Of a stretch of 64,000 bases of DNA, positions 1 through 64,000 are shown piece by piece. Both the position numbers and the translations under genes were made by a program. Source of the stretch: Kribbella sp. CA-293567 (GTDB lineage Bacteria > Actinomycetota > Actinomycetes > Propionibacteriales > Kribbellaceae). The DNA lies in NCBI RefSeq assembly GCF_027627575.1, contig NZ_CP114065.1, forward strand, positions 5,518,001-5,582,000, in the 5' to 3' direction. Numbering within the stretch: position 1 is the stretch's first letter; each line of letters opens with the position of its first letter. The notes below the pieces were generated by a model that did not search any database, had not been told where the DNA came from, and saw only the letters and a program-made list of their open reading frames with translations.

Positions 1-753
1 GTACGGTCGCTGCTCGGGCAGGCCACCACGGTGATCAACAGCTACGCCGCACCGGAGAACCGCGACGCGCTGCGGGCGCAGTACGAGCAGGCGCTGTCCG
101 GGCTGCTCGCGGACGCGGAGGCCGGCAGCGATCACCAGCTCGCCTTCGCCCGGGCCTACATCGGCGGGGTCTTCTCCGCCGAGGGCGCGGACCGGCTGGC
201 CCAGTGGCTGGCGGGCACCGACCTGCCGGCCGGCCTGGTGGTGGACACCGACCTGCGCTGGACCCTGATCGTCGCGCTGGCCCGCCTCGGCAAGGTCGAG
301 GCCGGTGACATCGACGACGAACTGACCCGCGACACCACCATGACCGGTCAGGAGCGGGCCGCCCAGGCCCGCGCCGCGCGGCCGACCGCCGAGGCCAAGG
401 CCGACGCGTGGCAGATCGCGGTCGAGGCCGGGGACACCCCGAACGAGACGCAGTTCCGGACCATCCTGGGCTTCCAGCAGCCCGGCCAGGAGGAACTGCT
501 CCGGCCGTACATCGGCAAGTACCTGACCGCCGCCAAGGACGTCTACACCCGGCTCGGCTCGTCCATGGGCGAGAACGTGCTGGTCTACCTGTCCCCGCGC
601 GGCCTGCCGGAGCAGTCCACGCTGGAGGCGCTCAGCGGCTGGCTGGACGCCGAGGCCGACTCGATCGACGCTCCGACCCTGCGGTACGTCGGAGAAGCTC
701 GTGCCGACCTGGTCCGCGCGCTGGAGGCCCAGCGTCGCGACGCCATCGGCTGA
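1..753 (+). CDS. pepN: Aminopeptidase N, C-terminal part (gene begins before the window)
   Basis: The frame is open from the first base, so this is the last 250 residues of a longer protein. The segment is alpha-helical and resembles the ERAP1-like C-terminal domain of actinobacterial PepN (M1 family zinc aminopeptidases, which remove N-terminal residues from peptides in the cytoplasm). The ending, with an Arg-Ala-Asp-Leu-Val-Arg-Ala-Leu-Glu helix and a GDTPNETQ segment, is typical. The HEXXH zinc site lies outside the window and cannot be checked. The stop codon overlaps the next start by one base (TGATG), so the downstream gene is probably translationally coupled. Confidence 0.85.
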   Translation, partial: VRSLLGQATTVINSYAAPENRDALRAQYEQALSGLLADAEAGSDHQLAFARAYIGGVFSAEGADRLAQWLAGTDLPAGLVVDTDLRWTLIVALARLGKVEAGDIDDELTRDTTMTGQERAAQARAARPTAEAKADAWQIAVEAGDTPNETQFRTILGFQQPGQEELLRPYIGKYLTAAKDVYTRLGSSMGENVLVYLSPRGLPEQSTLEALSGWLDAEADSIDAPTLRYVGEARADLVRALEAQRRDAIG

Positions 754-1295
754 TGCCGGAGCCGGTTGCGCCAGGCGGCTCCTCGCTGGCCGGCGCCTCG
801 GCCGTGGCCCTCACGGGCCTGGCCGGGGCCTACCGGCCGCGACCGGTCACGCCGTTGATGCCCTGGCGGTTCACCGGACGATTGGTGAAGCCGTACGTGA
901 TCACCGCGCGGGGGCGGTCCTGGGACGACCAGATGGTGGCGGCGGCCCGGACCGCCGCCGCCCGCCAGCTGGAGTTCGACGACGCGATGGGCGCCGTCGG
1001 GCTCGGCGTGGTGATCCTGCACCTGGCTGACGACGGGATCTACCTGGTCGTGCAGAGCTGGGCGAAGGACTTCCAGTCCCGGCTGAGCATCTTCAGCGGG
1101 ATCGAGGTGGACGACCTGCGCCCGGCACCGTCCGGGATGGCCCCCTGCGTCTGGGAGCTGGAGGTCCTCAGCCACGAGCGGGCGTCGTACGTGAGCCACA
1201 TCCTGAACGCCGGGGTCGACGTCGAGACCTGGCTCGACGACTGCCTGGACACCCGCCCCGCTCCCAAGCCGGGCTCGATACCTTCGGGGATCTAG
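753..1295 (+). CDS. Hypothetical protein of 180 aa coupled to pepN
   Basis: The ATG shares its A with the pepN stop codon. An alternative start is the ATG at 858, which begins at a conserved-looking MPWRFTGRLVKPYVI segment; the first 35 residues are low-complexity Pro/Ala/Gly and could be untranslated. The body is a mixed alpha/beta soluble protein with many aromatic and acidic residues and no transmembrane segment or signal peptide. I do not recognise a characterised family. Continuous codon bias and coupling to pepN support it as a real gene. Confidence 0.7.
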   Translation: MPEPVAPGGSSLAGASAVALTGLAGAYRPRPVTPLMPWRFTGRLVKPYVITARGRSWDDQMVAAARTAAARQLEFDDAMGAVGLGVVILHLADDGIYLVVQSWAKDFQSRLSIFSGIEVDDLRPAPSGMAPCVWELEVLSHERASYVSHILNAGVDVETWLDDCLDTRPAPKPGSIPSGI

Positions 1296-1482
1296 CCACC
1301 GCGGATCACGCGGTTGGAATGGAGCACTACCGGCGCCGGCAATGCTGCTCGACATTGTCGACGGCCGGAGCTTTCCGCCATCAATCCGGTGCTTGTCGTG
1401 AATTACCCCATTCCGATTGGTAAAGCACTACCGCTCGGACAACTAACAGCGGGTAATCAGCAACCATCCTGCTCACAGCCGC

Positions 1483-1558
1483 ACAGTGGCACCCTCCGCA
1501 CTGTCAGCGACAGTGAAACGATCGTTTGCGTGCGCAGCGCAGTTACCTGATCGCGATC
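1483..1558. promoter_or_regulatory. Cluster of short palindromes in the 380-base gap 1296-1675
   Basis: The gap before the SPOR-like gene holds no convincing gene. It contains ACAGTG (1483-1488), CACTGT (1499-1504) and ACAGTG (1510-1515), so the middle element can pair with either neighbour. The pair 1499-1505/1509-1515 is a perfect 7-bp stem with a 3-base loop. It is followed at once by the 12-base palindrome AAACGATCGTTT (1516-1527) and by GATCGCGATC (1549-1558). Candidate operator or RNA switch; function unknown. Confidence 0.4.
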
Positions 1559-1675
1559 CGCGTTCCTGGTGTCCAGAACGAGATTCTCACCACCTGAGAG
1601 GGGCTCACTTTTGCCGTCCCCCGGTTTAAGCTGACCGGGAAAAAGCATTCAAAGGAACCGGGGAGGACCTTTGTC

Positions 1676-2542
1676 GTGACACACGTGGATGACCGGACAG
1701 GACCGACTCGGGCGCGGCGCTCGGCCGGCCGGTCCGCGACCCGTGCGAACGCGCGGGCACTGAACCACGGCGGCGACAGCCGGGTGGCCGCCCGCGCCGG
1801 CCGCGCAGTGCCGACCAAGGACGTCTCCGGGGCCCAGCTCGAGAGCGAGGCCGAGCGGGCCGAGCGCCTGGCCGCCGGCCGGCGCGCGGCGTCCCGAACC
1901 GGGCGATCCGCCCGGAAGAAGACCAGCAAGTCCCACACCGCGGTCGGAGCCGCGATCGTCGCGGGTGCCGCGGTGGTCGCGACTCTCGCGTTCGTCCTCA
2001 CCAACGGAGACTCCGCTCCGCCTCAGGCAGGTGGCAACCCGCCGCCCGTGGTGGCCGCGCCGACCTCCGCCGTGCCGGTCACCAAGAGCGCGGGCGCGAA
2101 TCCCGCACCCGCGGCGGCCAGCACGGTCCGGGCCAATCGCAAGCCGCCTGCCGTCACCAACACGACCCAGCGGGCTGCAGCGAACCCGCCGACCAGTGCG
2201 GCACCGAACACGGGCAAGGCCTCCCCCGTGTTCCAGCGTGGTCAGTGGATCGCCGTGATCGACAAGTACCCGACCGACGCCGGGATGGAAGCCGACAAGC
2301 TCGCCAAGCAGCTCGCCGGGAAGATGATCGCGGCCGGCGTCCCGGCCAGGGCGATGCTGCTCAGCGGCCAGTACCCGGGGATCGCGGACAGCTCGGCCAG
2401 CCCCGAGTCCGACGCGTGGGTGGTCTACCTCGGCCCGTTCGCCACCGCGGAGGCCGCACTGGACCTCTGCCAGGCACCCAAGACGCAGGCGGCGTACGCG
2501 AGTCTCGCTTGCCCGATCCACCAGCCGGCCGCCGCCGGCTGA
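1676..2542 (+). CDS. Membrane-anchored SPOR-like domain protein
   Basis: GTG start with GGGAGG at 1661-1666. The 288-residue product has a basic, Ala/Arg-rich cytoplasmic N-terminus (about 1-85), one transmembrane helix (about 89-109), a Pro/Ala/Thr-rich linker (about 112-180) and a C-terminal globular domain (about 183-280). The C-terminal domain has the GQWIAVIDKY ... WVVYLGPF pattern of SPOR-type folds. SPOR domains bind glycan strands stripped of stem peptides and target proteins to the septum, so a cell-wall or division role is plausible but inferred. Topology is N-in, C-out. Confidence 0.6.
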   Translation: MTHVDDRTGPTRARRSAGRSATRANARALNHGGDSRVAARAGRAVPTKDVSGAQLESEAERAERLAAGRRAASRTGRSARKKTSKSHTAVGAAIVAGAAVVATLAFVLTNGDSAPPQAGGNPPPVVAAPTSAVPVTKSAGANPAPAAASTVRANRKPPAVTNTTQRAAANPPTSAAPNTGKASPVFQRGQWIAVIDKYPTDAGMEADKLAKQLAGKMIAAGVPARAMLLSGQYPGIADSSASPESDAWVVYLGPFATAEAALDLCQAPKTQAAYASLACPIHQPAAAG

Positions 2543-2597
2543 TCGGGTCACCAGCCGGAGTGCGGCAGCCGCCTTCCCCTACAGGCTGCCGGGCCGG

Positions 2598-2996
2598 CTA
2601 TCGCTTGTGCGGTTCGTCCGCGTGCAGCAGCGGCGCCTGGTGCGCGTGCGTGCCCAGCTGCTGAACGCCGGTTACGAGGCCGCCGGTCAGGTCGCCGGTG
2701 GCGAAGGACGTCTGCATGGTCAGCGCGGCCAGGCCGGCCGCGGTGTCCGTGAGCTGACGCCGGGCGTTGGAGCCCGTCACGATCTCCAGCCGGCGTGCGG
2801 CCGGGTCGACGTACACCAGGACGCTGTTGTCCGGGTCGTCGAGCTCGTTCAGCAGTTCCAGAGCGAACGGGCGGGTCTCGGAGTCGGCGCCACCGACGTA
2901 CACGGAGAAGTGCAGGCCCGACGCCTCCTCGGCGTGCCGGACGGCGCGCTCGACGTCGTAGAGCTGTTCCGGGGTGAATGCGTCACCAGCTGGCAC
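2598..2996 (-). CDS. DUF5130 family protein
   Basis: 132 aa from a GTG start (MPAGDAFTPEQL). The layout, with an N-terminal amphipathic helix, the FSVYVGG strand, a hydrophobic NSVLVYVDP strand and a TPM-like alpha/beta fold, matches the DUF5130 proteins of actinobacteria. It overlaps the preceding small membrane gene by 14 bases, so the two are co-translated. In mycobacteria relatives lie near pepN and next to a gene for a small aa3-oxidase-associated subunit; that neighbourhood is from memory. No biochemical role is assigned. Confidence 0.7.
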   Translation of the reverse strand: MPAGDAFTPEQLYDVERAVRHAEEASGLHFSVYVGGADSETRPFALELLNELDDPDNSVLVYVDPAARRLEIVTGSNARRQLTDTAAGLAALTMQTSFATGDLTGGLVTGVQQLGTHAHQAPLLHADEPHKR

Positions 2997-3261
2997 TTGC
3001 GCCTCCGGTCGTACGGGCGACGCCGGTGCCGGCGGCCGCGGGAGTGTTGCCGGCCGGGAGCTCCGGCAGGCTGGCCGGGTTCGGCTTGGCCGGGGTCGGA
3101 CCGTTGATCCAGACCGGCGGCGCCCACCAGGACAGGCCCGGACGGTAGCGGGGACCCTGCGCGATCGAGGAGGCGAAGACCAGCAGGGCCAGCACCGCCA
3201 CGACCAGTGCCGGGATACCGACGAACACCAGCAAGGTGTGGCCGGAGAGCAGAGTGATCAC
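2983..3261 (-). CDS. Small membrane protein, candidate aa3 oxidase accessory subunit (CtaJ-like)
   Basis: 92 aa, GTG start. One N-terminal transmembrane helix (about residues 8-31) is followed by GPRYRPG and a Pro/Ala-rich tail. Single-helix proteins with this GPRYRPG-type motif beside DUF5130 genes have been linked to the cytochrome bcc-aa3 supercomplex in actinobacteria (CtaJ). Here the identification rests on size, motif and neighbour only. The tail carries no heme or metal motif. If correct, it sits in the plasma membrane as a structural subunit of cytochrome c oxidase. Confidence 0.5.
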   Translation of the reverse strand: MITLLSGHTLLVFVGIPALVVAVLALLVFASSIAQGPRYRPGLSWWAPPVWINGPTPAKPNPASLPELPAGNTPAAAGTGVARTTGGASASW

Positions 3262-3357
3262 GGCTCAAGACTAGTCCCCGGAACGACCGCGCCCGCCCCG
3301 GGGCCTCGACCGGGACGGGCACGGACAACTCGGGTACGGCGGGTCAGGGACGACGGG

Positions 3358-3861
3358 TCAGCAGCCGCCGCAGTTGTAGAACGTGATGTCCCAGTGGTTG
3401 CCCTCGTTCGCGTAGATGTTGCCCGCGCCCGACCGCCACTGCTGGGCACCGTCGCCGCGGTCGGCGATCCGGGTGAAGTTGTTCCGGACGTAGCTGTTGA
3501 CGCAGGTCGCCACCGCGACGTCCAGCTTGTAGCCGTTGCGGTGGCTGTAGGTGCCGCCGGCATGCCCGGTCTCGGTGCCACCCGTGATCCGGATGGCACA
3601 CCCACTGGACTGCTTCAGCGTGCGGACGCCGTACACGCTGCTGTCGTTGACGTTGGTGAACGAGGTGCAGGTGGGGTTGTTCCAGTCGGAGCAGCCGCCA
3701 CTGGACGACCAGGTGATGCCGGCGGCGCTGAAGATGGCGGTCGCCTGGGCATGGGTCATCTTGGTGACGGCCGAGGCCTGCTCGATCACCAGCACGCCGG
3801 GCAGGAAGCCGACCAGCAGGGCGGTCAACGGCACGGTGACGCGGCGGACGAAGGAGTTCAT
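3358..3861 (-). CDS. Secreted M15-like zinc peptidase (cell-wall hydrolase candidate)
   Basis: 167 aa with a Sec signal peptide (cleavage after about residue 31, QASA). The mature part shows SHRNGYKLD, where His107 and Asp114 give the H-x6-D zinc pair of M15 (VanY/DD-carboxypeptidase) enzymes, and EGNHWD, where Glu153 and His156 would be the base and the third ligand. Six cysteines (57, 65, 88, 120, 164, 167) suggest disulfides outside the cell. A start at 3861 has AGGAGAG upstream. Likely substrate is peptidoglycan stem peptide; this is inference from the fold. Smaller than usual DD-carboxypeptidases (about 200-250 aa). Confidence 0.65.
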   Translation of the reverse strand: MNSFVRRVTVPLTALLVGFLPGVLVIEQASAVTKMTHAQATAIFSAAGITWSSSGGCSDWNNPTCTSFTNVNDSSVYGVRTLKQSSGCAIRITGGTETGHAGGTYSHRNGYKLDVAVATCVNSYVRNNFTRIADRGDGAQQWRSGAGNIYANEGNHWDITFYNCGGC

Positions 3862-4002
3862 GGGGCACTCTCCTGAAACTCGGGGCGGAAGGTTTCAAGA
3901 AGAGAATTCCCCTGGAAAGTTATTCACGAAACACCGGGCGCCGCACGGCGTGAAGCCGAACCGAGGGCAGTCGGCTCGGCTCCACGCCGGGGGCGGCTCG
4001 AA

Positions 4003-4638
4003 TCAGAACTCGAAGTCGGTACCGGTCTTGGACAGCGAACTGCCGAAGTTGACGTCGGAGCACTGGTAGAACGCCATCGCCGTGTCGGCGATCGTCCAGA
4101 CCGCGAGAATCATGTGCCGACCGGTCCGGTTCGGCAGCCGGCCTTGGTGCGTGACGTCGGCGGCGGGCCGTGCCCCGTTCATCGGGAAGGTCAGGAACGG
4201 GTTCAGGTCGAGCGCCGAGCGACTCAGTGGCGCACCCTGGTTCCAGCCTTGTTTGGTGACGTAGTACTTGAAGTCCGTGGTGGCGTGCATCGCGGTCAGG
4301 CGCCACTTGAAGCTGAAGCTCGCGCCCGAGCTGACCTGGGTGGCCGGCCAGGCGCCACCGCGCTGGTCGTTCAGTTCGTTGAACTGCCCGAGGCCGGCCG
4401 AGCAGAGTTTGCCGTCGGCCGGACCAGCGCCGGGGAATCCCTTCGGGCCTTCGGTGCTCTGCGGTTCCCATTGGATCTGACCGCAGTTCGACACCGTCTT
4501 GTTCGCACAGTGTTTGGCGCGACTGATCGGTGCGGTGGTGTAGCCGTGGCCGTAGGCCAGCGGGATCGACGTGGCCGCTGTCAGAGCGAGCGCTCCGACA
4601 GCGACTCCGGCCAGGGTGAGTTTGCGTGTTCGCAGCAT
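4003..4638 (-). CDS. Secreted lytic polysaccharide monooxygenase, AA10 family
   Basis: 211 aa. The signal peptide ends ...LAYG and the mature protein begins His31-Gly-Tyr, the N-terminal His needed for the copper histidine brace; His118 in the MHATT segment is the likely second ligand. The C-terminal FYQCSDVNF segment supplies the usual disulfide Cys and axial aromatic residue. AA10 enzymes oxidatively cleave crystalline chitin or cellulose using copper and a peroxide/reductant. This one is a single domain without a separate binding module. AAGGAG lies upstream of the ATG, and a large inverted repeat lies in its promoter region. Confidence 0.93.
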   Translation of the reverse strand: MLRTRKLTLAGVAVGALALTAATSIPLAYGHGYTTAPISRAKHCANKTVSNCGQIQWEPQSTEGPKGFPGAGPADGKLCSAGLGQFNELNDQRGGAWPATQVSSGASFSFKWRLTAMHATTDFKYYVTKQGWNQGAPLSRSALDLNPFLTFPMNGARPAADVTHQGRLPNRTGRHMILAVWTIADTAMAFYQCSDVNFGSSLSKTGTDFEF

Positions 4639-4687
4639 GCGGACACTCCTTCATGATTCCCGGTTGTGGGGGCGGAGGGGAATGAAG

Positions 4688-4739
4688 GAAGGCGCCTTCG
4701 TTGACAATAGATAACAACCGTTCGAATCTATTGTCAACG
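4688..4739. promoter_or_regulatory. Large inverted repeat upstream of the LPMO gene
   Basis: CGTTGACAATAGAT at 4699-4712 is repeated perfectly inverted at 4726-4739 with a 13-base spacer; each arm contains TTGACA, so the gene-sense arm offers a consensus -35 box about 100 bases from the start codon. Directly adjoining is the 12-base palindrome GAAGGCGCCTTC (4688-4699). The AT-rich arms stand out from the surrounding GC-rich DNA. Read as an operator over the LPMO promoter; it could instead end malQ transcription, though no U-tract follows. Confidence 0.6.
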
Positions 4740-4783
4740 GCTGGTGAGTAGTTGTTTACATTCCGCTAGTATTCCCGCCGCTG

Positions 4784-6901
4784 TCAGCTGTGCAGGACGC
4801 CGATCAGGCGCCGGAGCCGCTGATTGTTCGGCAGATCCTCCACCAGCACCGGTACGCCGCCCGGCCCGCCGAGCGGGATCCGCCAGTTCGGGTACTCGTC
4901 GGTGGTGCCCGGCTGGTTCTGCGTACGCCGCTCGCCGACCGCGTCGGTCAGGGCGACGCCGACCAGCTTGGCCGGCGTGTGCGCGACGTACCGGTGCAGC
5001 GCCTCGACGATGCGCTCGACGTCGCCGTCCGCGTTGCCGAGCAGGTGCCGCTCGCGCAGCGCGTTGAGCCAGGAGTCCCGGTCCGCCTCGTCCACGGCGA
5101 GCTCCTCGGCGACCGGCCGGGTCAGCAGGCCGAGCCGGTCCCGTAGCTCGACGTGGTCGCCCGCCAGGTAGCCGGCGGTCGGCGGCAGGTCGTGGGTGGT
5201 CACGGTGGCCAGGCAGAGCTCACGCCAGCGCTCGGGCGGCAGCGGGTCTCCGTCGGCATCGCGCTCGAACCACAGCACCGACGTACCGAGGACTCCGCGT
5301 TCGGTGAGGTAGTCACGCACCCAGGACTCGACCGTGCCGAGGTCCTCCCCCACCACGACCACGTCGGCGCGGGAGGCCTCCAGGACGAGGATGCCGATCA
5401 GCGCTTCGTGGTCGTAGCGCACGTAGGTGCCTTCGGTCGGCCGGTCGGGCGACGTCACCCACCAGAGCCGGAACAGCCCCAGGATGTGGTCGATCCGCAG
5501 TCCGCCGCTGTGCCGGATCACCGACCGGACGAGGTCGCGCCACGGCGCGTACCCACTGGCGGCCAGTGCGTCCGGCCGCCAGGGCGGTTGCGACCAGTCC
5601 TGTCCCTGCTGGTTGAACGCGTCCGGCGGCGCGCCCACGTGGATGCCGGCGGCGAGTACGTGCTTGAGCGCCCACGCATCGGCACCATCAGGGTGTACGC
5701 CGACTGCCAGGTCGTGCAGGACGCCCAGCGACATACCGGCCGACTTCGCCCGCGCCTGGGTCCGGCAGAGCTGGTCGTCGAGCTGCCACTGCAGCCAGCA
5801 GTGGAACTCCACCGCATCCGGATTTTCGTTGCGGAAGGCAACAACTGCGGGTGCCGCCGGGTCCTGCAGCTCGGCCGGCCACTTGCTCCATTCGGGTCCG
5901 TGCACGTCGGCGATCGCGGCCCAGGTGGCGAAGTCGATCAGCCCCTGGCCCTCCCGGTCGCAGTACGAGCCGTACTCCGCGATGCGGCCTATCGACGGCC
6001 GGACCCCGAAGAGCAGCTGCAGGGCCTCGCGTTTGGCCGCCCAGACAGTGTCGCGGTCCAGCGCGTCCGCGTCCTCGCTCAGTGCCCGCGCCTGCAGGCC
6101 CAGCGTCCGGACGCGGTCCCGCTCGGCGGGCGCCAGGTCGCCGTACTCGTCGATGTCCTCGATCCGCAGGTAGAGCGGGTTCGCGAACCGCCGGGAGGCC
6201 GGCAGGTACGGCGAGGGCTCCATCCGGCCGGCGGTCTCGGCGGCGTGCAGCGGGTTGATCAGCACGAAGCCGGCACCCAGGTCGTTGGCCGACCACGCGG
6301 CCAGGTCGGCCAGGTCGTGCAGGTCGCCGATCCCCCACGACCTGCGGGAGCGCACGGAGTACAGCTGAAGCACCCAGCCCCAGGTCCGCTCCAGCTTCTG
6401 CGGCTCCAGCCGTTGTGGCGTGACGGTCAGCGAGCCGACCGAGATCTCCGGATTGCTGCCGATCCGCGCGCACAGCCGGTGATAGCCGAGCGGAAGGTCA
6501 CCGGGCAGTTGGTACGTCGCTTCGCCGACCCGTACGCCGTCGACCCACTCCGGCTCGACCCAGTGCTCCTGCTGCGGGATGTCACGACGCTGGCCGCCGT
6601 CCTCCAGATCCACCCACACCTCGGCGGTGGAGCCGTGCGGCAGGTGCACCGCGAACCAGGGCGTCCACCCGGCCCGCATCACCACCGTGGCAGGCAGAGT
6701 GCGACGCCAGCGAGCCTGCTGGTGATCGGCCAGCGCATCGGCGGCGCGCTCAGGGGTGGACGCGTCGACACCGAGCGCGGCGAGCACAGCAGAGACGACC
6801 TCGGACGAGACCTGTACGTGTTTGCCTCGCCAGTCCCAGTACTCGGTCGCCACTCCATGCGCGACGGCTAGCTCGACAAGGGCTGGAGTGGGAGCAGTCA
6901 C
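4784..6901 (-). CDS. malQ: 4-alpha-glucanotransferase (amylomaltase)
   Basis: 705 aa from the GTG at 6901 (MTAPTPALVELAVAHG); the frame stays open far upstream but codes nothing family-like there. GH77 catalytic elements are visible: RIDHILGLFRLWW (nucleophile Asp, near residue 468), VVVGEDLG (acid/base Glu, near 518) and TTHDLP (near 571). The long N-terminal beta-rich extension is normal for actinobacterial MalQ. The enzyme transfers alpha-1,4-glucan segments between maltodextrins in the cytoplasm. It stands alone, divergent from the phosphodiesterase gene. No good ribosome site is seen, so the start is moderately certain. Confidence 0.9.
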   Translation of the reverse strand: MTAPTPALVELAVAHGVATEYWDWRGKHVQVSSEVVSAVLAALGVDASTPERAADALADHQQARWRRTLPATVVMRAGWTPWFAVHLPHGSTAEVWVDLEDGGQRRDIPQQEHWVEPEWVDGVRVGEATYQLPGDLPLGYHRLCARIGSNPEISVGSLTVTPQRLEPQKLERTWGWVLQLYSVRSRRSWGIGDLHDLADLAAWSANDLGAGFVLINPLHAAETAGRMEPSPYLPASRRFANPLYLRIEDIDEYGDLAPAERDRVRTLGLQARALSEDADALDRDTVWAAKREALQLLFGVRPSIGRIAEYGSYCDREGQGLIDFATWAAIADVHGPEWSKWPAELQDPAAPAVVAFRNENPDAVEFHCWLQWQLDDQLCRTQARAKSAGMSLGVLHDLAVGVHPDGADAWALKHVLAAGIHVGAPPDAFNQQGQDWSQPPWRPDALAASGYAPWRDLVRSVIRHSGGLRIDHILGLFRLWWVTSPDRPTEGTYVRYDHEALIGILVLEASRADVVVVGEDLGTVESWVRDYLTERGVLGTSVLWFERDADGDPLPPERWRELCLATVTTHDLPPTAGYLAGDHVELRDRLGLLTRPVAEELAVDEADRDSWLNALRERHLLGNADGDVERIVEALHRYVAHTPAKLVGVALTDAVGERRTQNQPGTTDEYPNWRIPLGGPGGVPVLVEDLPNNQRLRRLIGVLHS

Positions 6902-7111
6902 GCGTGCGAGTCTGCCGTATGTCGGCCGCTGGGTCCCAACGCCGCGCGCCGTAGGCCCCTCGAACGTCACGGCACGCAGGCGATCCGGCACTGCCCGTTC
7001 GCGTTGCGTCACGACCCTGCATCGGCCCCTGCCGTAGGACGGGCCGGTGCGCTTACTCTTCGGGAGAAGGTTCGGCGCAGGGGGGACTTGCGCTCGCAAG
7101 AGGGGGCCCGG

Positions 7112-8611
7112 ATGGACGAGTTGCGGCCGCACGACCGAAGCAGTGGCATCAGCCGCCGTACGACCCTTGGGTTGCTGGGCGCGCTGACTGTCGGCTCGCT
7201 GGCCACTGGTTGCCGCCAGGAGCCGGTCAAGTCCGAACCTCTGCTGGGTGACTACAGCCTCACCGACTGGGTCGCGGATCGTGGCGACAAGTATCTGGTC
7301 GCCCACCGGGGCGCCGGTGACGTGTTCCCCGAGCACAGCATGGAGTCGTACGACGCTGCCGTCGCCTGGGGTGCTCCCGCGATGGAGATCAGCGTCGGCA
7401 TCACCGCGGACAACGTCCTGGTCTGCCTGCACGACCTGACCCTGGACCGGACCACCAACCTCAAGGGGAACCTGCGCACCACGACCTACACCGCCCTCGC
7501 GGCGGGCTGGCTCGAGGTGCCGCGGCTGGGTCCGCGCTGGACGCAGGCCAAGGTCAGGGTGCCGTTGTTCGAGGACGTCCTGCGCAAGTTCGGCGGCCGG
7601 GTGATCCTGGCGGTCGAGGCCAAGGACGATCGCGCCCACGCGCCGATGATGGCGATGGTCTCGAAGTACCGGCTGGAGCAGTCGGTACTGGTGAAGACGT
7701 ACTTCAAGAGCCGGCGGATCGCCGAGGCGAAGTCGCTGGGTCTCGGGGTGTTCGCCTACTTCACCTCGCCGCAGGAGATGACACCGGAGACGATCCAGGC
7801 GGTTGCCGGCCAACTGTCGCCGCGCACGGACGCGATCGTCGTACCGAACTCGGGGCCCGGTGGCTATCTGGCGGCGCCGCTCGTCGACGCCGTCGTGGCG
7901 ACCGGCATCCCGGTCTGGCCCTACCCGCTGCACCGCCGCTCGGACGTCAAACACTACCGCGCGCTGGGGATGCAGGGCGCGGTCACGTCGAACATCGGCT
8001 ACCTGCTCGGCAAGACGGCGCAGGCGACCACCGACCAATGGGCTTCCGGCGCGCTGGTGCCCGGTGAGCTCACGCGGGACCCGTACGACGACAGGTTCGC
8101 CATCGCCTGGGGACGCGGCGGCACCATCGGCCTCGGCGCGGTGGGCACGCAACACTTCCTCACTCTCGGCCACCTGGGCCCGATCACGTCACCCGCCTAC
8201 ACGGTGGAGTTCCAGGCGTCGTACTCCGTACTGCCTGCTGATCCGCTCGCGAACCTGACGCTGGCCTTCGCCCACGCCGACGACGAGTACTACGAGCACC
8301 GCCTCGGCGCCTCCAACGGCTACCACGCGATCCTGCAGGCGAACGGCGAACTGGGGCTCTACACCCACCGCGTCGGCAACCGGCCGGGCATCAAACTGGG
8401 GGTCAAGAAGACCGCGGCGGTGTTCCGGGGCGAGTGGATGAAGTTCCGCCTGGACGTCACGCCCACCACACTCACCTGGAGGCGGCTGGACCAACCGGCG
8501 AAGGTGACTGTCGTGGAGAAGTCCTTCCGCGGCGGCTATCTGCACATCGGCCGAGGATCCACTGACGGCAGCCTCGCCCTCCGGGGACTCAAAGTCACCC
8601 GCACGCCCTGA
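7112..8611 (+). CDS. Tat lipoprotein, glycerophosphodiester phosphodiesterase family
   Basis: 499 aa. Start chosen at the ATG at 7112, preceded by AGAGGGGG. The leader has twin Arg (15-16) and a lipobox LATGC (Cys34), so it is a Tat-exported lipoprotein. The GDPD TIM barrel follows: AHRGAGD (His65), PEH (Glu74), Glu92 and LHDLTLDRTT (His107). The second metal ligand usually found as E-x-D is E-I-S here (Ser94). From about residue 340 there is a second, beta-rich domain of concanavalin/LamG type that may bind carbohydrate or teichoic acid. Family enzymes hydrolyse glycerophosphodiesters to glycerol-3-phosphate. Confidence 0.85.
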   Translation: MDELRPHDRSSGISRRTTLGLLGALTVGSLATGCRQEPVKSEPLLGDYSLTDWVADRGDKYLVAHRGAGDVFPEHSMESYDAAVAWGAPAMEISVGITADNVLVCLHDLTLDRTTNLKGNLRTTTYTALAAGWLEVPRLGPRWTQAKVRVPLFEDVLRKFGGRVILAVEAKDDRAHAPMMAMVSKYRLEQSVLVKTYFKSRRIAEAKSLGLGVFAYFTSPQEMTPETIQAVAGQLSPRTDAIVVPNSGPGGYLAAPLVDAVVATGIPVWPYPLHRRSDVKHYRALGMQGAVTSNIGYLLGKTAQATTDQWASGALVPGELTRDPYDDRFAIAWGRGGTIGLGAVGTQHFLTLGHLGPITSPAYTVEFQASYSVLPADPLANLTLAFAHADDEYYEHRLGASNGYHAILQANGELGLYTHRVGNRPGIKLGVKKTAAVFRGEWMKFRLDVTPTTLTWRRLDQPAKVTVVEKSFRGGYLHIGRGSTDGSLALRGLKVTRTP

Positions 8612-8621
8612 CAGCGGGCAG

Positions 8622-9662
8622 CTACGGCCGTGGCTCCACCAGGCCGCGCTGGCGGCGAGTCAGCACGAGCACGGCGATCAGCAGCGCGGTACTGGCCACT
8701 ACGAGACCGACTGCGACTCCCGCGACGTTGTCGGTCAGTTGGTAGAGAGAGATCGGCCAGATGACCAGCAGGATCGAACAGCCGACCACGGCGTACGCGG
8801 ACACGTCGCGGCGCCCGTAGGCGACCAGGAGCGCGGCCGGGCCCGCAGTACCGACTGCCAAGGCCATCACCTCGCCCCGCTCCTGGATGAGCCAGCAGAC
8901 CGAGGAACTGAACATGGCGGCACCGGCGAGCGACCAGGCGGTCACCTGGTCGCGGACCAGGCCGATCATCGCCATCACGAACGCGACCAGGATGAAGCCG
9001 GTGCCGGCGATCCCGGCGGAGTTGGCCGACTCGGCGTTGTCCGGAGTGAGGACGTCGGCGGTGATCACCAGCACACCGACGGCCAGGATCGCAAAAGTTG
9101 CCACTAGCAACGAAGATCCGGCCAGCCACCAGATCCCGGCCACCGCGAGGGTGAGCGCCACCGCGACCCCGGCGATCCGGCCGGTCTCCCCCTCGACCGC
9201 GACGTAGGTGGCGAACCCCGCGACGCAGCAGCCGAGTGACGCGAGCGCCGAACTCAACTGCTCTCGCCGCCCGACCAGCGCCAGCAGGACAGCCGTTCCC
9301 AGCAGGGCCACCGCCGCGGTGGTGCCGATGGTGATCCGCTCGGCGTGGCCCATCCCTCCCCAGTTGGCCACGGTCAGCAGCGCAACCGCGCCGAGCAGGA
9401 GCGCGCCGCCGATGTAGCCGAGGACTTCGGTCAGCGCGGACGAGTGGGTGGCGGCGGGCGGCGTCCGGAAAGTTCTGGGTGCCGCGCTGTCCGCGCCGGA
9501 CGTGGTCGCATCGCGGGCGGTGCCCGGCGGGATCGCGGCGTCATCGGCACGGAGCGGTTCGGCATCCGCTTCGGCGGCTGTGCGGAGGGCCTCGGCCTGG
9601 TACGGGCGCAGCACCCCCGCGGACACCAGCCTGCTCAGCTCGTCGTCCAGCCGGCTCGGCAT
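8622..9662 (-). CDS. DUF2157-like polytopic membrane protein
   Basis: 346 aa from the ATG at 9662, which has GAGGAGG at good distance; an ATG 24 bases upstream overlaps that ribosome site and is less likely. A soluble helical N-terminus (about 1-85, LDDELSRLVSAGVLRPYQAEAL) resembles the start of DUF2157 proteins; about ten hydrophobic helices follow and a short Arg-rich tail ends in the cytoplasm. The biochemical role of this family is unknown. The gene converges on the phosphodiesterase gene and is divergent from mscS. Confidence 0.75.
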   Translation of the reverse strand: MPSRLDDELSRLVSAGVLRPYQAEALRTAAEADAEPLRADDAAIPPGTARDATTSGADSAAPRTFRTPPAATHSSALTEVLGYIGGALLLGAVALLTVANWGGMGHAERITIGTTAAVALLGTAVLLALVGRREQLSSALASLGCCVAGFATYVAVEGETGRIAGVAVALTLAVAGIWWLAGSSLLVATFAILAVGVLVITADVLTPDNAESANSAGIAGTGFILVAFVMAMIGLVRDQVTAWSLAGAAMFSSSVCWLIQERGEVMALAVGTAGPAALLVAYGRRDVSAYAVVGCSILLVIWPISLYQLTDNVAGVAVGLVVASTALLIAVLVLTRRQRGLVEPRP

Positions 9663-9758
9663 ATCCGTTCGTTCCTCCTCGCGCATCTCCGGTTCGGAAA
9701 GTGCGGAGATCCTGGCGTCCGGATCCTCGCAACGCAGCCACTACAGTAGGGCGGCGAG

Positions 9759-10595
9759 ATGCCTATTCTGCTCAGTTACCCCGTGTCCCTGCTCAGTCAC
9801 CCCCTGTTTTCCGTGCCGGACACCTTCCCGACGTTCTTCCGTAGAGGCAACGACGGGAAGCTGGAAATGACCGATCAGATCATCATGGTCCCGGCCCGGG
9901 TCCTCGGTCTGATCGTCGCCTTCTTCGTCGTCCGCTGGCTGCTGCACAAGGCGATCCGCCGGTTCGCCCGGCGGACCGGCAACGGCGCCGTGGCCGTCGT
10001 CCTGGCCCGGTCGAAGCGCGGTCAGGAGTTCGTCGAACAGACCCTGATGAGCGAACGCCGCAGCCAGCGCGCCGAGACCATCGCCTCCCTGCTGTGCAGT
10101 TCGGTGACGATCGTGCTGACCGCCGTCCTGGTGGTGATGGTGCTGGCCGAACTCGGCTTCAACATCCTCCCGGTGGTCGCCTCGGCCAGCATCATCGGCG
10201 TCGCCCTCGGCTTCGGCGCCCAGACCCTGGTCAAGGACTTCCTGGCCGGCGTCTTCATGATCTTCGAGGACCAGTACGGCGTCGGCGACCTCGTCGACAT
10301 GGAGAAGGCGACCGGCGTCGTCGAGGCCGTCGGCCTGCGCGTCACCCGCCTCCGCGGCGAGGACGGCACCACCTGGTACGTCCGCAACGGCGAGGTCCTC
10401 CGCGTCGGCAACCTGACCACCCGCGACCCCGACGCTCCCACCACCTCCACCACCGGCGTCGGCAGCGCCGCCGAAGCGGCCGACGGCGTCACCCACCTCG
10501 AGCACCCGGCCGAAGAGCCACCCGCCCGCACCACGACTCCCGCTGCCACCTCCGCGGCAGTTCACCCGGCGGGCGGCCACGAACCCCGCGAGTGA
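9759..10595 (+). CDS. MscS-family mechanosensitive channel
   Basis: 278 aa. Two to three transmembrane helices precede the pore helix with the ASASIIGVALGFGAQTLVKDFLAG signature of MscS TM3, followed by the beta domain (FMIFEDQYGVGDLVDM ... GVVEAVGLRVTRLR). The C-terminus is a disordered Thr/Ala/Pro-rich tail of about 70 residues in place of the large alpha/beta vestibule part, so the protein is a short MscS. Such channels open under membrane tension to release solutes during hypo-osmotic shock. Confidence 0.9.
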   Translation: MPILLSYPVSLLSHPLFSVPDTFPTFFRRGNDGKLEMTDQIIMVPARVLGLIVAFFVVRWLLHKAIRRFARRTGNGAVAVVLARSKRGQEFVEQTLMSERRSQRAETIASLLCSSVTIVLTAVLVVMVLAELGFNILPVVASASIIGVALGFGAQTLVKDFLAGVFMIFEDQYGVGDLVDMEKATGVVEAVGLRVTRLRGEDGTTWYVRNGEVLRVGNLTTRDPDAPTTSTTGVGSAAEAADGVTHLEHPAEEPPARTTTPAATSAAVHPAGGHEPRE

Positions 10596-10696
10596 ACTCA
10601 ATCGCCCGACCCACGCCGTTGTAGCAGACCGACTGCGGAGCGTGACCGTAGCCTGGAGAGCAGGACCCGTCCGTCCACCTGCCTGGAGGCTTCGTC

Positions 10697-11299
10697 ATGC
10701 CCAAGTACCGCCGTACGACCTTGCTGGTCGCGCTTTCCACGCTGCTCGTCGCCCTCACCGCGACACCAGCCGCAGCTGCTCCGGTGTTCGCCAACGGATT
10801 CGAGAAGCCGGTGCTCTCGGTCGAGTTCGCCAGCTACGTCGCCGGGCAGCAGTTCGACGGTTGGCAGGTGACGTCGGGTGGCGTCGACCTGACCACCGAC
10901 TGGACGGATGCCGAAGGGCGGCAGTCGCTCGACCTCAACGGATCGAACGACGGCACTGTCGCCCGGACCCTGCCCACGCAACTGCTGACGACGTACAAGG
11001 TCAGCTTCGCGGTCGCCGGCAATCCCGAGGGCGCGCCGGTGGTGAAGAGCGGCAACGTCGCCGTCAACGGCCAGCAGGTGGACAGCTTCACCTTCAGCAT
11101 CGCCGGGAAGAACAACTCCGCCATGGGCTGGACCTACCGCAGCTTCTACTTCACCAACCTGCTGTCGTCGTCGGCGGTGCTCGCGTTCGCCGGCACCTCG
11201 GGGTCCGCGTGGGGGGCCGTCATCGACGACGTGAAGGTCGAGAGCTGCCTGCTGATCATCTGTCCGGCCTCGGCCTCGACGGTCAACCGGATCGGCTGA
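10697..11299 (+). CDS. Secreted DUF642/choice-of-anchor-C-like protein
   Basis: 200 aa with a Sec signal peptide (cleavage near ATPAAAA). The mature part begins NGFEKPV and continues with a galactose-binding-like beta sandwich containing GWQVTSGGVDL, SLDLNG and WGAVIDDVKVES, the pattern of DUF642/choice-of-anchor C proteins, which are thought to bind carbohydrates. It ends in a short Cys-containing segment and lacks a sorting motif. Function outside the cell unknown. Monocistronic; converges on the phosphotransferase gene. Confidence 0.75.
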   Translation: MPKYRRTTLLVALSTLLVALTATPAAAAPVFANGFEKPVLSVEFASYVAGQQFDGWQVTSGGVDLTTDWTDAEGRQSLDLNGSNDGTVARTLPTQLLTTYKVSFAVAGNPEGAPVVKSGNVAVNGQQVDSFTFSIAGKNNSAMGWTYRSFYFTNLLSSSAVLAFAGTSGSAWGAVIDDVKVESCLLIICPASASTVNRIG

Positions 11300-11313
11300 C
11301 AGCGACCGCACTG

Positions 11314-12237
11314 CTACCCGGCCGAGTACTCGGCGAAGATCTCGTCGAGTACTCGCCGGGCACCCGCGTACTCCGCGGCGTCCGCCGGATCGTCGTAGGT
11401 GGCGGAACAGATCGCGACCGCCTTCCAGAGCGCCCAGCCACGCCCCCGCGCCCAGGACTCGTCGTCGACCTGCAAGCGGTCCCGGAACGCCCTACGGCCG
11501 TCGGTGGTCAGCAACGTCCAGGCGATGGCGAGATCGCAGGCCGGATCGCCGACGCCGCAGGTGCCGAAGTCGATGACGGCGGCCAGCTTCCCGTCCTGGA
11601 GCAGCAGGTTCCCCGGCGCGATGTCCCCGTGGAACCAGCGGTCCACACCGTCCCAGCGCGCGTCGAGCGCGGCCGCCCAGATCTCCCGAGCCAGCTCAGC
11701 GTCGAGCCGGCCGGCCAGTACGCCGAGCTGGCGCCGGGCGTTCGCGTCGTACGTGCGCAACGTGCCGCCCCGGAACCAGTTGTGGACCCCCGGCTGCGGA
11801 CCATCGGCCGCATCGACGGCCTGCAAGGCGGCCAGGAACCCGGCCAGCTCGACCGCGAAGCCCACCGGGTCGGCGATCCGGTCGGCGGACGCGGTCACGC
11901 CATCGATCCACCGATAGACCGACCACGGGTGCGGGTACGCCGGACTCGGCGTCCCCATCGCCAGCGGAACAGGGATCGGCAGGGGCAGCCGACCAGCCAG
12001 CTCTGGCAGCCACCGATGCTCCTTCTCGACCGCCTGCGCGTACTCCGAGGCGCTGGGCAGGCGCAGCAGCTTGTCCGGCCCGAGGTGGAAGGTCCAGTTG
12101 TCCCAACCGCCCTTGGCCACCGGCTCGATCGGCAGACCGGCCCAGTGCGGGAACTGCGCCGCGACCAGGCGGCGTACCTGCTCCACCTCGACGGTGACGC
12201 GGTTCGGTACGGGTCCCAGATCCGGTGTCCCACTCAA
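11314..12237 (-). CDS. Aminoglycoside phosphotransferase-family kinase
   Basis: 307 aa from a TTG start, supported by AGGAG six bases upstream that overlaps the preceding stop region. The protein-kinase-like fold shows the nucleotide-binding N-lobe, the catalytic FHGDIAPGNLLL loop (HGDxxxxN) and the metal-binding VIDFGTCGVGDPACDL. Family members phosphorylate aminoglycosides, macrolides, homoserine or other small alcohols; the substrate cannot be told here. It lies ten bases after the STAND regulator and is probably co-transcribed with it. Confidence 0.85.
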   Translation of the reverse strand: MSGTPDLGPVPNRVTVEVEQVRRLVAAQFPHWAGLPIEPVAKGGWDNWTFHLGPDKLLRLPSASEYAQAVEKEHRWLPELAGRLPLPIPVPLAMGTPSPAYPHPWSVYRWIDGVTASADRIADPVGFAVELAGFLAALQAVDAADGPQPGVHNWFRGGTLRTYDANARRQLGVLAGRLDAELAREIWAAALDARWDGVDRWFHGDIAPGNLLLQDGKLAAVIDFGTCGVGDPACDLAIAWTLLTTDGRRAFRDRLQVDDESWARGRGWALWKAVAICSATYDDPADAAEYAGARRVLDEIFAEYSAG

Positions 12238-12246
12238 AGAATGCTC

Positions 12247-14616
12247 CTAGCGTGCCGTGTCGTCGCGTCCGAGCCTTTCACGGGTCTCGGCCAGGTCCCG
12301 CTCGAGATCGGTGATGATGTCCCGCTGGTGCTGGTTGTCCCGGGCCAGCCGTAGCGCGGTCAGATGCAGCTCGAGCGCCTCGCGGGGCGAGCCGGACCGG
12401 CTGGTGATCCGGGCGATCTGGGCCAGCGCCTCCACCTCGATGAACACCAGGCCGTTCGCGCGGGACTCGACCAGCACCTGCGACGCGTGCTCGAGCGCTT
12501 CGTCGGTCCGGCCAAGATCCTCCAGCGCATCCGCGATCCCGGCGCGCGCGCCGAGCGCCTGATGCTCGTTGTGCTCGATCGAGTCGGCCAGCGCCTGCGC
12601 CTGCTGGAACCAGGTGATCGCTTCGTCCGGCCGGCCCTGCCGGCGCCGCAGCCCGCCGAGGTTGGTGCGGACCAGCACCCGGAGGTAGAGGTCGTCCGTA
12701 CCGTCGACGATGCTCAACGCCCGCAGGTACCTCCTGTTCGCCTCCGCCCACCGGCTCCGGGAGCGCGCGATCATGCCGAGGTTCGTGAGCGCGCCGGCCT
12801 CCAGGCTGACGTCGTTCGCGGACCGGCCGATCTGTTCGGCCTCCCGGGCGTCGGCGATCGCCTGCTCGTAGAGACCGAGAGAGCCCCGGATGCCCGCCAG
12901 CCGCATCAGCAGCCGGCCGCGCCTGGCCCCGGTGGCCTGGCGGGCGCCGCGGGCGTACATGATCTCGGCCTCGCGGTAGTGGCCCCGGATCCTGAAGTAC
13001 TGGTTCAGCACCTCCGCCAGCGTCAGCGCGGTCGGACCACTCGCGCACGGCTGATCGCCGAGGGCCAACGCGACCATCGCGCTCCGCTCGGCGTCCAGCC
13101 AGGCCAGCGCCTGCGCCGGCGTGGTGAAGGATGCCACCGCGACTCCGTCGGAGGCGACCGAGACCTGACCCCCCGGCTTCCACAGCTCCATCGCGCCCGG
13201 CTTCCACACGTCCATGGCGTGCGCCGCGGTGGCGGTGTAGTACGTCGCCAGCCGGAACGCGGCCTCGGCCCGTTGCAGCGGCGGGTCCTCGTCGAGCGCG
13301 CGGCCGGTGGCGAAGATCCGCACCAGGTCGTGCACCTCGACCCGGTCCTCGGTGCCGCTGCTGACCAGATTGGCCGCCAGCAAGGCGTCCAGGCACGCCG
13401 CGGCCCGGTCGATCGGCAGCTCCGCCAGCGCGGCGGCCGCTCCGGTGTCGATCCGCCGGTTGGGATGCAGGCTCAGAGCCCGCAGCATCGCCCTCGCGGG
13501 CTGATCCAGAGCCTGGTACGAGAGGTCGAGCGCGAACTCGACGCCCTTCTCGATCCGCAGCACCCGGGCGCTCTCGACCAGGCGATCCACCTGGTCGGCC
13601 AGCGTCCAGTCCGGCCGGTCGCGGGCCCGCGAGCCGACCAGCGCCAGCGCCAGGGGCAGATGCGCGGCCGCTTCGGCCAGCCGGTCCAGTACGCCGAGAT
13701 CGTCGCTGTCGTCGGTGTTGTCGTTCTCGCGGCCGATCAGCCGGCGGAGAACCTCCACCGAGTCCTTCGCGGGCAGCACCCCGATCGTCTGCCGGGTCCC
13801 GACGATCCGTTCCATCCGGACCCGGCTGGTCACGAAGACGATCGACTCGGGGGTGCCAGGCAGCAGCGGGAGCACCTGATCGTCGCCGGCCGCGTCGTCG
13901 AGCACCAGCACAGCCCGGCGGTCTGCCAGCTTCTCGCGGAACAAGGTCGAGCGCGCTTGCGTGTCCAGACCGGCGAGCTGGGCCACCGGGACGGACAGCA
14001 GCCGGAGGAGCTCACCAAGCACCGCGCCCGGGTCCGCCGGCGGCCGGACGGCGTCGTACCCGCGCAGATCGACGAACGCGACGAAGTCGGGCTGCAGTTC
14101 CTGCGCCGCGTCCTGAGCGGCCTGGCCGGCCAGCCAGCTCTTGCCCGCGCCAGGCATACCGTCGATCAGGTGCACGGCCGGTCCGTTGTCGGCGCTGCGC
14201 CTCAACCGGCTCCGCTCGTCCTGCCGGCCGACGAACGTCGTCCGGACCGCGGGCAGTTGCGGGACGACCTCGACGATCCGCTCGTCGCTGAGCTGGTCGA
14301 CGACGGACTCGTACGCCCGGCGCCACGCCGTACCCCCGGCAGGATCTCCGGTGAGCGCCGTGGCGATGTCGGCCACCAGGTCGACGTCGAGACGCCGCCG
14401 GCCGGCTTGCAGACACCGGTAGACCGTCTCGTACGCGACCGGCTGCGCGCCGCGGTCCTGGCGTAGCTGCGCCACCTGGCGCTGCAGTTCGCGGTACGAG
14501 ATCCCCGCCGCCGACCGCAGCCGCTCGAGTCCGACGCTGAGATCGCTCAGCGTCCGGACACCGGTGGGCACAGCAGCCTGTCCGGCGACGGTCGGCCGGG
14601 AACGATCGATGCTCAC
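12247..14616 (-). CDS. STAND NTPase regulator: HTH, NB-ARC and TPR domains
   Basis: 789 aa, GTG start. Residues 25-95 form a helix-turn-helix-like N-terminal domain (SYRELQRQVAQL ... AYETVYRCLQAGRRRLDVDLV). An NB-ARC ATPase follows with Walker A GMPGAGKS (153-160), Walker B AVLVLDDAA and a winged-helix part; residues about 500-780 are tetratricopeptide repeats. This is the layout of AfsR-like signal-integrating regulators without the SARP domain: inactive with ADP, oligomerising on ligand binding. Target genes are unknown; the divergent 16-base palindrome at 14671 and the downstream kinase gene are candidates. Confidence 0.85.
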   Translation of the reverse strand: MSIDRSRPTVAGQAAVPTGVRTLSDLSVGLERLRSAAGISYRELQRQVAQLRQDRGAQPVAYETVYRCLQAGRRRLDVDLVADIATALTGDPAGGTAWRRAYESVVDQLSDERIVEVVPQLPAVRTTFVGRQDERSRLRRSADNGPAVHLIDGMPGAGKSWLAGQAAQDAAQELQPDFVAFVDLRGYDAVRPPADPGAVLGELLRLLSVPVAQLAGLDTQARSTLFREKLADRRAVLVLDDAAGDDQVLPLLPGTPESIVFVTSRVRMERIVGTRQTIGVLPAKDSVEVLRRLIGRENDNTDDSDDLGVLDRLAEAAAHLPLALALVGSRARDRPDWTLADQVDRLVESARVLRIEKGVEFALDLSYQALDQPARAMLRALSLHPNRRIDTGAAAALAELPIDRAAACLDALLAANLVSSGTEDRVEVHDLVRIFATGRALDEDPPLQRAEAAFRLATYYTATAAHAMDVWKPGAMELWKPGGQVSVASDGVAVASFTTPAQALAWLDAERSAMVALALGDQPCASGPTALTLAEVLNQYFRIRGHYREAEIMYARGARQATGARRGRLLMRLAGIRGSLGLYEQAIADAREAEQIGRSANDVSLEAGALTNLGMIARSRSRWAEANRRYLRALSIVDGTDDLYLRVLVRTNLGGLRRRQGRPDEAITWFQQAQALADSIEHNEHQALGARAGIADALEDLGRTDEALEHASQVLVESRANGLVFIEVEALAQIARITSRSGSPREALELHLTALRLARDNQHQRDIITDLERDLAETRERLGRDDTAR

Positions 14617-14670
14617 GTTGCCCGAACTCTATGCCCCGGCGAGCTCCGGCGCCCGGACTGCACCGGCGAG

Positions 14671-14686
14671 CGATCGAATTCGATCG
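14671..14686. promoter_or_regulatory. Perfect 16-base palindrome in a divergent promoter region
   Basis: CGATCGAATTCGATCG reads identically on both strands and lies between the STAND regulator (start 14616) and the secreted 122-aa protein (start 14764). Its position and symmetry suit a dimer-binding operator, perhaps for the regulator itself. No second copy was noticed in the window. Confidence 0.45.
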
Positions 14687-14763
14687 GAAGTCGTCCCGTC
14701 CGCCGTGCGGGCTGGCTAGCGTCCGCGGCGTCAGTCTTGACCTGCACGTGAAGGGAACCCCTC

Positions 14764-15132
14764 TTGAACACCTCGAAGATCTTGCCTGCGCTCGTCATCG
14801 CCGGCGGTGTCGCGGCCACCGCGCTGGTCGGCCCGACCACGGCCACCGCGGCAACGCTGGCGGACTGCACCGGCAGCACCAACCACCAGAACCTGTCGTC
14901 CGGGTTCAACTCGCTGAACTCCGGCGCCCCGATCCGCTCCGGCCCGAATGCTTCCTGCAGCGTCCGCGGCACCGGCCCCGCCGGGGTCGCGCTGCACTGC
15001 TGGGCGAAGAACGAGGCCAACAACATCTGGTGGTTCGTCAACATCAGCGGCCAGGCCACCCAGGGCTGGGTCCACGAGCCCAACATGTACTACACGGTCG
15101 TCCGGCACGAGTCGAACCGCTGCCGGGTCTGA
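14764..15132 (+). CDS. Small secreted SH3-like protein
   Basis: 122 aa from a TTG start with AAGGGA upstream. A Sec signal peptide (about 1-29, ending ATAATLA) precedes a compact domain of about 90 residues with four cysteines and aromatic-rich strands (ALHCWAKNEANNIWWFVNISGQATQGWVHEPNMYY), resembling bacterial SH3 domains of secreted actinobacterial proteins. SH3b domains often bind cell-wall peptides; function here is not known. Confidence 0.65.
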   Translation: MNTSKILPALVIAGGVAATALVGPTTATAATLADCTGSTNHQNLSSGFNSLNSGAPIRSGPNASCSVRGTGPAGVALHCWAKNEANNIWWFVNISGQATQGWVHEPNMYYTVVRHESNRCRV

Positions 15133-15185
15133 ACACACCTCCGGCGCCGGCCTTCGCGGAGCCGGCGCCGGAACGGTGCGGAAGA

Positions 15186-15614
15186 TCAGGCGGTGAAGGT
15201 GACGTCCAGCGTGATCGTCGTACCGGTCAGGGCCTGGGAGACCGGGCAGTTCTTCTTCGCGTCCTCGGCGAACTGGGCGAACTCGTCGGCGGTCAGGCCG
15301 GGGACCTTGCCGTTCACCGACAGCTTGATGCCGGTGATGCCCTCACCCGGCTGGAAGGTGACGTCGGCGGTGGTGTCGATCGACTCCGGCGCGTTGCCGG
15401 CGCCGGCCAGCGCGTGCGAGAGCGCCATCGAGAAGCAGGTCGAGTGGGCGGCGGCGATCAGCTCTTCCGGGCTGGTCTTGCCGTCCGACTCGTTCGCGCG
15501 GGAGGCCCAGGACACGTCGTAGGTGCCGATCCCGGACGACTCCAGGGCGACCTGGCCGGCGCCCTCCAGCAGCGAGCCTTCCCAGTGGGCCTTGGCAGTA
15601 CGAACTGTTGCCAT
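15186..15614 (-). CDS. OsmC/Ohr-family peroxidase
   Basis: 142 aa (MATVRTAKAHWEG). The ATG at 15614 is preferred to the ATG three codons earlier, which sits only two bases from AGGAG. The OsmC fold shows the SSPEELIAAAHSTCF-like motif (TSPEELIAAAHSTCFS, peroxidatic Cys) and a second Cys in KKNCPVS. OsmC enzymes reduce organic hydroperoxides via the two-cysteine mechanism in the cytoplasm. It follows glbO by 22 bases, so both may form an oxidative/nitrosative stress operon. Confidence 0.9.
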   Translation of the reverse strand: MATVRTAKAHWEGSLLEGAGQVALESSGIGTYDVSWASRANESDGKTSPEELIAAAHSTCFSMALSHALAGAGNAPESIDTTADVTFQPGEGITGIKLSVNGKVPGLTADEFAQFAEDAKKNCPVSQALTGTTITLDVTFTA

Positions 15615-15636
15615 GCTCGTCATCTCTCCTTGGAAC

Positions 15637-16056
15637 TCAGTTGCCGGACACGTCGATCGCGCCGGGGTAGGTCGGTTCGTCGGTGTTCACCATGCTTTGC
15701 GCTGCCATCACCATGTACGTCCAGATCTCCTGGTCGCGGTCCGGGTCCAGCTCGAGCTCGTCCAGCGCGGTCCGCATGTGATGCAGCCAGCGGTCCCGGG
15801 CTCTGGGGGTGACGGCGAACGGATTGTGCCGCATCCGCAGCCGGGGATGCCCGCGCTGCTCGGAATAGGTCCGCGGACCTCCCCAGTACTGCTCCAGGAA
15901 CATCCGGAACCGCACCTCGGCCGGGCCCAGATCCTCCTCCGGATACATCGGGCGCAGCTCCGGGTCGGTGGCGACGCCGCGGTAGAAGGCAGCCACCAGC
16001 CGATGGAAGGTGTCGGCCCCGCCCACGGCCTCGTAGAAACTCTTCGGCTCGCTCAT
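15637..16056 (-). CDS. glbO: Group II truncated haemoglobin (trHbO)
   Basis: 139 aa. The sequence [34 protein letters not shown] and the [25 protein letters not shown] segment are hallmarks of GlbO: Tyr in B10, Tyr/Trp in the distal pocket and the proximal His in HPRLRMRH. trHbO binds O2 and NO and may aid respiration or NO detoxification. In other actinobacteria glbO lies near pepN, which is also so here at a distance of 15 kb. Confidence 0.93.
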
Positions 16057-16069
16057 CCCTGCCAGTGTC

Positions 16070-16486
16070 TCAAGCCGCCGAAACGTGCCGGACGAGGGCT
16101 TCCCTTTCCGCCGGAAGGAGCTCGCGTTTGGCGTGCGTCGAGCCGTCGACGGCGACCAGCACCGACACCGCCGTGGCGTAGACCTCCTCGCCGGCCGCGG
16201 TGCGATCGACGATCCGCGATCCCAGCGTGTACGACGTCGTCCCGACCGCCTCGACCCACACGTCCACGTCGTACGGCGGCTGCCGCAGCAGCACCGGTCG
16301 CTTGTAGTCGACCGTCTGGCTGGCCAGCACCACCGGGTACTGCGCGAAGTAGTCGCCGCTGACCCCGACCAGCTGGGCCAGGAACAGGATCCTGGCCTCC
16401 TGGAAGTAGTCGAAGTACCGGACGTTGTTGACGTGGTCGTAGGAGTCGATGTCCGACCACCGGACCAGGACGGGATGGGTGAACAT
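16070..16486 (-). CDS. Hotdog-fold acyl-CoA thioesterase (YbgC/4HBT type), second copy
   Basis: 138 aa. Begins [32 protein letters not shown], with the catalytic Asp in the SDID-x-YDHVNN motif of 4-hydroxybenzoyl-CoA-type thioesterases. The start ATG overlaps the stop of the upstream paralogue by one base (TGATG), so they are translated together and may form a heteromer. Likely hydrolyses acyl-CoA esters; chain length unknown. Confidence 0.85.
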
Positions 16487-16917
16487 CAGCAGCCCACCAG
16501 TTTCTCCAGCGCCGTCCGCTCGACCGGGGTGATCCGGCGCAGGCGGTTGGCGGCGAAATCGAACGGGACCAGCCGGGTGCGCGCTTCGACGTACGTCGTC
16601 CGCGTGCCGTCCGCGGCCAGGTCGAGGATCTCGTAGTCGACCAGGAAGGAGGCCGCCTTGATCTCGCTGATCCACAGCTCGATGTGCACCGGCTCGGGCC
16701 GGAAGACCAGCGGCCGCCGGTACTGCACCTCGTGCCGGGCGACCAGCAGACCGGTCTCCAGGTTGCCGGCGCCGAGCTCCTTGGCGGTCCGGAACAGGAA
16801 GTCGACGCGCGCGTCCTGCAGGTAGTCGACATAGCGTCCGTTGTTGACGTGGCCCAGGGCGTCCATGTCGCCCCAGCGGAGCGGGCACAGGTAGTCGTGC
16901 CGGTTGTGATGAGCCAC
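16486..16917 (-). CDS. Hotdog-fold acyl-CoA thioesterase (YbgC/4HBT type), first copy
   Basis: 143 aa from the GTG at 16917 (MAHHNRHDYLCPLRWGDMDALGHVNN). The catalytic motif is WGDMDALGHVNNGRYVDYLQDAR. It is homologous to the next gene, with the same size and motif order, so the pair looks like an old tandem duplication. The frame continues upstream without a stop, but that stretch is the antisense of the fabG-like and maoC genes and is not coding. Divergent from the FabG-like reductase. Confidence 0.85.
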   Translation of the reverse strand: MAHHNRHDYLCPLRWGDMDALGHVNNGRYVDYLQDARVDFLFRTAKELGAGNLETGLLVARHEVQYRRPLVFRPEPVHIELWISEIKAASFLVDYEILDLAADGTRTTYVEARTRLVPFDFAANRLRRITPVERTALEKLVGC

Positions 16918-17019
16918 ACGGCGATCATCGCATCCGGACCGCAGCGGCCGTGACCGAACGTGGGTAATGTCATCCCGAGACACCACGGACACGAAGAGAC
17001 ACACACAGGGAGCAGGCGG

Positions 17020-17778
17020 ATGAGCGAGCAGCAGCGCGTGGCGATCGTGACCGGGTCGGCCCGGGGAATCGGCGCCGCGGTGGCGCAGCGGCTCGCCGCC
17101 GACGGCAACGCCGTCGCCGTCCTGGACCTGGACGAGGCAGCCTGTGCGGGCACCGTCGACGCGATCACCGCGGCCGGTGGCAAGGCGATCGCGGTCGGCT
17201 GTGACGTGAGCAGGTCCGACCAGGTGGCCGCTGCGGTCGAGCGGGTGGTGGCCGAGCTGGGCGCGCCGACGATCCTGGTGAACAACGCCGGCGTACTGCG
17301 CGACAACCTGCTCTTCAAGATGTCCGAGGACGACTGGGACACCGTGATGTCGGTGCACCTGCGCGGCAGCTTCCTGATGTCGAAGGCCTGCCAGGCCCAC
17401 ATGGTCGAGGCCGGCTACGGGCGAATGGTCTTCCTGTCCTCCACTTCGGCCCTGGGCAACCGCGGTCAGGCCAACTACGCCGCCGCGAAGGCCGGCCTGC
17501 AGGGCCTGGCCAAGACCCTCGCCTTCGAGCTGGGCAAGTTCGGTGTCACCGCGAACGCGATCGCCCCGGGCTTCATCGAGACCGACATGACCGCGGCCAC
17601 CGCGGCCCGGGTCGGTGTCGACTTCGAGGAGTTCAAGAAGGCCACCGCCGCCACCATCCCGGTGAACCGCACCGGCAAGCCCGAGGACATCGCCGCCGCC
17701 GCGTCGTTCTTCTGCAGCGAGGAGTCCGGCTTCGTCTCCGGTCAGGTCCTGTACGTCGCCGGCGGACCCCGTAACTAG
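17020..17778 (+). CDS. FabG-like 3-oxoacyl-ACP/CoA reductase (SDR)
   Basis: 252 aa, ATG at 17020 behind CAGGGAG. The SDR features are VTGSARGIGAAV (NAD(P)-binding), NNAG, the Ser in FLSSTSA, and YAAAK (Tyr/Lys catalytic pair), ending with the ASFFCSEESGFVSGQVLYVAGG tail of FabG. It reduces 3-oxoacyl thioesters with NADPH. The MaoC hydratase gene follows after nine bases, so the two catalyse successive steps (reduction, dehydration/hydration) on a thioester. Confidence 0.88.
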   Translation: MSEQQRVAIVTGSARGIGAAVAQRLAADGNAVAVLDLDEAACAGTVDAITAAGGKAIAVGCDVSRSDQVAAAVERVVAELGAPTILVNNAGVLRDNLLFKMSEDDWDTVMSVHLRGSFLMSKACQAHMVEAGYGRMVFLSSTSALGNRGQANYAAAKAGLQGLAKTLAFELGKFGVTANAIAPGFIETDMTAATAARVGVDFEEFKKATAATIPVNRTGKPEDIAAAASFFCSEESGFVSGQVLYVAGGPRN

Positions 17779-17787
17779 GAGCTGGAC

Positions 17788-18240
17788 ATGCAGACCTTCA
17801 CCGGTGTGGACGAGGTCGTCGACGCGGTCGGCACCCAGCTGGGTGAGACCGCCTGGCTGGAGATCACCCAGGAGCAGGTGAACCAGTTCGCCGAGGCGAC
17901 CGGTGACCACCAGTGGATCCACGTCGACGTGGACCGCGCCGCCAAGGGCCCGTACGGCGGCACCATCGCGCACGGTTACCTGACGCTGAGCCTGATCGCC
18001 CACTTCGGCGAGCAACTGCTGTCGATCGAGGGCGTCACGGCGAAGCTGAACTACGGCGTCAACAAGGTCCGCTTCCCCAGTCCGGTCCCGGTCGGCAGCC
18101 GGATCCGTGCCAGTGCGTCGATCGCGGGCGCCCAGGAAACCCCGGCCGGCGTCCAGATCTCCCTGCAGTGGGTGATCGAGCTGGAAGGCTCCACCAAGCC
18201 TGCCTGCGTCGCCGAGACGGTCGTCCTGCTGGTTCGCTAG
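17788..18240 (+). CDS. MaoC-like enoyl thioester hydratase/dehydratase
   Basis: 150 aa. The hydratase-2 motif is complete: FAEATGDHQWIHVDVDRAAKGPYGGTIAHGYLTLS, with catalytic Asp and His. It belongs to the single-hotdog MaoC proteins that hydrate enoyl-CoA to (R)-3-hydroxyacyl-CoA or dehydrate the ACP form. GGAG lies upstream. Its TAG stop shares the tetramer CTAG with the stop of the convergent GNAT gene. Confidence 0.9.
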   Translation: MQTFTGVDEVVDAVGTQLGETAWLEITQEQVNQFAEATGDHQWIHVDVDRAAKGPYGGTIAHGYLTLSLIAHFGEQLLSIEGVTAKLNYGVNKVRFPSPVPVGSRIRASASIAGAQETPAGVQISLQWVIELEGSTKPACVAETVVLLVR

Positions 18241-19124
18241 AGCGGGCAGACCAGCACCGAGTGGGTCGCCGTCCGGCGGTAGCCCAGCCAGGTGTTGACC
18301 GCCAGCATCGGTTCGTTGCCGTCGTAGTTCGCCGTGAACGCACGGACCACCCCGGCCGCCGCGGCCCGGTGCAGCGCGGCGCACTTGACGAGTTTGGCCA
18401 GGCCGCGGCCTTGGTGGCCCGGCATCGTCGCGGTCATGGTCGACCAGATCTTCAGGGAGCTGCCGACCCCACGGGTGAAGGCGACGACCTGGCCGTCCTG
18501 CAGCGCCGCGACACCCAGGTCGAGCATCATGCCGGGTGCGTGCCAGACGTTGGCGAGCCAGTCGTCGTACGGGCGGCCGCTGATCCTCGCGTCCCCAGGT
18601 TTGATGCGCTGGGCAACTTCATCGGCCAGGTAGGCGAGCTGCGGATCGACCTCGGTCAGCGGCGCCAGCCGCACCCCGTCCGGTACGGCGGGAAGCTCCG
18701 GCGCCAGCCGCGGTTCGATCCCCGCGTAGTGCACCTGTCTGGTCTGCCGGTAGCCCCAGCGAGAAGCCCACTCCCGCGACGCGGGCTCCGCGAAGACGCG
18801 GACGCTCAGGGCGCCGGCCGCCTTCAGCCGCGCATGGGACCGCTCCACCAGTTCGGTCCCGACACCACGGCTGCGGTACTGCGGATGCACGATCACCCGG
18901 AGTTCGCCGCTGGGCGGATCGGAGCCGGCGGTGAGCTGGGACGAGCTCCAGCCGGCCAGCCGGCCGTCCTCGATCGCGGCGATCGAGGTGCGGGTGGTGG
19001 AGCCGGCGTGCCGGGCGAGGCCGGCCCGCAGGATCTCCGTGGTGGTCACCGACCACGGTTCGACCAGTTCGAAGAGTGCCACCACGCCGTCGGCGTCGTC
19101 GGCTCGGGCAGGTCTGATCTCCAT
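18237..19124 (-). CDS. Tandem-GNAT N-acetyltransferase, copy A
   Basis: 295 aa with two GNAT folds in series. The first has the acetyl-CoA loop in VIVHPQYRSRGVGTELVERSHA (motif R-x-x-G-x-G); the second has MTATMPGHQGRGLAKLVKCAAL and ends with ANYDGNEPMLAVNTWLGYRRT. This resembles MshD-like (mycothiol synthase-like) double GNAT proteins, but the acceptor is unknown. It is about 40% like the neighbouring copy B by eye, pointing to duplication. Confidence 0.8.
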   Translation of the reverse strand: MEIRPARADDADGVVALFELVEPWSVTTTEILRAGLARHAGSTTRTSIAAIEDGRLAGWSSSQLTAGSDPPSGELRVIVHPQYRSRGVGTELVERSHARLKAAGALSVRVFAEPASREWASRWGYRQTRQVHYAGIEPRLAPELPAVPDGVRLAPLTEVDPQLAYLADEVAQRIKPGDARISGRPYDDWLANVWHAPGMMLDLGVAALQDGQVVAFTRGVGSSLKIWSTMTATMPGHQGRGLAKLVKCAALHRAAAAGVVRAFTANYDGNEPMLAVNTWLGYRRTATHSVLVCPL

Positions 19125-19190
19125 CTCGAGGTTCCTTCCGCGAAGTTCTCCGGAACATACCCACGGTCAGCACCGAACTGGTCTGGACAC

Positions 19191-19205
19191 CTGTAAACGT
19201 TACAG
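19191..19205. promoter_or_regulatory. Palindrome between the two GNAT genes
   Basis: CTGTAAACGTTACAG has 6-bp arms around ACG. It lies four bases past the stop of copy B and 67 bases before the start of copy A on the minus strand, so it could be a weak terminator or an operator for copy A. It is AT-rich against its surroundings. Confidence 0.35.
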
Positions 19206-19208
19206 AGA

Positions 19209-20099
19209 TCAAAGGTTCAACAGCAGGCTCGTCTGGGTCTCGATCCGGCGGTAGCCGAGCCAGTCGTTGATCGCCAGCATCGGCCGGTTCGCGTCGTCGT
19301 TGGAGGTGAACGCGCCGGTGATGCCGGCCTCCGCGCACCGGCGCAGGGCGACCGACTTGACCAGCTTCGCCAGGCCCTGCCCTCGGTACTGCGGAACTGT
19401 TCCGGTCATTCCCGACCAGGCCCGGTCACCATCCCGCTCGATCGCCGCGAAGCTCGCCACCACGTCACCGGCCATCGCCGCGATGCTCAGCGACCGGTCC
19501 GATCCGGGCGACTCCCAGACCTCGGCGAGCCAGTCGTCGTAGCTCACCGCGTCCAGCGGTGAGTCCCCCGGCTCGTCGAGCGACGCGGTCGTGTCAGCGA
19601 GGTAAACCTGCCGCGGTTCCAGCCTGTCGAGAGTGACGATCCGGATTCCCTCCGGTGTGACCGGCTGCTCGGGCAGCACTCGCGGATCGACCCCTGAATA
19701 ATGCAGCTCACGCGAAGGCACATAGCCGAGCTCGGTGCCGAACAGCAGGCCGTCCGGTGTCGCGAAGCTCCGCACCCGGCTGGCTCCGATCGCCCGTAGA
19801 TGTTCGTGCAACTGCTCGGCCAGGGCACTGGCGATCCCCTGCCGCCGATGGCTGGGCCGCACAGAGATCGAGAGCCCGCTCTGACCGGCCGCACTGGTCC
19901 AGACGTTCAGCCCGGCCGATCCCCAGCCGACGAGCTGATCACCGTCCTCCGCGACCAGGGCCAGGAACCGCTCGCCCGGTGCGTGCACCGTGATCAGGTG
20001 CCGCGCGGCGGCCGGCGACACCACGGAGTACGAGTAGATCTCCCGCCGCAACCGCGAAACCGCCTCGGCGTCGTCCGGCGTCGCCCTCCTGATCCGCAT
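19209..20099 (-). CDS. Tandem-GNAT N-acetyltransferase, copy B
   Basis: 296 aa, paralogous to the next minus-strand gene along its whole length. It shows the first acetyl-CoA site SVRPSHRRQGIASALAEQLHEH and the second site MTGTVPQYRGQGLAKLVKSVAL, then FTSNDDANRPMLAINDWLGYRRIET. Begins MRIRRATPDDAEAVSRLR, the usual GNAT opening. Substrate unknown. The 85-base gap to copy A contains a palindrome. Confidence 0.8.
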   Translation of the reverse strand: MRIRRATPDDAEAVSRLRREIYSYSVVSPAAARHLITVHAPGERFLALVAEDGDQLVGWGSAGLNVWTSAAGQSGLSISVRPSHRRQGIASALAEQLHEHLRAIGASRVRSFATPDGLLFGTELGYVPSRELHYSGVDPRVLPEQPVTPEGIRIVTLDRLEPRQVYLADTTASLDEPGDSPLDAVSYDDWLAEVWESPGSDRSLSIAAMAGDVVASFAAIERDGDRAWSGMTGTVPQYRGQGLAKLVKSVALRRCAEAGITGAFTSNDDANRPMLAINDWLGYRRIETQTSLLLNL

Positions 20100-20220
20100 G
20101 CCCGCGACCCTAGCGACGACACCTCTCGGCGGCCACGCAATTAGCAGTTGGAACGCGATCGCAACAGCTGTGCGACGGCTGTGATTCTGTCCGGAGCGAG
20201 GTGGGCATTAGGGTTGCCCG

Positions 20221-21120
20221 GTGCCCGTTATCGCGACCACGTCGTTGACCAAGCGATACCCGCGTGTGACGGCCCTGGACGAGCTGACTGTCGAGGTGGG
20301 GTCCGGCGTGACCGGACTGGTCGGAGCCAACGGTGCCGGCAAGTCGACCCTGCTGAAGATTCTGCTCGGACTGATCGCCCCGACCGCCGGAAGCGCCATC
20401 GTGCTGGGACACGACGTGGTCACCGGCGGCGAGGCGGTCCGTGCTCTCGTCGGCTACATGCCCGAGCACGACTGCCTGCCGCCCGACGTCTCGGCGACGG
20501 AGTTCGCCGTGCATCTCGCGCAGATGTCGGGGCTGCCCGCGACGGCCGCCAGGGAGCGAGCGGCCGACGTACTGCGGCATGTCGGCCTGGACGAGGCGCG
20601 CTACCGCCCGATGGGCGGCTACTCGACCGGTATGAAGCAGCGCGTGAAGCTCGCGCAGGCGCTGGTGCACGATCCTCAGCTCGTGCTGCTGGACGAGCCG
20701 ACCAACGGCCTCGACCCGGCCGGGCGGGACGAGATGCTGACACTGGTCCGCCGGATCGGGACCGAGTTCGGCATCCCCGTGCTGATCACTTCGCACCTGC
20801 TCGGCGAGCTCGAGCACGTCTGCGACCACATCATCGTGCTGGACGGTGGCCGGCTGCTGCGGTCGGAGTCCAAGGCCGCGCTGACCGGCGAGACCGGCGT
20901 ACTGGCGGTCGAGGTACGCGATCTCAGCGGGCGTGACCGGCTGGGTGCCGCGCTGGAGCGGGCCGGTGCGCGAGCGCGGGCCGAGGGCCCGTTGGTGCTG
21001 GTGGAGATCACCGGCGAGGAGACGTACGACCTGGTCCGCGACGCGGTCGCCGACCTCGGCCTGGGGCTGGTCCGGGTCGAACAGCACCGGCACCGTCTGG
21101 AAGAGGTCTTCAGTGTCTGA
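20221..21120 (+). CDS. ABC transporter ATPase 1 (drug/lipid export type)
   Basis: 299 aa, GTG start. Walker A GANGAGKST, signature YSTGMKQRVKLAQALVHDP, Walker B LVLLDEPTNGLDP and the switch His in ITSHLLGE are all intact. The CcmA/NatA-type ATPase with a C-terminal extension drives the permease that follows. The permease start lies 8 bases inside this gene, indicating tight translational coupling. First of four genes in one module. Confidence 0.92.
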   Translation: MPVIATTSLTKRYPRVTALDELTVEVGSGVTGLVGANGAGKSTLLKILLGLIAPTAGSAIVLGHDVVTGGEAVRALVGYMPEHDCLPPDVSATEFAVHLAQMSGLPATAARERAADVLRHVGLDEARYRPMGGYSTGMKQRVKLAQALVHDPQLVLLDEPTNGLDPAGRDEMLTLVRRIGTEFGIPVLITSHLLGELEHVCDHIIVLDGGRLLRSESKAALTGETGVLAVEVRDLSGRDRLGAALERAGARARAEGPLVLVEITGEETYDLVRDAVADLGLGLVRVEQHRHRLEEVFSV

Positions 21121-22033
21121 CCAGCTCGAGCCCCCGCAGCCGCCGCCGGGAGCACCGCAGCGGGCCGGCGTCATCCACGACATCGGCTACCGGCACTACG
21201 ACGGACCGCGCCTCGGCCGGTTCGCGATCTGGCAGGCGCTGGTGGTGTCGAGCCTGCGGCACGCCTACGGGCTCGGCCGGTCCGGCAAGTCCAAGGTGAT
21301 GCCGATCCTGCTGCTCGCGGTGATGGTGGTGCCGGTGGCGATCATCGTCGGCATCGAGACCGCGATGAAGCTCGAGGAGCCGCCGCTGACCCCGGTGCAG
21401 TACATCTCCTTCCTGCAGGCCGTCATCGCGCTCTACCTGGCGTCCCAGTCACCGCAACTGTTCTCGCGGGACCTGCGCTACCGCTCGATCGTGCTCTACC
21501 TGGCCCGGCCGCTGCGGCGCACGGACTACGCGCTGGCCAAGCTCACCGCGCTCGTGCTGGCGCTGATGATCCTGATCGGCCTGCCGCTGGTGATCCTGTA
21601 CGCCGGGGCCCTGCTGGCCAAGTTCGACTTCACCGACATGACGAAGGAGTTCCTCGGCGGCATCGTCGCGGCCCTGCTGCTCTCGATCCTGCTGGCCGCG
21701 ATCGGCGGCCTGATCTCCGCCGCGACCCCGCGGCGCGGTTTCGCCGTCGCCGCGATCATCGCCGTCCTGATCGTCTCCTTCACCGCCGTCGTCACCACGA
21801 CCGCCATCCTCAGCCCCGACCCCGAGCAGCCGGTCACCACCGCGGCCCGCTACGCCAACCTGGGCTCGCCGTTCACCCTGGTCGACGTGCTGCAGACCTT
21901 CATCCTGCGCGGTGGCACCGGCTTCCAGCCGACCACCGCGCAGGGCCTGGTCTTCGCCGCCGTGTACGTCGCGCTGGTCGCGGCCTGCGTCTGGGGCGTC
22001 AACACGCGCTATGCGAAGGTGGCCCGCGGATGA
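21113..22033 (+). CDS. ABC transporter permease 1
   Basis: 306 aa from the GTG at 21113. A cytoplasmic N-terminus with HDIGYRHYDGPRLGR is followed by six predicted helices, as in ABC-2 type permeases. The motif DIGYRxYDGPRLGR recurs in actinobacterial ABC-2 permeases of unknown substrate. Overlaps the ATPase before it by 8 bases and the ATPase after it by 4 (ATGA). Confidence 0.85.
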   Translation: MSDQLEPPQPPPGAPQRAGVIHDIGYRHYDGPRLGRFAIWQALVVSSLRHAYGLGRSGKSKVMPILLLAVMVVPVAIIVGIETAMKLEEPPLTPVQYISFLQAVIALYLASQSPQLFSRDLRYRSIVLYLARPLRRTDYALAKLTALVLALMILIGLPLVILYAGALLAKFDFTDMTKEFLGGIVAALLLSILLAAIGGLISAATPRRGFAVAAIIAVLIVSFTAVVTTTAILSPDPEQPVTTAARYANLGSPFTLVDVLQTFILRGGTGFQPTTAQGLVFAAVYVALVAACVWGVNTRYAKVARG

Positions 22034-22944
22034 GCGTGATCCGGATCGAGAAGGTCTCCCGCTGGTACGGCAACGTGGTCGCGGTCAACGACGTGACGAT
22101 GACGATCGGCCCCGGCGTCACCGGACTGCTCGGCCCGAACGGCGCCGGCAAGTCGACGCTGATCACGATGATGGCCGGCTTCCTCCCCCCGTCGACGGGC
22201 GCCGTGACGCTGGACGGCGTACCGGTCTGGCGCAACGAGGGCTCCTACCGGCACATCGGGCTGGTGCCCGAGACCGAGGCCGTCTACGACACGTTGACCG
22301 GTTCGGCCTTCGTGCTGGCGAACGCCGAGTTGCAGGGTCTGGCCGATCCTGGTGCCGCGACGGGCCGGGCGATCGCCACGGTGGCGATGGAGGACGCGGC
22401 GGGGCGCCGCATCTCGACGTACTCGAAGGGGATGAAGCAGCGGATCAAGATGGCGGCGGCGCTCGTGCACGAGCCGTCGGTGCTGCTGCTCGACGAGCCC
22501 TTCAACGGAATGGATCCGCGCCAGCGGCTGCACTTGATGGAACTGCTGCGCCAGATGGGCGCGGCCGGCCGGACCGTGCTGTTCAGCTCGCACATCCTGG
22601 AGGAGGTGCAGCAGGTCGCGACCCACATCGAGGTGGTCGTCTCCGGGCGGCACGCGGCCTCGGGTGACTACCGCGCGATCCGCACGCTGATGACCGACCG
22701 GCCGGTGCTCTACCGGCTGCGCTCCTCCGACGACCGCCGGCTGGCGTCCGCCCTGATCGGCGATCCCTGTACGTCGGGCGCCGATCTGGACGGCGGTTCG
22801 CTGCAGGTGCAGGTGGTCGACTTCGAGCGGTTCAGCCGGATCGTGCCGTCACTGGCGCGGGACCTCGGCATCCGGCTGCTCGAGGTCGCCCCGACCGACG
22901 AGTCGCTCGAGAGCGTCTTCTCCTACCTCGTCGGAAGGCGCTGA
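22030..22944 (+). CDS. ABC transporter ATPase 2
   Basis: 304 aa. Walker A GPNGAGKST, signature YSKGMKQRIKMAAALVHEP, Walker B VLLLDEPFNGMDP and His in FSSHILEE. Sequence-related to ATPase 1, so the module arose by duplication of an ATPase-permease pair or assembles two heteromeric exporters. The C-terminal domain (about 215-304) is typical of ABC-2 exporters. Confidence 0.92.
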   Translation: MSVIRIEKVSRWYGNVVAVNDVTMTIGPGVTGLLGPNGAGKSTLITMMAGFLPPSTGAVTLDGVPVWRNEGSYRHIGLVPETEAVYDTLTGSAFVLANAELQGLADPGAATGRAIATVAMEDAAGRRISTYSKGMKQRIKMAAALVHEPSVLLLDEPFNGMDPRQRLHLMELLRQMGAAGRTVLFSSHILEEVQQVATHIEVVVSGRHAASGDYRAIRTLMTDRPVLYRLRSSDDRRLASALIGDPCTSGADLDGGSLQVQVVDFERFSRIVPSLARDLGIRLLEVAPTDESLESVFSYLVGRR

Positions 22945-22946
22945 CG

Positions 22947-23663
22947 ATGAACGCCACGATTGCCCGGCTGACGATGGCCACCCTGTTCGGCCACCGGCGC
23001 GGCCTGCTGCTCTTCATCCTGCCCGGCGTCCTGCTGGCCCTGTGCGTGCTGCTGGCGCTGACGGTCGACGACACCGCCGACTTCAGTACGGCGCTGCTGC
23101 AGATGTTCGGCCTCGCGGTGATCGTGCCGCTCGTCTCGCTGATCGCGGCGACCGGCGCGCTGTCGTCGGAGATCGACGACGGCTCGATCGTCTACCTGCT
23201 GAGCAAGCCGATCAAACGCTCCACCATCATCCTGACCAAGGCCCTGGTCGCGATCGGGGTGATCCTCGTGCTCGGCGCGCTGCCGATGGTGGTGGCCGGC
23301 CTGATCCTGGACGTGCGCGAGCCGGGCACGGCCGTTGCCTTCGGCATCGGTTCGCTGGTGGCCGGGATCGCCTACACCGGCATCTTCATCGCCCTGTCGG
23401 TGATCTCGGGCAACGCCGTCACCATCGGCCTGATCTACGCGCTGCTGTGGGAGGGCGTGATGGGCCAGTACGTCGACGGCGCGAAGACCCTCAGCGTGCA
23501 GCAGTGGTCGCTCGCCGTCATCCAGAAGCTGACCGACCCGGGCACCGTCGAGTCCGCGGTCAAGTTCCCGATCGCCACGATCCTGCTGGCCGCCGTCATG
23601 GTGGCGGGCCTCGGCCTCGCCGTCGCCCGCCTCCGCTCGCTGATCCTCTCCACCGCCGAGTAG
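22947..23663 (+). CDS. ABC transporter permease 2
   Basis: 238 aa, two bases after ATPase 2. Six hydrophobic helices in the ABC-2 pattern, with the cytoplasmic IDDGSIVYLLSKPIKRSTIILTK coupling segment after the second helix. Shorter than permease 1 because it lacks the N-terminal cytoplasmic part. Completes the four-gene export module; the substrate cannot be inferred. Confidence 0.85.
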   Translation: MNATIARLTMATLFGHRRGLLLFILPGVLLALCVLLALTVDDTADFSTALLQMFGLAVIVPLVSLIAATGALSSEIDDGSIVYLLSKPIKRSTIILTKALVAIGVILVLGALPMVVAGLILDVREPGTAVAFGIGSLVAGIAYTGIFIALSVISGNAVTIGLIYALLWEGVMGQYVDGAKTLSVQQWSLAVIQKLTDPGTVESAVKFPIATILLAAVMVAGLGLAVARLRSLILSTAE

Positions 23664-23688
23664 CCCTCACCCGGCGAGCGCCGTCGGC

Positions 23689-24444
23689 TCAGCCGACGAT
23701 GCCGCCGTTGAGGGTGAGGCCACCGTCGATGGTGATGGTCTGGCCGGTGATCCAGGAGGCTTCGTCGGACAAAAGGAACCAGACCAGCGAGGCGACGTCC
23801 TCGGGAGTGCCCAGACGCTTCATCGGGTACGCCGCCGCGACCTTGTCCTCGCGGCCCTCGTACAGCGCCCCGGCGAACTTGGTCTTCACCACCGCGGGTG
23901 CGACCGCGTTGACCCGGATCGCCGGAGCCAGCTCCACTGCCAGCTCGGCCGTCACGCGGGACAGCATCGCCTTGGTGGCGCCGTACCAGCCGATGCCAGG
24001 GGACGGCGACAGGCCGGCCACCGACGACAGGTTGACCACGGCACCGCCGTGGGTGCGCATCCAGGCGTCGCTGCAGGCCTTGACCCAGGCGATGGTCGCC
24101 AGCACGTTGGTGTCGACCATCTTGGCCGCCACCGCACTGTCGACGTCCAGCAGCGAACCGTAGATCGGGTTGATGCCGGTGTTGTTCACCAGCAGGTCCA
24201 CCGACCCGTACGTCGCCACTGCCGCCGCCACCACGCTCGCGCGGTGCGCCGGGTCGGCGGCGTTGCCCGCGACAGCCATGGCGTTGTCCCGGCCGCCCAG
24301 TCCGGCGATCGCCTCGTCCAGCGCGTCCTGCTTGCGGCCGGTGATGATCACGTGCGCGCCGTCGGCCACCAGCCGCTTGGCGATCGCCAGACCGATGCCC
24401 CGTGAGGCACCCGTGACGATCGCCGTCTTGTCCTTGAGGCTCAT
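23689..24444 (-). CDS. SDR-family dehydrogenase of the beta-oxidation-like operon
   Basis: 251 aa from the ATG at 24444 ([18 protein letters not shown]). NAD(P) motif [12 protein letters not shown], Ser in NLSSVAG and YGATK are present; the protein ends [14 protein letters not shown]. Its start overlaps the thiolase stop by one base. As the third gene after acyl-CoA dehydrogenase and thiolase it may act as the 3-hydroxyacyl-CoA dehydrogenase of the pathway, although the family alone does not prove that. Confidence 0.85.
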
Positions 24445-25664
24445 CAGCTCAGGCGCTCCAGGATCACGGCCATGCCCTGGCCACCGCCGACGCACATCGT
24501 CTCGAGACCGAACTGCTTGTCCTCGAACTGCAGACCGTTGACCAGCGTGGTCATGATCCGCGCGCCGGTCGAGCCGAACGGGTGGCCGAGCGCGATCGCG
24601 CCACCGTGCACGTTCAGCCGGTCCTCCTCGATCCCGAGCTCGCGGGCCGACCCGATCACCTGGACCGCGAACGCCTCGTTGATCTCGACCAGGTCGATGT
24701 CACCGATGCTCATCCCGGCCCGGGCCAGTGCCTGCTTGGTCGCCTCGACCGGACCGAGGCCCATGATCTCGGGCGACAGACCGCTCACGCCGGTGGAGAC
24801 GATCCGGGCCAGCGGGGTCAGGCCGAGCTCGCGCGCCTTGGTGTCGCTCATGATCACCACGGCCGCGGCGCCGTCGTTCAGCGGGCAGCAGTTGCCGGCC
24901 GTGACGGTGCCGTCGGGACGGAAGACGGGCTTCAGCTGGCTGACCTTGTCGAGCGTCGTACCGGCTCGCGGGCCGTCGTCGGTGCTGACGACCGTGCCGT
25001 CCGGCAACGTCACCGGGGTGATCTCCCGCTCGAAGAAGCCGTTGTCGATCGCCTTCTCGGCCAGGTTCTGCGACCGGACGCCGAACGCGTCCTGGTCGGC
25101 GCGGGAGATGCCCCTGAGGGTGGCGACGTTCTCGGCGGTCTGGCCCATCGAGATGTAGACGTCGGGGATCAGTCCGTCGGCACGCGGGTCGTGCCAGACG
25201 TCGTTGGTCTCGGCGTACTTCTCGGTCCGCTGCACCGCGTCGGCGAAGGCGGGGTTGAACGAGCTCGGGTCGCCGACGCCGGCGGAGCCGAAGTTCTTGT
25301 ACCGCGAGACGCACTCGACGCCGGCGCTGACGAAGATGTCACCCTCGCCGGACTTGATCGCGTGGTAGGCCATCCGGGCGGTCTGGGTGGACGACGCGCA
25401 GAACCGGTTGACCGTCGTCGCCGGGGTGCCGTCCCAGCCCAGCTGGACGGCGACCCGGCGGGCCATGTTGCCGCCGTGCTCGTCGTGCGGCTCGGCGCAG
25501 CCGAGCATCAGGTCCTCGATCTGGTCCCCGGTCAGGCCGGCCTGGTCGATCGCGGCCTTGATCACCTGGACGGCCAGGTCGTCCGGCCGGATGTCCTTCA
25601 GCGAACCCTTGTGCGCCCGGCCGATCGGCGACCGCGCGGTGGAGACGATGACTGCTTCAGGCAT
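24444..25664 (-). CDS. Acetyl-CoA C-acetyltransferase (thiolase)
   Basis: 406 aa. Nucleophile Cys89 in [31 protein letters not shown] and the second Cys in CVGGGQGMA are all as expected for degradative thiolases. It cleaves 3-ketoacyl-CoA with CoA to acetyl-CoA and a shortened acyl-CoA. Lies 31 bases after the acyl-CoA dehydrogenase gene, with AAAGGA before the ATG. Confidence 0.93.
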
Positions 25665-25695
25665 TGCTGCCCATCCTTTCAGAGGCTGGAGCCTT

Positions 25696-26841
25696 TCAGA
25701 GGCCCAGATCGCGGCCGATGAGTTCCTTCATGATCTCGTTCGAGCCGGCCCAGATCTTGGTCACCCGGGCGTCGCGCCAGGCCCTGGCCACGCGGTACTC
25801 GTTCATGTAGCCGTAGCCGCCGTGCAGCTGGACGCAGGCGTCCAGGATCTCGTTCTGCACCTGCGCACTCCACCACTTCGCCTTGGCCGCGTCCACCGCC
25901 GACAGCCGGTCCTCGTCGTGCGCGACCACCGCGTTGTCGACGTACGCCTGGGTCACCTCGGCCTTGGTGACCAGCTCGGCGACCAGGAACTTGTTGTACT
26001 GGAAGGAGCCGACCGCCTGGCCGAACGCCTTGCGCTGCTTCACGTACTCGATCGTCTCGGCCAGGATCTGGGTCGCGTGCGCGATGTTCGAGACCGCCGC
26101 GCCGATCCGCTCCTGCGCCAGCCGCTCCATCATGTGGATGAAGCCGCGGTCGAGCTCGCCGAGCACGTTCTCGTCCGGCACGAAGACGTCCTCGAAGAAC
26201 AGCTCCGAGGTGCCGGACTCGGTCTGGCCGACCTTGTCCAGCTTGCGGCCGCGGGCGAAGCCCTCCATCCCCTCCTCGACCGCGAACAAGGTGATGCCCT
26301 TGGCGCCCTTGCTCGGATCGGTGCGGGCGGCGGTGATCACCAGATCGGCCATGTCGCCGTTGGTGATGAAGGTCTTGGAGCCGTTCACCACCCAGCCGCC
26401 GTCGGCCTTCTTCGCGGTGGTCTTCAGCGCGGCCAGGTCGGAGCCGCCGGACGGCTCGGTCATCCCGATCGCGGCGATCAGCTCACCGGAGCAGAACTTC
26501 GGCAGCCAGCGCTGCTTCTGCTCCTCGGTGCCCAGGTCGACCAGGTACGGCGCGGAGCAGTCGTAGTGGATGCCGAAGCAGCTCGACAGCGAGGCGGAGA
26601 CCTTGGAGACCTCCTCGGCGAAGACCGCGTTGAACCGGTAGTCGCCGACCGACGAACCGCCGTACTCCTCCGGCACGTCGAGACCGAGGAAGCCCTGCTT
26701 GCCGGCCTCGAGCCAGGCGGCCCGCTCGATCGTCTTCTCCTCGAGGAACTGCTCCATCCTCGGCACCAGCGAGCGGTCGCAGTACTCCTTGGCACTGGCC
26801 CGGAAGGCGTGGTGGTCCTCGTTGAAGATGATCCGTTCCAT
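25696..26841 (-). CDS. Acyl-CoA dehydrogenase
   Basis: 381 aa from the ATG at 26841 with GGGAGG upstream. FAD/acyl-CoA dehydrogenase segments: IGMTEPSGGSDLAALKT, the W-x-x-NGSKTFITNG loop, RKAFGQAVGSFQ, and QLHGGYGYMNEY followed by IWAGSNEIMKELIGRDL. The catalytic Glu position in the final helix matches the IWAGSNEI motif of medium/short-chain enzymes. First gene of an operon with thiolase and SDR; divergent TetR gene with a palindrome between suggests local control. Confidence 0.93.
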   Translation of the reverse strand: MERIIFNEDHHAFRASAKEYCDRSLVPRMEQFLEEKTIERAAWLEAGKQGFLGLDVPEEYGGSSVGDYRFNAVFAEEVSKVSASLSSCFGIHYDCSAPYLVDLGTEEQKQRWLPKFCSGELIAAIGMTEPSGGSDLAALKTTAKKADGGWVVNGSKTFITNGDMADLVITAARTDPSKGAKGITLFAVEEGMEGFARGRKLDKVGQTESGTSELFFEDVFVPDENVLGELDRGFIHMMERLAQERIGAAVSNIAHATQILAETIEYVKQRKAFGQAVGSFQYNKFLVAELVTKAEVTQAYVDNAVVAHDEDRLSAVDAAKAKWWSAQVQNEILDACVQLHGGYGYMNEYRVARAWRDARVTKIWAGSNEIMKELIGRDLGL

Positions 26842-26896
26842 CGCTTGGTCCTCCCGAGAAGTAAGACCGATCACGCCGGCGTGCCGCGATCGCATG

Positions 26897-26914
26897 GCTA
26901 AGCGCTTGCTTAGC
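26897..26914. promoter_or_regulatory. Operator candidate between acyl-CoA dehydrogenase and TetR genes
   Basis: GCTAAGCGCTTGCTTAGC: 6-bp arms (GCTAAG/CTTAGC) around CGCTTG, also containing the self-complementary AAGCGCTT. It sits 28 bases before the TetR start and 56 bases before the dehydrogenase start, the place expected for a TetR-family repressor acting on both divergent units. Confidence 0.65.
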
Positions 26915-26941
26915 TTCGCGAATCTAGGGCATTGTGTCAAC

Positions 26942-27544
26942 GTGTCCGCAGTCACCAGCCCCCTCGCGTGGGAGCACGTCCAGCCCGCCGCCGCCCGCCG
27001 GCTGCTCACCGGTGCGATCGAAGCCTTCGCCGAGCGCGGCTTCCAGGCCACCACCACCCGCGACATCGCCTCCCGGGCCGACATGTCGCCGGCGGCGCTC
27101 TACGTGCACTATCCGTCGAAGGAACGACTGCTCTTCGAGATCAGCCTGTACGGCCACCGCGCCGCACTGGAGATCCTGAGCGCGGCCGACACCGCCGGCA
27201 CCCCCACCGACCGTCTGCGCGCGATGGTCGCCGCGTTCACCGCTTGGCACGCCGAGCACCACACCATCGCCCGCGTCGTCCAGTACGAACTGGCGGCCCT
27301 GAGCCCCGAGCACTTCGCCGAGGTCGCCACCATCCGCCGCGCGATCTCCGCCCTGATCGAGAAGGTCCTCACCGACGGCGTCAGCGACGGCACCTTCGCC
27401 GTACCGGACGTCCCCGGTACCACCCTCGCTCTGCTGTCCCTGTCGATCGACGTGGCCCGCTGGTACGACCCCAGCCGCCGCCCCTCCCCCGAGTCCCTCG
27501 GCGCCACCTACGCCGACCTCGCCCACCGCATGGTCAAGGCCTGA
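26942..27544 (+). CDS. TetR-family regulator
   Basis: 200 aa from the GTG at 26942. The N-terminal helix-turn-helix is clear: GAIEAFAERGFQATTTRDIASRADMSPAALYVHYPSKERLLFEI. The C-terminal ligand-binding part is helical with a hydrophobic core. By position it represses or tunes the divergent acyl-CoA dehydrogenase operon, with an acyl-CoA as a likely ligand; that is inference. A strong hairpin follows directly after its stop. Confidence 0.9.
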   Translation: MSAVTSPLAWEHVQPAAARRLLTGAIEAFAERGFQATTTRDIASRADMSPAALYVHYPSKERLLFEISLYGHRAALEILSAADTAGTPTDRLRAMVAAFTAWHAEHHTIARVVQYELAALSPEHFAEVATIRRAISALIEKVLTDGVSDGTFAVPDVPGTTLALLSLSIDVARWYDPSRRPSPESLGATYADLAHRMVKA

Positions 27545-27549
27545 CACAC

Positions 27550-27591
27550 GCCGAAGGCCCGGCTTCCCCGTGGGAAAGCCGGGCCTTCGGC
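27550..27591. terminator. Bidirectional hairpin terminator between TetR and YceI genes
   Basis: Arms of 19-20 bases (GCCGAAGGCCCGGCTT with one bulged base) around a 4-base loop. Located six bases after the tetR stop and 25 before the convergent yceI stop. There is no U-tract, as is common in high-GC actinobacteria. Confidence 0.85.
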
Positions 27592-27615
27592 AGTACAAGT
27601 AACTCAGGTTCCAGC

Positions 27616-28170
27616 TCAGACCTGCAGTGCGGCCTGCACGTCGAGGTGGATGTCCACCTTGTCACCGATCAGCAACTTGCCACCCTCCAGCGGCACGTTG
27701 AAGTCGATCCCCCACTCCTTGCGGCTGATCGAGGTCGAGGCCTCGAACCCGATGACCGTCTGGCCGTACGCGTTCTGCTCCACGCCGAGGAACTCGACGG
27801 CGAACTCGATCGGCTTGGTGACGCCCTTGATGGTCAGCTCGCCGGCCAGGACGTAGTCGTCGCCCGCGGGCTTCAGCCCGGTGCTCGCGAAGGTCATCTT
27901 CGGGCTGTTCTCGGCGTCGAAGAAGTCACCCGAGCGCAGGTGACCGTCGCGCTGCTCGCTCCGGGTGTGCACGGAGGCGAGTTCGACGGACACGGCGGCG
28001 GTCGACTCCTCGAGCGAGTCCTTGACGACGATCTCGCCGGCGAACTCCTGGAAGGTGCCGCGCACCTTGGTCATCAGGTGCCGGACGGTGAAGCCGATCT
28101 CGGAGTGCGCGACGTCGAGCGCGTAGGTGCCGGACACCAGGCCGGGGATCGTGGTCGTTGCGGTGCTCAT
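27616..28170 (-). CDS. YceI-family lipid-binding protein
   Basis: 184 aa without an export signal. The lipocalin-like YceI fold is seen in YALDVAHSEIGFTVRHLMTKVRGTFQEFAGEIVV, HLRSGDFFDAENSPKMTFAST and LTIKGVTKPIEFAVEFLG. Such proteins bind isoprenoid or fatty amide molecules in a beta barrel; actinobacterial cytoplasmic versions are linked to stress. Divergent from a MarR gene; a palindrome-like site lies between. Confidence 0.9.
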   Translation of the reverse strand: MSTATTTIPGLVSGTYALDVAHSEIGFTVRHLMTKVRGTFQEFAGEIVVKDSLEESTAAVSVELASVHTRSEQRDGHLRSGDFFDAENSPKMTFASTGLKPAGDDYVLAGELTIKGVTKPIEFAVEFLGVEQNAYGQTVIGFEASTSISRKEWGIDFNVPLEGGKLLIGDKVDIHLDVQAALQV

Positions 28171-28258
28171 TGAGGGTCCTCTCGAAACGGTAAGCCAGTC
28201 GGGGGCGTCGCTGTCGCTGAGTTCGTTAAAACTTCAACCAACGAGGACGACAGTAGAC

Positions 28259-28280
28259 AGTAACTATTTAAATGTCAACT
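28259..28280. promoter_or_regulatory. MarR-type operator candidate
   Basis: An AT-rich imperfect palindrome centred on ATTTAAAT with outer AGT/ACT. It lies 22 bases before the MarR GTG start and about 90 before the yceI start. AT-rich dyads of this size are usual MarR sites, so autoregulation and control of yceI are likely. Confidence 0.5.
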
Positions 28281-28302
28281 ACATTCCCGGTACACTGTTC
28301 CC

Positions 28303-28767
28303 GTGACGATGACGACTGGAACCCGGTGGCTCGACTCCGAGCAGCAGGTGGCGTGGCGCGCGTACCTGCTGGGCACTGCGCGCCTGATGGCCAAACTCGA
28401 CGACGACCTTCGACAGTTCGGCCTGGGCATCAACGACTACGAGATTCTGGTCCGGCTCTCCGAGGCGCCCGAGCGCCGCCTCCGGATGGCAGAGCTGGCC
28501 GATCGTCTGCACCAGAGCCGCTCCCGGCTGACCCACACCGTGGGCCGGCTCGAGGCAGCCGAACTGGTCCGGCGGACGTCGTGCAAGAGCGACAAGCGCG
28601 GCGTCTGGGCCGAGCTCACCGACGCCGGCCTGTCCCTGCTCGAGCAGGCCGCACCGTTCCACGTCGAGGGCGTCCGCGAGAACCTGGTGGAGCTGGCCTC
28701 CCCCGAGGACTTCGCCGCTGTCGGCCGGGTCTTCGACGCCGTCTCCGAGCACATCGGCCAGCGCTGA
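28303..28767 (+). CDS. MarR-family regulator
   Basis: 154 aa, GTG start. Winged helix-turn-helix with LRMAELADRLHQSRSRLTHTVGRLEAAELVRRTSCKSDKRGVWAELTDAGLSLLEQA, the classic MarR reading head and wing. The frequent YceI/MarR pairing suggests YceI is its target. The TGA stop overlaps the region where the following SGNH gene must begin. Confidence 0.92.
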   Translation: MTMTTGTRWLDSEQQVAWRAYLLGTARLMAKLDDDLRQFGLGINDYEILVRLSEAPERRLRMAELADRLHQSRSRLTHTVGRLEAAELVRRTSCKSDKRGVWAELTDAGLSLLEQAAPFHVEGVRENLVELASPEDFAAVGRVFDAVSEHIGQR

Positions 28768-29420
28768 GGACCGACCCTGGTTTCCCCGCGGGTGCCCTGG
28801 TCGTCTTCCAAGGCGACTCGATCACCCATGGGGGCCGCGGCAGTACCGAGGACCCGAACCACATCCTCGGCCACTCCTACCCGTTCCTGATCGCCTCGGC
28901 GGCCGCCGCCGACCATCCCGAGCAGGCCTGGCGATTCGTCAACCGCGGAGTCAGCGGTGACAGCGTCCACGACCTACTCGACCGCTGGGACGAGGACGCG
29001 CTCGTCCTGCGTCCCGATGTGCTGAGCATCCTGATCGGCACCAACGACGCGGACGCGGCGCTCGCCGCCAACCCGATCGACGCCGACGGGTCGGCCTTCG
29101 CAGCGGCGTACCGGTTGTTGCTGGAGCGCACCCGTACTGCGCTGCCGGCGGCTCGCCTGGTGCTGAGCGAGCCGTTCTATCTGCCGACCAGCCCTGACCC
29201 TGATCTTCGCGCAGCCTGGGCCGCTGCTGTCATGCTGCGCGCCCAACTCGTGCGTGAACTGGCTGGCGAGTTCGGCACCGGGTTCGTTGCCAACCAGGCC
29301 GCCTTCGACGCCGCCGTACTGCGTGCGCCGGCCGAGCACTGGATCTGGGATGGCATCCATCCCACCTATGCCGGTCAGCGGATCCTCGCCGACGCCTGGC
29401 TCACCGCCATTTGTCGGTAG
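28764..29420 (+). CDS. SGNH/GDSL hydrolase, start codon unresolved
   Basis: About 218 aa. All four blocks are present: VVFQGDSITHGGRG (Ser), NRGVSGDSVHD, ILIGTNDAD and WDGIHPTYAG (catalytic Asp/His). The frame has no ATG, GTG or TTG between the MarR coding region and the catalytic Ser block; the only near-cognate codons are CTG at 28764 (overlapping the MarR stop) and CTG at 28797. Translation may restart on CTG by coupling, or a start was lost or mis-sequenced. Start shown is a guess. Likely an esterase, cytoplasmic as no signal is seen. Confidence 0.75.
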   Translation: MRTDPGFPAGALVVFQGDSITHGGRGSTEDPNHILGHSYPFLIASAAAADHPEQAWRFVNRGVSGDSVHDLLDRWDEDALVLRPDVLSILIGTNDADAALAANPIDADGSAFAAAYRLLLERTRTALPAARLVLSEPFYLPTSPDPDLRAAWAAAVMLRAQLVRELAGEFGTGFVANQAAFDAAVLRAPAEHWIWDGIHPTYAGQRILADAWLTAICR

Positions 29421-29440
29421 GGCGCAGTACCTGTCCAGCG

Positions 29441-29836
29441 ATGGACGAACTGACGATCGCAGTGACTTCGATCACCATCACCACGCCCGATCCCCGCGGG
29501 CTGGCGGCGTTCTATTCGCGCCTGCTCCGCCTCCCGGTCACCACCGAGGACGGCCCACGACCAGGCAACCCACCGACCGACGGCTGGGCGCAGATCCGGA
29601 ACGCGACGGGCCCCACGCTCAACTTCGAGTACGAAGCCGAGTGGGCTGCCCCCGAGTGGCCGAGTCGCGCCGGGGCGCAGCACGCCACTCAGCACCTGGA
29701 CATTCACGTCAACGACCTAGCGGCAGCCGTCGAGCACGCCCTCACCGCCGGCGCGACTCTCGCGGACTTCCAGCCGCAAGACGATGTTCGAGTCCTCCAC
29801 GACCCCTCGGGTCACCCCTTCTGTCTTTTCACCTGA
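29441..29836 (+). CDS. VOC/glyoxalase-family protein
   Basis: 131 aa from the ATG at 29441. The beta-alpha-beta-beta-beta repeat of the vicinal oxygen chelate fold shows in TSITITTPDPRGLAAFYSRLLRLPV and HLDIHVNDLAAAVEHALTAGATL ... HDPSGHPFCLF. His and Glu ligands may bind a metal, but several VOC proteins are not enzymes, so no reaction is assigned. Twenty bases downstream of the SGNH gene. Confidence 0.8.
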   Translation: MDELTIAVTSITITTPDPRGLAAFYSRLLRLPVTTEDGPRPGNPPTDGWAQIRNATGPTLNFEYEAEWAAPEWPSRAGAQHATQHLDIHVNDLAAAVEHALTAGATLADFQPQDDVRVLHDPSGHPFCLFT

Positions 29837-29923
29837 GCCGGCGGCCTGTCTGGTCACCTGAGCCGGCGGCTCGGTCGCCTGTCGCCGACCCGCATTCGTG
29901 CAACTGCTCGCTGCCCTCGCCAG

Positions 29924-29960
29924 ACAAGCCCTGCACCGGGGTGACCGATGCAGGGCTTGT
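29924..29960. terminator. Hairpin terminator between VOC and ettA genes
   Basis: ACAAGCCCTGCA (29924-29935) and its perfect complement (29949-29960) enclose a 13-base loop. Convergent genes end on both sides (29836 and 29984), so it can serve both. Confidence 0.8.
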
Positions 29961-29983
29961 GGGAGTTGCGAACTTGCGGGCTG

Positions 29984-31666
<1,683 letters not shown>

Positions 31667-31736
31667 ACCCCCGAGCCTATGCGCTACCCCCCACCACCAC
31701 CCAACCGAGTACTCCACCGACACGGACCGCAGCACG

Positions 31737-31896
31737 CCGAGACACGAGCACAAGCCAACCGAGGCACAGACCACACAGCCGGCCAAGGCACAGCCGCACG
31801 GTTAGCCGACGCACAGCCGCACGGTTGACCGAGGCACGGGCGCGCAGCTACCGAGACGCGGACACACAACTGGCCCAGGCATGGCCACACAGTTGG
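31737..31896. repeat. Degenerate 22-24-base tandem repeat array, about seven copies
   Basis: In the 296-base gap between ettA and the ssb gene, units begin at 31737, 31759, 31783, 31806, 31829, 31851 and 31874, each starting CC(G/A)A(G/C)(A/G)C-like and ending near GGTTG. The best consensus starts CCGAGGCACAGCCGCACGG. An eighth, weaker unit may begin at 31717. The period is not a multiple of three, so it does not encode a repeat peptide. It lies 70-230 bases before the ettA start, in its promoter region. Confidence 0.65.
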
Positions 31897-31962
31897 TGGT
31901 CCGCGCCAACGGCACACCCGCGTTGCTCCGAAGTGCCGGCACGGCGAGATGCAGCAACCACC

Positions 31963-32430
31963 TCAGGCGACTCGACGCAGCGATGCCTCCTCGCCCGCAC
32001 CCGCACCCGCACCCGCACCCGCGAGATCGTCCTCCACCACTCCGCCAGGAGCATCGAACTGACCACGCCCCGGCGATCTCGTGAACGTGGCAACCCCGAG
32101 CGAAAGGTCGTGGCCGACCGAGGTCGCCTCGATCACCATCCGGGATCTGAGGTTGCCGGCGTCGTCCTTCCACTCGGTGGTGCGAAAACGCCCGGTGACC
32201 AGGACCGGTTGACCACGCACCATGGACCGCTGCACGTTGGTGGCCAGGGCTCGCCAGCACTCGACGGTGAACCAGTTCGTCGGGCGGTCCGTCCAGCCCG
32301 CCTGGTCCGCGCTGTACTGCCGTGGGGTGGCCGCCAGCCGGAAGGAGGCGACCGACACCCCGTCGGAGACCTCCTTGAACCGGACATCGCTGCCGACCCA
32401 CCCCTGCACGGCCAGATAAGTCTCGCTCAT
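31963..32430 (-). CDS. ssb: Single-stranded DNA-binding protein, tail-less paralogue
   Basis: 155 aa from the ATG at 32430, nine bases after AAGGAGG. The OB fold is seen in YLAVQGWVGSDVRF ... VASFRLAATPRQY ... WFTVECWRALATNVQRSMVRGQPVLVTGRFRTTEW. The C-terminus ends in a Gly-Ala repeat and EEASLRRVA, without the acidic DDDIPF-type tip that binds partner proteins. It resembles the actinobacterial second SSB (SsbB) linked to chromosome segregation or competence rather than the replicative SSB. It stands alone, not beside rpsF/rpsR. Confidence 0.9.
   Translation of the reverse strand: MSETYLAVQGWVGSDVRFKEVSDGVSVASFRLAATPRQYSADQAGWTDRPTNWFTVECWRALATNVQRSMVRGQPVLVTGRFRTTEWKDDAGNLRSRMVIEATSVGHDLSLGVATFTRSPGRGQFDAPGGVVEDDLAGAGAGAGAGEEASLRRVA
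31994..32023. repeat. Hexanucleotide repeat (CCCGCA) x5 inside the ssb 3' end
   Basis: Five tandem six-base units, the last with one change, encode the alternating Gly-Ala stretch near the SSB C-terminus. Copy number may vary by slippage without shifting the frame. Confidence 0.85.
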
Positions 32431-32543
32431 CGCCATCACCCTCCTTCGCGTCGTGAACTGCCTACACCAGAGAAGATGCCGCGCTTTCGCCCGATCCCGG
32501 CCACGACTTCACGACCTGGGGAAAACCTCTATCTCAGGCTTGA

Positions 32544-32553
32544 CTTATATAAG
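32544..32553. promoter_or_regulatory. CTTATATAAG palindrome before the SRPBCC gene
   Basis: A perfect ten-base AT-rich palindrome immediately after TTGA, about 50 bases before the GTG at 32604. It may be an operator of the ArsR type often paired with such genes, or part of the promoter; no ArsR gene is adjacent. Confidence 0.35.
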
Positions 32554-32603
32554 CGAAACCCGGCACTCTGATGGCCGCAGATCCACCATCAGGAGGCAGA
32601 CCA

Positions 32604-33233
32604 GTGATCGACATCCTCGAACACATCACCGCGATCCAGCGGCACGTGAGCCAGACCGGCGAAGAGGTCCGGGTGACGCTCCGGCGTACCTATCAAGCAC
32701 AGCTCGAAGAAGTCTGGGACGCGATCACCGACCCCGACCGGATCGCCCGCTGGATGCTGCCGATCACCGGTGAACTGAAGGTCGGTGGCAGCTTCCAGCT
32801 GGAGGGCAACGCCGGCGGCGAGATCCTCGAATGCGATCCGCCCAAGCGGTTCAAGGTGACCTTCGGCGGCCCGGAGAGCATGGTGGAGATCCGCCTCACC
32901 GCCGATGCCGCCGGCGAGGCAGTGGAGCTCCAGATGGACCACTCGGTACCAGCAGCTTTCGGCGGCCCGAGCGGCGCGCTCTACGTCGGTCCCGGCTGGG
33001 ACGGCGCCCTGCTCGGCCTTGCTCTCTACCTCGAAGGCAAGATCGAAGAAGGCCACGACCCCCGGGAGATGGCCAACTCGCCGGAGTCTCTGGAGTTCTC
33101 GGCCGAGTCGATCCGCGCCTGGACCAAGGCCGTCCGCGACTCAGGCCTGGTCCCCGAAGACCAGCTCCGCCCAGCCGTCGAAGCCGCCGTCAGCCAGTTC
33201 GCACCAGGCGCGTCGGTCGACGACTTCCTCTGA
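32604..33233 (+). CDS. SRPBCC/AHSA1-domain protein
   Basis: 209 aa from the GTG at 32604, seven bases after AGGAGG (32591-32596). The Bet v 1-like START fold shows in VRVTLRRTYQAQLEEVWDAITDPDRIARWMLPITGELKVGGSFQLEGNAGGEILECDPPKRFKVTF. A C-terminal helical extension (about 135-209) is characteristic of the actinobacterial AHSA1 subgroup. These proteins bind hydrophobic ligands or act as Hsp90 activator relatives; the ligand is unknown. Confidence 0.88.
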   Translation: MIDILEHITAIQRHVSQTGEEVRVTLRRTYQAQLEEVWDAITDPDRIARWMLPITGELKVGGSFQLEGNAGGEILECDPPKRFKVTFGGPESMVEIRLTADAAGEAVELQMDHSVPAAFGGPSGALYVGPGWDGALLGLALYLEGKIEEGHDPREMANSPESLEFSAESIRAWTKAVRDSGLVPEDQLRPAVEAAVSQFAPGASVDDFL

Positions 33234-33255
33234 TCAGCACTCCCCCCCCCCGGTC

Positions 33256-33279
33256 AGGCCGCGCCATCCGGCGCGGCCT
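33256..33279. terminator. Hairpin terminator after the SRPBCC gene
   Basis: AGGCCGCGCC, loop ATCC, GGCGCGGCCT: a perfect 10-bp stem between two convergent genes. A run of ten C (33242-33251) lies just before it. Confidence 0.85.
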
Positions 33280-33308
33280 TCCGTCTTGCCCAGAGGGCAT
33301 CCGGGCAA

Positions 33309-34979
33309 TCAGCCGCGGGCGATGGCCAGCTTGTCCCGGCAGACCGTGTAGGCGTCCAGCTCTTCGCGAGCCGGAGCGACGACGTGGCTGTTGGCAACCT
33401 TCTCCAGTTCGACGCGGAGCGCCTTGGCAACAAGGCGGGCCCGGCGGCTGGCACCGCTGGCGGCGAAGAGGCGACAGGCCACTGACACCGCAACACCTAG
33501 CAGCGCACCGCCGATCAGCATCATCGTGGCGTACGGGATGCCCTGCCACTTCGGCAACGTCAGGTCCTGCAACTGCAGGAAACCGACCAGGACGAGCCAG
33601 ACCGCACCACCCAGCGCCACCAGGAACAGCAGCCACTGCAGGAAACGCGCTGCTGCCCACCAGCCCGGAGTCTGGTTGGCACCGAGGTCAGTGCGCGCGA
33701 CTGCCTGATCCAGCTCGTCACCGAGGGACTCCTCGCGGCGACGAATCGCAGTACGGACCGAGTCGGCCCACGGCCGCGACAACCCGGTCGCTGCCTTGTT
33801 CGTGATCGTCCGTACGGCGGTGTCCATCCGCGCGCGTTGCACGGGAGTTGCCGCCGGCAACGAAGAGCGAGCGATCGACACCTCGTTGGAGGCGGACTTG
33901 CGCGATGCCTTGCTCTGCTGGCGGGACGTCTGGTCCAGGTGCAGCCGCCGCAACGGATCCGGGCGGAACCGGGAGAGCCACTTGGTGACCGGCCAGCCGG
34001 TCGCCGCGGTCGCCCGCTGCAGGTAGGAGCGGCGAACAGCCTCGACCACAACCGGTACGCCGCTCGCGTCCGACAGCGCATCGACCAGCTCGGTGATGTC
34101 CGACTTGGCAATCTCCGGCGTCTTGGCGTTGCCGCACTGGCTGGCCATCCGGTCGGCGACACGATCCACATCGGCCGCGAGCCGCTCGCGCGCCGCCCGC
34201 TTGGCGTTGACCCGCTTCACCAGCAGCGCGCGCAGGTCGTCCAGGCCGTCACCGCTCATCGCCGAGGTCGCCACCAGTTGAGGGCTCTTGAGACCGTCCG
34301 ACTTGAGCAGCCGGGTCAGGTCGGCGAGACAGCTCTTGCGCTGCTCGTCGGTGAGCTTGTCGGCGTGGTTCAGCGCGAACACCATCACCGACGAGTGCGA
34401 CGCGAACGGCTTGATGTACCGGTTGTGCAGCGCGGCGTCGGCGTACTTCTGCGGATCGACGACCCACACCAGCACGTCGACCAGCTCGACCAGCCGGTCC
34501 ACGATCAGCCGGTGCTCGACCTCGGTCGAGTCGTGGTCGGGCAGGTCCAGCAGGACCAGGCCGTCCAGGTCCTCCGAGTGCGCGCCCTCCAGGGAGCTGC
34601 GGTGCTGCACCTGGTGCCGGCGCGGAATGCCCAGCCAGTTCAGGAGTTCACCGGCAGGCTCCTCGCCCCAGACACAGGCCAGCGGCATCGAGCTGGTCGG
34701 CCGGCGGGTGCCGATCGCGGCCAGGTCGAGACCGGTCAGCGCGTTGAACAGCGACGACTTGCCCGAACCGGTCGCACCGGCCAGGGCCACGACGGTCAGG
34801 TCTCCGGACATCCGGAGCCGTTGACTGGCCCGGTCCACGATCTGCGACGCCTCGCTCAGCACCACCTGGTCCAGCCGTCCCCGGCCGGCCTCGGCAGCGT
34901 CCTCGAGCGCCTCGATCTTCGTCAGGACATCGGTAGAGCCCCTCACCAGGCCCTTGACCGTATCCACAATTCCCGTCAC
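33309..34979 (-). CDS. Dynamin-like GTPase with two C-terminal membrane helices (DynA/DynB type), second gene
   Basis: 556 aa, GTG start overlapping the previous stop by four bases (GTGA). GTPase motifs: G1 GATGSGKSS (68-76), G3 LLDLPDHDS and G4 NHADKL. A long helical stalk region follows, then two hydrophobic helices (about 446-470 and 480-505) and a helical end. Adjacent pairs of such proteins in Streptomyces are the dynamin-like DynA/DynB that stabilise FtsZ rings at sporulation septa. Which of the two this matches cannot be told without alignment. Confidence 0.75.
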   Translation of the reverse strand: MTGIVDTVKGLVRGSTDVLTKIEALEDAAEAGRGRLDQVVLSEASQIVDRASQRLRMSGDLTVVALAGATGSGKSSLFNALTGLDLAAIGTRRPTSSMPLACVWGEEPAGELLNWLGIPRRHQVQHRSSLEGAHSEDLDGLVLLDLPDHDSTEVEHRLIVDRLVELVDVLVWVVDPQKYADAALHNRYIKPFASHSSVMVFALNHADKLTDEQRKSCLADLTRLLKSDGLKSPQLVATSAMSGDGLDDLRALLVKRVNAKRAARERLAADVDRVADRMASQCGNAKTPEIAKSDITELVDALSDASGVPVVVEAVRRSYLQRATAATGWPVTKWLSRFRPDPLRRLHLDQTSRQQSKASRKSASNEVSIARSSLPAATPVQRARMDTAVRTITNKAATGLSRPWADSVRTAIRRREESLGDELDQAVARTDLGANQTPGWWAAARFLQWLLFLVALGGAVWLVLVGFLQLQDLTLPKWQGIPYATMMLIGGALLGVAVSVACRLFAASGASRRARLVAKALRVELEKVANSHVVAPAREELDAYTVCRDKLAIARG

Positions 34980-37900
34980 GTGCAGTCCTCCACCGCGCGC
35001 GCGGCCTCCGTCAGTTGCCTGGGTGCATCGGGATCGACCGGATGCTGGTCGAGCACAGCCAGGTAGCGGGCGAATTCGGCATCCATCAAAGCATGAACTC
35101 TAGCGTCAAGATCGTCCCGGGCCTTCGCCGCCAGCGTGCGCACGGCCTGGTCGCCGAACACCGCTTCCAGCAGCTTCTGCCCCACCACGGCGGTCCCCGC
35201 TCCGACGCCGACCTCGGCGCCGGTCGGGATGCCCGCGGTACTGGCGAAGATGACGACCATCAGGGACAGGCCGAGGCCGTTGACGCCGTACGAGAGGATG
35301 CGCGCCGTACTGCGCTTGTCGGCGCCCTCCTCGCGAACCAGGTCGAGCACATAGCCCTGCCACTCGCGCACTGCCCGACTCGCCTCGGCCGGGAACTCCT
35401 TGGACATCCTGCCCAGGTCACGGTCGCCGGCAGCAAGCAACTGCCGCCCAGGCGCCGTCGACTGCCACGACTCTTCAGCACGCTCAGCCGCGGCCTCGGC
35501 GTGCTCACGCAGCAACGACTCCAGGCCGGACTCGACCGCGTCCTTGAGGTCCCGGGTGGGCGGCGGCTTGCCGACCACCGCAGTACGGACCTTGTCGCGC
35601 AAGCGGCCGACATTGGTCTGCAAGCCCTTGAGCAGCTCGCCGGTGCCGACGAACTCCTGCCAACGAGCCAGCACCTCGCCGCGCAGCATGGTGCCGTCCT
35701 GGGTCGCCTTCGCGATGTCCTTGACGGCCCGGTCGTACGCCGTTTCGGCGGTCGACCGCAGATCCACCAGTGTGTCTGCTTGTGCCCGGACCGCCTTGGC
35801 GAAGGCAGGCGTCTTCTTCGTCATCGCGGTGACGGCGCCTTGCAGGGTACGGCGTACGACGGCCGCGCGAGCCTCCTGGTCGGCGGCCAGATCGATCAGC
35901 CAGTCCTTGATCGAGGCAACGACCTCGCTCGCCAGCATGCCGTTGCCGTCGACAACGGTCTCCTTGATGCTGAACAACGGCGAGTCACCGAGACCGCGCT
36001 CGAGCAGCATCTGGGCGAGGTGCCCGGTGATGTCGTCGATGGTGTCGGCCGGCGCGCGATCCAGCACCACGGCGACCGCCGTACTGCGGTCGGACGCGCT
36101 CTGCAGGAACTCCCACGGCACCGCATCGGCGTACCGGGCGGCGGTGGTGACGAACAACCAGAGGTCGGCCGCCGCGAGCAACTGAGTAGCGAGGTCACGG
36201 TTGGCCTCGACGACCGAGTCGATGTCAGGCGCGTCCAGGATGGCCAGGCCCTGCGGAATGGTGTCGGCGGCAACCAGCCGGATCTGCCCGGGGTCCTCCA
36301 TCCCGCCCGGGCTGTCACCGCTGGAACGCGCCATCTGCGGCAGCACCCGATCACCGGTGAACCACTCGGCGTCGTCCGGGTGGTGAATCAGCACAGGTGA
36401 GCGAGTGGTCGGCCGCAGTACGCCGGGCTCGCTGACGACCTGCCCGATCAGGCTGTTGACCAGCGTCGACTTGCCGGCGCCGGTGCTTCCACCAACCACC
36501 GCGAGCACAGGTGCTTCGAGCTGCACCAGCCGCGGCAGGATGTAGTCGTCCAGCTGGTCCAGCATCGACTTCTGCTGCTGGCGGGCCTCATCGGCTCCCA
36601 CCACATCGATCGGCAACTGACTGGCAGCCAACGCGCCCCGCAGCTTCATCAGCGCGGTGATCAACGCCATCGCTGCCTGCTCGGTGGCGACCTCCTCCAC
36701 CGACTTCTCCGGCGCCACGGCTACTTCAGCCTCGGCGTCGTCGCTGTCTTCGGCTGAGTCCGTGTCGCTGGTGTCGTCAGCCTCGTCCGACTTGGCCTCG
36801 GTGTCCTCGGACTGGTCGCCGGCGGACTCGGCACTGTCGGCACCTTGGCCACCACCAACAGCGGCAAAGCTGGCGATAGCAGGCGTCTCATCAACAGACG
36901 CCTTCTCCGCGTCCGCTTCGTCAGCCGGCGCAGCCTCTGCTTCCGCAAACTCCGAAGTGGGCTCGTCACCTTCGACTGCTACCTCGGCAACAGGCTCCGA
37001 CTCGGCCTCAGCCGCCTCTGAGTCGCCATCAGCAACCGCCTTGGACTCCACAGGTGTAACCGCTGCAGGCTTCTTCCTGGCGCCGCGACGCTTAGCAGGA
37101 GGCTTCGGCTCAGCTCCATCCACCTTCGCGACCGCCGCCGTACCCTCGCTCGCGCTCTCAGCGTCTGCCTCAGGAGCGACCTCAGCAGGCGCCACCGGCT
37201 CGGCCTGCGCCTCAGCACTCTCAGCACCTGACACCGCAACAGCGTCACCGCCGACCTGCGCCTCAGTCTTAGAGCTCGCCTCAGCGTCAGAGCTCGCGTC
37301 AGCCTCCGGACTCGCCTCAGCTCGAGCCTCAGGGCTCGCTGCGGGCTCAGGGATCGCCTCCGCCCCGGCAGCCGCCACGTCAGCATCGGCACCGGACTCA
37401 GCTACCTCGGAAGGCTCCGCGTCAGCCGAAGACTCATCGACCGCCGCCGAGTCCGCGTCGACGGCAGACCCAGTGACTTCCGTGGGCTCCCCATCAACCG
37501 AAGGCGCAGTATCGCCGGAAGACTCGACCTCGCCGCTCGGCGCTGCATCGCCTGAGCGCTCGGCGTCACCGCTGGACTTTGCCTCAGCCGACGAGTCGCC
37601 GACTGCCGTTGTCTTCGTCTCGGGCTCAGCCGCAGAGATGTTGTCGTCACTCGGCGCTGTCTCGGACGAGGAGTCACCGACTGCCGTTGTCTTCGTCTCG
37701 GGCTCAGCCGCAGAGGTGTTGTCGTCACTCGGCGCTGTCCCGGACGAGGAGTCGCCGGCAGTGTCCTCCGGCTTCGCGTCAGCGGCAGGGCTGCTGTCTT
37801 CGCTCGACTCTGGCTCGACGACGGGCTCAGCGGCAGGCGCCGAGCCGGAACCGATCACGATGTCGTCGGACGAAGACATCGGCAGGCGCTCCGAGATGTC

Positions 37901-39151
37901 CCCTGCGTCTGCCTCGTGCGCGGCGAACAGTTCCGCTTCCCGAGCGGCAGCTTCGGTGTCCGTCTCGAGTTCGTCGCCGTCCTCGAGACCCTTGGGCAGA
38001 CCGATGATGATCTGCCCGTACTCGAGCGGGAACCCGTCAGCCGACTCGTCCGGCTCATAGGTCACGCCGACCTGCGGGCGTGCGGCTTCCGCGGCATCGC
38101 CGCTCTCCTCGCCTACCACCCCGCCGATCGCCGATTCGTCCGTGACCATCTCAGCCGACAACTCAACAGCCGGCGTCCCCGACTCCTGCCCAGCGCCCGA
38201 CTCCTGCCCAGCGCTCGGCTCCTGACCGGCGCTCGACTCCTGTAGAGCGCCAGATTCCCGCTCGGTGACCGGCCCTTGATCGGCGCCGGACTCTCCTGCA
38301 GACGAGGTCTCAGCCGACCCCTGGCCCAGGACCTCACCCGTCGTCGCCCGCGCACCCGCAGACTCTCCATCAGCCACGGACTGGTCTGAAGACTCGCCGC
38401 CCGTCGGCTGCTGAGCCGCTGCCGCCTCGCCAGATGACTCCTGACCCGTTGCCGTCTCGCCGGACGACTTCTGCCCCGTCGCCTGCTTGCCGGTCGACTG
38501 CTCGGCTGCAGAAGTTTCGGCCGTCACCTGGTCGCCCGAAGGCTTCCCGCCACCCGCCTGCTCACCCAAGGACTTCTCACCGACAGCCTGCTCGCCGGAG
38601 TCCTGCTCGCCGGTCGCCTGCTGGTCCTGGGACGCCTCGCCGGTCGCCTTGGCTGACAGTTCTCCACCACTCTGCTGCTCGGTCTCGGAATCTCCGCCGG
38701 TCACAGAATCGGCCGTGGAGCTTCCATCGGTGGACTGATCGGCTGCCGCTTCGGCAGGCGTCTGCTGCTCGACAGAGCTGTCTTCCGCAGTCGTCTGCTC
38801 AGTGTCACCAGCAACTGACGCGTCGTCAGATTCAGCCGTCGCCTGATCGTCATTCGTGCTCGCACCCGCGTCAGCGGTCCCCGAGACCTCCGGCGCCGGC
38901 GCGGCCTCAGGAGCACCAGACTCCGCCACAGCTTCAGTCGCAGGTTCAGGCGCAGCAACCGGCGTACCGGCAGCCTCCGGCGCAGTACCGGCGGCCTTGC
39001 GCTTCCGGCGACGCCAGAAGCCCTTGCTCTTGGCATCGGACCCGGAGTCGGCGATCAGCCGGGCCAGTTCGGAGACAGGCTGATCCTGGGCCGGAACCTT
39101 CGGCTCTCCCGAACGCTCCGAACCCTCACCAGCTGGCCTGGTGTCAGCCAC
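34976..39151 (-). CDS. Giant dynamin-like GTPase with 840-residue acidic repetitive N-terminus, first gene
   Basis: 1391 aa. A short conserved-looking start (SELARLIADSGSDAKSKGFWRRRKRK, about 27-52) is followed by some 780 residues rich in Ser, Ala, Glu, Gly, Gln and Thr with very few hydrophobic or aromatic residues, clearly disordered and strongly acidic. The GTPase domain starts about residue 875: G1 GGSTGAGKST (near 885), LDAPDIDS as G3 and VLDRAP at the G4 position. A helical stalk and a hydrophobic pair (about 1288-1335) follow. The partner gene overlaps its stop by four bases. Actinobacterial relatives are much shorter, so the N-terminal expansion is unusual. Confidence 0.8.
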   Translation of the reverse strand: MADTRPAGEGSERSGEPKVPAQDQPVSELARLIADSGSDAKSKGFWRRRKRKAAGTAPEAAGTPVAAPEPATEAVAESGAPEAAPAPEVSGTADAGASTNDDQATAESDDASVAGDTEQTTAEDSSVEQQTPAEAAADQSTDGSSTADSVTGGDSETEQQSGGELSAKATGEASQDQQATGEQDSGEQAVGEKSLGEQAGGGKPSGDQVTAETSAAEQSTGKQATGQKSSGETATGQESSGEAAAAQQPTGGESSDQSVADGESAGARATTGEVLGQGSAETSSAGESGADQGPVTERESGALQESSAGQEPSAGQESGAGQESGTPAVELSAEMVTDESAIGGVVGEESGDAAEAARPQVGVTYEPDESADGFPLEYGQIIIGLPKGLEDGDELETDTEAAAREAELFAAHEADAGDISERLPMSSSDDIVIGSGSAPAAEPVVEPESSEDSSPAADAKPEDTAGDSSSGTAPSDDNTSAAEPETKTTAVGDSSSETAPSDDNISAAEPETKTTAVGDSSAEAKSSGDAERSGDAAPSGEVESSGDTAPSVDGEPTEVTGSAVDADSAAVDESSADAEPSEVAESGADADVAAAGAEAIPEPAASPEARAEASPEADASSDAEASSKTEAQVGGDAVAVSGAESAEAQAEPVAPAEVAPEADAESASEGTAAVAKVDGAEPKPPAKRRGARKKPAAVTPVESKAVADGDSEAAEAESEPVAEVAVEGDEPTSEFAEAEAAPADEADAEKASVDETPAIASFAAVGGGQGADSAESAGDQSEDTEAKSDEADDTSDTDSAEDSDDAEAEVAVAPEKSVEEVATEQAAMALITALMKLRGALAASQLPIDVVGADEARQQQKSMLDQLDDYILPRLVQLEAPVLAVVGGSTGAGKSTLVNSLIGQVVSEPGVLRPTTRSPVLIHHPDDAEWFTGDRVLPQMARSSGDSPGGMEDPGQIRLVAADTIPQGLAILDAPDIDSVVEANRDLATQLLAAADLWLFVTTAARYADAVPWEFLQSASDRSTAVAVVLDRAPADTIDDITGHLAQMLLERGLGDSPLFSIKETVVDGNGMLASEVVASIKDWLIDLAADQEARAAVVRRTLQGAVTAMTKKTPAFAKAVRAQADTLVDLRSTAETAYDRAVKDIAKATQDGTMLRGEVLARWQEFVGTGELLKGLQTNVGRLRDKVRTAVVGKPPPTRDLKDAVESGLESLLREHAEAAAERAEESWQSTAPGRQLLAAGDRDLGRMSKEFPAEASRAVREWQGYVLDLVREEGADKRSTARILSYGVNGLGLSLMVVIFASTAGIPTGAEVGVGAGTAVVGQKLLEAVFGDQAVRTLAAKARDDLDARVHALMDAEFARYLAVLDQHPVDPDAPRQLTEAARAVEDCT
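37601..37756. repeat. Tandem 78-base duplication in the GTPase N-terminal region
   Basis: Two nearly identical 78-base copies (37601-37678, 37679-37756) encode 26 residues each, with the shared core SAAEPETKTTAVGDSS. Only a few bases differ, so the duplication is recent. Shorter imperfect repeats of 15-18 bases (for example around 38180-38250 and 38390-38640) occupy other parts of the same region. Confidence 0.85.
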
Positions 39152-39241
39152 GGCTACCGCCCACGAGCACAGAGTGCCCGTTCGGACAGCGCAGAAGCAA
39201 AGTCATCTTCATCCCCGTTTGGCGGCGTGGACGGGCGGCAG

Positions 39242-40825
39242 TCACTGCGACGGTGGATACGGACCGTATCCTCCCGGCGTTCCGGGCGGTCCAGGGGGTC
39301 CCGGCGGGTAACCGGGCTGGCCCGCAGGGTAGCCGGGTTGCCCCGAGGGATACCCGGGCTGAGCCGGTGGATAACCCCCTTGGCCGGGCGGATAGCCGCC
39401 CGCTCCCGGACCTCCCTGGTACTGCGGCGGAGCCCCGTCCTGCACCCCTCCGTACTGCGTCCCTTGCGGCGCGCCCTGGCTCTGCGGCCCCTGCTGCGGC
39501 TGCCCTTGGTACTGCGGCCCCTGGTACTGCGGGGCGCCCGGGTACTGCTGGCCATTCGCCACTCCCTGGTACTGCGGCACTGCCTGCGCGAAGGCCGGCA
39601 TCGGTGGGAACGGCACGCTGGGGCGCCGCGCCCGGAGCTCGTCCAGGAGCCGCTTCTCGGTCTCCAGCGCTTCCGGGCCGATCACCTGGCGAACGATCTT
39701 GTCCCGCAGGTAGGCCAGCTCGGTCGCGTTCTGCTGGAAGGCCTTGGCCGCGGCCTCCGCCTGTCCGCCGTACCGCTTGGCGTTCTGCCGGAGCGCCTTG
39801 CGGCCTCGCAGGGTCGCGATCAACGGCACGTCCTGCGGCACCAGCCAGCCGAACCGCACGTAGTCGTAGAGCCGGGACGCGATCATCTGTCCCTCGCGGG
39901 AGCGCATCACCAGGGCGAAGACGACCATCGCGATGAAGATCGGCACCATCAGGAACAGGTAGACGGTGATGAAGCCGCCGCCACCGGCCCAGCTCGCGCC
40001 GCCGTTCCACAGACCGTGGGCGAGCACCGCGGCGAGGTAGCCGACGATCGGCGCGAGGTAGCGCACCGCCGTACTGCGGTGCCGGATCGCGATCCCGATC
40101 CCGATGGCGGTGAACGAGGTGAAGAGCGGGTGTGCGAACGGGGAGATCAGTCCGCGGATCACGAACAGCACGAACGCGCCGCGCAGACCCGCGTCGCTGC
40201 CGGCCTCCTCGGAGAGCTGGTTGAAGATGCGGCCGTAGTACAGGATGTTCTCGGTGAAGGCGAAGCCGACACCGACCATGCCGGCGTAGACCAGCGCGTC
40301 CAGGATGCCGTCGAACTCCTTGCGGCGCAGCAGCGCCAGCAACAGGATGATCGAGCCCTTCGCGAACTCCTCCACCGGTGGCGCCACGAACACCGCCGAC
40401 CGGTTGCCGCCGCTCCCGGTCTCGTGCATCCACTCCGACACCTGGGTGTTGATGAAGATCGCGGCCAGGGTCGCGATGAACGCACCCCAGCACAACGCCG
40501 TCAGGATGTACTTGGCCGGCTCCGGTTCGTAGCGGTCCAGCCACAGATAGAGAGCGATCACCGGGATCACCGGGATGAACGCGAACGCGAGGCCCCACAT
40601 GAACCCGCCGGCACCGGTCGACTTCGCCACGATCGCGAAGATTCCCAGCCCGGCGATCGCGAAGGCGACCGCGACGACGACCCCGATCAGGATGCCCTGG
40701 TTGCGCCGCTGGCCGGGTACCGGATGCTTGCCGAGCACGTTGGGCTGCGGCGGTCCGCCGGGCGCGCCGACGGCCCCCGTCGCCGGTTGCGGCGACTCGG
40801 GCGTGCCTGGAGAGGGGTAACTCAT
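39242..40825 (-). CDS. PrsW-family intramembrane protease with Pro/Gln/Gly-rich tail
   Basis: 527 aa. A Pro-rich cytoplasmic N-terminus precedes about eight helices (from residue 44). The PrsW glutamic-protease motifs are present: APPVEEFAKG (Glu152-Glu153), FAFTENILYYGR (Glu192), SPFAHPLFTSFTAIGIG (His232) and HGLWNGG (near 273). PrsW proteins perform site-1 cleavage of anti-sigma factors. Here the C-terminus (about 400-527) carries GYPxGQP and QYQGP repeats and is disordered. The gene lies 90 bases before the dynamin-like pair on the same strand, so co-transcription is likely. Confidence 0.88.
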   Translation of the reverse strand: MSYPSPGTPESPQPATGAVGAPGGPPQPNVLGKHPVPGQRRNQGILIGVVVAVAFAIAGLGIFAIVAKSTGAGGFMWGLAFAFIPVIPVIALYLWLDRYEPEPAKYILTALCWGAFIATLAAIFINTQVSEWMHETGSGGNRSAVFVAPPVEEFAKGSIILLLALLRRKEFDGILDALVYAGMVGVGFAFTENILYYGRIFNQLSEEAGSDAGLRGAFVLFVIRGLISPFAHPLFTSFTAIGIGIAIRHRSTAVRYLAPIVGYLAAVLAHGLWNGGASWAGGGGFITVYLFLMVPIFIAMVVFALVMRSREGQMIASRLYDYVRFGWLVPQDVPLIATLRGRKALRQNAKRYGGQAEAAAKAFQQNATELAYLRDKIVRQVIGPEALETEKRLLDELRARRPSVPFPPMPAFAQAVPQYQGVANGQQYPGAPQYQGPQYQGQPQQGPQSQGAPQGTQYGGVQDGAPPQYQGGPGAGGYPPGQGGYPPAQPGYPSGQPGYPAGQPGYPPGPPGPPGTPGGYGPYPPSQ

Positions 40826-41021
40826 GCAGGCAGCCTAGTTGTAGAGCACTCCACAAGGCAGGACCGCCCACTCGGCGTTACCGGGATGGAACGACAACCC
40901 TGTACTTCGCAGTAGCCCGAGCCACCCCGTACGCCGCCCGCGCCTCGCCGGAGGAACCCACGAGCGTGATCGCCCGGCCATCTGAGAGACTCTGATCCAT
41001 GCCGGACCTCAACCCGGCCGT

Positions 41022-41095
<74 letters not shown>

Positions 41096-41208
41096 CCTCC
41101 AAGAACCCCGCCTTCGCCGGACCGAACCCACGGGCGGTTCGCTCTTCCACCGAGCCTGCCGGCGATGCACAGTAGTGATTCGATCACCGACTGTGCAGGG
41201 GGAAGCTT

Positions 41209-41421
41209 GTGAGACGTCTGATGGGGACTGTGGCCGGGGTAGGCGTGACCATTGCGCTGGCGCTCGGTACCGCACTGCCGGCCGATGCCTTCAGCCGGAG
41301 AGTGGGGCCGTTCAGCACGATCGAGGGGTGCGAGAACAAGTTGGCCGTCGTGATCGACAGCGGGTTCATGTCGGGCGGCTGCTACGAACAGGACGGTCAG
41401 TACTACTTCAAGTACTGGTGA
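41209..41421 (+). CDS. Small secreted peptide of 70 aa
   Basis: GTG start after a purine-rich GGGGGAAG. A Sec signal peptide (about 1-27, ending PADA) leaves a mature peptide of about 43 residues with two cysteines (GCENK and GGCYEQ) that could form one disulfide, ending QYYFKYW. I do not recognise a family. Short secreted disulfide peptides of this kind are common in actinobacteria; function unknown. Confidence 0.6.
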   Translation: MRRLMGTVAGVGVTIALALGTALPADAFSRRVGPFSTIEGCENKLAVVIDSGFMSGGCYEQDGQYYFKYW

Positions 41422-41485
41422 CGCCGGAAACAAGAAGAGACCTGGCCGCGGCCACTGGACCCGAAAGGGCTGGTGGCCGTATCCT

Positions 41486-42478
41486 GTGCGGATGCACAGA
41501 ACAGATGTGGACGCAGATCTCAGCTCAAATCTAGCATCTGGCAGCGCGAACCGCAAGACCGCGAATCCGGTGGAGACCTGGAAACTGGGTGAGCAACTGG
41601 TGAACCGGATCGGCTTCGGAGCCAAGCGCCTCGGCGGAAGCGGTCCGATCGCCCACAGAACACCCGATACGCCGACCGCCGTGCCCGACGCCCGCCCCGA
41701 CAGCGAGCGCGTGACGACTCTCCTTCGACGCGCGGTTGAGCTCGGCGTCAACCATCTCGACACCGCCGCCTTCTACCCGTCGTACGGCCGCCCCGGCGAG
41801 CAACACGGGTTCCACAGCCTCGACTGGGCCAACGACGCCATCCGCCGGGCTCTCACCCCGTACGCCGACGATCTCTTCATCGCGACCAAGGTCGGACCGA
41901 CGGAGCACGGGCTGGCCCGGCCCGACCAACTCCGTCAACTCGTCGAGGACAACCTGCGGCAACTCGGGCTCGAGACGCTCGATCTGGTGTACCTGCGCCA
42001 GCACGGTCTCACCTCGGTCGCCGAGCACTTCGGCGTACTGGCGGAACTGCGCCAGGCCGGCCTGATCCGGCACCTCGGCCTCTCCAACATCCGTCCCGGG
42101 CACCTCCCGCAAGCTCAGGAGATCGCGCCCGTGATCGCGGTCCAGAACCGGTACGGCGTCGGCTTCGGCCGGATCAACGACGGCCTGCTCGCCGCCTGCG
42201 GCGAGCAGGGAATCGCGTTCGTGCCGTTCTTCGCGGTCACCGCCACCGGACGGGAGGAGGGCGGCGTCGCCGACACCGATCCCGTCGTCGCGATCTCGCG
42301 CGACCACGGCGCCACACCGGCTCAGATCCGGATCGCCTGGACCCTGGCGAAGGGCCCGCACGTCCTGGCCATCCCCGGCACCAGCAACCCCGGCCACCTG
42401 GCCGAGAACCTCGCGGCCGGCTCGATCACCCTCTCCCCCGGCCAGCTCGCCACCCTCGACGCCATCCCCTCCGACTGA
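41486..42478 (+). CDS. Aldo/keto reductase
   Basis: Up to 330 aa; the start may be the GTG at 41486 or the ATG at 41492, and neither has a good ribosome site. The AKR barrel shows LGVNHLDTAAFYPSYGRPGEQHG (Asp and Tyr of the tetrad), FIATKVG (Lys), LDLVYLRQHG (the position of the catalytic His is shifted to RQH), IRHLGLSN and the C-terminal IPGTSNPGHLAENLAA that binds NADPH phosphate. It reduces an aldehyde or ketone; substrate unknown. Confidence 0.88.
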   Translation: MRMHRTDVDADLSSNLASGSANRKTANPVETWKLGEQLVNRIGFGAKRLGGSGPIAHRTPDTPTAVPDARPDSERVTTLLRRAVELGVNHLDTAAFYPSYGRPGEQHGFHSLDWANDAIRRALTPYADDLFIATKVGPTEHGLARPDQLRQLVEDNLRQLGLETLDLVYLRQHGLTSVAEHFGVLAELRQAGLIRHLGLSNIRPGHLPQAQEIAPVIAVQNRYGVGFGRINDGLLAACGEQGIAFVPFFAVTATGREEGGVADTDPVVAISRDHGATPAQIRIAWTLAKGPHVLAIPGTSNPGHLAENLAAGSITLSPGQLATLDAIPSD

Positions 42479-42491
42479 CTCCGTGAACAGG

Positions 42492-42528
42492 TCCGCCGCA
42501 GGCTGCCCCCGTGACAGTCTGCGGCGGA
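42492..42528. terminator. Hairpin terminator after the aldo/keto reductase gene
   Basis: TCCGCCGCAG and its perfect complement CTGCGGCGGA with a 17-base loop, 14 bases past the reductase stop and 11 before the convergent SnoaL-like stop. Confidence 0.8.
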
Positions 42529-42538
42529 AACGGAGCGG

Positions 42539-42934
42539 TCAGCGCCCCCAGAAGGCGTCCTCGCCGGGCTGGTCGGCAGAGAACAGCCAGACCTCGACGA
42601 TCTTGCCGTCGGCAACCTTGAGCAGGTCGATGCCGTCCTGACCGAGGTCGGCGCCGGCGCGCTGCGCGGTGAAGTGGATCGGCGCGGCGACCAGGTCCTC
42701 GCCGTTCAGCATCGGCGGGCCGGTCAGCGCCAGCTCGAAGGTGCCCTCGCTGACCTCCATCATCCCGCCGATCATCGCGTTCACCGCGCCGGCGCCGCGC
42801 TGGTGGCCGGAGAACCGGTTGGCACCGGGCTGGTGCCAGACGATGTCGTCGGCCAGAAAGCCCGCCACCCCGGCGAAATCCTTCGCCGCGAGCGCGTCGA
42901 AGTACTGCTGCACCACTGCCACCGGGTCGCTCAT
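42539..42934 (-). CDS. SnoaL/NTF2-like protein
   Basis: 131 aa from the second of two adjacent ATGs (42934), five bases after GGAGG. The cone-shaped NTF2 fold is seen in VAVVQQYFDALAAKDFAGVAGFLADDIVWHQPGANRFSGHQRGAGAVNAMIGGM and in the C-terminal DLLKVADGKIVEVWLF strand. Ketosteroid-isomerase-like proteins of this kind act on small lipophilic compounds. Divergent from an HxlR gene that probably controls it. Confidence 0.88.
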   Translation of the reverse strand: MSDPVAVVQQYFDALAAKDFAGVAGFLADDIVWHQPGANRFSGHQRGAGAVNAMIGGMMEVSEGTFELALTGPPMLNGEDLVAAPIHFTAQRAGADLGQDGIDLLKVADGKIVEVWLFSADQPGEDAFWGR

Positions 42935-42971
42935 CATTTCCTCCAGCTCAGGTCGTTTGTCCTTCTGGAGG

Positions 42972-42988
42972 CCAATACTTACTATTGG
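42972..42988. promoter_or_regulatory. Inverted repeat in the SnoaL/HxlR divergent promoter
   Basis: CCAATA-CTTAC-TATTGG: perfect 6-bp arms and 5-base spacer, 37 bases before the SnoaL-like start and 39 before the HxlR start. Its central position and AT content suit the HxlR operator. Confidence 0.55.
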
Positions 42989-43027
42989 TGACCATTAACC
43001 TCAACGTAACTAATGGGCGGTGTGACG

Positions 43028-43417
43028 ATGTCGCGACAGAAAACCTACGCGCCGCCGTCGGGACAGGCCTGGAACGTGCTCTCCAGCCAGTGCCCGTCAA
43101 GGACCTCACTGGCCCGGATCGCCAACAAGTGGACCGCGATGATCGTGGTCGTCCTCGACGACGGCCCGCTGCGGTTCGGTGACATCCGGACGGCACTGGA
43201 GGGGATCAGCGGCAAGGTCCTCACCGACACCCTGCGCGATCTGGAGCGGGACGGCATGGTCGTCCGCCGCTCGTTCCCTGAGGTCCCGCCCCGCGTCGAG
43301 TACGAACTGACTCCGCTCGGCCGCACCCTGCAAGGCCCGTTGACGGCACTGTGCCGCTGGGCCGAGCAGCACATCCCCGAGGTACTCGCGGCCCGCGACG
43401 CGTACGACGATCGCTGA
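43028..43417 (+). CDS. HxlR-family regulator
   Basis: 129 aa from the ATG at 43028; in-frame ATG 43013 and GTG 43022 are alternatives. Winged-helix HxlR features: LARIANKWTAMIVVVLDDGPLRFGDIRTALEGISGKVLTDTLRDLERDGMVVRRSFPEVPPRVEYELTPLGRTL. One Cys (near residue 22, SSQCPS) lies in the usual sensing position of HypR/QorR-type redox regulators. Probably governs the divergent SnoaL-like gene. Confidence 0.9.
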   Translation: MSRQKTYAPPSGQAWNVLSSQCPSRTSLARIANKWTAMIVVVLDDGPLRFGDIRTALEGISGKVLTDTLRDLERDGMVVRRSFPEVPPRVEYELTPLGRTLQGPLTALCRWAEQHIPEVLAARDAYDDR

Positions 43418-43487
43418 CACGCTGCCCTGGATGAGTTCAGCGGCTCCGGCTCTTCCGGGTACCGCTCCAGCCACGTAAGGTTGGATT

Positions 43488-43497
43488 ATGTATACAG
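43488..43497. promoter_or_regulatory. ATGTATACAG box upstream of the LysR gene
   Basis: The self-complementary core TGTATACA lies 48 bases before the LysR start. The identical ten bases recur at 44601 on the far side of the gene. Confidence 0.45.
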
Positions 43498-43544
43498 ACG
43501 AACGGTATTCTGTCGGCTGCCCGCCGGGTCGAGGCTGATCCGCG

Positions 43545-44486
43545 ATGCTGCTGCGCCAGCTCGAGTACCTCGTCTCCCTCGCCCGGGAACGGCACTTCGC
43601 CCGCGCGGCCGACGCCTGCTACGTGTCGCAGCCCTCGCTGTCCGCGGGGATCCGCAAGCTGGAGCAAGAGCTCGACGTACCGATCGTCCGGCGCAGCCGC
43701 CGCTACGAAGGACTCACCCCTGAAGGCGATCGGGTCCTGCTCTGGGCGCAACGCATCCTGGCCGAGCGTGACGCACTGCGGCACGAGCTGTCGGTGATGC
43801 GCGGCGGATTGACCGGCACGCTCCGGCTCGGGGCGATCCCGACCGCGATGCCCGTCGTCTCGTTGCTGACCACCCCCTTCTGCGAACGCCACCAGCAGGC
43901 GCGAGTCACACTGAAATCGCTGTCGTCGCGCGACATCACCCAGAAGCTGGCCGAGTTCGAACTGGACGTCGCGATGACCTATCTCGACGACGACACGCTC
44001 GGCCAGGTCCGCAAGACACCCCTGTACGAAGAGCGTTACCTGTTGCTGACCCCGGAGGACGGCGTACTCGCGGAACTTCCGGTCGCGACCTGGGCAGAGG
44101 TATCGAAGCAACCGTTGTGCCTGCTTTCGCCGCAGATGCGCAACCGGCGGATCATGAACGACTACTTCACCGACGACGGCGTAACGGCCCGCCCTGCGAT
44201 CGAGAGCGACACCGTCTCGGGCCTCTACAGCCACCTGCGCGGCAACCATTGGTCGACCGTCATCTCGCACGCCTGGCTGCACATGTTCGGCGTACCGGCC
44301 GGGATGAAGGTCGTTCCGCTGAAGAGTCCCGCGCACGGCCCGCGCGTCGGCCTGGTGATCGCCGCCCGGAGCCCCGAGCCGGTTCTCGCCCGCGCGCTGC
44401 TGGACGTCGCCCGGCTGGCCGGCGTCCACACCGCCCTGGACGAACTGCTCGACGTTCACCTCATGAGCACGCAACTGATCCGATAG
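43545..44486 (+). CDS. LysR-family regulator
   Basis: 313 aa. Typical N-terminal helix-turn-helix: LRQLEYLVSLARERHFARAADACYVSQPSLSAGIRKLEQELDVPIVRRSRRYEGLTPEGDRVL. The effector domain has the periplasmic-binding-protein fold (GTLRLGAIPTAMPVVSLLTTPF ...). Relatives sit beside organic-acid and formate dehydrogenase or CoA genes in actinobacteria, so it may regulate the acyl-CoA genes downstream, but there is no divergent partner here. The gene is flanked by ATGTATACAG boxes. Confidence 0.9.
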   Translation: MLLRQLEYLVSLARERHFARAADACYVSQPSLSAGIRKLEQELDVPIVRRSRRYEGLTPEGDRVLLWAQRILAERDALRHELSVMRGGLTGTLRLGAIPTAMPVVSLLTTPFCERHQQARVTLKSLSSRDITQKLAEFELDVAMTYLDDDTLGQVRKTPLYEERYLLLTPEDGVLAELPVATWAEVSKQPLCLLSPQMRNRRIMNDYFTDDGVTARPAIESDTVSGLYSHLRGNHWSTVISHAWLHMFGVPAGMKVVPLKSPAHGPRVGLVIAARSPEPVLARALLDVARLAGVHTALDELLDVHLMSTQLIR

Positions 44487-44532
44487 CGGGCACCTCTCAC
44501 CGGGCGCGCGGCGTATCGCTCCCGCCTGTAAG

Positions 44533-44564
44533 CGGGATCACGTAGGACGTAACCGGGATCACGT
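44533..44564. repeat. Direct repeat CGGGATCACGT with 21-base period
   Basis: CGGGATCACGT occurs at 44533-44543 and 44554-44564, exactly two helical turns apart, in the 490-base region between the LysR and GntR genes. Such phasing suits two protein monomers bound on one DNA face. An ATGTATACAG box follows at 44601. Confidence 0.45.
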
Positions 44565-44600
44565 GAGACAGGGGCATTTCGAGTCGTTCAGCCTGGTTGA

Positions 44601-44610
44601 ATGTATACAG
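44601..44610. promoter_or_regulatory. ATGTATACAG box before the 54-aa reading frame
   Basis: Identical to the ten bases at 43488-43497. It lies 31 bases before the ATG at 44641, where a promoter or operator would be expected. Confidence 0.45.
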
Positions 44611-44640
44611 AAGCCAGTATTTCGACTCGAATGAGAGGGC

Positions 44641-44805
44641 ATGATGATCTTCACCCGTAGGTTCGGCGCTCTGGCGGCCCGCCCGCAGTTTCCGGACGCA
44701 CCGGAACTGCAGCAGGAACTGACCGTCGACGCGGAGCTCCAGCAGCACGACGCCGGCCGCTCCGAGAACGGCGAAGAGTCGGAGCGGATCACGACCGCCG
44801 CCTGA
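44641..44805 (+). CDS. Possible small protein of 54 aa
   Basis: ATG-ATG start after GAGAGG. The product begins MMIFTRRFGALAARPQFPDAPELQQELTV and is acidic toward the C-terminus, with no membrane segment. Upstream lie a direct repeat and an ATGTATACAG box, and downstream the GntR operator, so it may be a small regulated gene. No family is recognised and its size leaves doubt; the minus-strand frame here is likewise unconvincing. Confidence 0.4.
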   Translation: MMIFTRRFGALAARPQFPDAPELQQELTVDAELQQHDAGRSENGEESERITTAA

Positions 44806-44911
44806 GCCGAACGCCCGATCGGTGTCCCGGACCGGCCTGACCTCCCGCGGCGGCGGACTCCGCGCGGGCAGAATGCAGGGATCCGGGGCGCCGGGAGCAG
44901 GACGACAACCA

Positions 44912-44944
44912 GTGGCACTTGGTAGACTGTCTACCAAGTGCCAC
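44912..44944. promoter_or_regulatory. Perfect 33-base palindrome, operator of the GntR gene
   Basis: Sixteen-base arms (GTGGCACTTGGTAGAC and its complement) flank a single T at 44928. The core TGGTAGAC-T-GTCTACCA has the TNGTN..ACNA shape known for FadR/FCD GntR regulators. It ends 32 bases before the GntR ATG, so autoregulation is likely. Confidence 0.8.
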
Positions 44945-44976
44945 ACGTTTCTCGATCACCAGCGGGGAAGGACCTC

Positions 44977-45738
44977 ATGACGACAATCAGCGCGGGCCCG
45001 GATGCCAACTCCGACTCCCCCGGCGTCCGGCACGTCAAGCGGCCGACGCCCCTGCGTGAGTCGGTCTACGAGGCACTGACCGAGATGATCATCGACGGCA
45101 CCCTGGAGCGCGGCCGGCACCTGGTCGAGGTGGAACTGGCCGGCATCCTCGGCGTCTCCCGGCAGCCGGTGCGCGAGGCTCTCCAGCGACTCAACAACGA
45201 GGGCTGGGTCGATCTGCGGCCGGGGTTCGGCGCGATGGTGCACGTGCCGGCCGAGGACGAGGTCGATCAACTGCTGGCCGCTCGGGCGGCGCTCGAGTCC
45301 GAGTCCGCGCGACTGGCCGCTCGCAATCCGGACAAGGAAGCGGTGGCCAAGCTCAGAGAGCTCTGCAAGATCGGCGCGAACCTGCAGGAGACCGGCGACA
45401 TCGACGGCGCCGTCCGGACGAACGCCGAGCTGCACGGCCTGATCACCGAGATGTCCGGCAACCGCTTCCTGGTCGACTTCGCCGGCCAGGTCGACCGGCG
45501 GGTCCGCTGGTACTACACGCCGGTCGCCCCGGTCCGCGGCGCCGCTTCGTGGCGCGAGCACACCCGGCTGGTCAAGGCGATCGCCGACGGCGACGAGGAC
45601 AAGGCCGCTCAGATCATGCGCGAGCACACCGAGCACACCCGTAAGGCGTACCGCGACCTGCAGGCCGGCGCGGAGCCCGCAGAACCCCCCGCCCCGGAGA
45701 AAAAGCCGACCCCTCGCCGCCGCCGTACCACCAACTGA
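44977..45738 (+). CDS. GntR-family regulator, FCD (FadR) subfamily
   Basis: 253 aa from the ATG at 44977, behind GGGGAAGGA; an upstream GTG lies inside the palindrome and is unlikely. Winged helix: LRESVYEALTEMIIDGTLERGRHLVEVELAGILGVSRQPVREALQRLNNEGWVDLRPGFGAMVHV. The FCD effector domain (about 85-225) has the helical bundle with Asp/His metal ligands (NAELHGLITEMSGN, REHTRLVKAI). FCD regulators sense carboxylic acids, fitting the adjacent oxalate/formyl-CoA genes. The tail is Pro/Arg/Lys-rich. Confidence 0.92.
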   Translation: MTTISAGPDANSDSPGVRHVKRPTPLRESVYEALTEMIIDGTLERGRHLVEVELAGILGVSRQPVREALQRLNNEGWVDLRPGFGAMVHVPAEDEVDQLLAARAALESESARLAARNPDKEAVAKLRELCKIGANLQETGDIDGAVRTNAELHGLITEMSGNRFLVDFAGQVDRRVRWYYTPVAPVRGAASWREHTRLVKAIADGDEDKAAQIMREHTEHTRKAYRDLQAGAEPAEPPAPEKKPTPRRRRTTN

Positions 45739-45813
45739 CCCCCACCAGCTGCCCCCCATCCTTCGACCTACCCCGAGTTCCGGCGAGTTACCCCGCGTCA
45801 GGCCATGGGGTAA

Positions 45814-45848
45814 CCCGCCGTTGGAGGGGGTAACTCTCGAACGGCGGG
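45814..45848. terminator. Hairpin between GntR and the transporter operon end
   Basis: CCCGCCGTT (45814-45822) and AACGGCGGG (45840-45848) form a 9-bp stem; nested GGGGTAAC copies at about 45786, 45807 and 45826 in both orientations allow alternative pairing. Genes converge here. Confidence 0.7.
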
Positions 45849-45853
45849 CTGGG

Positions 45854-46402
45854 TCAGGCGGGGGTGCGGCGGCGGTTGGTGCGGGACCGGGTGGTGGCTG
45901 CTTTGCGTTCGGCCAGGGAGGTGGCCAGTTCTACGTACTGCGTGACGACCCGGCGGGCGTACGGGTTGTGGTCGAGGATCCGGGGCCACCAGTGGCGGCC
46001 CAGCTGTTCGTGCATCCACAGGAAGCCGATCGCGAAGCCCATGCTGAGCAGCGCGCGGAAGGCCAGGAACCGCCAGGGGTCCGCCGGGAGGCCCGACGTG
46101 CCGGTGACGGTCCATTCGGTGACGATCGCGTGCACCATCAGGGCCAGCGGGAAGCCGATCACCCAGTAGACCGCAGCCGGGGCGAACACCCCGGGAGGAA
46201 GCTTGCCGAGGGCAAGCAGTACGGCGTACCCGATGCCGAAGGCGGCCAGCGGGACGGCCAGTCCCAGGCCGGTCACGATCGCCCAGCCGGCGGGCCGGCC
46301 GACGAACGCGGCCAACCCGCCGGCGACGAGACCGGCTGCTGCTCCCACCGAGGCGGCGGGCACGGAGAACTCCGCCAGCTGCCGGACCTTTGCGTCGATC
46401 AT
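45854..46402 (-). CDS. Integral membrane protein of unknown function, last gene of the oxalate operon
   Basis: 182 aa with about four membrane helices (FSVPAASVGAAAGLVAGGLAAFVG; WAIVTGLGLAVPLAAFGIGYAVLLALG; YWVIGFPLALMVHAIV; FRALLSMGFAIGFLWMHEQLG) and a basic C-terminal tail. One base separates it from the Nramp-like gene, so it may be a subunit or helper of that transporter. No family name is offered. Confidence 0.75.
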   Translation of the reverse strand: MIDAKVRQLAEFSVPAASVGAAAGLVAGGLAAFVGRPAGWAIVTGLGLAVPLAAFGIGYAVLLALGKLPPGVFAPAAVYWVIGFPLALMVHAIVTEWTVTGTSGLPADPWRFLAFRALLSMGFAIGFLWMHEQLGRHWWPRILDHNPYARRVVTQYVELATSLAERKAATTRSRTNRRRTPA

Positions 46403-46403
46403 C

Positions 46404-47903
46404 TCAGCCCACGACCACGCCGAAGCGCACCAGGCTGTAGAACAGCATGCCCAGGTAGAACACCGCGCCGAACCCGATGATGGCGTTGCGCACCGGCCCG
46501 GGCCGGATCGGTTTGGGCAGCAGCTTGTTGTTCACCAGGAGCAACACCACGCAGTAGGCACCCATCGCGAAGGTGGACAGGAACGCCAGGATGTCCAGGA
46601 TGCCCGCCGGACCGTCGGCCGGCCCGAACAGCAGGATCAGGATCCCGAAGGTGATCACGCCCCAGAGGAATCCGGCGTACAGCTTGGACATCGAGAACCG
46701 CTTGGCGCCCGGGACGAAGTAGTAGGTCATGTCCGCCTGGCCGCGGGAGAACGAGTCGAACAGCCCCAGCGTGGCGTTCAACCCGATCAGCGCGATGAAG
46801 GCGAAGAACAGCGTGCCCAGGATCGGGCTGCCGGCCGAGGCGAACGCGTCCGACATCGCCTTCAGAGCGGCCTCCCGGTCACCTCCCTCGATCAGCCCGG
46901 CCACGTCCGGGTTCTCCCGGGCCGCCGACATCGCCAGCACGGTGAACGAGATCGTCACCAGCATGGTGATTCCCCAGAAGAGCAGCAGCGCGTCGAAGGT
47001 GACCCACTTGCGCCAGCCCTTCCACTTCTTCATCTCCTCGGGGTCCTCGGTGTCGAACATGTACCCGCGCGACGGCATCGACTCCGCCTCGTCCGCGGAC
47101 CGCAGGCCACGGATCTTCGGGATGTGCGCGCCCATGCCGGCGCCGCTGTCGCGCAACTGCAGGGTGTACCACATCTGCTGCATCCCGGACGGGCCGGCGA
47201 AGGCGATCGACCCGACCAGGATCGGGAACCACACGTCCGACAGCGCCTTGTCCGGCAGGAAGCCGACCGCGAACATGCCCGACAACGTCTGGGCCAGGTC
47301 GTCCCAGCTGCCGACGATCGCCGCGATCACCGAGGTGCCGACGACCAGGAAGCCGATCAGGAAACCGAGCAGCTTCTCCAGGAAGTTGTAGATCACCGAC
47401 AGCAGGCTGAACAGCACCCCGACGAAGATCAGCGCCACACAGGCCGACAGCTGCCAGGGGATCCCGGAGATCTCCTCGAAGGCGGCCGCGCCGGCCGAGA
47501 GATGCCCCGGCCAGATGTAGATCAGGATCGCCGCGACGTAGAAGAACCACATCAGCGGTTTGAACACCCGCGCGGCGCCGAAGAAGATGCTCTCCCCGGT
47601 CGCCATCGCGTACCGCGCCATCTCCAGCAGCACGAACGCCTGCAGGGTGACACCGACCATGAACAGCCAGCGGATGTCCGGCCCGAACACCAGGACGAGC
47701 CGGGGCCACATGTAGGACTCGCCCATACCGACGCCCAGCGCGACCAGGAAGACGGTCGGACCGAGGATGTGCAGCGAGGGTGGGGCCGGCGGCAGCGGCC
47801 GGATCGGCATCGGTTCGAGCCGGCCGGCCTTCCAGACCCGCTCGGTGCCGGCCGGGACCGCGGGATCTTCGGGTACTTCTGAGGTCTTGCTTGTGACGTC
47901 CAA
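46404..47903 (-). CDS. Nramp-fold transporter lacking the metal-binding motifs
   Basis: 499 aa from a TTG start with AAGGAG seven bases upstream. Eleven or so helices in the Nramp order. The TM1 segment that normally reads DPGN is GMGES here (GPTVFLVALGVGMGESYMW), and the TM6 MPH is replaced by SIAFAGPSGMQQMWYTL. Without those ligands Mn/Fe transport is unlikely. A cytoplasmic insert (about 265-310, with DTEDPEEMKKWKGWRK) is also unusual. In the operon with frc it may carry a carboxylate or other solute; inference only. Confidence 0.8.
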   Translation of the reverse strand: MDVTSKTSEVPEDPAVPAGTERVWKAGRLEPMPIRPLPPAPPSLHILGPTVFLVALGVGMGESYMWPRLVLVFGPDIRWLFMVGVTLQAFVLLEMARYAMATGESIFFGAARVFKPLMWFFYVAAILIYIWPGHLSAGAAAFEEISGIPWQLSACVALIFVGVLFSLLSVIYNFLEKLLGFLIGFLVVGTSVIAAIVGSWDDLAQTLSGMFAVGFLPDKALSDVWFPILVGSIAFAGPSGMQQMWYTLQLRDSGAGMGAHIPKIRGLRSADEAESMPSRGYMFDTEDPEEMKKWKGWRKWVTFDALLLFWGITMLVTISFTVLAMSAARENPDVAGLIEGGDREAALKAMSDAFASAGSPILGTLFFAFIALIGLNATLGLFDSFSRGQADMTYYFVPGAKRFSMSKLYAGFLWGVITFGILILLFGPADGPAGILDILAFLSTFAMGAYCVVLLLVNNKLLPKPIRPGPVRNAIIGFGAVFYLGMLFYSLVRFGVVVG

Positions 47904-47945
47904 GGCGGACTCCTTAGATCGACGCCAGCTGACGAGAGGGACCTT

Positions 47946-50090
47946 TCACGAACCGAGCGGACCCGCGTTCCGGGCCCAGCGGTACTTGGCACCGAGCACC
48001 TGGACGGGTGTCTCGGTGGTGTACGGATAGGCGACGATGCCGTGCTCGAACAGGTACTGACTGGCTTCCTCCACCTCGACGTCCCCCGACAGCGAGGCGA
48101 CCACGGGCTTGTCGATACCCTTGGCCCGGTACTCCTCGACCACCTCGGCGACCAGCTCGGCGAACACCATCGGCGGTGTCACGATCGTGTGCCAGTAGCC
48201 CAGGATCAGTGCATGGATCCGGTCGTCCTCGAGTCCGAGCGCGACCGTGTTGCGGTATGTCGCCGGCGGCTCGCCACCGGTGATGTCGACGGGGTTGCCG
48301 GCCGCGCCGAACGGCGGAATGAACTTCCTGAACGCCGCGTCCAGGTCCGGCGGGATCGTCATCAGCTGCAGCCCGTTGTCGACGCAGGCGTCCGAGAGCA
48401 GGACTCCCGAGCCGCCCGCGCCGGTGATGATGACGACGTTCTCGCCCTTCGGCGTCGGCAGCAGCGGAATGCCCCGGGCGTACTGGAGCATCTCGTTCAG
48501 GCCCGGCGCGCGAACCACCCCGCTCTGCCGCAGGATGTCGTCGTAGACCTTGTCGTTGCCGGCCAGCGCTCCCGTATGCGAGCTAGCGGCCTTGGCGCCC
48601 GCACTGGTCCGGCCGGCCTTGAGCACCACCACGGGCTTCTTCTTCGACACCCGCGCGGCCGTCTCCGCGAAGGCGCGGCCGTCCTTGAGATCTTCCAGAT
48701 GCATGGCGATCAGCTTGGTGTTGTCGTCGGTCTCGAAGAACGTGAGGAGGTCATCCTCGTCGATGTCGGCCTTGTTGCCTACTCCAACGATCGCGGAGAC
48801 ACCCATCCGGCTCGATCGGCTGAAGCCGAGGATCGCCATCCCGATCCCGCCGCTCTGCGAGGACAGCGCGACACTGCCCTGCACGTCGTACGGCGTACAG
48901 AAGGTGGCGCAGAGCTGCTCCGGCAGGTAGTAGTAGCCGTAGATGTTCGGCCCCAGGATCCGTACGCCGTGCTTGCGCGCGATCGCCACGACCTCGTCCT
49001 GCAGTTCCTGCTCACCGGTCTCGGCGAAGCCCGACGGGATCAGGATGGCCCCGGCCACGCCCTTCTCACCGCACTGCTCGAGCGCGCCGCCGACGAACTT
49101 GGCCGGTACGGCGAACACCGCCACGTCCACGTCGCCCGGCACGTCGGTGATCGACGGGAACGCCTTCAGCCCGAGAACCTCGCCACCCTTGGGGTTGATC
49201 GGGTAGATGTCGCCGGCGTACCCACCGTTGACCAGGTTCTTCATCACCGAGTTGCCGATCTTGCCGTCCTCGTTGGAGGCGCCGATCACGGCCACCGCCC
49301 GCGGCCTCATGATCCGGGTCATCGCGGTCAGGATCTCGTCCTGGCTGTACCGCTCGACCGGTTTGCCGGCCTCGGCGTCGACGATGATCCGGAAGTCCAC
49401 CGCGGTGGCACCGTCCGGGCCGGCCAGCACCGGGTTGAGATCGACCTCCGCGAACTGCGGGAAGTCCTCCACCAGGTCGGACAGTCTGCTGATGATCGCG
49501 GCGATCGCGTCCTTGTCCACCGGCTTCGAGCCGCGCACGCCGTTGAGCATCTCGTGCGCGCCGATCCCGTCGACCATCGAGCGGGCCTCGGCCGGCGAGG
49601 TCGGCGCCAGCCGGAAGGTGACGTCCTTCAGCACCTCGACCAGCACCCCACCGAGCCCGAAGGCGACGATCTTGCCGAAGGTCTCGTCGGTGACCGACCC
49701 GACGATGACCTCCTGGACGTCGCCACCGGTGACCAGCATCTTCTGCACCTGTACGCCGGTGATCCGCGCGGAGGCGTCGTAGGCACGGGCGTTGGCGACG
49801 ATCCGCTCGTACGCCGTCACCGCCGCCTCCGCGCTGTCGACGCCGACCACCACGCCACCCGCCTCGGTCTTGTGCAGGATGTCCGGCGAGACGATCTTCA
49901 GCACGACCGGGAAGCCGATCTCGGCCGCCAGCCCGGCGGCCTCCTCGGCGGTCGCGGCGAGCCCTTCTCCCGGGGTCGGGATGCCGTAGGCGTCCGCGAC
50001 CAGTTTGGCCTCGGGGGCGCTCAGCGAGGTCCGGCCTTCCGCCAGCGCCTGATCGAGGACGGTCTGGACAGCTGCCTTGTCATAAGTCAT
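47946..50090 (-). CDS. Acyl-CoA synthetase (NDP-forming), fused beta-alpha
   Basis: 714 aa. The ATP-grasp part is N-terminal (about 1-235; GFPVVLKIVSPDILHKTEAGGV, VDLNPV), followed by the CoA-binding and ligase domains (RPRAVAVIGASNEDGKIGNSV; SQSGGIGMAIL; phospho-His in SSHTGALAG). This order is reversed from the usual acetyl-CoA synthetase fusion. It forms an acyl-CoA with ATP (or GTP), releasing ADP and phosphate. In this operon the substrate could be oxalate, formate or another short acid. AGGAG precedes the ATG. Confidence 0.88.
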   Translation of the reverse strand: MTYDKAAVQTVLDQALAEGRTSLSAPEAKLVADAYGIPTPGEGLAATAEEAAGLAAEIGFPVVLKIVSPDILHKTEAGGVVVGVDSAEAAVTAYERIVANARAYDASARITGVQVQKMLVTGGDVQEVIVGSVTDETFGKIVAFGLGGVLVEVLKDVTFRLAPTSPAEARSMVDGIGAHEMLNGVRGSKPVDKDAIAAIISRLSDLVEDFPQFAEVDLNPVLAGPDGATAVDFRIIVDAEAGKPVERYSQDEILTAMTRIMRPRAVAVIGASNEDGKIGNSVMKNLVNGGYAGDIYPINPKGGEVLGLKAFPSITDVPGDVDVAVFAVPAKFVGGALEQCGEKGVAGAILIPSGFAETGEQELQDEVVAIARKHGVRILGPNIYGYYYLPEQLCATFCTPYDVQGSVALSSQSGGIGMAILGFSRSSRMGVSAIVGVGNKADIDEDDLLTFFETDDNTKLIAMHLEDLKDGRAFAETAARVSKKKPVVVLKAGRTSAGAKAASSHTGALAGNDKVYDDILRQSGVVRAPGLNEMLQYARGIPLLPTPKGENVVIITGAGGSGVLLSDACVDNGLQLMTIPPDLDAAFRKFIPPFGAAGNPVDITGGEPPATYRNTVALGLEDDRIHALILGYWHTIVTPPMVFAELVAEVVEEYRAKGIDKPVVASLSGDVEVEEASQYLFEHGIVAYPYTTETPVQVLGAKYRWARNAGPLGS

Positions 50091-50127
50091 GCCTGAAGCT
50101 CCTCAGAAGCAGATGGGTGGACAGCGT

Positions 50128-51354
50128 TCAGACGACGCCGGCGGCCTTGAGCTCCGCCAGTTCCGCGGTGTCGATGCCGAGACCGCCGTAGATCGCGGAG
50201 TTGTGCTCGCCCAGACCGGGTGAGGTCTCCACCTGGACCGGCGAGTCGGACAGCTTGATCGGGCAGCCGACGGTCTTGAAGGTGCCGCGCTGCGGGTGCT
50301 TCACCTCGACGACCGCGCCGAGTTCGGCCAGCGTCTCGTCCTCGATCAGTTCCCGGGTGGACAGGATCGGGCCGCACGGCACGTTCAGCGCGTTCAGCTT
50401 CTCCATCACCTCGAACTTGGTGTGCTGCTCGGTCCAGGTCTCGATCAGCGCGAACATCTTGTCGAGCTTGTCGAGCCGGGCCGCCGGGCTGTTCCAGTCC
50501 GGGTCGTCGGCCAACTCGGGTTTGCCGATCAGGTGCGCGATCGGGGCCCAGCCGGGCGGCTGGACGATCACGTAGATGTAGTCGTTCGGCCCGCCGGGCG
50601 CGGTCCGGACGGCCCAGCCGGGCTGTCCACCGCCCGAGGCGTTGCCGGAGCGCGGTACCTCGTCACCGAAGTTGTCGTTCGGGTACTCCTTGAGCGGACC
50701 GTGCGCGAGCCGCTGCTGGTCGCGCAGCTTGACCCGGGTCAGGTTCAGCACGGCCTCCTGCATCGCCACGCTGACCCGCTGTCCCTTCCCGGTGACGGTC
50801 CGCTGGTACAGGGCCGCGAGGATGCCGGCGACCAGGTGGATGCCGGTCCCGGAGTCACCGATCTGAGCCCCGGTGGCGGTCGGCGGCCCGTCCTCGAAAC
50901 CGGTCGTGCTCATCGCGCCGCCCATCGCCTGGGCGACCACCTCGTAGGCCTTGAAGTCCTCGTAGCGGCCCGGGCCGAAGCCCTTGATCGAGGCGTAGAT
51001 CAGCTCCGGGTTGATCAGCTGCAGCCGGTCCCAGGTGAAACCCATCCGGTCGATCGCGCCGGGGGCGAAGTTCTCCACCAGGATGTCGGAGTTCTTCACC
51101 AGGTCGGTGAAGATCTCCTTGCCCCGCTCGGACTTCATGTTCAGCGTGATGCTGCGCTTGTTGCAGTTCAGCATGGTGAAGTAGAGGCTGTCGACGTCGG
51201 GCAGGTCGCGCAACTGCTGCCGGGTGATGTCTCCGGTCGGCGCCTCCAGCTTGATCACGTCGGCGCCGAGCCAGGCCAGGATCTGGGTGCAGGACGGTCC
51301 GGACTGCACGTGCGTCATGTCGAGTACACGAACACCTTCAAGGGCCTTGGGCAT
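50128..51354 (-). CDS. frc: Formyl-CoA transferase (formyl-CoA:oxalate CoA-transferase)
   Basis: 408 aa, class III CoA-transferase. Catalytic Asp167 lies in [11 protein letters not shown], Gln17 in THVQSGP, and the flexible Gly loop is [10 protein letters not shown]. Segments such as [21 protein letters not shown] and [17 protein letters not shown] closely match the known oxalate enzyme. It moves CoA from formyl-CoA to oxalate, giving oxalyl-CoA and formate. GGAGG precedes the ATG; 12 bases after the ThDP enzyme gene. Confidence 0.92.
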
Positions 51355-51366
51355 GACGGTCCTCCG

Positions 51367-53085
51367 CTACTTGTACATGGTCTGGTTCATCGTTCCGGGC
51401 GCGTAGGCGTCCGGATCGACCCACACGTTGATCAGCGACGGCAGGCCGGACTCGCGGGCCCGCTGCATGGCCGGCCCGATGTCCTTGGGATCACGGACCT
51501 CTTCGCCGTAGCCGCCGAGCATCTTGGCGAACTGGTCGTACTTGACGTCGCCGAGCGTGTTGCCGATCCGGCCCCGGTCCTGCCCGTACTTCGCTTCCTG
51601 GCCGTAGCGGATCTGGTTCATCGACGAGTTGTTGCCGACCACCCCGACGAACGGGAGCTTGAACCGGACCAGCGTCTCGAAGTCCCAGCCGGTCAGCGAG
51701 AAGGCGCCGTCACCGAACAGCGCGACCACCTCCTTGTCCGGCCGGGCGTACTTCGCCGCCATCACGAACGGGATGCCGACCCCGATGGTGCCGAGCGGTC
51801 CCGGGTCCATCCAGTGGCCGGGCGACTTGGGCTGCACCACGCCACCGGAGAAGGTGACGATGTCGCCGCCGTCACCGATGTAGATGGAGTCCTCGGTGAG
51901 GAACTCGTTGATCTCGTGCGCCAGCCGCAGCGGGTGGATCGGGTTGGCGTCCGACAACTGCCGCGGCAGCCGCTTCTGGTACGCCGCGTCCTCTTCGGCC
52001 CGCAGTTCGCTGAACCAGGCCTTGCGGTCACCGGCCTTCGCGATCCGGCCGGAGGAAGCCTGCGTGACCGCCGCGAGGATCGCGCCCGGGTCGCCGACCA
52101 GGCCGAGATCGATGTCGCGGTTCTTGCCGACGGTGCGGTAGTCCAGGTCGATCTGGACCACGGTCGCGCCCTTCGGCAGCCGGCGGCCGTAGCCCATCCG
52201 GAAGTCGAACGGCGTACCGACGATCAGGATCAGGTCGGCGTTGTCGAAGCCGTACCGCCGGGACAGGTGGAAGTGGTGCGGGTCGCCGGGCGGCAGGGTG
52301 CCGCGGGCCGAGCCGTTCATGAACGCCGGGATGTTCAGCTTGCGGACGAAGTCGATCGCCGCGTCACTGCCGCGAGCGGTCCAGACCTGGGTGCCGAGCA
52401 GGACGACGGGCTTCTCCGCGCGGGCCAGCAGATCGGCGAGCGCCTCGACGTTCGCCGGGTCGCCGATGCTCTTGGTCGAGCCGCGGTACCGGCCGGTCTC
52501 GGGGACGATCGCGGACTCGACCGGGACGGAGTTGTCCAGGATGTCGCGCGGGATCTCCAGGAAGGACGGACCGGGAGCGCCGTTGTAGCACTCGCGGAAC
52601 GCCATCGAGACCATGTCGGCCACCCGGGCGGTGTGCGGCACGGTGGCGGCGAACTTGGTGATCGGCGTCATCATGTCGACGTGCGGGAGGTCCTGCAGTG
52701 AGCCCATCTTGTGCTGGTTGAGGGCGCCCTGGCCGCCGATCAGCAGCATCGGGCTCTCCGCCCGGAAGGCGTTGGCGACTCCGGTGACGGCGTCCGTCGT
52801 CCCGGGGCCGGCGGTGACGACCGCACACCCCGGCTTGCCGGTCATCCGGGCGTAGCCGTCGGCGGCGTGCGCTGCGACCTGCTCGTGCCGGACGTCGACG
52901 ACGGCGATGCCCTCGTCGACGCAGCCGTCGTAGATGTCGATGATGTGCCCTCCGCAGAGGGTGAAGATCACGTCGATCCCTTCGGCCTTGAGGGCCTTGG
53001 CCACCAGATGGCCGCCGGAGATCGTCGCCGTGCTCGGCGCCGGCTCGGTGATCACCGCATTGCTTTCGGAAACTGTTTGCGCCAT
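51367..53085 (-). CDS. ThDP-dependent oxalyl-CoA decarboxylase / 2-hydroxyacyl-CoA lyase family
   Basis: 572 aa from the ATG at 53085; an ATG at 53097 abuts GAGGAG directly and is less suited. ThDP motifs: catalytic Glu68 in DVRHEQVAAHAADGYAR and GDGAFSLTGWDFETLVRFKLPFVGVVGNN. The gene partner frc argues for oxalyl-CoA decarboxylase (oxalyl-CoA to formyl-CoA and CO2). The segment GGQGALNQHKMGSLQDLPHVDMM and the long C-terminus also recall actinobacterial 2-hydroxyacyl-CoA lyases, which also yield formyl-CoA. First gene of the operon. Confidence 0.8.
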   Translation of the reverse strand: MAQTVSESNAVITEPAPSTATISGGHLVAKALKAEGIDVIFTLCGGHIIDIYDGCVDEGIAVVDVRHEQVAAHAADGYARMTGKPGCAVVTAGPGTTDAVTGVANAFRAESPMLLIGGQGALNQHKMGSLQDLPHVDMMTPITKFAATVPHTARVADMVSMAFRECYNGAPGPSFLEIPRDILDNSVPVESAIVPETGRYRGSTKSIGDPANVEALADLLARAEKPVVLLGTQVWTARGSDAAIDFVRKLNIPAFMNGSARGTLPPGDPHHFHLSRRYGFDNADLILIVGTPFDFRMGYGRRLPKGATVVQIDLDYRTVGKNRDIDLGLVGDPGAILAAVTQASSGRIAKAGDRKAWFSELRAEEDAAYQKRLPRQLSDANPIHPLRLAHEINEFLTEDSIYIGDGGDIVTFSGGVVQPKSPGHWMDPGPLGTIGVGIPFVMAAKYARPDKEVVALFGDGAFSLTGWDFETLVRFKLPFVGVVGNNSSMNQIRYGQEAKYGQDRGRIGNTLGDVKYDQFAKMLGGYGEEVRDPKDIGPAMQRARESGLPSLINVWVDPDAYAPGTMNQTMYK

Positions 53086-53138
53086 CTGTGCAGTCATCTC
53101 CTCGGAGGAAGGCCGCTCGGGAAGGTCAGCCTGTAGAT

Positions 53139-53151
53139 TGCATACCGTATG
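53139..53151. promoter_or_regulatory. TGCATACCGTATG operator, copy 1
   Basis: CATAC-C-GTATG is a palindrome with a one-base centre. The full 13 bases recur exactly at 55461-55473 before the antiporter gene. This copy is 54 bases upstream of the ThDP-enzyme ATG and 62 upstream of the divergent coiled-coil gene. Confidence 0.7.
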
Positions 53152-53212
53152 TGGTAGTCGTAGTCTTATCGCACCGCGGAACCCGTTGTCCAGAGCTCGG
53201 CAGGGAGTGGAC

Positions 53213-53497
53213 GTGACGATCCAGGACGAACTGCGCCAGACCCGCCGTGCGGTCCGGAACCTCGAGAAAGCCCTTGCGGGGTTACGGAACCAGCTCGGCC
53301 CGCACCTCGACGTACTCCGCCTGGTCGATGACGTCGCCCGGTGCTCGACGGACCTGCGGCGACTGGAGGAGCAGCTGCATGCTCCACAACGCCAAGAGCT
53401 CGTCGTCATCCCCGACGACGAGTACGACCATCACCTGTGGGCCACCGGCGACGCCGACCACGAAGGCGTCGGCGCGCCCGGCCGGAGTACCTTCTAG
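53213..53497 (+). CDS. Small coiled-coil protein of 94 aa
   Basis: GTG start with GGGAG upstream. Residues 1-55 form an amphipathic helix (DELRQTRRAVRNLEKALAGLRNQL ... DVARCSTDLRRLEEQL), followed by an acidic tail with VVIPDDEYDHHLW. No domain is recognised. Divergent from the decarboxylase operon and under the same intergenic operator; its stop shares CTAG with the convergent gene. It could be a small regulator or scaffold, but nothing proves this. Confidence 0.6.
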   Translation: MTIQDELRQTRRAVRNLEKALAGLRNQLGPHLDVLRLVDDVARCSTDLRRLEEQLHAPQRQELVVIPDDEYDHHLWATGDADHEGVGAPGRSTF

Positions 53498-54075
53498 CGA
53501 ACCCTCGGTGCGGCGAGGCGAGGCTGAGGGTCCAGCACGTCCATGTCCTTGGCATCGAGCAACCGCAGACACTGCTTCAGTAGGTGACGAAGCCGAATGT
53601 CGTCGGCAGTACGCGCAGCCACGACCACGGCCTCGGCGGCGTGTTCTGGCGCGATGAAGTTGCGGTACAACGGCTCGCTCAGAGCGATCCGGTCGAGCAC
53701 CGGCAACCACCACCGCGCCGGACCATCAGGTGCGGGCGCGGATTTCAGCAGGAAGAGCGCGGTCTGATGCGCTCTGGCCAACCGCCCGCGCTCGCCTTGG
53801 CCGAGGTCGGTGGCCGCCGTTCGCGCGGTCGCCACACAAAGCGCCACCAGCCGGGCCGAACGGTCGATCCCCGGTTCGGCCGTGCCGAGGAAGGCCGGCG
53901 CCAGTGGCAGGAGCTTCCGCCGGCCGGCCTTCGTGCTGTGGTCGTGGACCATCCGGGCGATCGAGCCGAGGACCGGATGAACGCAGGCCGGGCGATCCGT
54001 CCAGGGCTCTCGCGCCAGCTTGGAGACCAGTTCCAGGACACACGGTTCGGGCCGCGCCACCCGGCCGTAGGTCAC
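53494..54075 (-). CDS. Unknown helical protein coupled to the antiporter gene
   Basis: 193 aa from the GTG at 54075, which overlaps the antiporter stop by four bases (GTGA). Predominantly alpha-helical, rich in Ala/Leu/Arg, with no signal or membrane helix. It includes ACVHPVLGSIARMVHDHSTKAGRRKLLPLAPAFLG, conserved-looking but not of a family I know. Coupling to the transporter suggests a linked role in oxalate or formate exchange. Confidence 0.65.
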   Translation of the reverse strand: MTYGRVARPEPCVLELVSKLAREPWTDRPACVHPVLGSIARMVHDHSTKAGRRKLLPLAPAFLGTAEPGIDRSARLVALCVATARTAATDLGQGERGRLARAHQTALFLLKSAPAPDGPARWWLPVLDRIALSEPLYRNFIAPEHAAEAVVVAARTADDIRLRHLLKQCLRLLDAKDMDVLDPQPRLAAPRVR

Positions 54076-55442
54076 TCGCCCGGCCGGCCCTGCAACGAGA
54101 CGGTACCGGCGACCGGGGTACCCAGTTGCCGTCTTTCCGTCAGCGACGGCCGGCCCGGCTGTTTCAGGAAGCGGACGGTCAGAGCGGTGACGAGACCGAG
54201 CACGCCCGCACCGAGAAAGACCGGGCGGTAGCCGAACGCCTCCACCACACTGGCGGTGACGCCGATCCCGACCAGACCACCGGCCGCCTTGGCGGAGTAC
54301 AGGATCGCCTGGTTCTGCAGCAGACTGTTCTCGCCGAAGAACTCGAGCACCAGATTGGCCATGATCGCGTAGAACGCGCCGCCGCCGAGGCCCGCGAACA
54401 TCGCGCAGAGCACGAACGCCCACCCGGCGCCGGACTCGCCCGCCAGTACCAGTCCGACGTGGGCGAGCCCTTCGATCATCAGTACGGCGGCCAGCACCCG
54501 GCGGCGGCCGAACCGGTCCGACAGGTGACCGGCGAAGGACCGGCCGAGACCGTTGACCGCAGCAAGCATTCCCGCCGCGAAGCCGGCCACCGCGAGACTC
54601 AGCCCCGCCTGGATCGCATAGCTGACCACGAACGCGATACCGAACAACGACAGCGCTGTGCAGAGTGCGAGGGTCAGCCACATCATCGGCAGCGCACCGG
54701 TACGCATCGCCTCGCCCGGGCGGTAGTGCCGGGCGGCGGGCAGGTTGTTCGGGATGCTGCGGTTGAGCTTGCGGTCCACGGCCCAGGCCTGCGCGTCGAG
54801 GTCGGCCGGCCACCAGTGCCGGGGAGGATCCTTCAGCACACTGCCGGCCGTCATCACGACCAGGAGCACCAGCGCGGCCGCGAGATCGAAGACGAGGCGG
54901 TGGTCGGTGAAGGCCAGCAGGCCGATACTCGGAACGGCGCCGACAGCGAAGCCGCCGGTGACGAACCCGATCGTGGCGACCCGCTTGTCGGGGAACCAGC
55001 GGGCCGCGGTCGTGATGCAGGCGGCGTACACGAGACCGGCTCCGGTGCCGCCGATCAACGCGTAGCCGAGCACCACCGCCAGATAGCTGGCCGAGTGCGC
55101 CAACGTCGCCAGACCAGCGGCGGCGAACACCCCACCCAGTACGACGAGTTGGGTCGGCGAGGCCCGGCGTACGCGCTGGAGCCAGGCGGCCGGAATCGCG
55201 ACCAGCGCCTGAGCAGCGACGAAGAGAGCGAGCAACCACATCGTCGGGACCGCGCCCCAGCCCCGGCCGGCCTGAAGATCCAGCGCGGCCGACCCGAACG
55301 AGTACTGCAGTGGGCTGATCGCCACCATGCAGGCCCAGGCAGCCCAGAGCTGCCATCGCCTCGGGTGGCCGGTGAGTTCCTGGGCGTCCTCGCCGACCCG
55401 GTACTGGCGGCCGTACACGTCACGCACATCCCGTGGCTTCAT
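54072..55442 (-). CDS. Oxalate/formate antiporter family (OFA) MFS transporter
   Basis: 456 aa from the ATG at 55442 with AAGGAGG. Twelve helices; N-terminal PRRWQLWAAWACMVAISPLQYSFG, the MFS loop GHLSDRFGRRRVL, FVTGGFAVGA and the C-terminal half GLGGGAFYAIMANLVLEFFGENSLLQNQAILYSAKAAGG resemble OFA proteins. These exchange oxalate for formate, which matches the Frc pathway output. The 13-base operator lies in the short leader. Confidence 0.85.
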   Translation of the reverse strand: MKPRDVRDVYGRQYRVGEDAQELTGHPRRWQLWAAWACMVAISPLQYSFGSAALDLQAGRGWGAVPTMWLLALFVAAQALVAIPAAWLQRVRRASPTQLVVLGGVFAAAGLATLAHSASYLAVVLGYALIGGTGAGLVYAACITTAARWFPDKRVATIGFVTGGFAVGAVPSIGLLAFTDHRLVFDLAAALVLLVVMTAGSVLKDPPRHWWPADLDAQAWAVDRKLNRSIPNNLPAARHYRPGEAMRTGALPMMWLTLALCTALSLFGIAFVVSYAIQAGLSLAVAGFAAGMLAAVNGLGRSFAGHLSDRFGRRRVLAAVLMIEGLAHVGLVLAGESGAGWAFVLCAMFAGLGGGAFYAIMANLVLEFFGENSLLQNQAILYSAKAAGGLVGIGVTASVVEAFGYRPVFLGAGVLGLVTALTVRFLKQPGRPSLTERRQLGTPVAGTVSLQGRPGE

Positions 55443-55460
55443 CGGAGCCTCCTTGGCTAC

Positions 55461-55473
55461 TGCATACCGTATG
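55461..55473. promoter_or_regulatory. TGCATACCGTATG operator, copy 2
   Basis: Identical to 53139-53151. It lies 19 bases before the antiporter start. About 60 bases farther on, GCATACAGAATACAG (55535-55549) repeats the ATACAG half twice, before the sucC-like gene. Confidence 0.7.
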
Positions 55474-55582
55474 AGCCTTTGGTACCTGTCTCCGTCGCCG
55501 CTGTCCAGAGCTCGGCCACCCTTGTGATGGAAGTGCATACAGAATACAGTCGCCACATCCGCTCATGCCGAGGAGGACTTCC

Positions 55583-56737
55583 GTGGATCTGATGGAGTAC
55601 CAAGCCAAAGAACTCTTCGCCCGGCACGGGGTGCCGGTCACCCTCGGCCGGGTGGTCGAGGACGCGGCCGACGCCGCCGCGGCGGCCGAGGAACTGGGCG
55701 GCCGGGTGGTGGTCAAGGCGCAGGTCAAGGCCGGCGGCCGCGGCAAGGCCGGTGGGGTCAAGCTGGCCGCGGATGCCGCCGAGGCGACCGCGCGGGCCGG
55801 CGACATCCTCGGCATGGACATCAAGGGCCACACCGTCCGCCGGGTGCTGCTCGCGCCGGCCGCGGACATCGCCGAGGAGTACTACCTGTCCTTCGTGGTG
55901 GACCGGGCCGAGCGCAACTACCTGTGCATCGCGAGCACCGAAGGCGGGGTCGAGATCGAGGAGGTCGCGCACAGCGACCCGGATGCGATCGCGAAGGTGC
56001 CGATCGATCCGGCGGTCGGCGTCGACGAGGCGAAGGCGGCCGAGATCGTCGCCGCCGCGGGCTTCCCCGCCGAGGCGGCGTCCGTCGTACGGGCGTTGTG
56101 GGAGGTGTTCGTCCAGGAGGACGCATCCCTGGTGGAGGTCAATCCGCTGGTGAAGCTCGGTGACGGTTCGCTGGAGGCGCTGGACGGCAAGGTGACGCTC
56201 GACGAGAACGCGGCGTACCGGCACCCCGACCACGCGGCCTTCGCCGATCACGCGGCCGCCGATCCACTGGAGGCCGCGGCCCAGGCCAAGGGCCTGAACT
56301 ACGTCAAGCTCGACGGCTCGGTCGGCATCATCGGCAACGGTGCCGGACTGGTGATGTCGACCCTCGACGTCGTCGCGTACGCCGGTGAGGCGCACGGCGG
56401 GGTGCGGCCGGCCAACTTCCTCGACCTCGGCGGCGGCGCCTCCGCCGAGGTGATGCGCAACGGGTTGAGCATCGTCCTCGGTGACCCACAGGTGCGCAGC
56501 GTGTTCGTGAACGTGTTCGGCGGCATCACCGCCTGTGACGCGGTCGCGAACGGCATCGTGCAGGCGCTCGAACTGCTCGGCAGCGAGGCCGGCAAGCCGC
56601 TCGTGGTCCGGCTGGACGGCAACAACGTGGCGGAGGGCCGGCGCATTCTCGCCCGGGCCGCCCACCCACTGGTGACGGTGGTCGACACCATGGACGGCGC
56701 CGCGGACCGCGCCGCCGAACTGGCCGCGCAGGCCTGA
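55583..56737 (+). CDS. sucC: Succinyl-CoA synthetase-like ATP-grasp (beta) subunit
   Basis: 384 aa from the GTG at 55583 ([19 protein letters not shown]), six bases after AGGAGG. The ATP-grasp domain ([21 protein letters not shown]), EVNPLV metal site, and the C-terminal [13 protein letters not shown] ... [13 protein letters not shown] are all in place. With the alpha subunit it forms an acyl-CoA from a dicarboxylic acid, ATP and CoA. Located divergent from the antiporter and distant from TCA genes, so it may be a specialised copy. Confidence 0.85.
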
Positions 56738-56751
56738 GGAGGTTCACGAAG

Positions 56752-57660
56752 ATGGCTATTTTCCTGACCCGGAACAGCAGGGTCGTCGTGCAGGGCATGA
56801 CCGGGGCGGAAGGGCTGAAGCACACGTCCCGGATGCTTGCCGCAGGCACCAATATCGTCGGCGGCGTGACGCCGGGCAAGGGCGGGCAGTCGGTCGACTT
56901 CGCCAAGCGGTCGATCCCGGTCCACGGCTCGTGCGCGGACGCGGTGCGGGCGACCGGAGCCGACGTGTCGATCGTCTTCGTGCCGCCGCGGTTCACCAGG
57001 GCCGCGGTGATCGAGGCGATCGACGCCGGCATCGCGCTGGTGGTGGTGATCACCGAAGGCGTGCCGGTGCACGACACCGCCGCGTTCTTCGCGCACGCGC
57101 GGGCGTCCGGCACCACCCGGATCATCGGACCCAACTCCCCCGGCCTGATCAGTCCCGGCCAGGCGAACGCGGGCATCATTCCGGCCGACATCGCCGGTCC
57201 GGGCCGGATCGGGCTGGTGTCGAAGTCCGGCACGCTGACCTACCAGATGATGCACGAGCTGCGTGACTACGGCTTCACCACCGCGATCGGGATCGGTGGC
57301 GACCCGATCATCGGGACGACGCACATCGACGCGTTGCGGGAGTTCCAGGACGACCCGGACACCGAGGCGATCGTGCTGATCGGCGAGATCGGCGGCGACG
57401 CCGAGGAACGCGCGGCGGCCTTCATCGCGCAGTACGTCACCAAGCCCGTGATCGGGTACGTCGCCGGCTTCACCGCTCCCGAGGGCAAGACGATGGGTCA
57501 TGCCGGCGCCATCGTCTCCGGCTCATCCGGGACGGCGGTCGCCAAGCAGCAGGCGCTCGAGGCCGTCGGCGTGAAGGTCGGCCGGACGCCGAGCGAGGCG
57601 GCCCGGCTGATGCGGGACGCGCTCGACCAGCTTCTCGTCCACTCGGGAGACCTGCCCTAG
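56752..57660 (+). CDS. sucD: Succinyl-CoA synthetase-like CoA-binding (alpha) subunit
   Basis: 302 aa. CoA-binding Rossmann ([34 protein letters not shown]) and the phospho-His in [15 protein letters not shown] are intact. Fifteen bases after the beta gene, with GAGGAGG. It carries the phosphohistidine intermediate. Its TAG shares CTAG with the convergent LacI stop. Confidence 0.88.
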
Positions 57661-58724
57661 GAGCCCGGCCGCGCCGCCGTCGTCCCGCGCGGCGGCGCCG
57701 TACTGGCGCGCACCACCAGCTCGGTGCCGACGGCAACGGGCTGGTGGTGGTGCTCACCCGCCTGGATCTCGTCGATCAGGGCGTCGACACTGCGACGGGC
57801 GACCTCGGCGAAGGACTGCCGGATCGTGGTCAGCGGCGGCCAGAACTGGGCGGCTTCCTCCATGTCGTCGAAGCCCACCACGCTGACGTCGCCGGGGACC
57901 GCCCGGCCGCGTTCGTGCAGAGCGCGCAGCAGACCGAGTGCCATCTGGTCGTTGGCCGCGAAGACCGCGGTGACGTCCGGGTTGGCGGCAAGCTCACGGC
58001 CGGCCTCGTAGCCGGAGCCGGCCGACCAGTCACCGGTCAACACCGGCGGCACCGTGCAGCCGCGGTCGGTCAGGGTCTGGCGCCACGAGCGCAGCCGGCG
58101 GGAGGCGGCGTACGAGTCCTCGGGGCCGCCGAGGTGCCAGACCGTCCGGTGCCCGAGGTCGAGCAGGTGCTCGACGGCCAGCCGGGCACCCTGCGCCTGG
58201 TCGGTGTCGACCACCGGGTAGTCCAGGTCGGCGTTCGAGTCGATCACCACGACCGGCATCCCCTCGGGCATCCGGACGTCAGCCTCGTCGAGCCGGTGCG
58301 CCTCGATCAGGATGATGACCCCGTCCACCGCCTGCTCGCCGAGCCGGTCGAAGGCGCCCGACAACGCGCTCTGGGTGGCGTCCGGCACCGGGATCAGGTT
58401 CACGGCGTACCCGCTGGCCGTCGCGGCGGTCGCGACCGCGTCGAGGGTACGGGTGTTGCCGAAGCTCGACAGGCCGAAGACGATCACGCCGATCCCGCGG
58501 AACCGGCCGTTGCGCAGCGCGCGGGCCGCGCTGTTCGGCCGGTAGCCGACCTGGCGCATCGCGGCCAGCACCCGCTCCCGGGTGTCCGCGTCGACGTTGA
58601 CCCGGCCGTTCGCGACCCGCGACACCGTCTGACCGGAGACGCCGGCCAGTTGCGCGACGTCGGCCATCGACGGCCCACGGCGTCGGCGTACCGGCGCCTG
58701 GACCGGCGTTTCGTCCGCTCTCAT
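57657..58724 (-). CDS. LacI-family transcriptional repressor
   Basis: 355 aa from the ATG at 58724, behind GAGGGGGG. Helix-turn-helix [57 protein letters not shown], then the sugar-binding core ([27 protein letters not shown]). By place it represses the divergent carbohydrate operon via two TGTTGACGTAAACA operators. Ligand is probably a sugar released from the polymer degraded by the neighbouring enzymes. Confidence 0.93.
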
Positions 58725-58762
58725 CGGTGCCCCCCTCGGCTCTCTCCGCTGAACTATAGACA

Positions 58763-58811
58763 TGTTGACGTAAACACGTTAGCTTCCTCGCCAGAAATGT
58801 TGACGTAAACA
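58763..58811. promoter_or_regulatory. Two identical LacI-type operators
   Basis: TGTTGACGTAAACA at 58763-58776 and again at 58798-58811, 35 bases apart. Each is a near-palindrome with TGTT/AACA ends. They lie between the LacI gene and the first permease gene (start 58829), the last one 17 bases before that start. Confidence 0.85.
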
Positions 58812-58828
58812 TCGGAGGCTTCGAGACG

Positions 58829-59691
58829 ATGCACCGAGATACCAAGGGATGGCTTTTCGTCGGGCCGTTCCTCGTCGTGTTCGCGCTCACCTTCCTGGCG
58901 CCGATCGGCTACGCGATCTACCTGAGCCTGTTCCGCGACCAGGCGTTCTTCGGCGGCACGGTCTTCGTCGGGTTGGACAACTACGCCGCGGCGATCCAGG
59001 ACTCGAAGCTGTGGGAGTCGTTCCTGCGGGTCCTGCTGTTCCTCGCCGTCCAGGTGCCGGTGATGCTGATCCTGGCCCTGCTGGCCGCGCTCGCGATCGA
59101 CAGCGCCCGGCTGCACGCCGCGGGGTTCTTCCGGATCGTCATCTTCCTGCCGTACGCCGTACCGGGCGTGGTCGCCGTGCTGATGTGGGGCTTCATCTAC
59201 GGCAACAACTTCGGTCTGGCCGCCGATCTCAACGAGCTGCTCGGGACCACCGCGATCCAGCCGCTGAGCGGCCGCTGGATGCTCCCGTCGATCGCGAACA
59301 TCGTCACCTGGGAGTTCGTCGGCTACAACATGCTGATCTTCTACTCGGCCCTGCGCACGGTGCCCGAGGAGCTCTACGAGGCGGCCGCGATCGACGGCGC
59401 CGGACCGCTGCGGACGATCCGCGCGGTGAAGCTGCCGGCCCTACGCGGCGCGATCGTGATCGCGACCATCTTCTCGATCATCGGCAGCTTCCAGCTCTTC
59501 AACGAGCCGAACATCCTGCGCACGCTCGCCCCCAACGTGATCACCACCTACTACACACCCAACATGTACGCCTACAACCTGTCCTTCGCGGGTCAGCAGT
59601 TCAACTACGCCGCGACGGTGGCGATCGTGATGGGCGTGCTCACCGCGATCATCGCGTACGTCGTCCAGCTGCGCGGCTCCCGGGAGGCACT

Positions 59692-59695
<4 letters not shown>
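58829..59695 (+). CDS. Sugar ABC transporter permease (MalF type)
   Basis: 288 aa with six helices. The EAA-type coupling loop EELYEAAAIDGAGPLRTIRAVKLPAL contacts the ATPase. First gene of the carbohydrate operon; no ATPase gene is present in the window, so a shared MsiK-type ATPase is likely, as in many actinobacteria. AUG after CGGAGG. Overlaps the next gene by four bases (GTGA). Confidence 0.93.
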
Positions 59696-62008
<2,313 letters not shown>

Positions 62009-62019
62009 AGGGAAACACC

Positions 62020-63375
62020 ATGAAGACCAGTCATCGGCGCGGCCTGCGTCGCGTCGTCGTCACCACCGCGGCCATCGCGACCGCCTCGGCCCTGCTCGCC
62101 GCCTGCGGCGGATCGGACACCTCGGACGGCGGCACCCAGCCGGCCGCCTCGCCGGACGCCGTCAAGGCGGCGCTCGAGAAGGGCGGCACCCTCACCTACT
62201 GGAGCTGGACGCCGTCGGCCGAGGCCCAGGTGAAGGCGTTCGAGAAGGAGTACCCGAACGTCAAGGTGAACTACGTCAACGCCGGGACCGGCAACGACCA
62301 CTACACCAAGCTGCAGAACGCCATCAAGGCCGGCTCGGGCGCACCGGACGTCGCGCAGATCGAGTACCAGGCGCTGCCGCAGTTCGCACTGCCGGGTTCG
62401 CTGGTGGACCTGCGGCAGTACGGCTTCGACAGCTTCGAGTCCGCCTACACCCCGTCGACCTGGACTGCCGTGCACGCCGGCGAGGGCCTCTACGGTCTTC
62501 CCCAGGACTCCGGCCCGATGGCGTTGTTCTACAACAAGGAGGTCTTCGACAAGTACGCGCTGACCGTACCGAAGACCTGGGACGAGTACGTCGCGGCCGG
62601 CAAGAAGCTGCACGCCGCCGACCCGAAGAAGTTCATCACCAACGACACCGGTGACGCCGGGTTCGCCACCAGCATGATCTGGCAGGCCGGTGGCAAGCCG
62701 TTCAGGACCGACGGCAAGAACGTCACCATCAACCTGGCCGACGACGCCGGGGCGAAGAAGTGGACCGGGGTCTGGGACCAGCTCGTCACCGGTGGCCTGG
62801 TGGCCGGCATCCCGGGCTGGTCGGACGAGTGGTTCAAGGCACTCGGCGACGGCACCATCGCGACGCTCGCGGTCGGTGCGTGGATGCCCGGTGTGCTCGA
62901 GTCGTCGGTCAAGCCCGGCGCGGGCAAGTGGCGGGTCGCCCCGCTGCCGACGTACGACGGACAGCCCGCTACCGCGGAGAACGGCGGCGGCACCCAGTCG
63001 GTCCTCAAGCAGAGCGCGAATCCCGCGCTGGCGGCCGGTTTCGTCCAGTGGCTCAACCACGGCAACGGCGTCAAGCCGTTCCTGGCCAGCGGCGGGTTCC
63101 CGTCGACCACGGCCGACCTCAAGGACCCCACCTTCGTCGACAAGCCGAGCGCGTACTTCGGTGGTCAGCAGATCAACCAGGTGCTCACCGGCGCGGCCGG
63201 CAACGTCGTCAAGGACTGGAGCTACCTGCCGTTCCAGCTGTACGCCAACAGCATCTTCGGCGACACGGTGGGCAAGCAGTACCAGGCGAAGTCCGAGCTC
63301 GAACCGGGTCTGAAGGCCTGGCAGGACGCGCTGGTCGGCTACGGCAACCAGCAGGGCTTCCAGACCAACGGCTGA
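62020..63375 (+). CDS. Sugar-binding lipoprotein of the ABC transporter
   Basis: 451 aa from the ATG at 62020, with AAGGGA. Lipobox LLAACGG (Cys29), then an extracellular solute-binding family 1 domain with YWSWTPSAEAQVKAFEKEYPNVKV, PDVAQIEYQALPQF and GLPQDSGPMALFYNKEVFDKYAL. It captures oligosaccharides for the two permeases. Sits between secreted and intracellular glycosidase genes. Confidence 0.93.
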   Translation: MKTSHRRGLRRVVVTTAAIATASALLAACGGSDTSDGGTQPAASPDAVKAALEKGGTLTYWSWTPSAEAQVKAFEKEYPNVKVNYVNAGTGNDHYTKLQNAIKAGSGAPDVAQIEYQALPQFALPGSLVDLRQYGFDSFESAYTPSTWTAVHAGEGLYGLPQDSGPMALFYNKEVFDKYALTVPKTWDEYVAAGKKLHAADPKKFITNDTGDAGFATSMIWQAGGKPFRTDGKNVTINLADDAGAKKWTGVWDQLVTGGLVAGIPGWSDEWFKALGDGTIATLAVGAWMPGVLESSVKPGAGKWRVAPLPTYDGQPATAENGGGTQSVLKQSANPALAAGFVQWLNHGNGVKPFLASGGFPSTTADLKDPTFVDKPSAYFGGQQINQVLTGAAGNVVKDWSYLPFQLYANSIFGDTVGKQYQAKSELEPGLKAWQDALVGYGNQQGFQTNG

Positions 63376-63412
63376 CCGGTTCGCCGCGACTGTGTGATCC
63401 AGAAAGGGATAC

Positions 63413-64000
63413 ATGTCCGACTTCACGCTCGGTGAGGCCGATTTCCTCCTCGACGGCGCGCCGTACCGGATCCTGTCCGGTGCCCTGCACTACTTCCGGG
63501 TCCACCCGGACAGCTGGGCGGACCGGATCGAGAAGGCTCGCCTGATGGGGCTCAACACCATCGAGACGTACGTGCCGTGGAACGCCCACAGTCCCCGGCC
63601 CGGCGTCTTCGACACCGAGGGGATCCTCGATCTCGAGCGGTTCCTGCGGCTGGTGGCCGACGCCGGCCTGCACGCGATCGTCCGGCCGGGGCCCTACATC
63701 TGCGCGGAGTGGGACAACGGCGGCCTCCCCGCCTGGCTCTTCCGGGAGCCGGGCGCGGGGGTCCGCCGGCACGAGAAGCGGTTCATGGCGGCGATCGAGG
63801 AGTACCTCCAGCAGGTACTGCGAATCGTGGCGCCGCTGCAGATCCACCAGGGCGGACCAGTGCTGCTCGTTCAGGTGGAGAACGAGTACGGCGCCTTCGG
63901 CGACGACCAGGTGTATCTGAAGGCGCTGGCCGACCTGATCGGCAGGGCGGGGATCACGGTGCCCCTGGTGACCGTGGACCAGCCGGTGGACGACATGCTC
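63413..64000 (+). CDS. Beta-galactosidase GH35, N-terminal part (continues past the window)
   Basis: 196 residues seen, ATG at 63413 behind AAAGGG. GH35 barrel start: FLLDGAPYRILSGALHYFRVHPDSWADRIEKARLMGLNTIETYVPWNAHSPRPG, PGPYICAEWDNGGLPAWL and GGPVLLVQVENEYGAFG, where the last carries the catalytic acid Glu. No signal peptide, so it is likely cytoplasmic and removes terminal beta-galactose from imported oligomers. The nucleophile Glu lies outside the window. Confidence 0.92.
   Translation, partial: MSDFTLGEADFLLDGAPYRILSGALHYFRVHPDSWADRIEKARLMGLNTIETYVPWNAHSPRPGVFDTEGILDLERFLRLVADAGLHAIVRPGPYICAEWDNGGLPAWLFREPGAGVRRHEKRFMAAIEEYLQQVLRIVAPLQIHQGGPVLLVQVENEYGAFGDDQVYLKALADLIGRAGITVPLVTVDQPVDDML

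Follow-up and report, generated by a model that had tools for sequence, protein, structure and literature searches.

A conserved operator marks an oxalate regulon in Kribbella and most probably belongs to a neighbouring GntR/FCD protein

The sequence TGCATACCGTATG occurs exactly at positions 53139-53151 and 55461-55473 of the window (the whole 64,000-nucleotide stretch of Kribbella sp. CA-293567 analysed here). Which genes does this repeat mark, and which protein reads it? Our results indicate that it is part of an operator that is real, is widely conserved and marks an oxalate regulon. Sequence comparisons suggest that the protein reading this operator is most probably the GntR/FCD regulator encoded nearby.

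The operator core and the genes that it precedes

The preliminary description of this DNA had placed both 13-base copies in operon leaders, and this was confirmed: the 53139 site lies 42 bp upstream of the first ATG of a TPP-enzyme gene (start 53097), and the 55461 site 19 bp upstream of an MFS gene (start 55442). The genes of the island concerned are:

51367-53097, minus strand: TPP-dependent enzyme, divergent oxalyl-CoA decarboxylase-like (Oxc); Pfam TPP_enzyme N, M and C
50128-51354, minus strand: formyl-CoA transferase (Frc); TIGR03253, 656 bits, above the cut-off of 504
47946-50090, minus strand: ADP-forming acyl-CoA ligase of the oxc operon; profile matches
46404-47903, minus strand: Nramp-family metal transporter of the oxc operon; NF037982, 469 bits, cut-off 50
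54072-55442, minus strand: MFS transporter, oxalate/formate antiporter-like group; weak TIGR04259 match
55583-57660, plus strand: sucC-sucD paralogues, divergent from the MFS gene; profile matches

The oxc operon runs in the order TPP enzyme, formyl-CoA transferase, ADP-forming acyl-CoA ligase, Nramp transporter and membrane protein. The assignment of the island to oxalate rests on Frc, which passes its cut-off, on the order of the genes and on the weak profile matches. Decarboxylase and antiporter, the names used in the preliminary description, are plausible from this context, but both proteins miss the equivalog cut-offs. Thus, the TPP enzyme scores 231 bits against TIGR03254 (oxalyl-CoA decarboxylase; cut-off 739), with other TPP-enzyme families scoring higher, and the MFS protein scores 127 bits against TIGR04259 (oxalate/formate antiporter; cut-off 335) and 156 bits against the L-lactate MFS model (cut-off 320). 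The nearest solved relatives of the MFS protein are SfMCT (6g9x) and OxlT (8hpj). Note that the Nramp gene belongs invariably to the oxalate operon; its product may handle the divalent metal arriving with metal-oxalate salts. Two more island proteins, of 191 (53500-54072) and 182 (45854-46402) amino acids, are conserved and have no Pfam match.

In the whole 7,611,196-base genome, TGCATACCGTATG with at most one mismatch was found at those two places only, with no copies in unrelated genes, and the reversed control pattern gave no match in the same 7.61-Mb scan. Dinucleotide shuffles of the window contained a mean of 0.27 matches to the 13-mer at up to two mismatches, which two exact leader copies far exceed; the earlier judgement that a chance repeat is very unlikely therefore holds. 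The remaining CATACnGTATG of the genome (135093; 5093-5103 of locus L175) reads ACCATACCGTATGGT; about 10 bp separate its end from the ATG of an unrelated 171-aa ORF, and it is probably the site of another regulator.

Judged from its letters, the operator is longer than 13 bp and is a three-box array, CATAC-n-GTATGnn-GTAGTC. In the Kribbella relatives, CATACnGTATGnnGTAGTC is found on the plus strand at oxc in 30/31 genomes and on the minus strand at the MFS gene in 28/31 (30/31 when read as GTAGnC), and within the window its shorter form CATACnGTATGnnGTAG occurs solely at the oxc and MFS sites. The ATACAG half-sites previously noticed before sucC are also real, and belong to an imperfect site whose minus strand is a direct repeat, GTATTC-T-GTATGC, with the 7-bp period seen in the other arrays. 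As predicted from these sites, the regulon would also take in sucCD, which refines the preliminary description. The operators, and the promoters predicted from the conserved spacing and sequence of 31 relatives (hexamers in transcript sense), are:

53139-53165, plus strand: operator O1, oxc-frc operon; core TGCATACCGTATG at 53139-53151 and GTAGTC boxes at 53154-53165
55455-55473, minus strand: operator O2, MFS gene; CATACGGTATGCAGTAGCC, core at 55461-55473, exact in 30/31 relatives
55534-55549, plus strand: operator O3, sucCD; TGCATACAGAATACAG, overlapping the -10, form kept in 31/31 relatives
53163-53192, minus strand: predicted oxc promoter; -35 TGGACA at 53187-53192, 18-bp spacer, -10 TAAGAC at 53163-53168
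55479-55507, minus strand: predicted MFS promoter; -35 TGGACA at 55502-55507, 17-bp spacer, -10 TACCAA at 55479-55484
55522-55550, plus strand: predicted sucCD promoter; -35 TTGTGA, 17-bp spacer, -10 TACAGT

All 31 oxc leaders carry TGGACA, 17-18 bp and TA[AT]GA[CA], followed, usually after 11 nt, by the operator. The MFS leaders (31/31) are built likewise, with TGGACA, 17-18 bp and TAC[CG]A[AC], and the operator usually begins 5-6 nt later. At sucC, the -10 TACAGT is kept in 31/31 leaders and TTGTGA at this spacing in 17/31, and the imperfect site runs into the -10. O1 and O2 thus lie over the expected transcription start and O3 over the -10, which is the placement expected of a repressor.

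Conservation of the operator within and beyond Kribbella

Most genomes of the genus that were searched carry an ortholog of the enzyme (at least 90% identity), and the gene order is kept in the 31 islands compared. CATACcGTATG precedes oxc in 31/31 of these islands and the MFS gene in 30/31; the one deviating MFS leader reads CATACCGTATT. At O1, the core and the flanking boxes are kept in 31/31 and 30/31 relatives, respectively. At oxc the core does not vary at all, and at the MFS gene its identity is 99.8%; the flanks average 54% and 48%. Among 38 genus genomes, those bearing the enzyme nearly always have at least two CATACnGTATG, two of them in the island, and the enzyme-less genomes G007, G018, G023, G024 and G027 have 0, 0, 0, 0 and 1. 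Three genomes of the genus (L171, L172 and L173) apparently lack the whole segment that runs from the 182-aa membrane protein through SucCD, and there the GntR gene lies near the LacI gene.

The operator is also found outside the genus. In a class sample of 395 genomes, 29 of which have an ortholog of the TPP enzyme, ATACnGTAT was present within 200 bp of the enzyme gene in 27 of the 28 non-genus leaders (shuffles: mean 0.03, maximum 2), and the remaining leader carries CATATGGTATG. A second set, of named loci from other genera (including Amycolatopsis, Kibdelosporangium, Streptomyces, Streptosporangium, Pseudonocardia and Lentzea), had ATACnGTAT in 52 of 66 leaders (shuffle mean 0.09) and no exact copy in the other 14; the genomes are related, so the counts of both sets are not independent. 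Several of the named loci share Kribbella's own CATACGGTATGCAATCTAC, and some Streptomyces enzyme operators read CATACAGTATTCGTAGACTGTAT, which joins the operator boxes with those of the GntR leader described below. How far the motif lies from the enzyme start differs widely among families. A contig titled Rhodococcus rhodnii (L246) shows the operator and a near-identical enzyme match as in Kibdelosporangium, and is possibly a mislabelled record. The uniqueness of the operator in the genome and its conservation within and beyond the genus strongly support the proposal, already made in the preliminary description, that it defines a small regulon.

Candidate regulators

The candidate regulator and the sites around its gene are:

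44977-45738, plus strand: GntR-family (FCD) regulator, proposed for the operators; Pfam GntR 1.5e-17, FCD 1.1e-27
44913-44943: 31-bp palindrome TGGCACTTGGTAGACTGTCTACCAAGTGCCA in the GntR leader, core GTAGAC-T-GTCTAC; proposed autoregulatory site, genus-conserved
44602-44610, plus strand: possible weak site TGTATACAG, in the leader of a 54-aa ORF upstream of gntR

Both domains of this protein score above their gathering thresholds (N-terminal GntR wHTH, 63.4 bits against 27; C-terminal FCD, 97.3 against 24.3), and the residues of the FCD metal site (D/N-x3-H, H, H), here N150, H154, H196 and H218, are conserved in an alignment of 45 sequences. The preliminary description had named two candidates, GntR and LysR, of which GntR is much better supported. 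Thus, a GntR ortholog is present in 29/29 enzyme-positive vs 12/366 enzyme-negative genomes (Fisher 1e-34, for genomes that are phylogenetically non-independent). In support of this, the islands of L095, L096, L099 and L100 include the GntR gene and have CATACnGTATG before both the MFS and the enzyme genes. In the Pseudonocardiaceae-type island of L096 the GntR frame overlaps the MFS stop codon and encodes the sole regulator recognised there; the unassigned gene that we checked encodes a TerC protein, not a regulator.

The motif also accompanies GntR/FCD genes elsewhere. In genus g45, CATACTGTATACAGTAT sites, of the form ATACnGTATAC, adjoin the GntR ortholog at MoeA, reductase and molybdopterin-oxidoreductase genes. 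A NuoEF-like fusion follows the last of these, which suggests a formate dehydrogenase; the locus is probably a branch of the regulon for formate dehydrogenase, which would make sense as the step that comes next in the pathway. The motif was not found at the formate-dehydrogenase homologs of Kribbella, which limits the formate extension to g45. In this genus, the GntR ortholog is next to the MoeA, reductase, molybdopterin-oxidoreductase and NuoEF-like genes with doubled ATACnGTATACnGTAT sites at 10228-16818 of L104, and also in L102, L103 and L179. More distant FCD GntR homologs are found near the motif in other pathways (L184 and L186-L188), and the recognition helix VSRQPVREA is common to the window protein, its orthologs, L184 and L186. 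In family f23 (L186 and L187), the motif is near an EII-Sor/EIID PTS and amidohydrolase locus of amino-sugar type, and it is possible that the code was reused there for amino sugars. In L188, the motif and the FCD homolog adjoin a nitrilase-type gene.

The palindrome in the GntR leader had been described as different from the operator. This is correct for its letters, but it does not look like an unrelated site. Across families, GntR leaders carry GTACAC-T-GTCTAC, GTAGAC-T-GTAGAC or GTATGC-T-GTAGGC-A-GTCGAC, and GTMNRC-N-GTMNRC on the same strand occurs in 24 of 29 non-genus GntR leaders (shuffle mean 0.3 on either strand), a pattern that was partly shaped by the data and whose shared TAnnCT could instead be a -10 element. 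Since the Streptomyces CATACAGTATTCGTAGACTGTAT combines both box types, we propose with moderate confidence that the palindrome is a variant of the same box code, with related GTNNNC boxes at a 7-bp period. The palindrome itself was rejected as part of a wider regulon, as it occurs at one place in this genome at up to three mismatches. Most relatives have the possible weak site at 44602, in the form GTATACAG or GTATGCAG; the 54-aa ORF (44641-44805) directly upstream of gntR is conserved and has no Pfam match.

Another possibility could be that a different, unlinked transcription factor binds the operator, GntR merely being encoded nearby and regulating its own gene via the palindrome. The differing letters of the two sites would fit this, as would three genomes (G018, G023 and G027) that retain GntR with its palindrome but have lost the oxalate genes and the island operators, and in which GntR may have another role. 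This is nevertheless unlikely given the 29/29 co-occurrence, the solitary GntR of the L096 island, the motif adjoining FCD-GntR genes in other pathways and the hybrid operators with both box types. Also counting against GntR are several class members that carry it in the absence of the enzyme gene, and the Streptomyces genome examined (G276), where ROK and ABC-transporter genes come after the GntR ortholog and oxc is about 26 kb away.

We regard it as very unlikely that the LysR-family protein encoded at 43545-44486 is the regulator, and rejected it on its poor co-occurrence. It is conserved in the genus island, and in L133 and L134 a 45% identical LysR gene starts beside TGCATACAGTATG, but it is present in 12/29 enzyme-positive genomes at E<=1e-60 and no homolog was found near the sites in L095, L096, L099 and L100. 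LysR sites are usually of T-N11-A form, and the everted repeat, centred on 1 bp, lacks it. The LacI protein encoded at 57657-58763 was likewise rejected, as it was not found in the Pseudonocardiaceae-type islands. Slighter still is the probability that the motif is a core-promoter or 5'-UTR element and not a regulator site: it does coincide with the expected transcription start of the two operons, at a constant spacing, but only two copies of the 13-mer exist in the genome, its distance to the enzyme start varies between families, and at sucC it overlaps the -10 in another arrangement. The first two of these points led us to reject it. A chance repeat can practically be dismissed, refuted by the conservation in 31/31 relatives as well as by the genome uniqueness and the cross-genus counts.

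Proposed mechanism and comparison with known regulators

On balance, we consider it likely that TGCATACCGTATG is the operator core of a local oxalate-catabolism regulon, to which the GntR/FCD protein would bind as a repressor released by a ligand. The sites, their overlap with the promoters, their conservation and the co-occurrence with GntR were observed directly; binding, repression and ligand we infer, as follows. A GntR/FCD dimer would bind arrays of GTATGC-like hexamers, made of the everted pair CATAC-n-GTATG and a third box 7 bp on. Without substrate, GntR dimers would cover the starts of the oxc-frc-ligase-Nramp operon and the MFS gene and the -10 of sucCD, blocking RNA polymerase. A small molecule would release the protein, the simplest candidate being oxalate or one of its derivatives, perhaps chelated at the conserved metal site of the FCD domain. 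GntR probably controls its own gene via the variant box pair GTAGAC-T-GTCTAC.

More tentatively, and with slightly less than even confidence, we suggest that an actinobacterial GntR/FCD lineage reads modular GT[AC]NRC hexamers, everted or in tandem at a 7-bp period, and that it governs how oxalate is taken up and degraded in many genera and, in some, also formate-dehydrogenase-like genes. Its own gene would be under a variant of the code, and related copies would have been reused for amino-sugar PTS genes. Oxalate is a common plant acid; the soil actinobacteria that degrade it contribute to the oxalate-carbonate carbon sink, and this degradation is also relevant to plant-microbe interactions. 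In the open literature searched, we found no description of an oxalate regulon with such an operator, or of a GntR regulator for oxalate. The gain is a named candidate regulator with its operators and gene set, and a short operator sequence by which oxalate genes can be located in genomes that lack annotation.

The proposed regulator resembles the FadR/FCD subfamily (PdhR, LldR, DgoR and HypR) in its wHTH and FCD domains with conserved FCD metal residues, in its local carboxylic-acid catabolic regulon with sites near the start or the -10, and in the GTATAC found in the related operators of genus g45; GTATAC is also present in the 44602 leader. The published operator consensus of this subfamily is TKGT/ACMA, in the order GT-N2/3-AC (PMC4494728). 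The TKGT-N2/3-ACMA form is common in the subfamily and not universal; the window sites read ATAC-n-GTAT instead, and the core is an everted CATAC-n-GTATG array, a mismatch that counts against GntR as the regulator. As occurs with HypR of Streptomyces coelicolor, which serves the hydroxyproline pathway (PMC6608401), the protein would be an actinomycete GntR-like repressor of a carboxylate catabolic cluster, and the HypR site lies over its own -10; the HypR motif, CTNTGC(A/C)ATGTCAC, is however unrelated to the operator described here. NanR of E. coli, whose operator is (GGTATA)3 (PMC8012715), is likewise an FCD GntR protein reading several short GTAT-like repeats, and a NanR model is among the closest NCBIfam matches. 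The boxes described here, in contrast, recur every 7 bp and include an everted one, and NanR controls sialic acid catabolism. Note that NanR, a known member of the subfamily, also deviates from TKGT-N2/3-ACMA.
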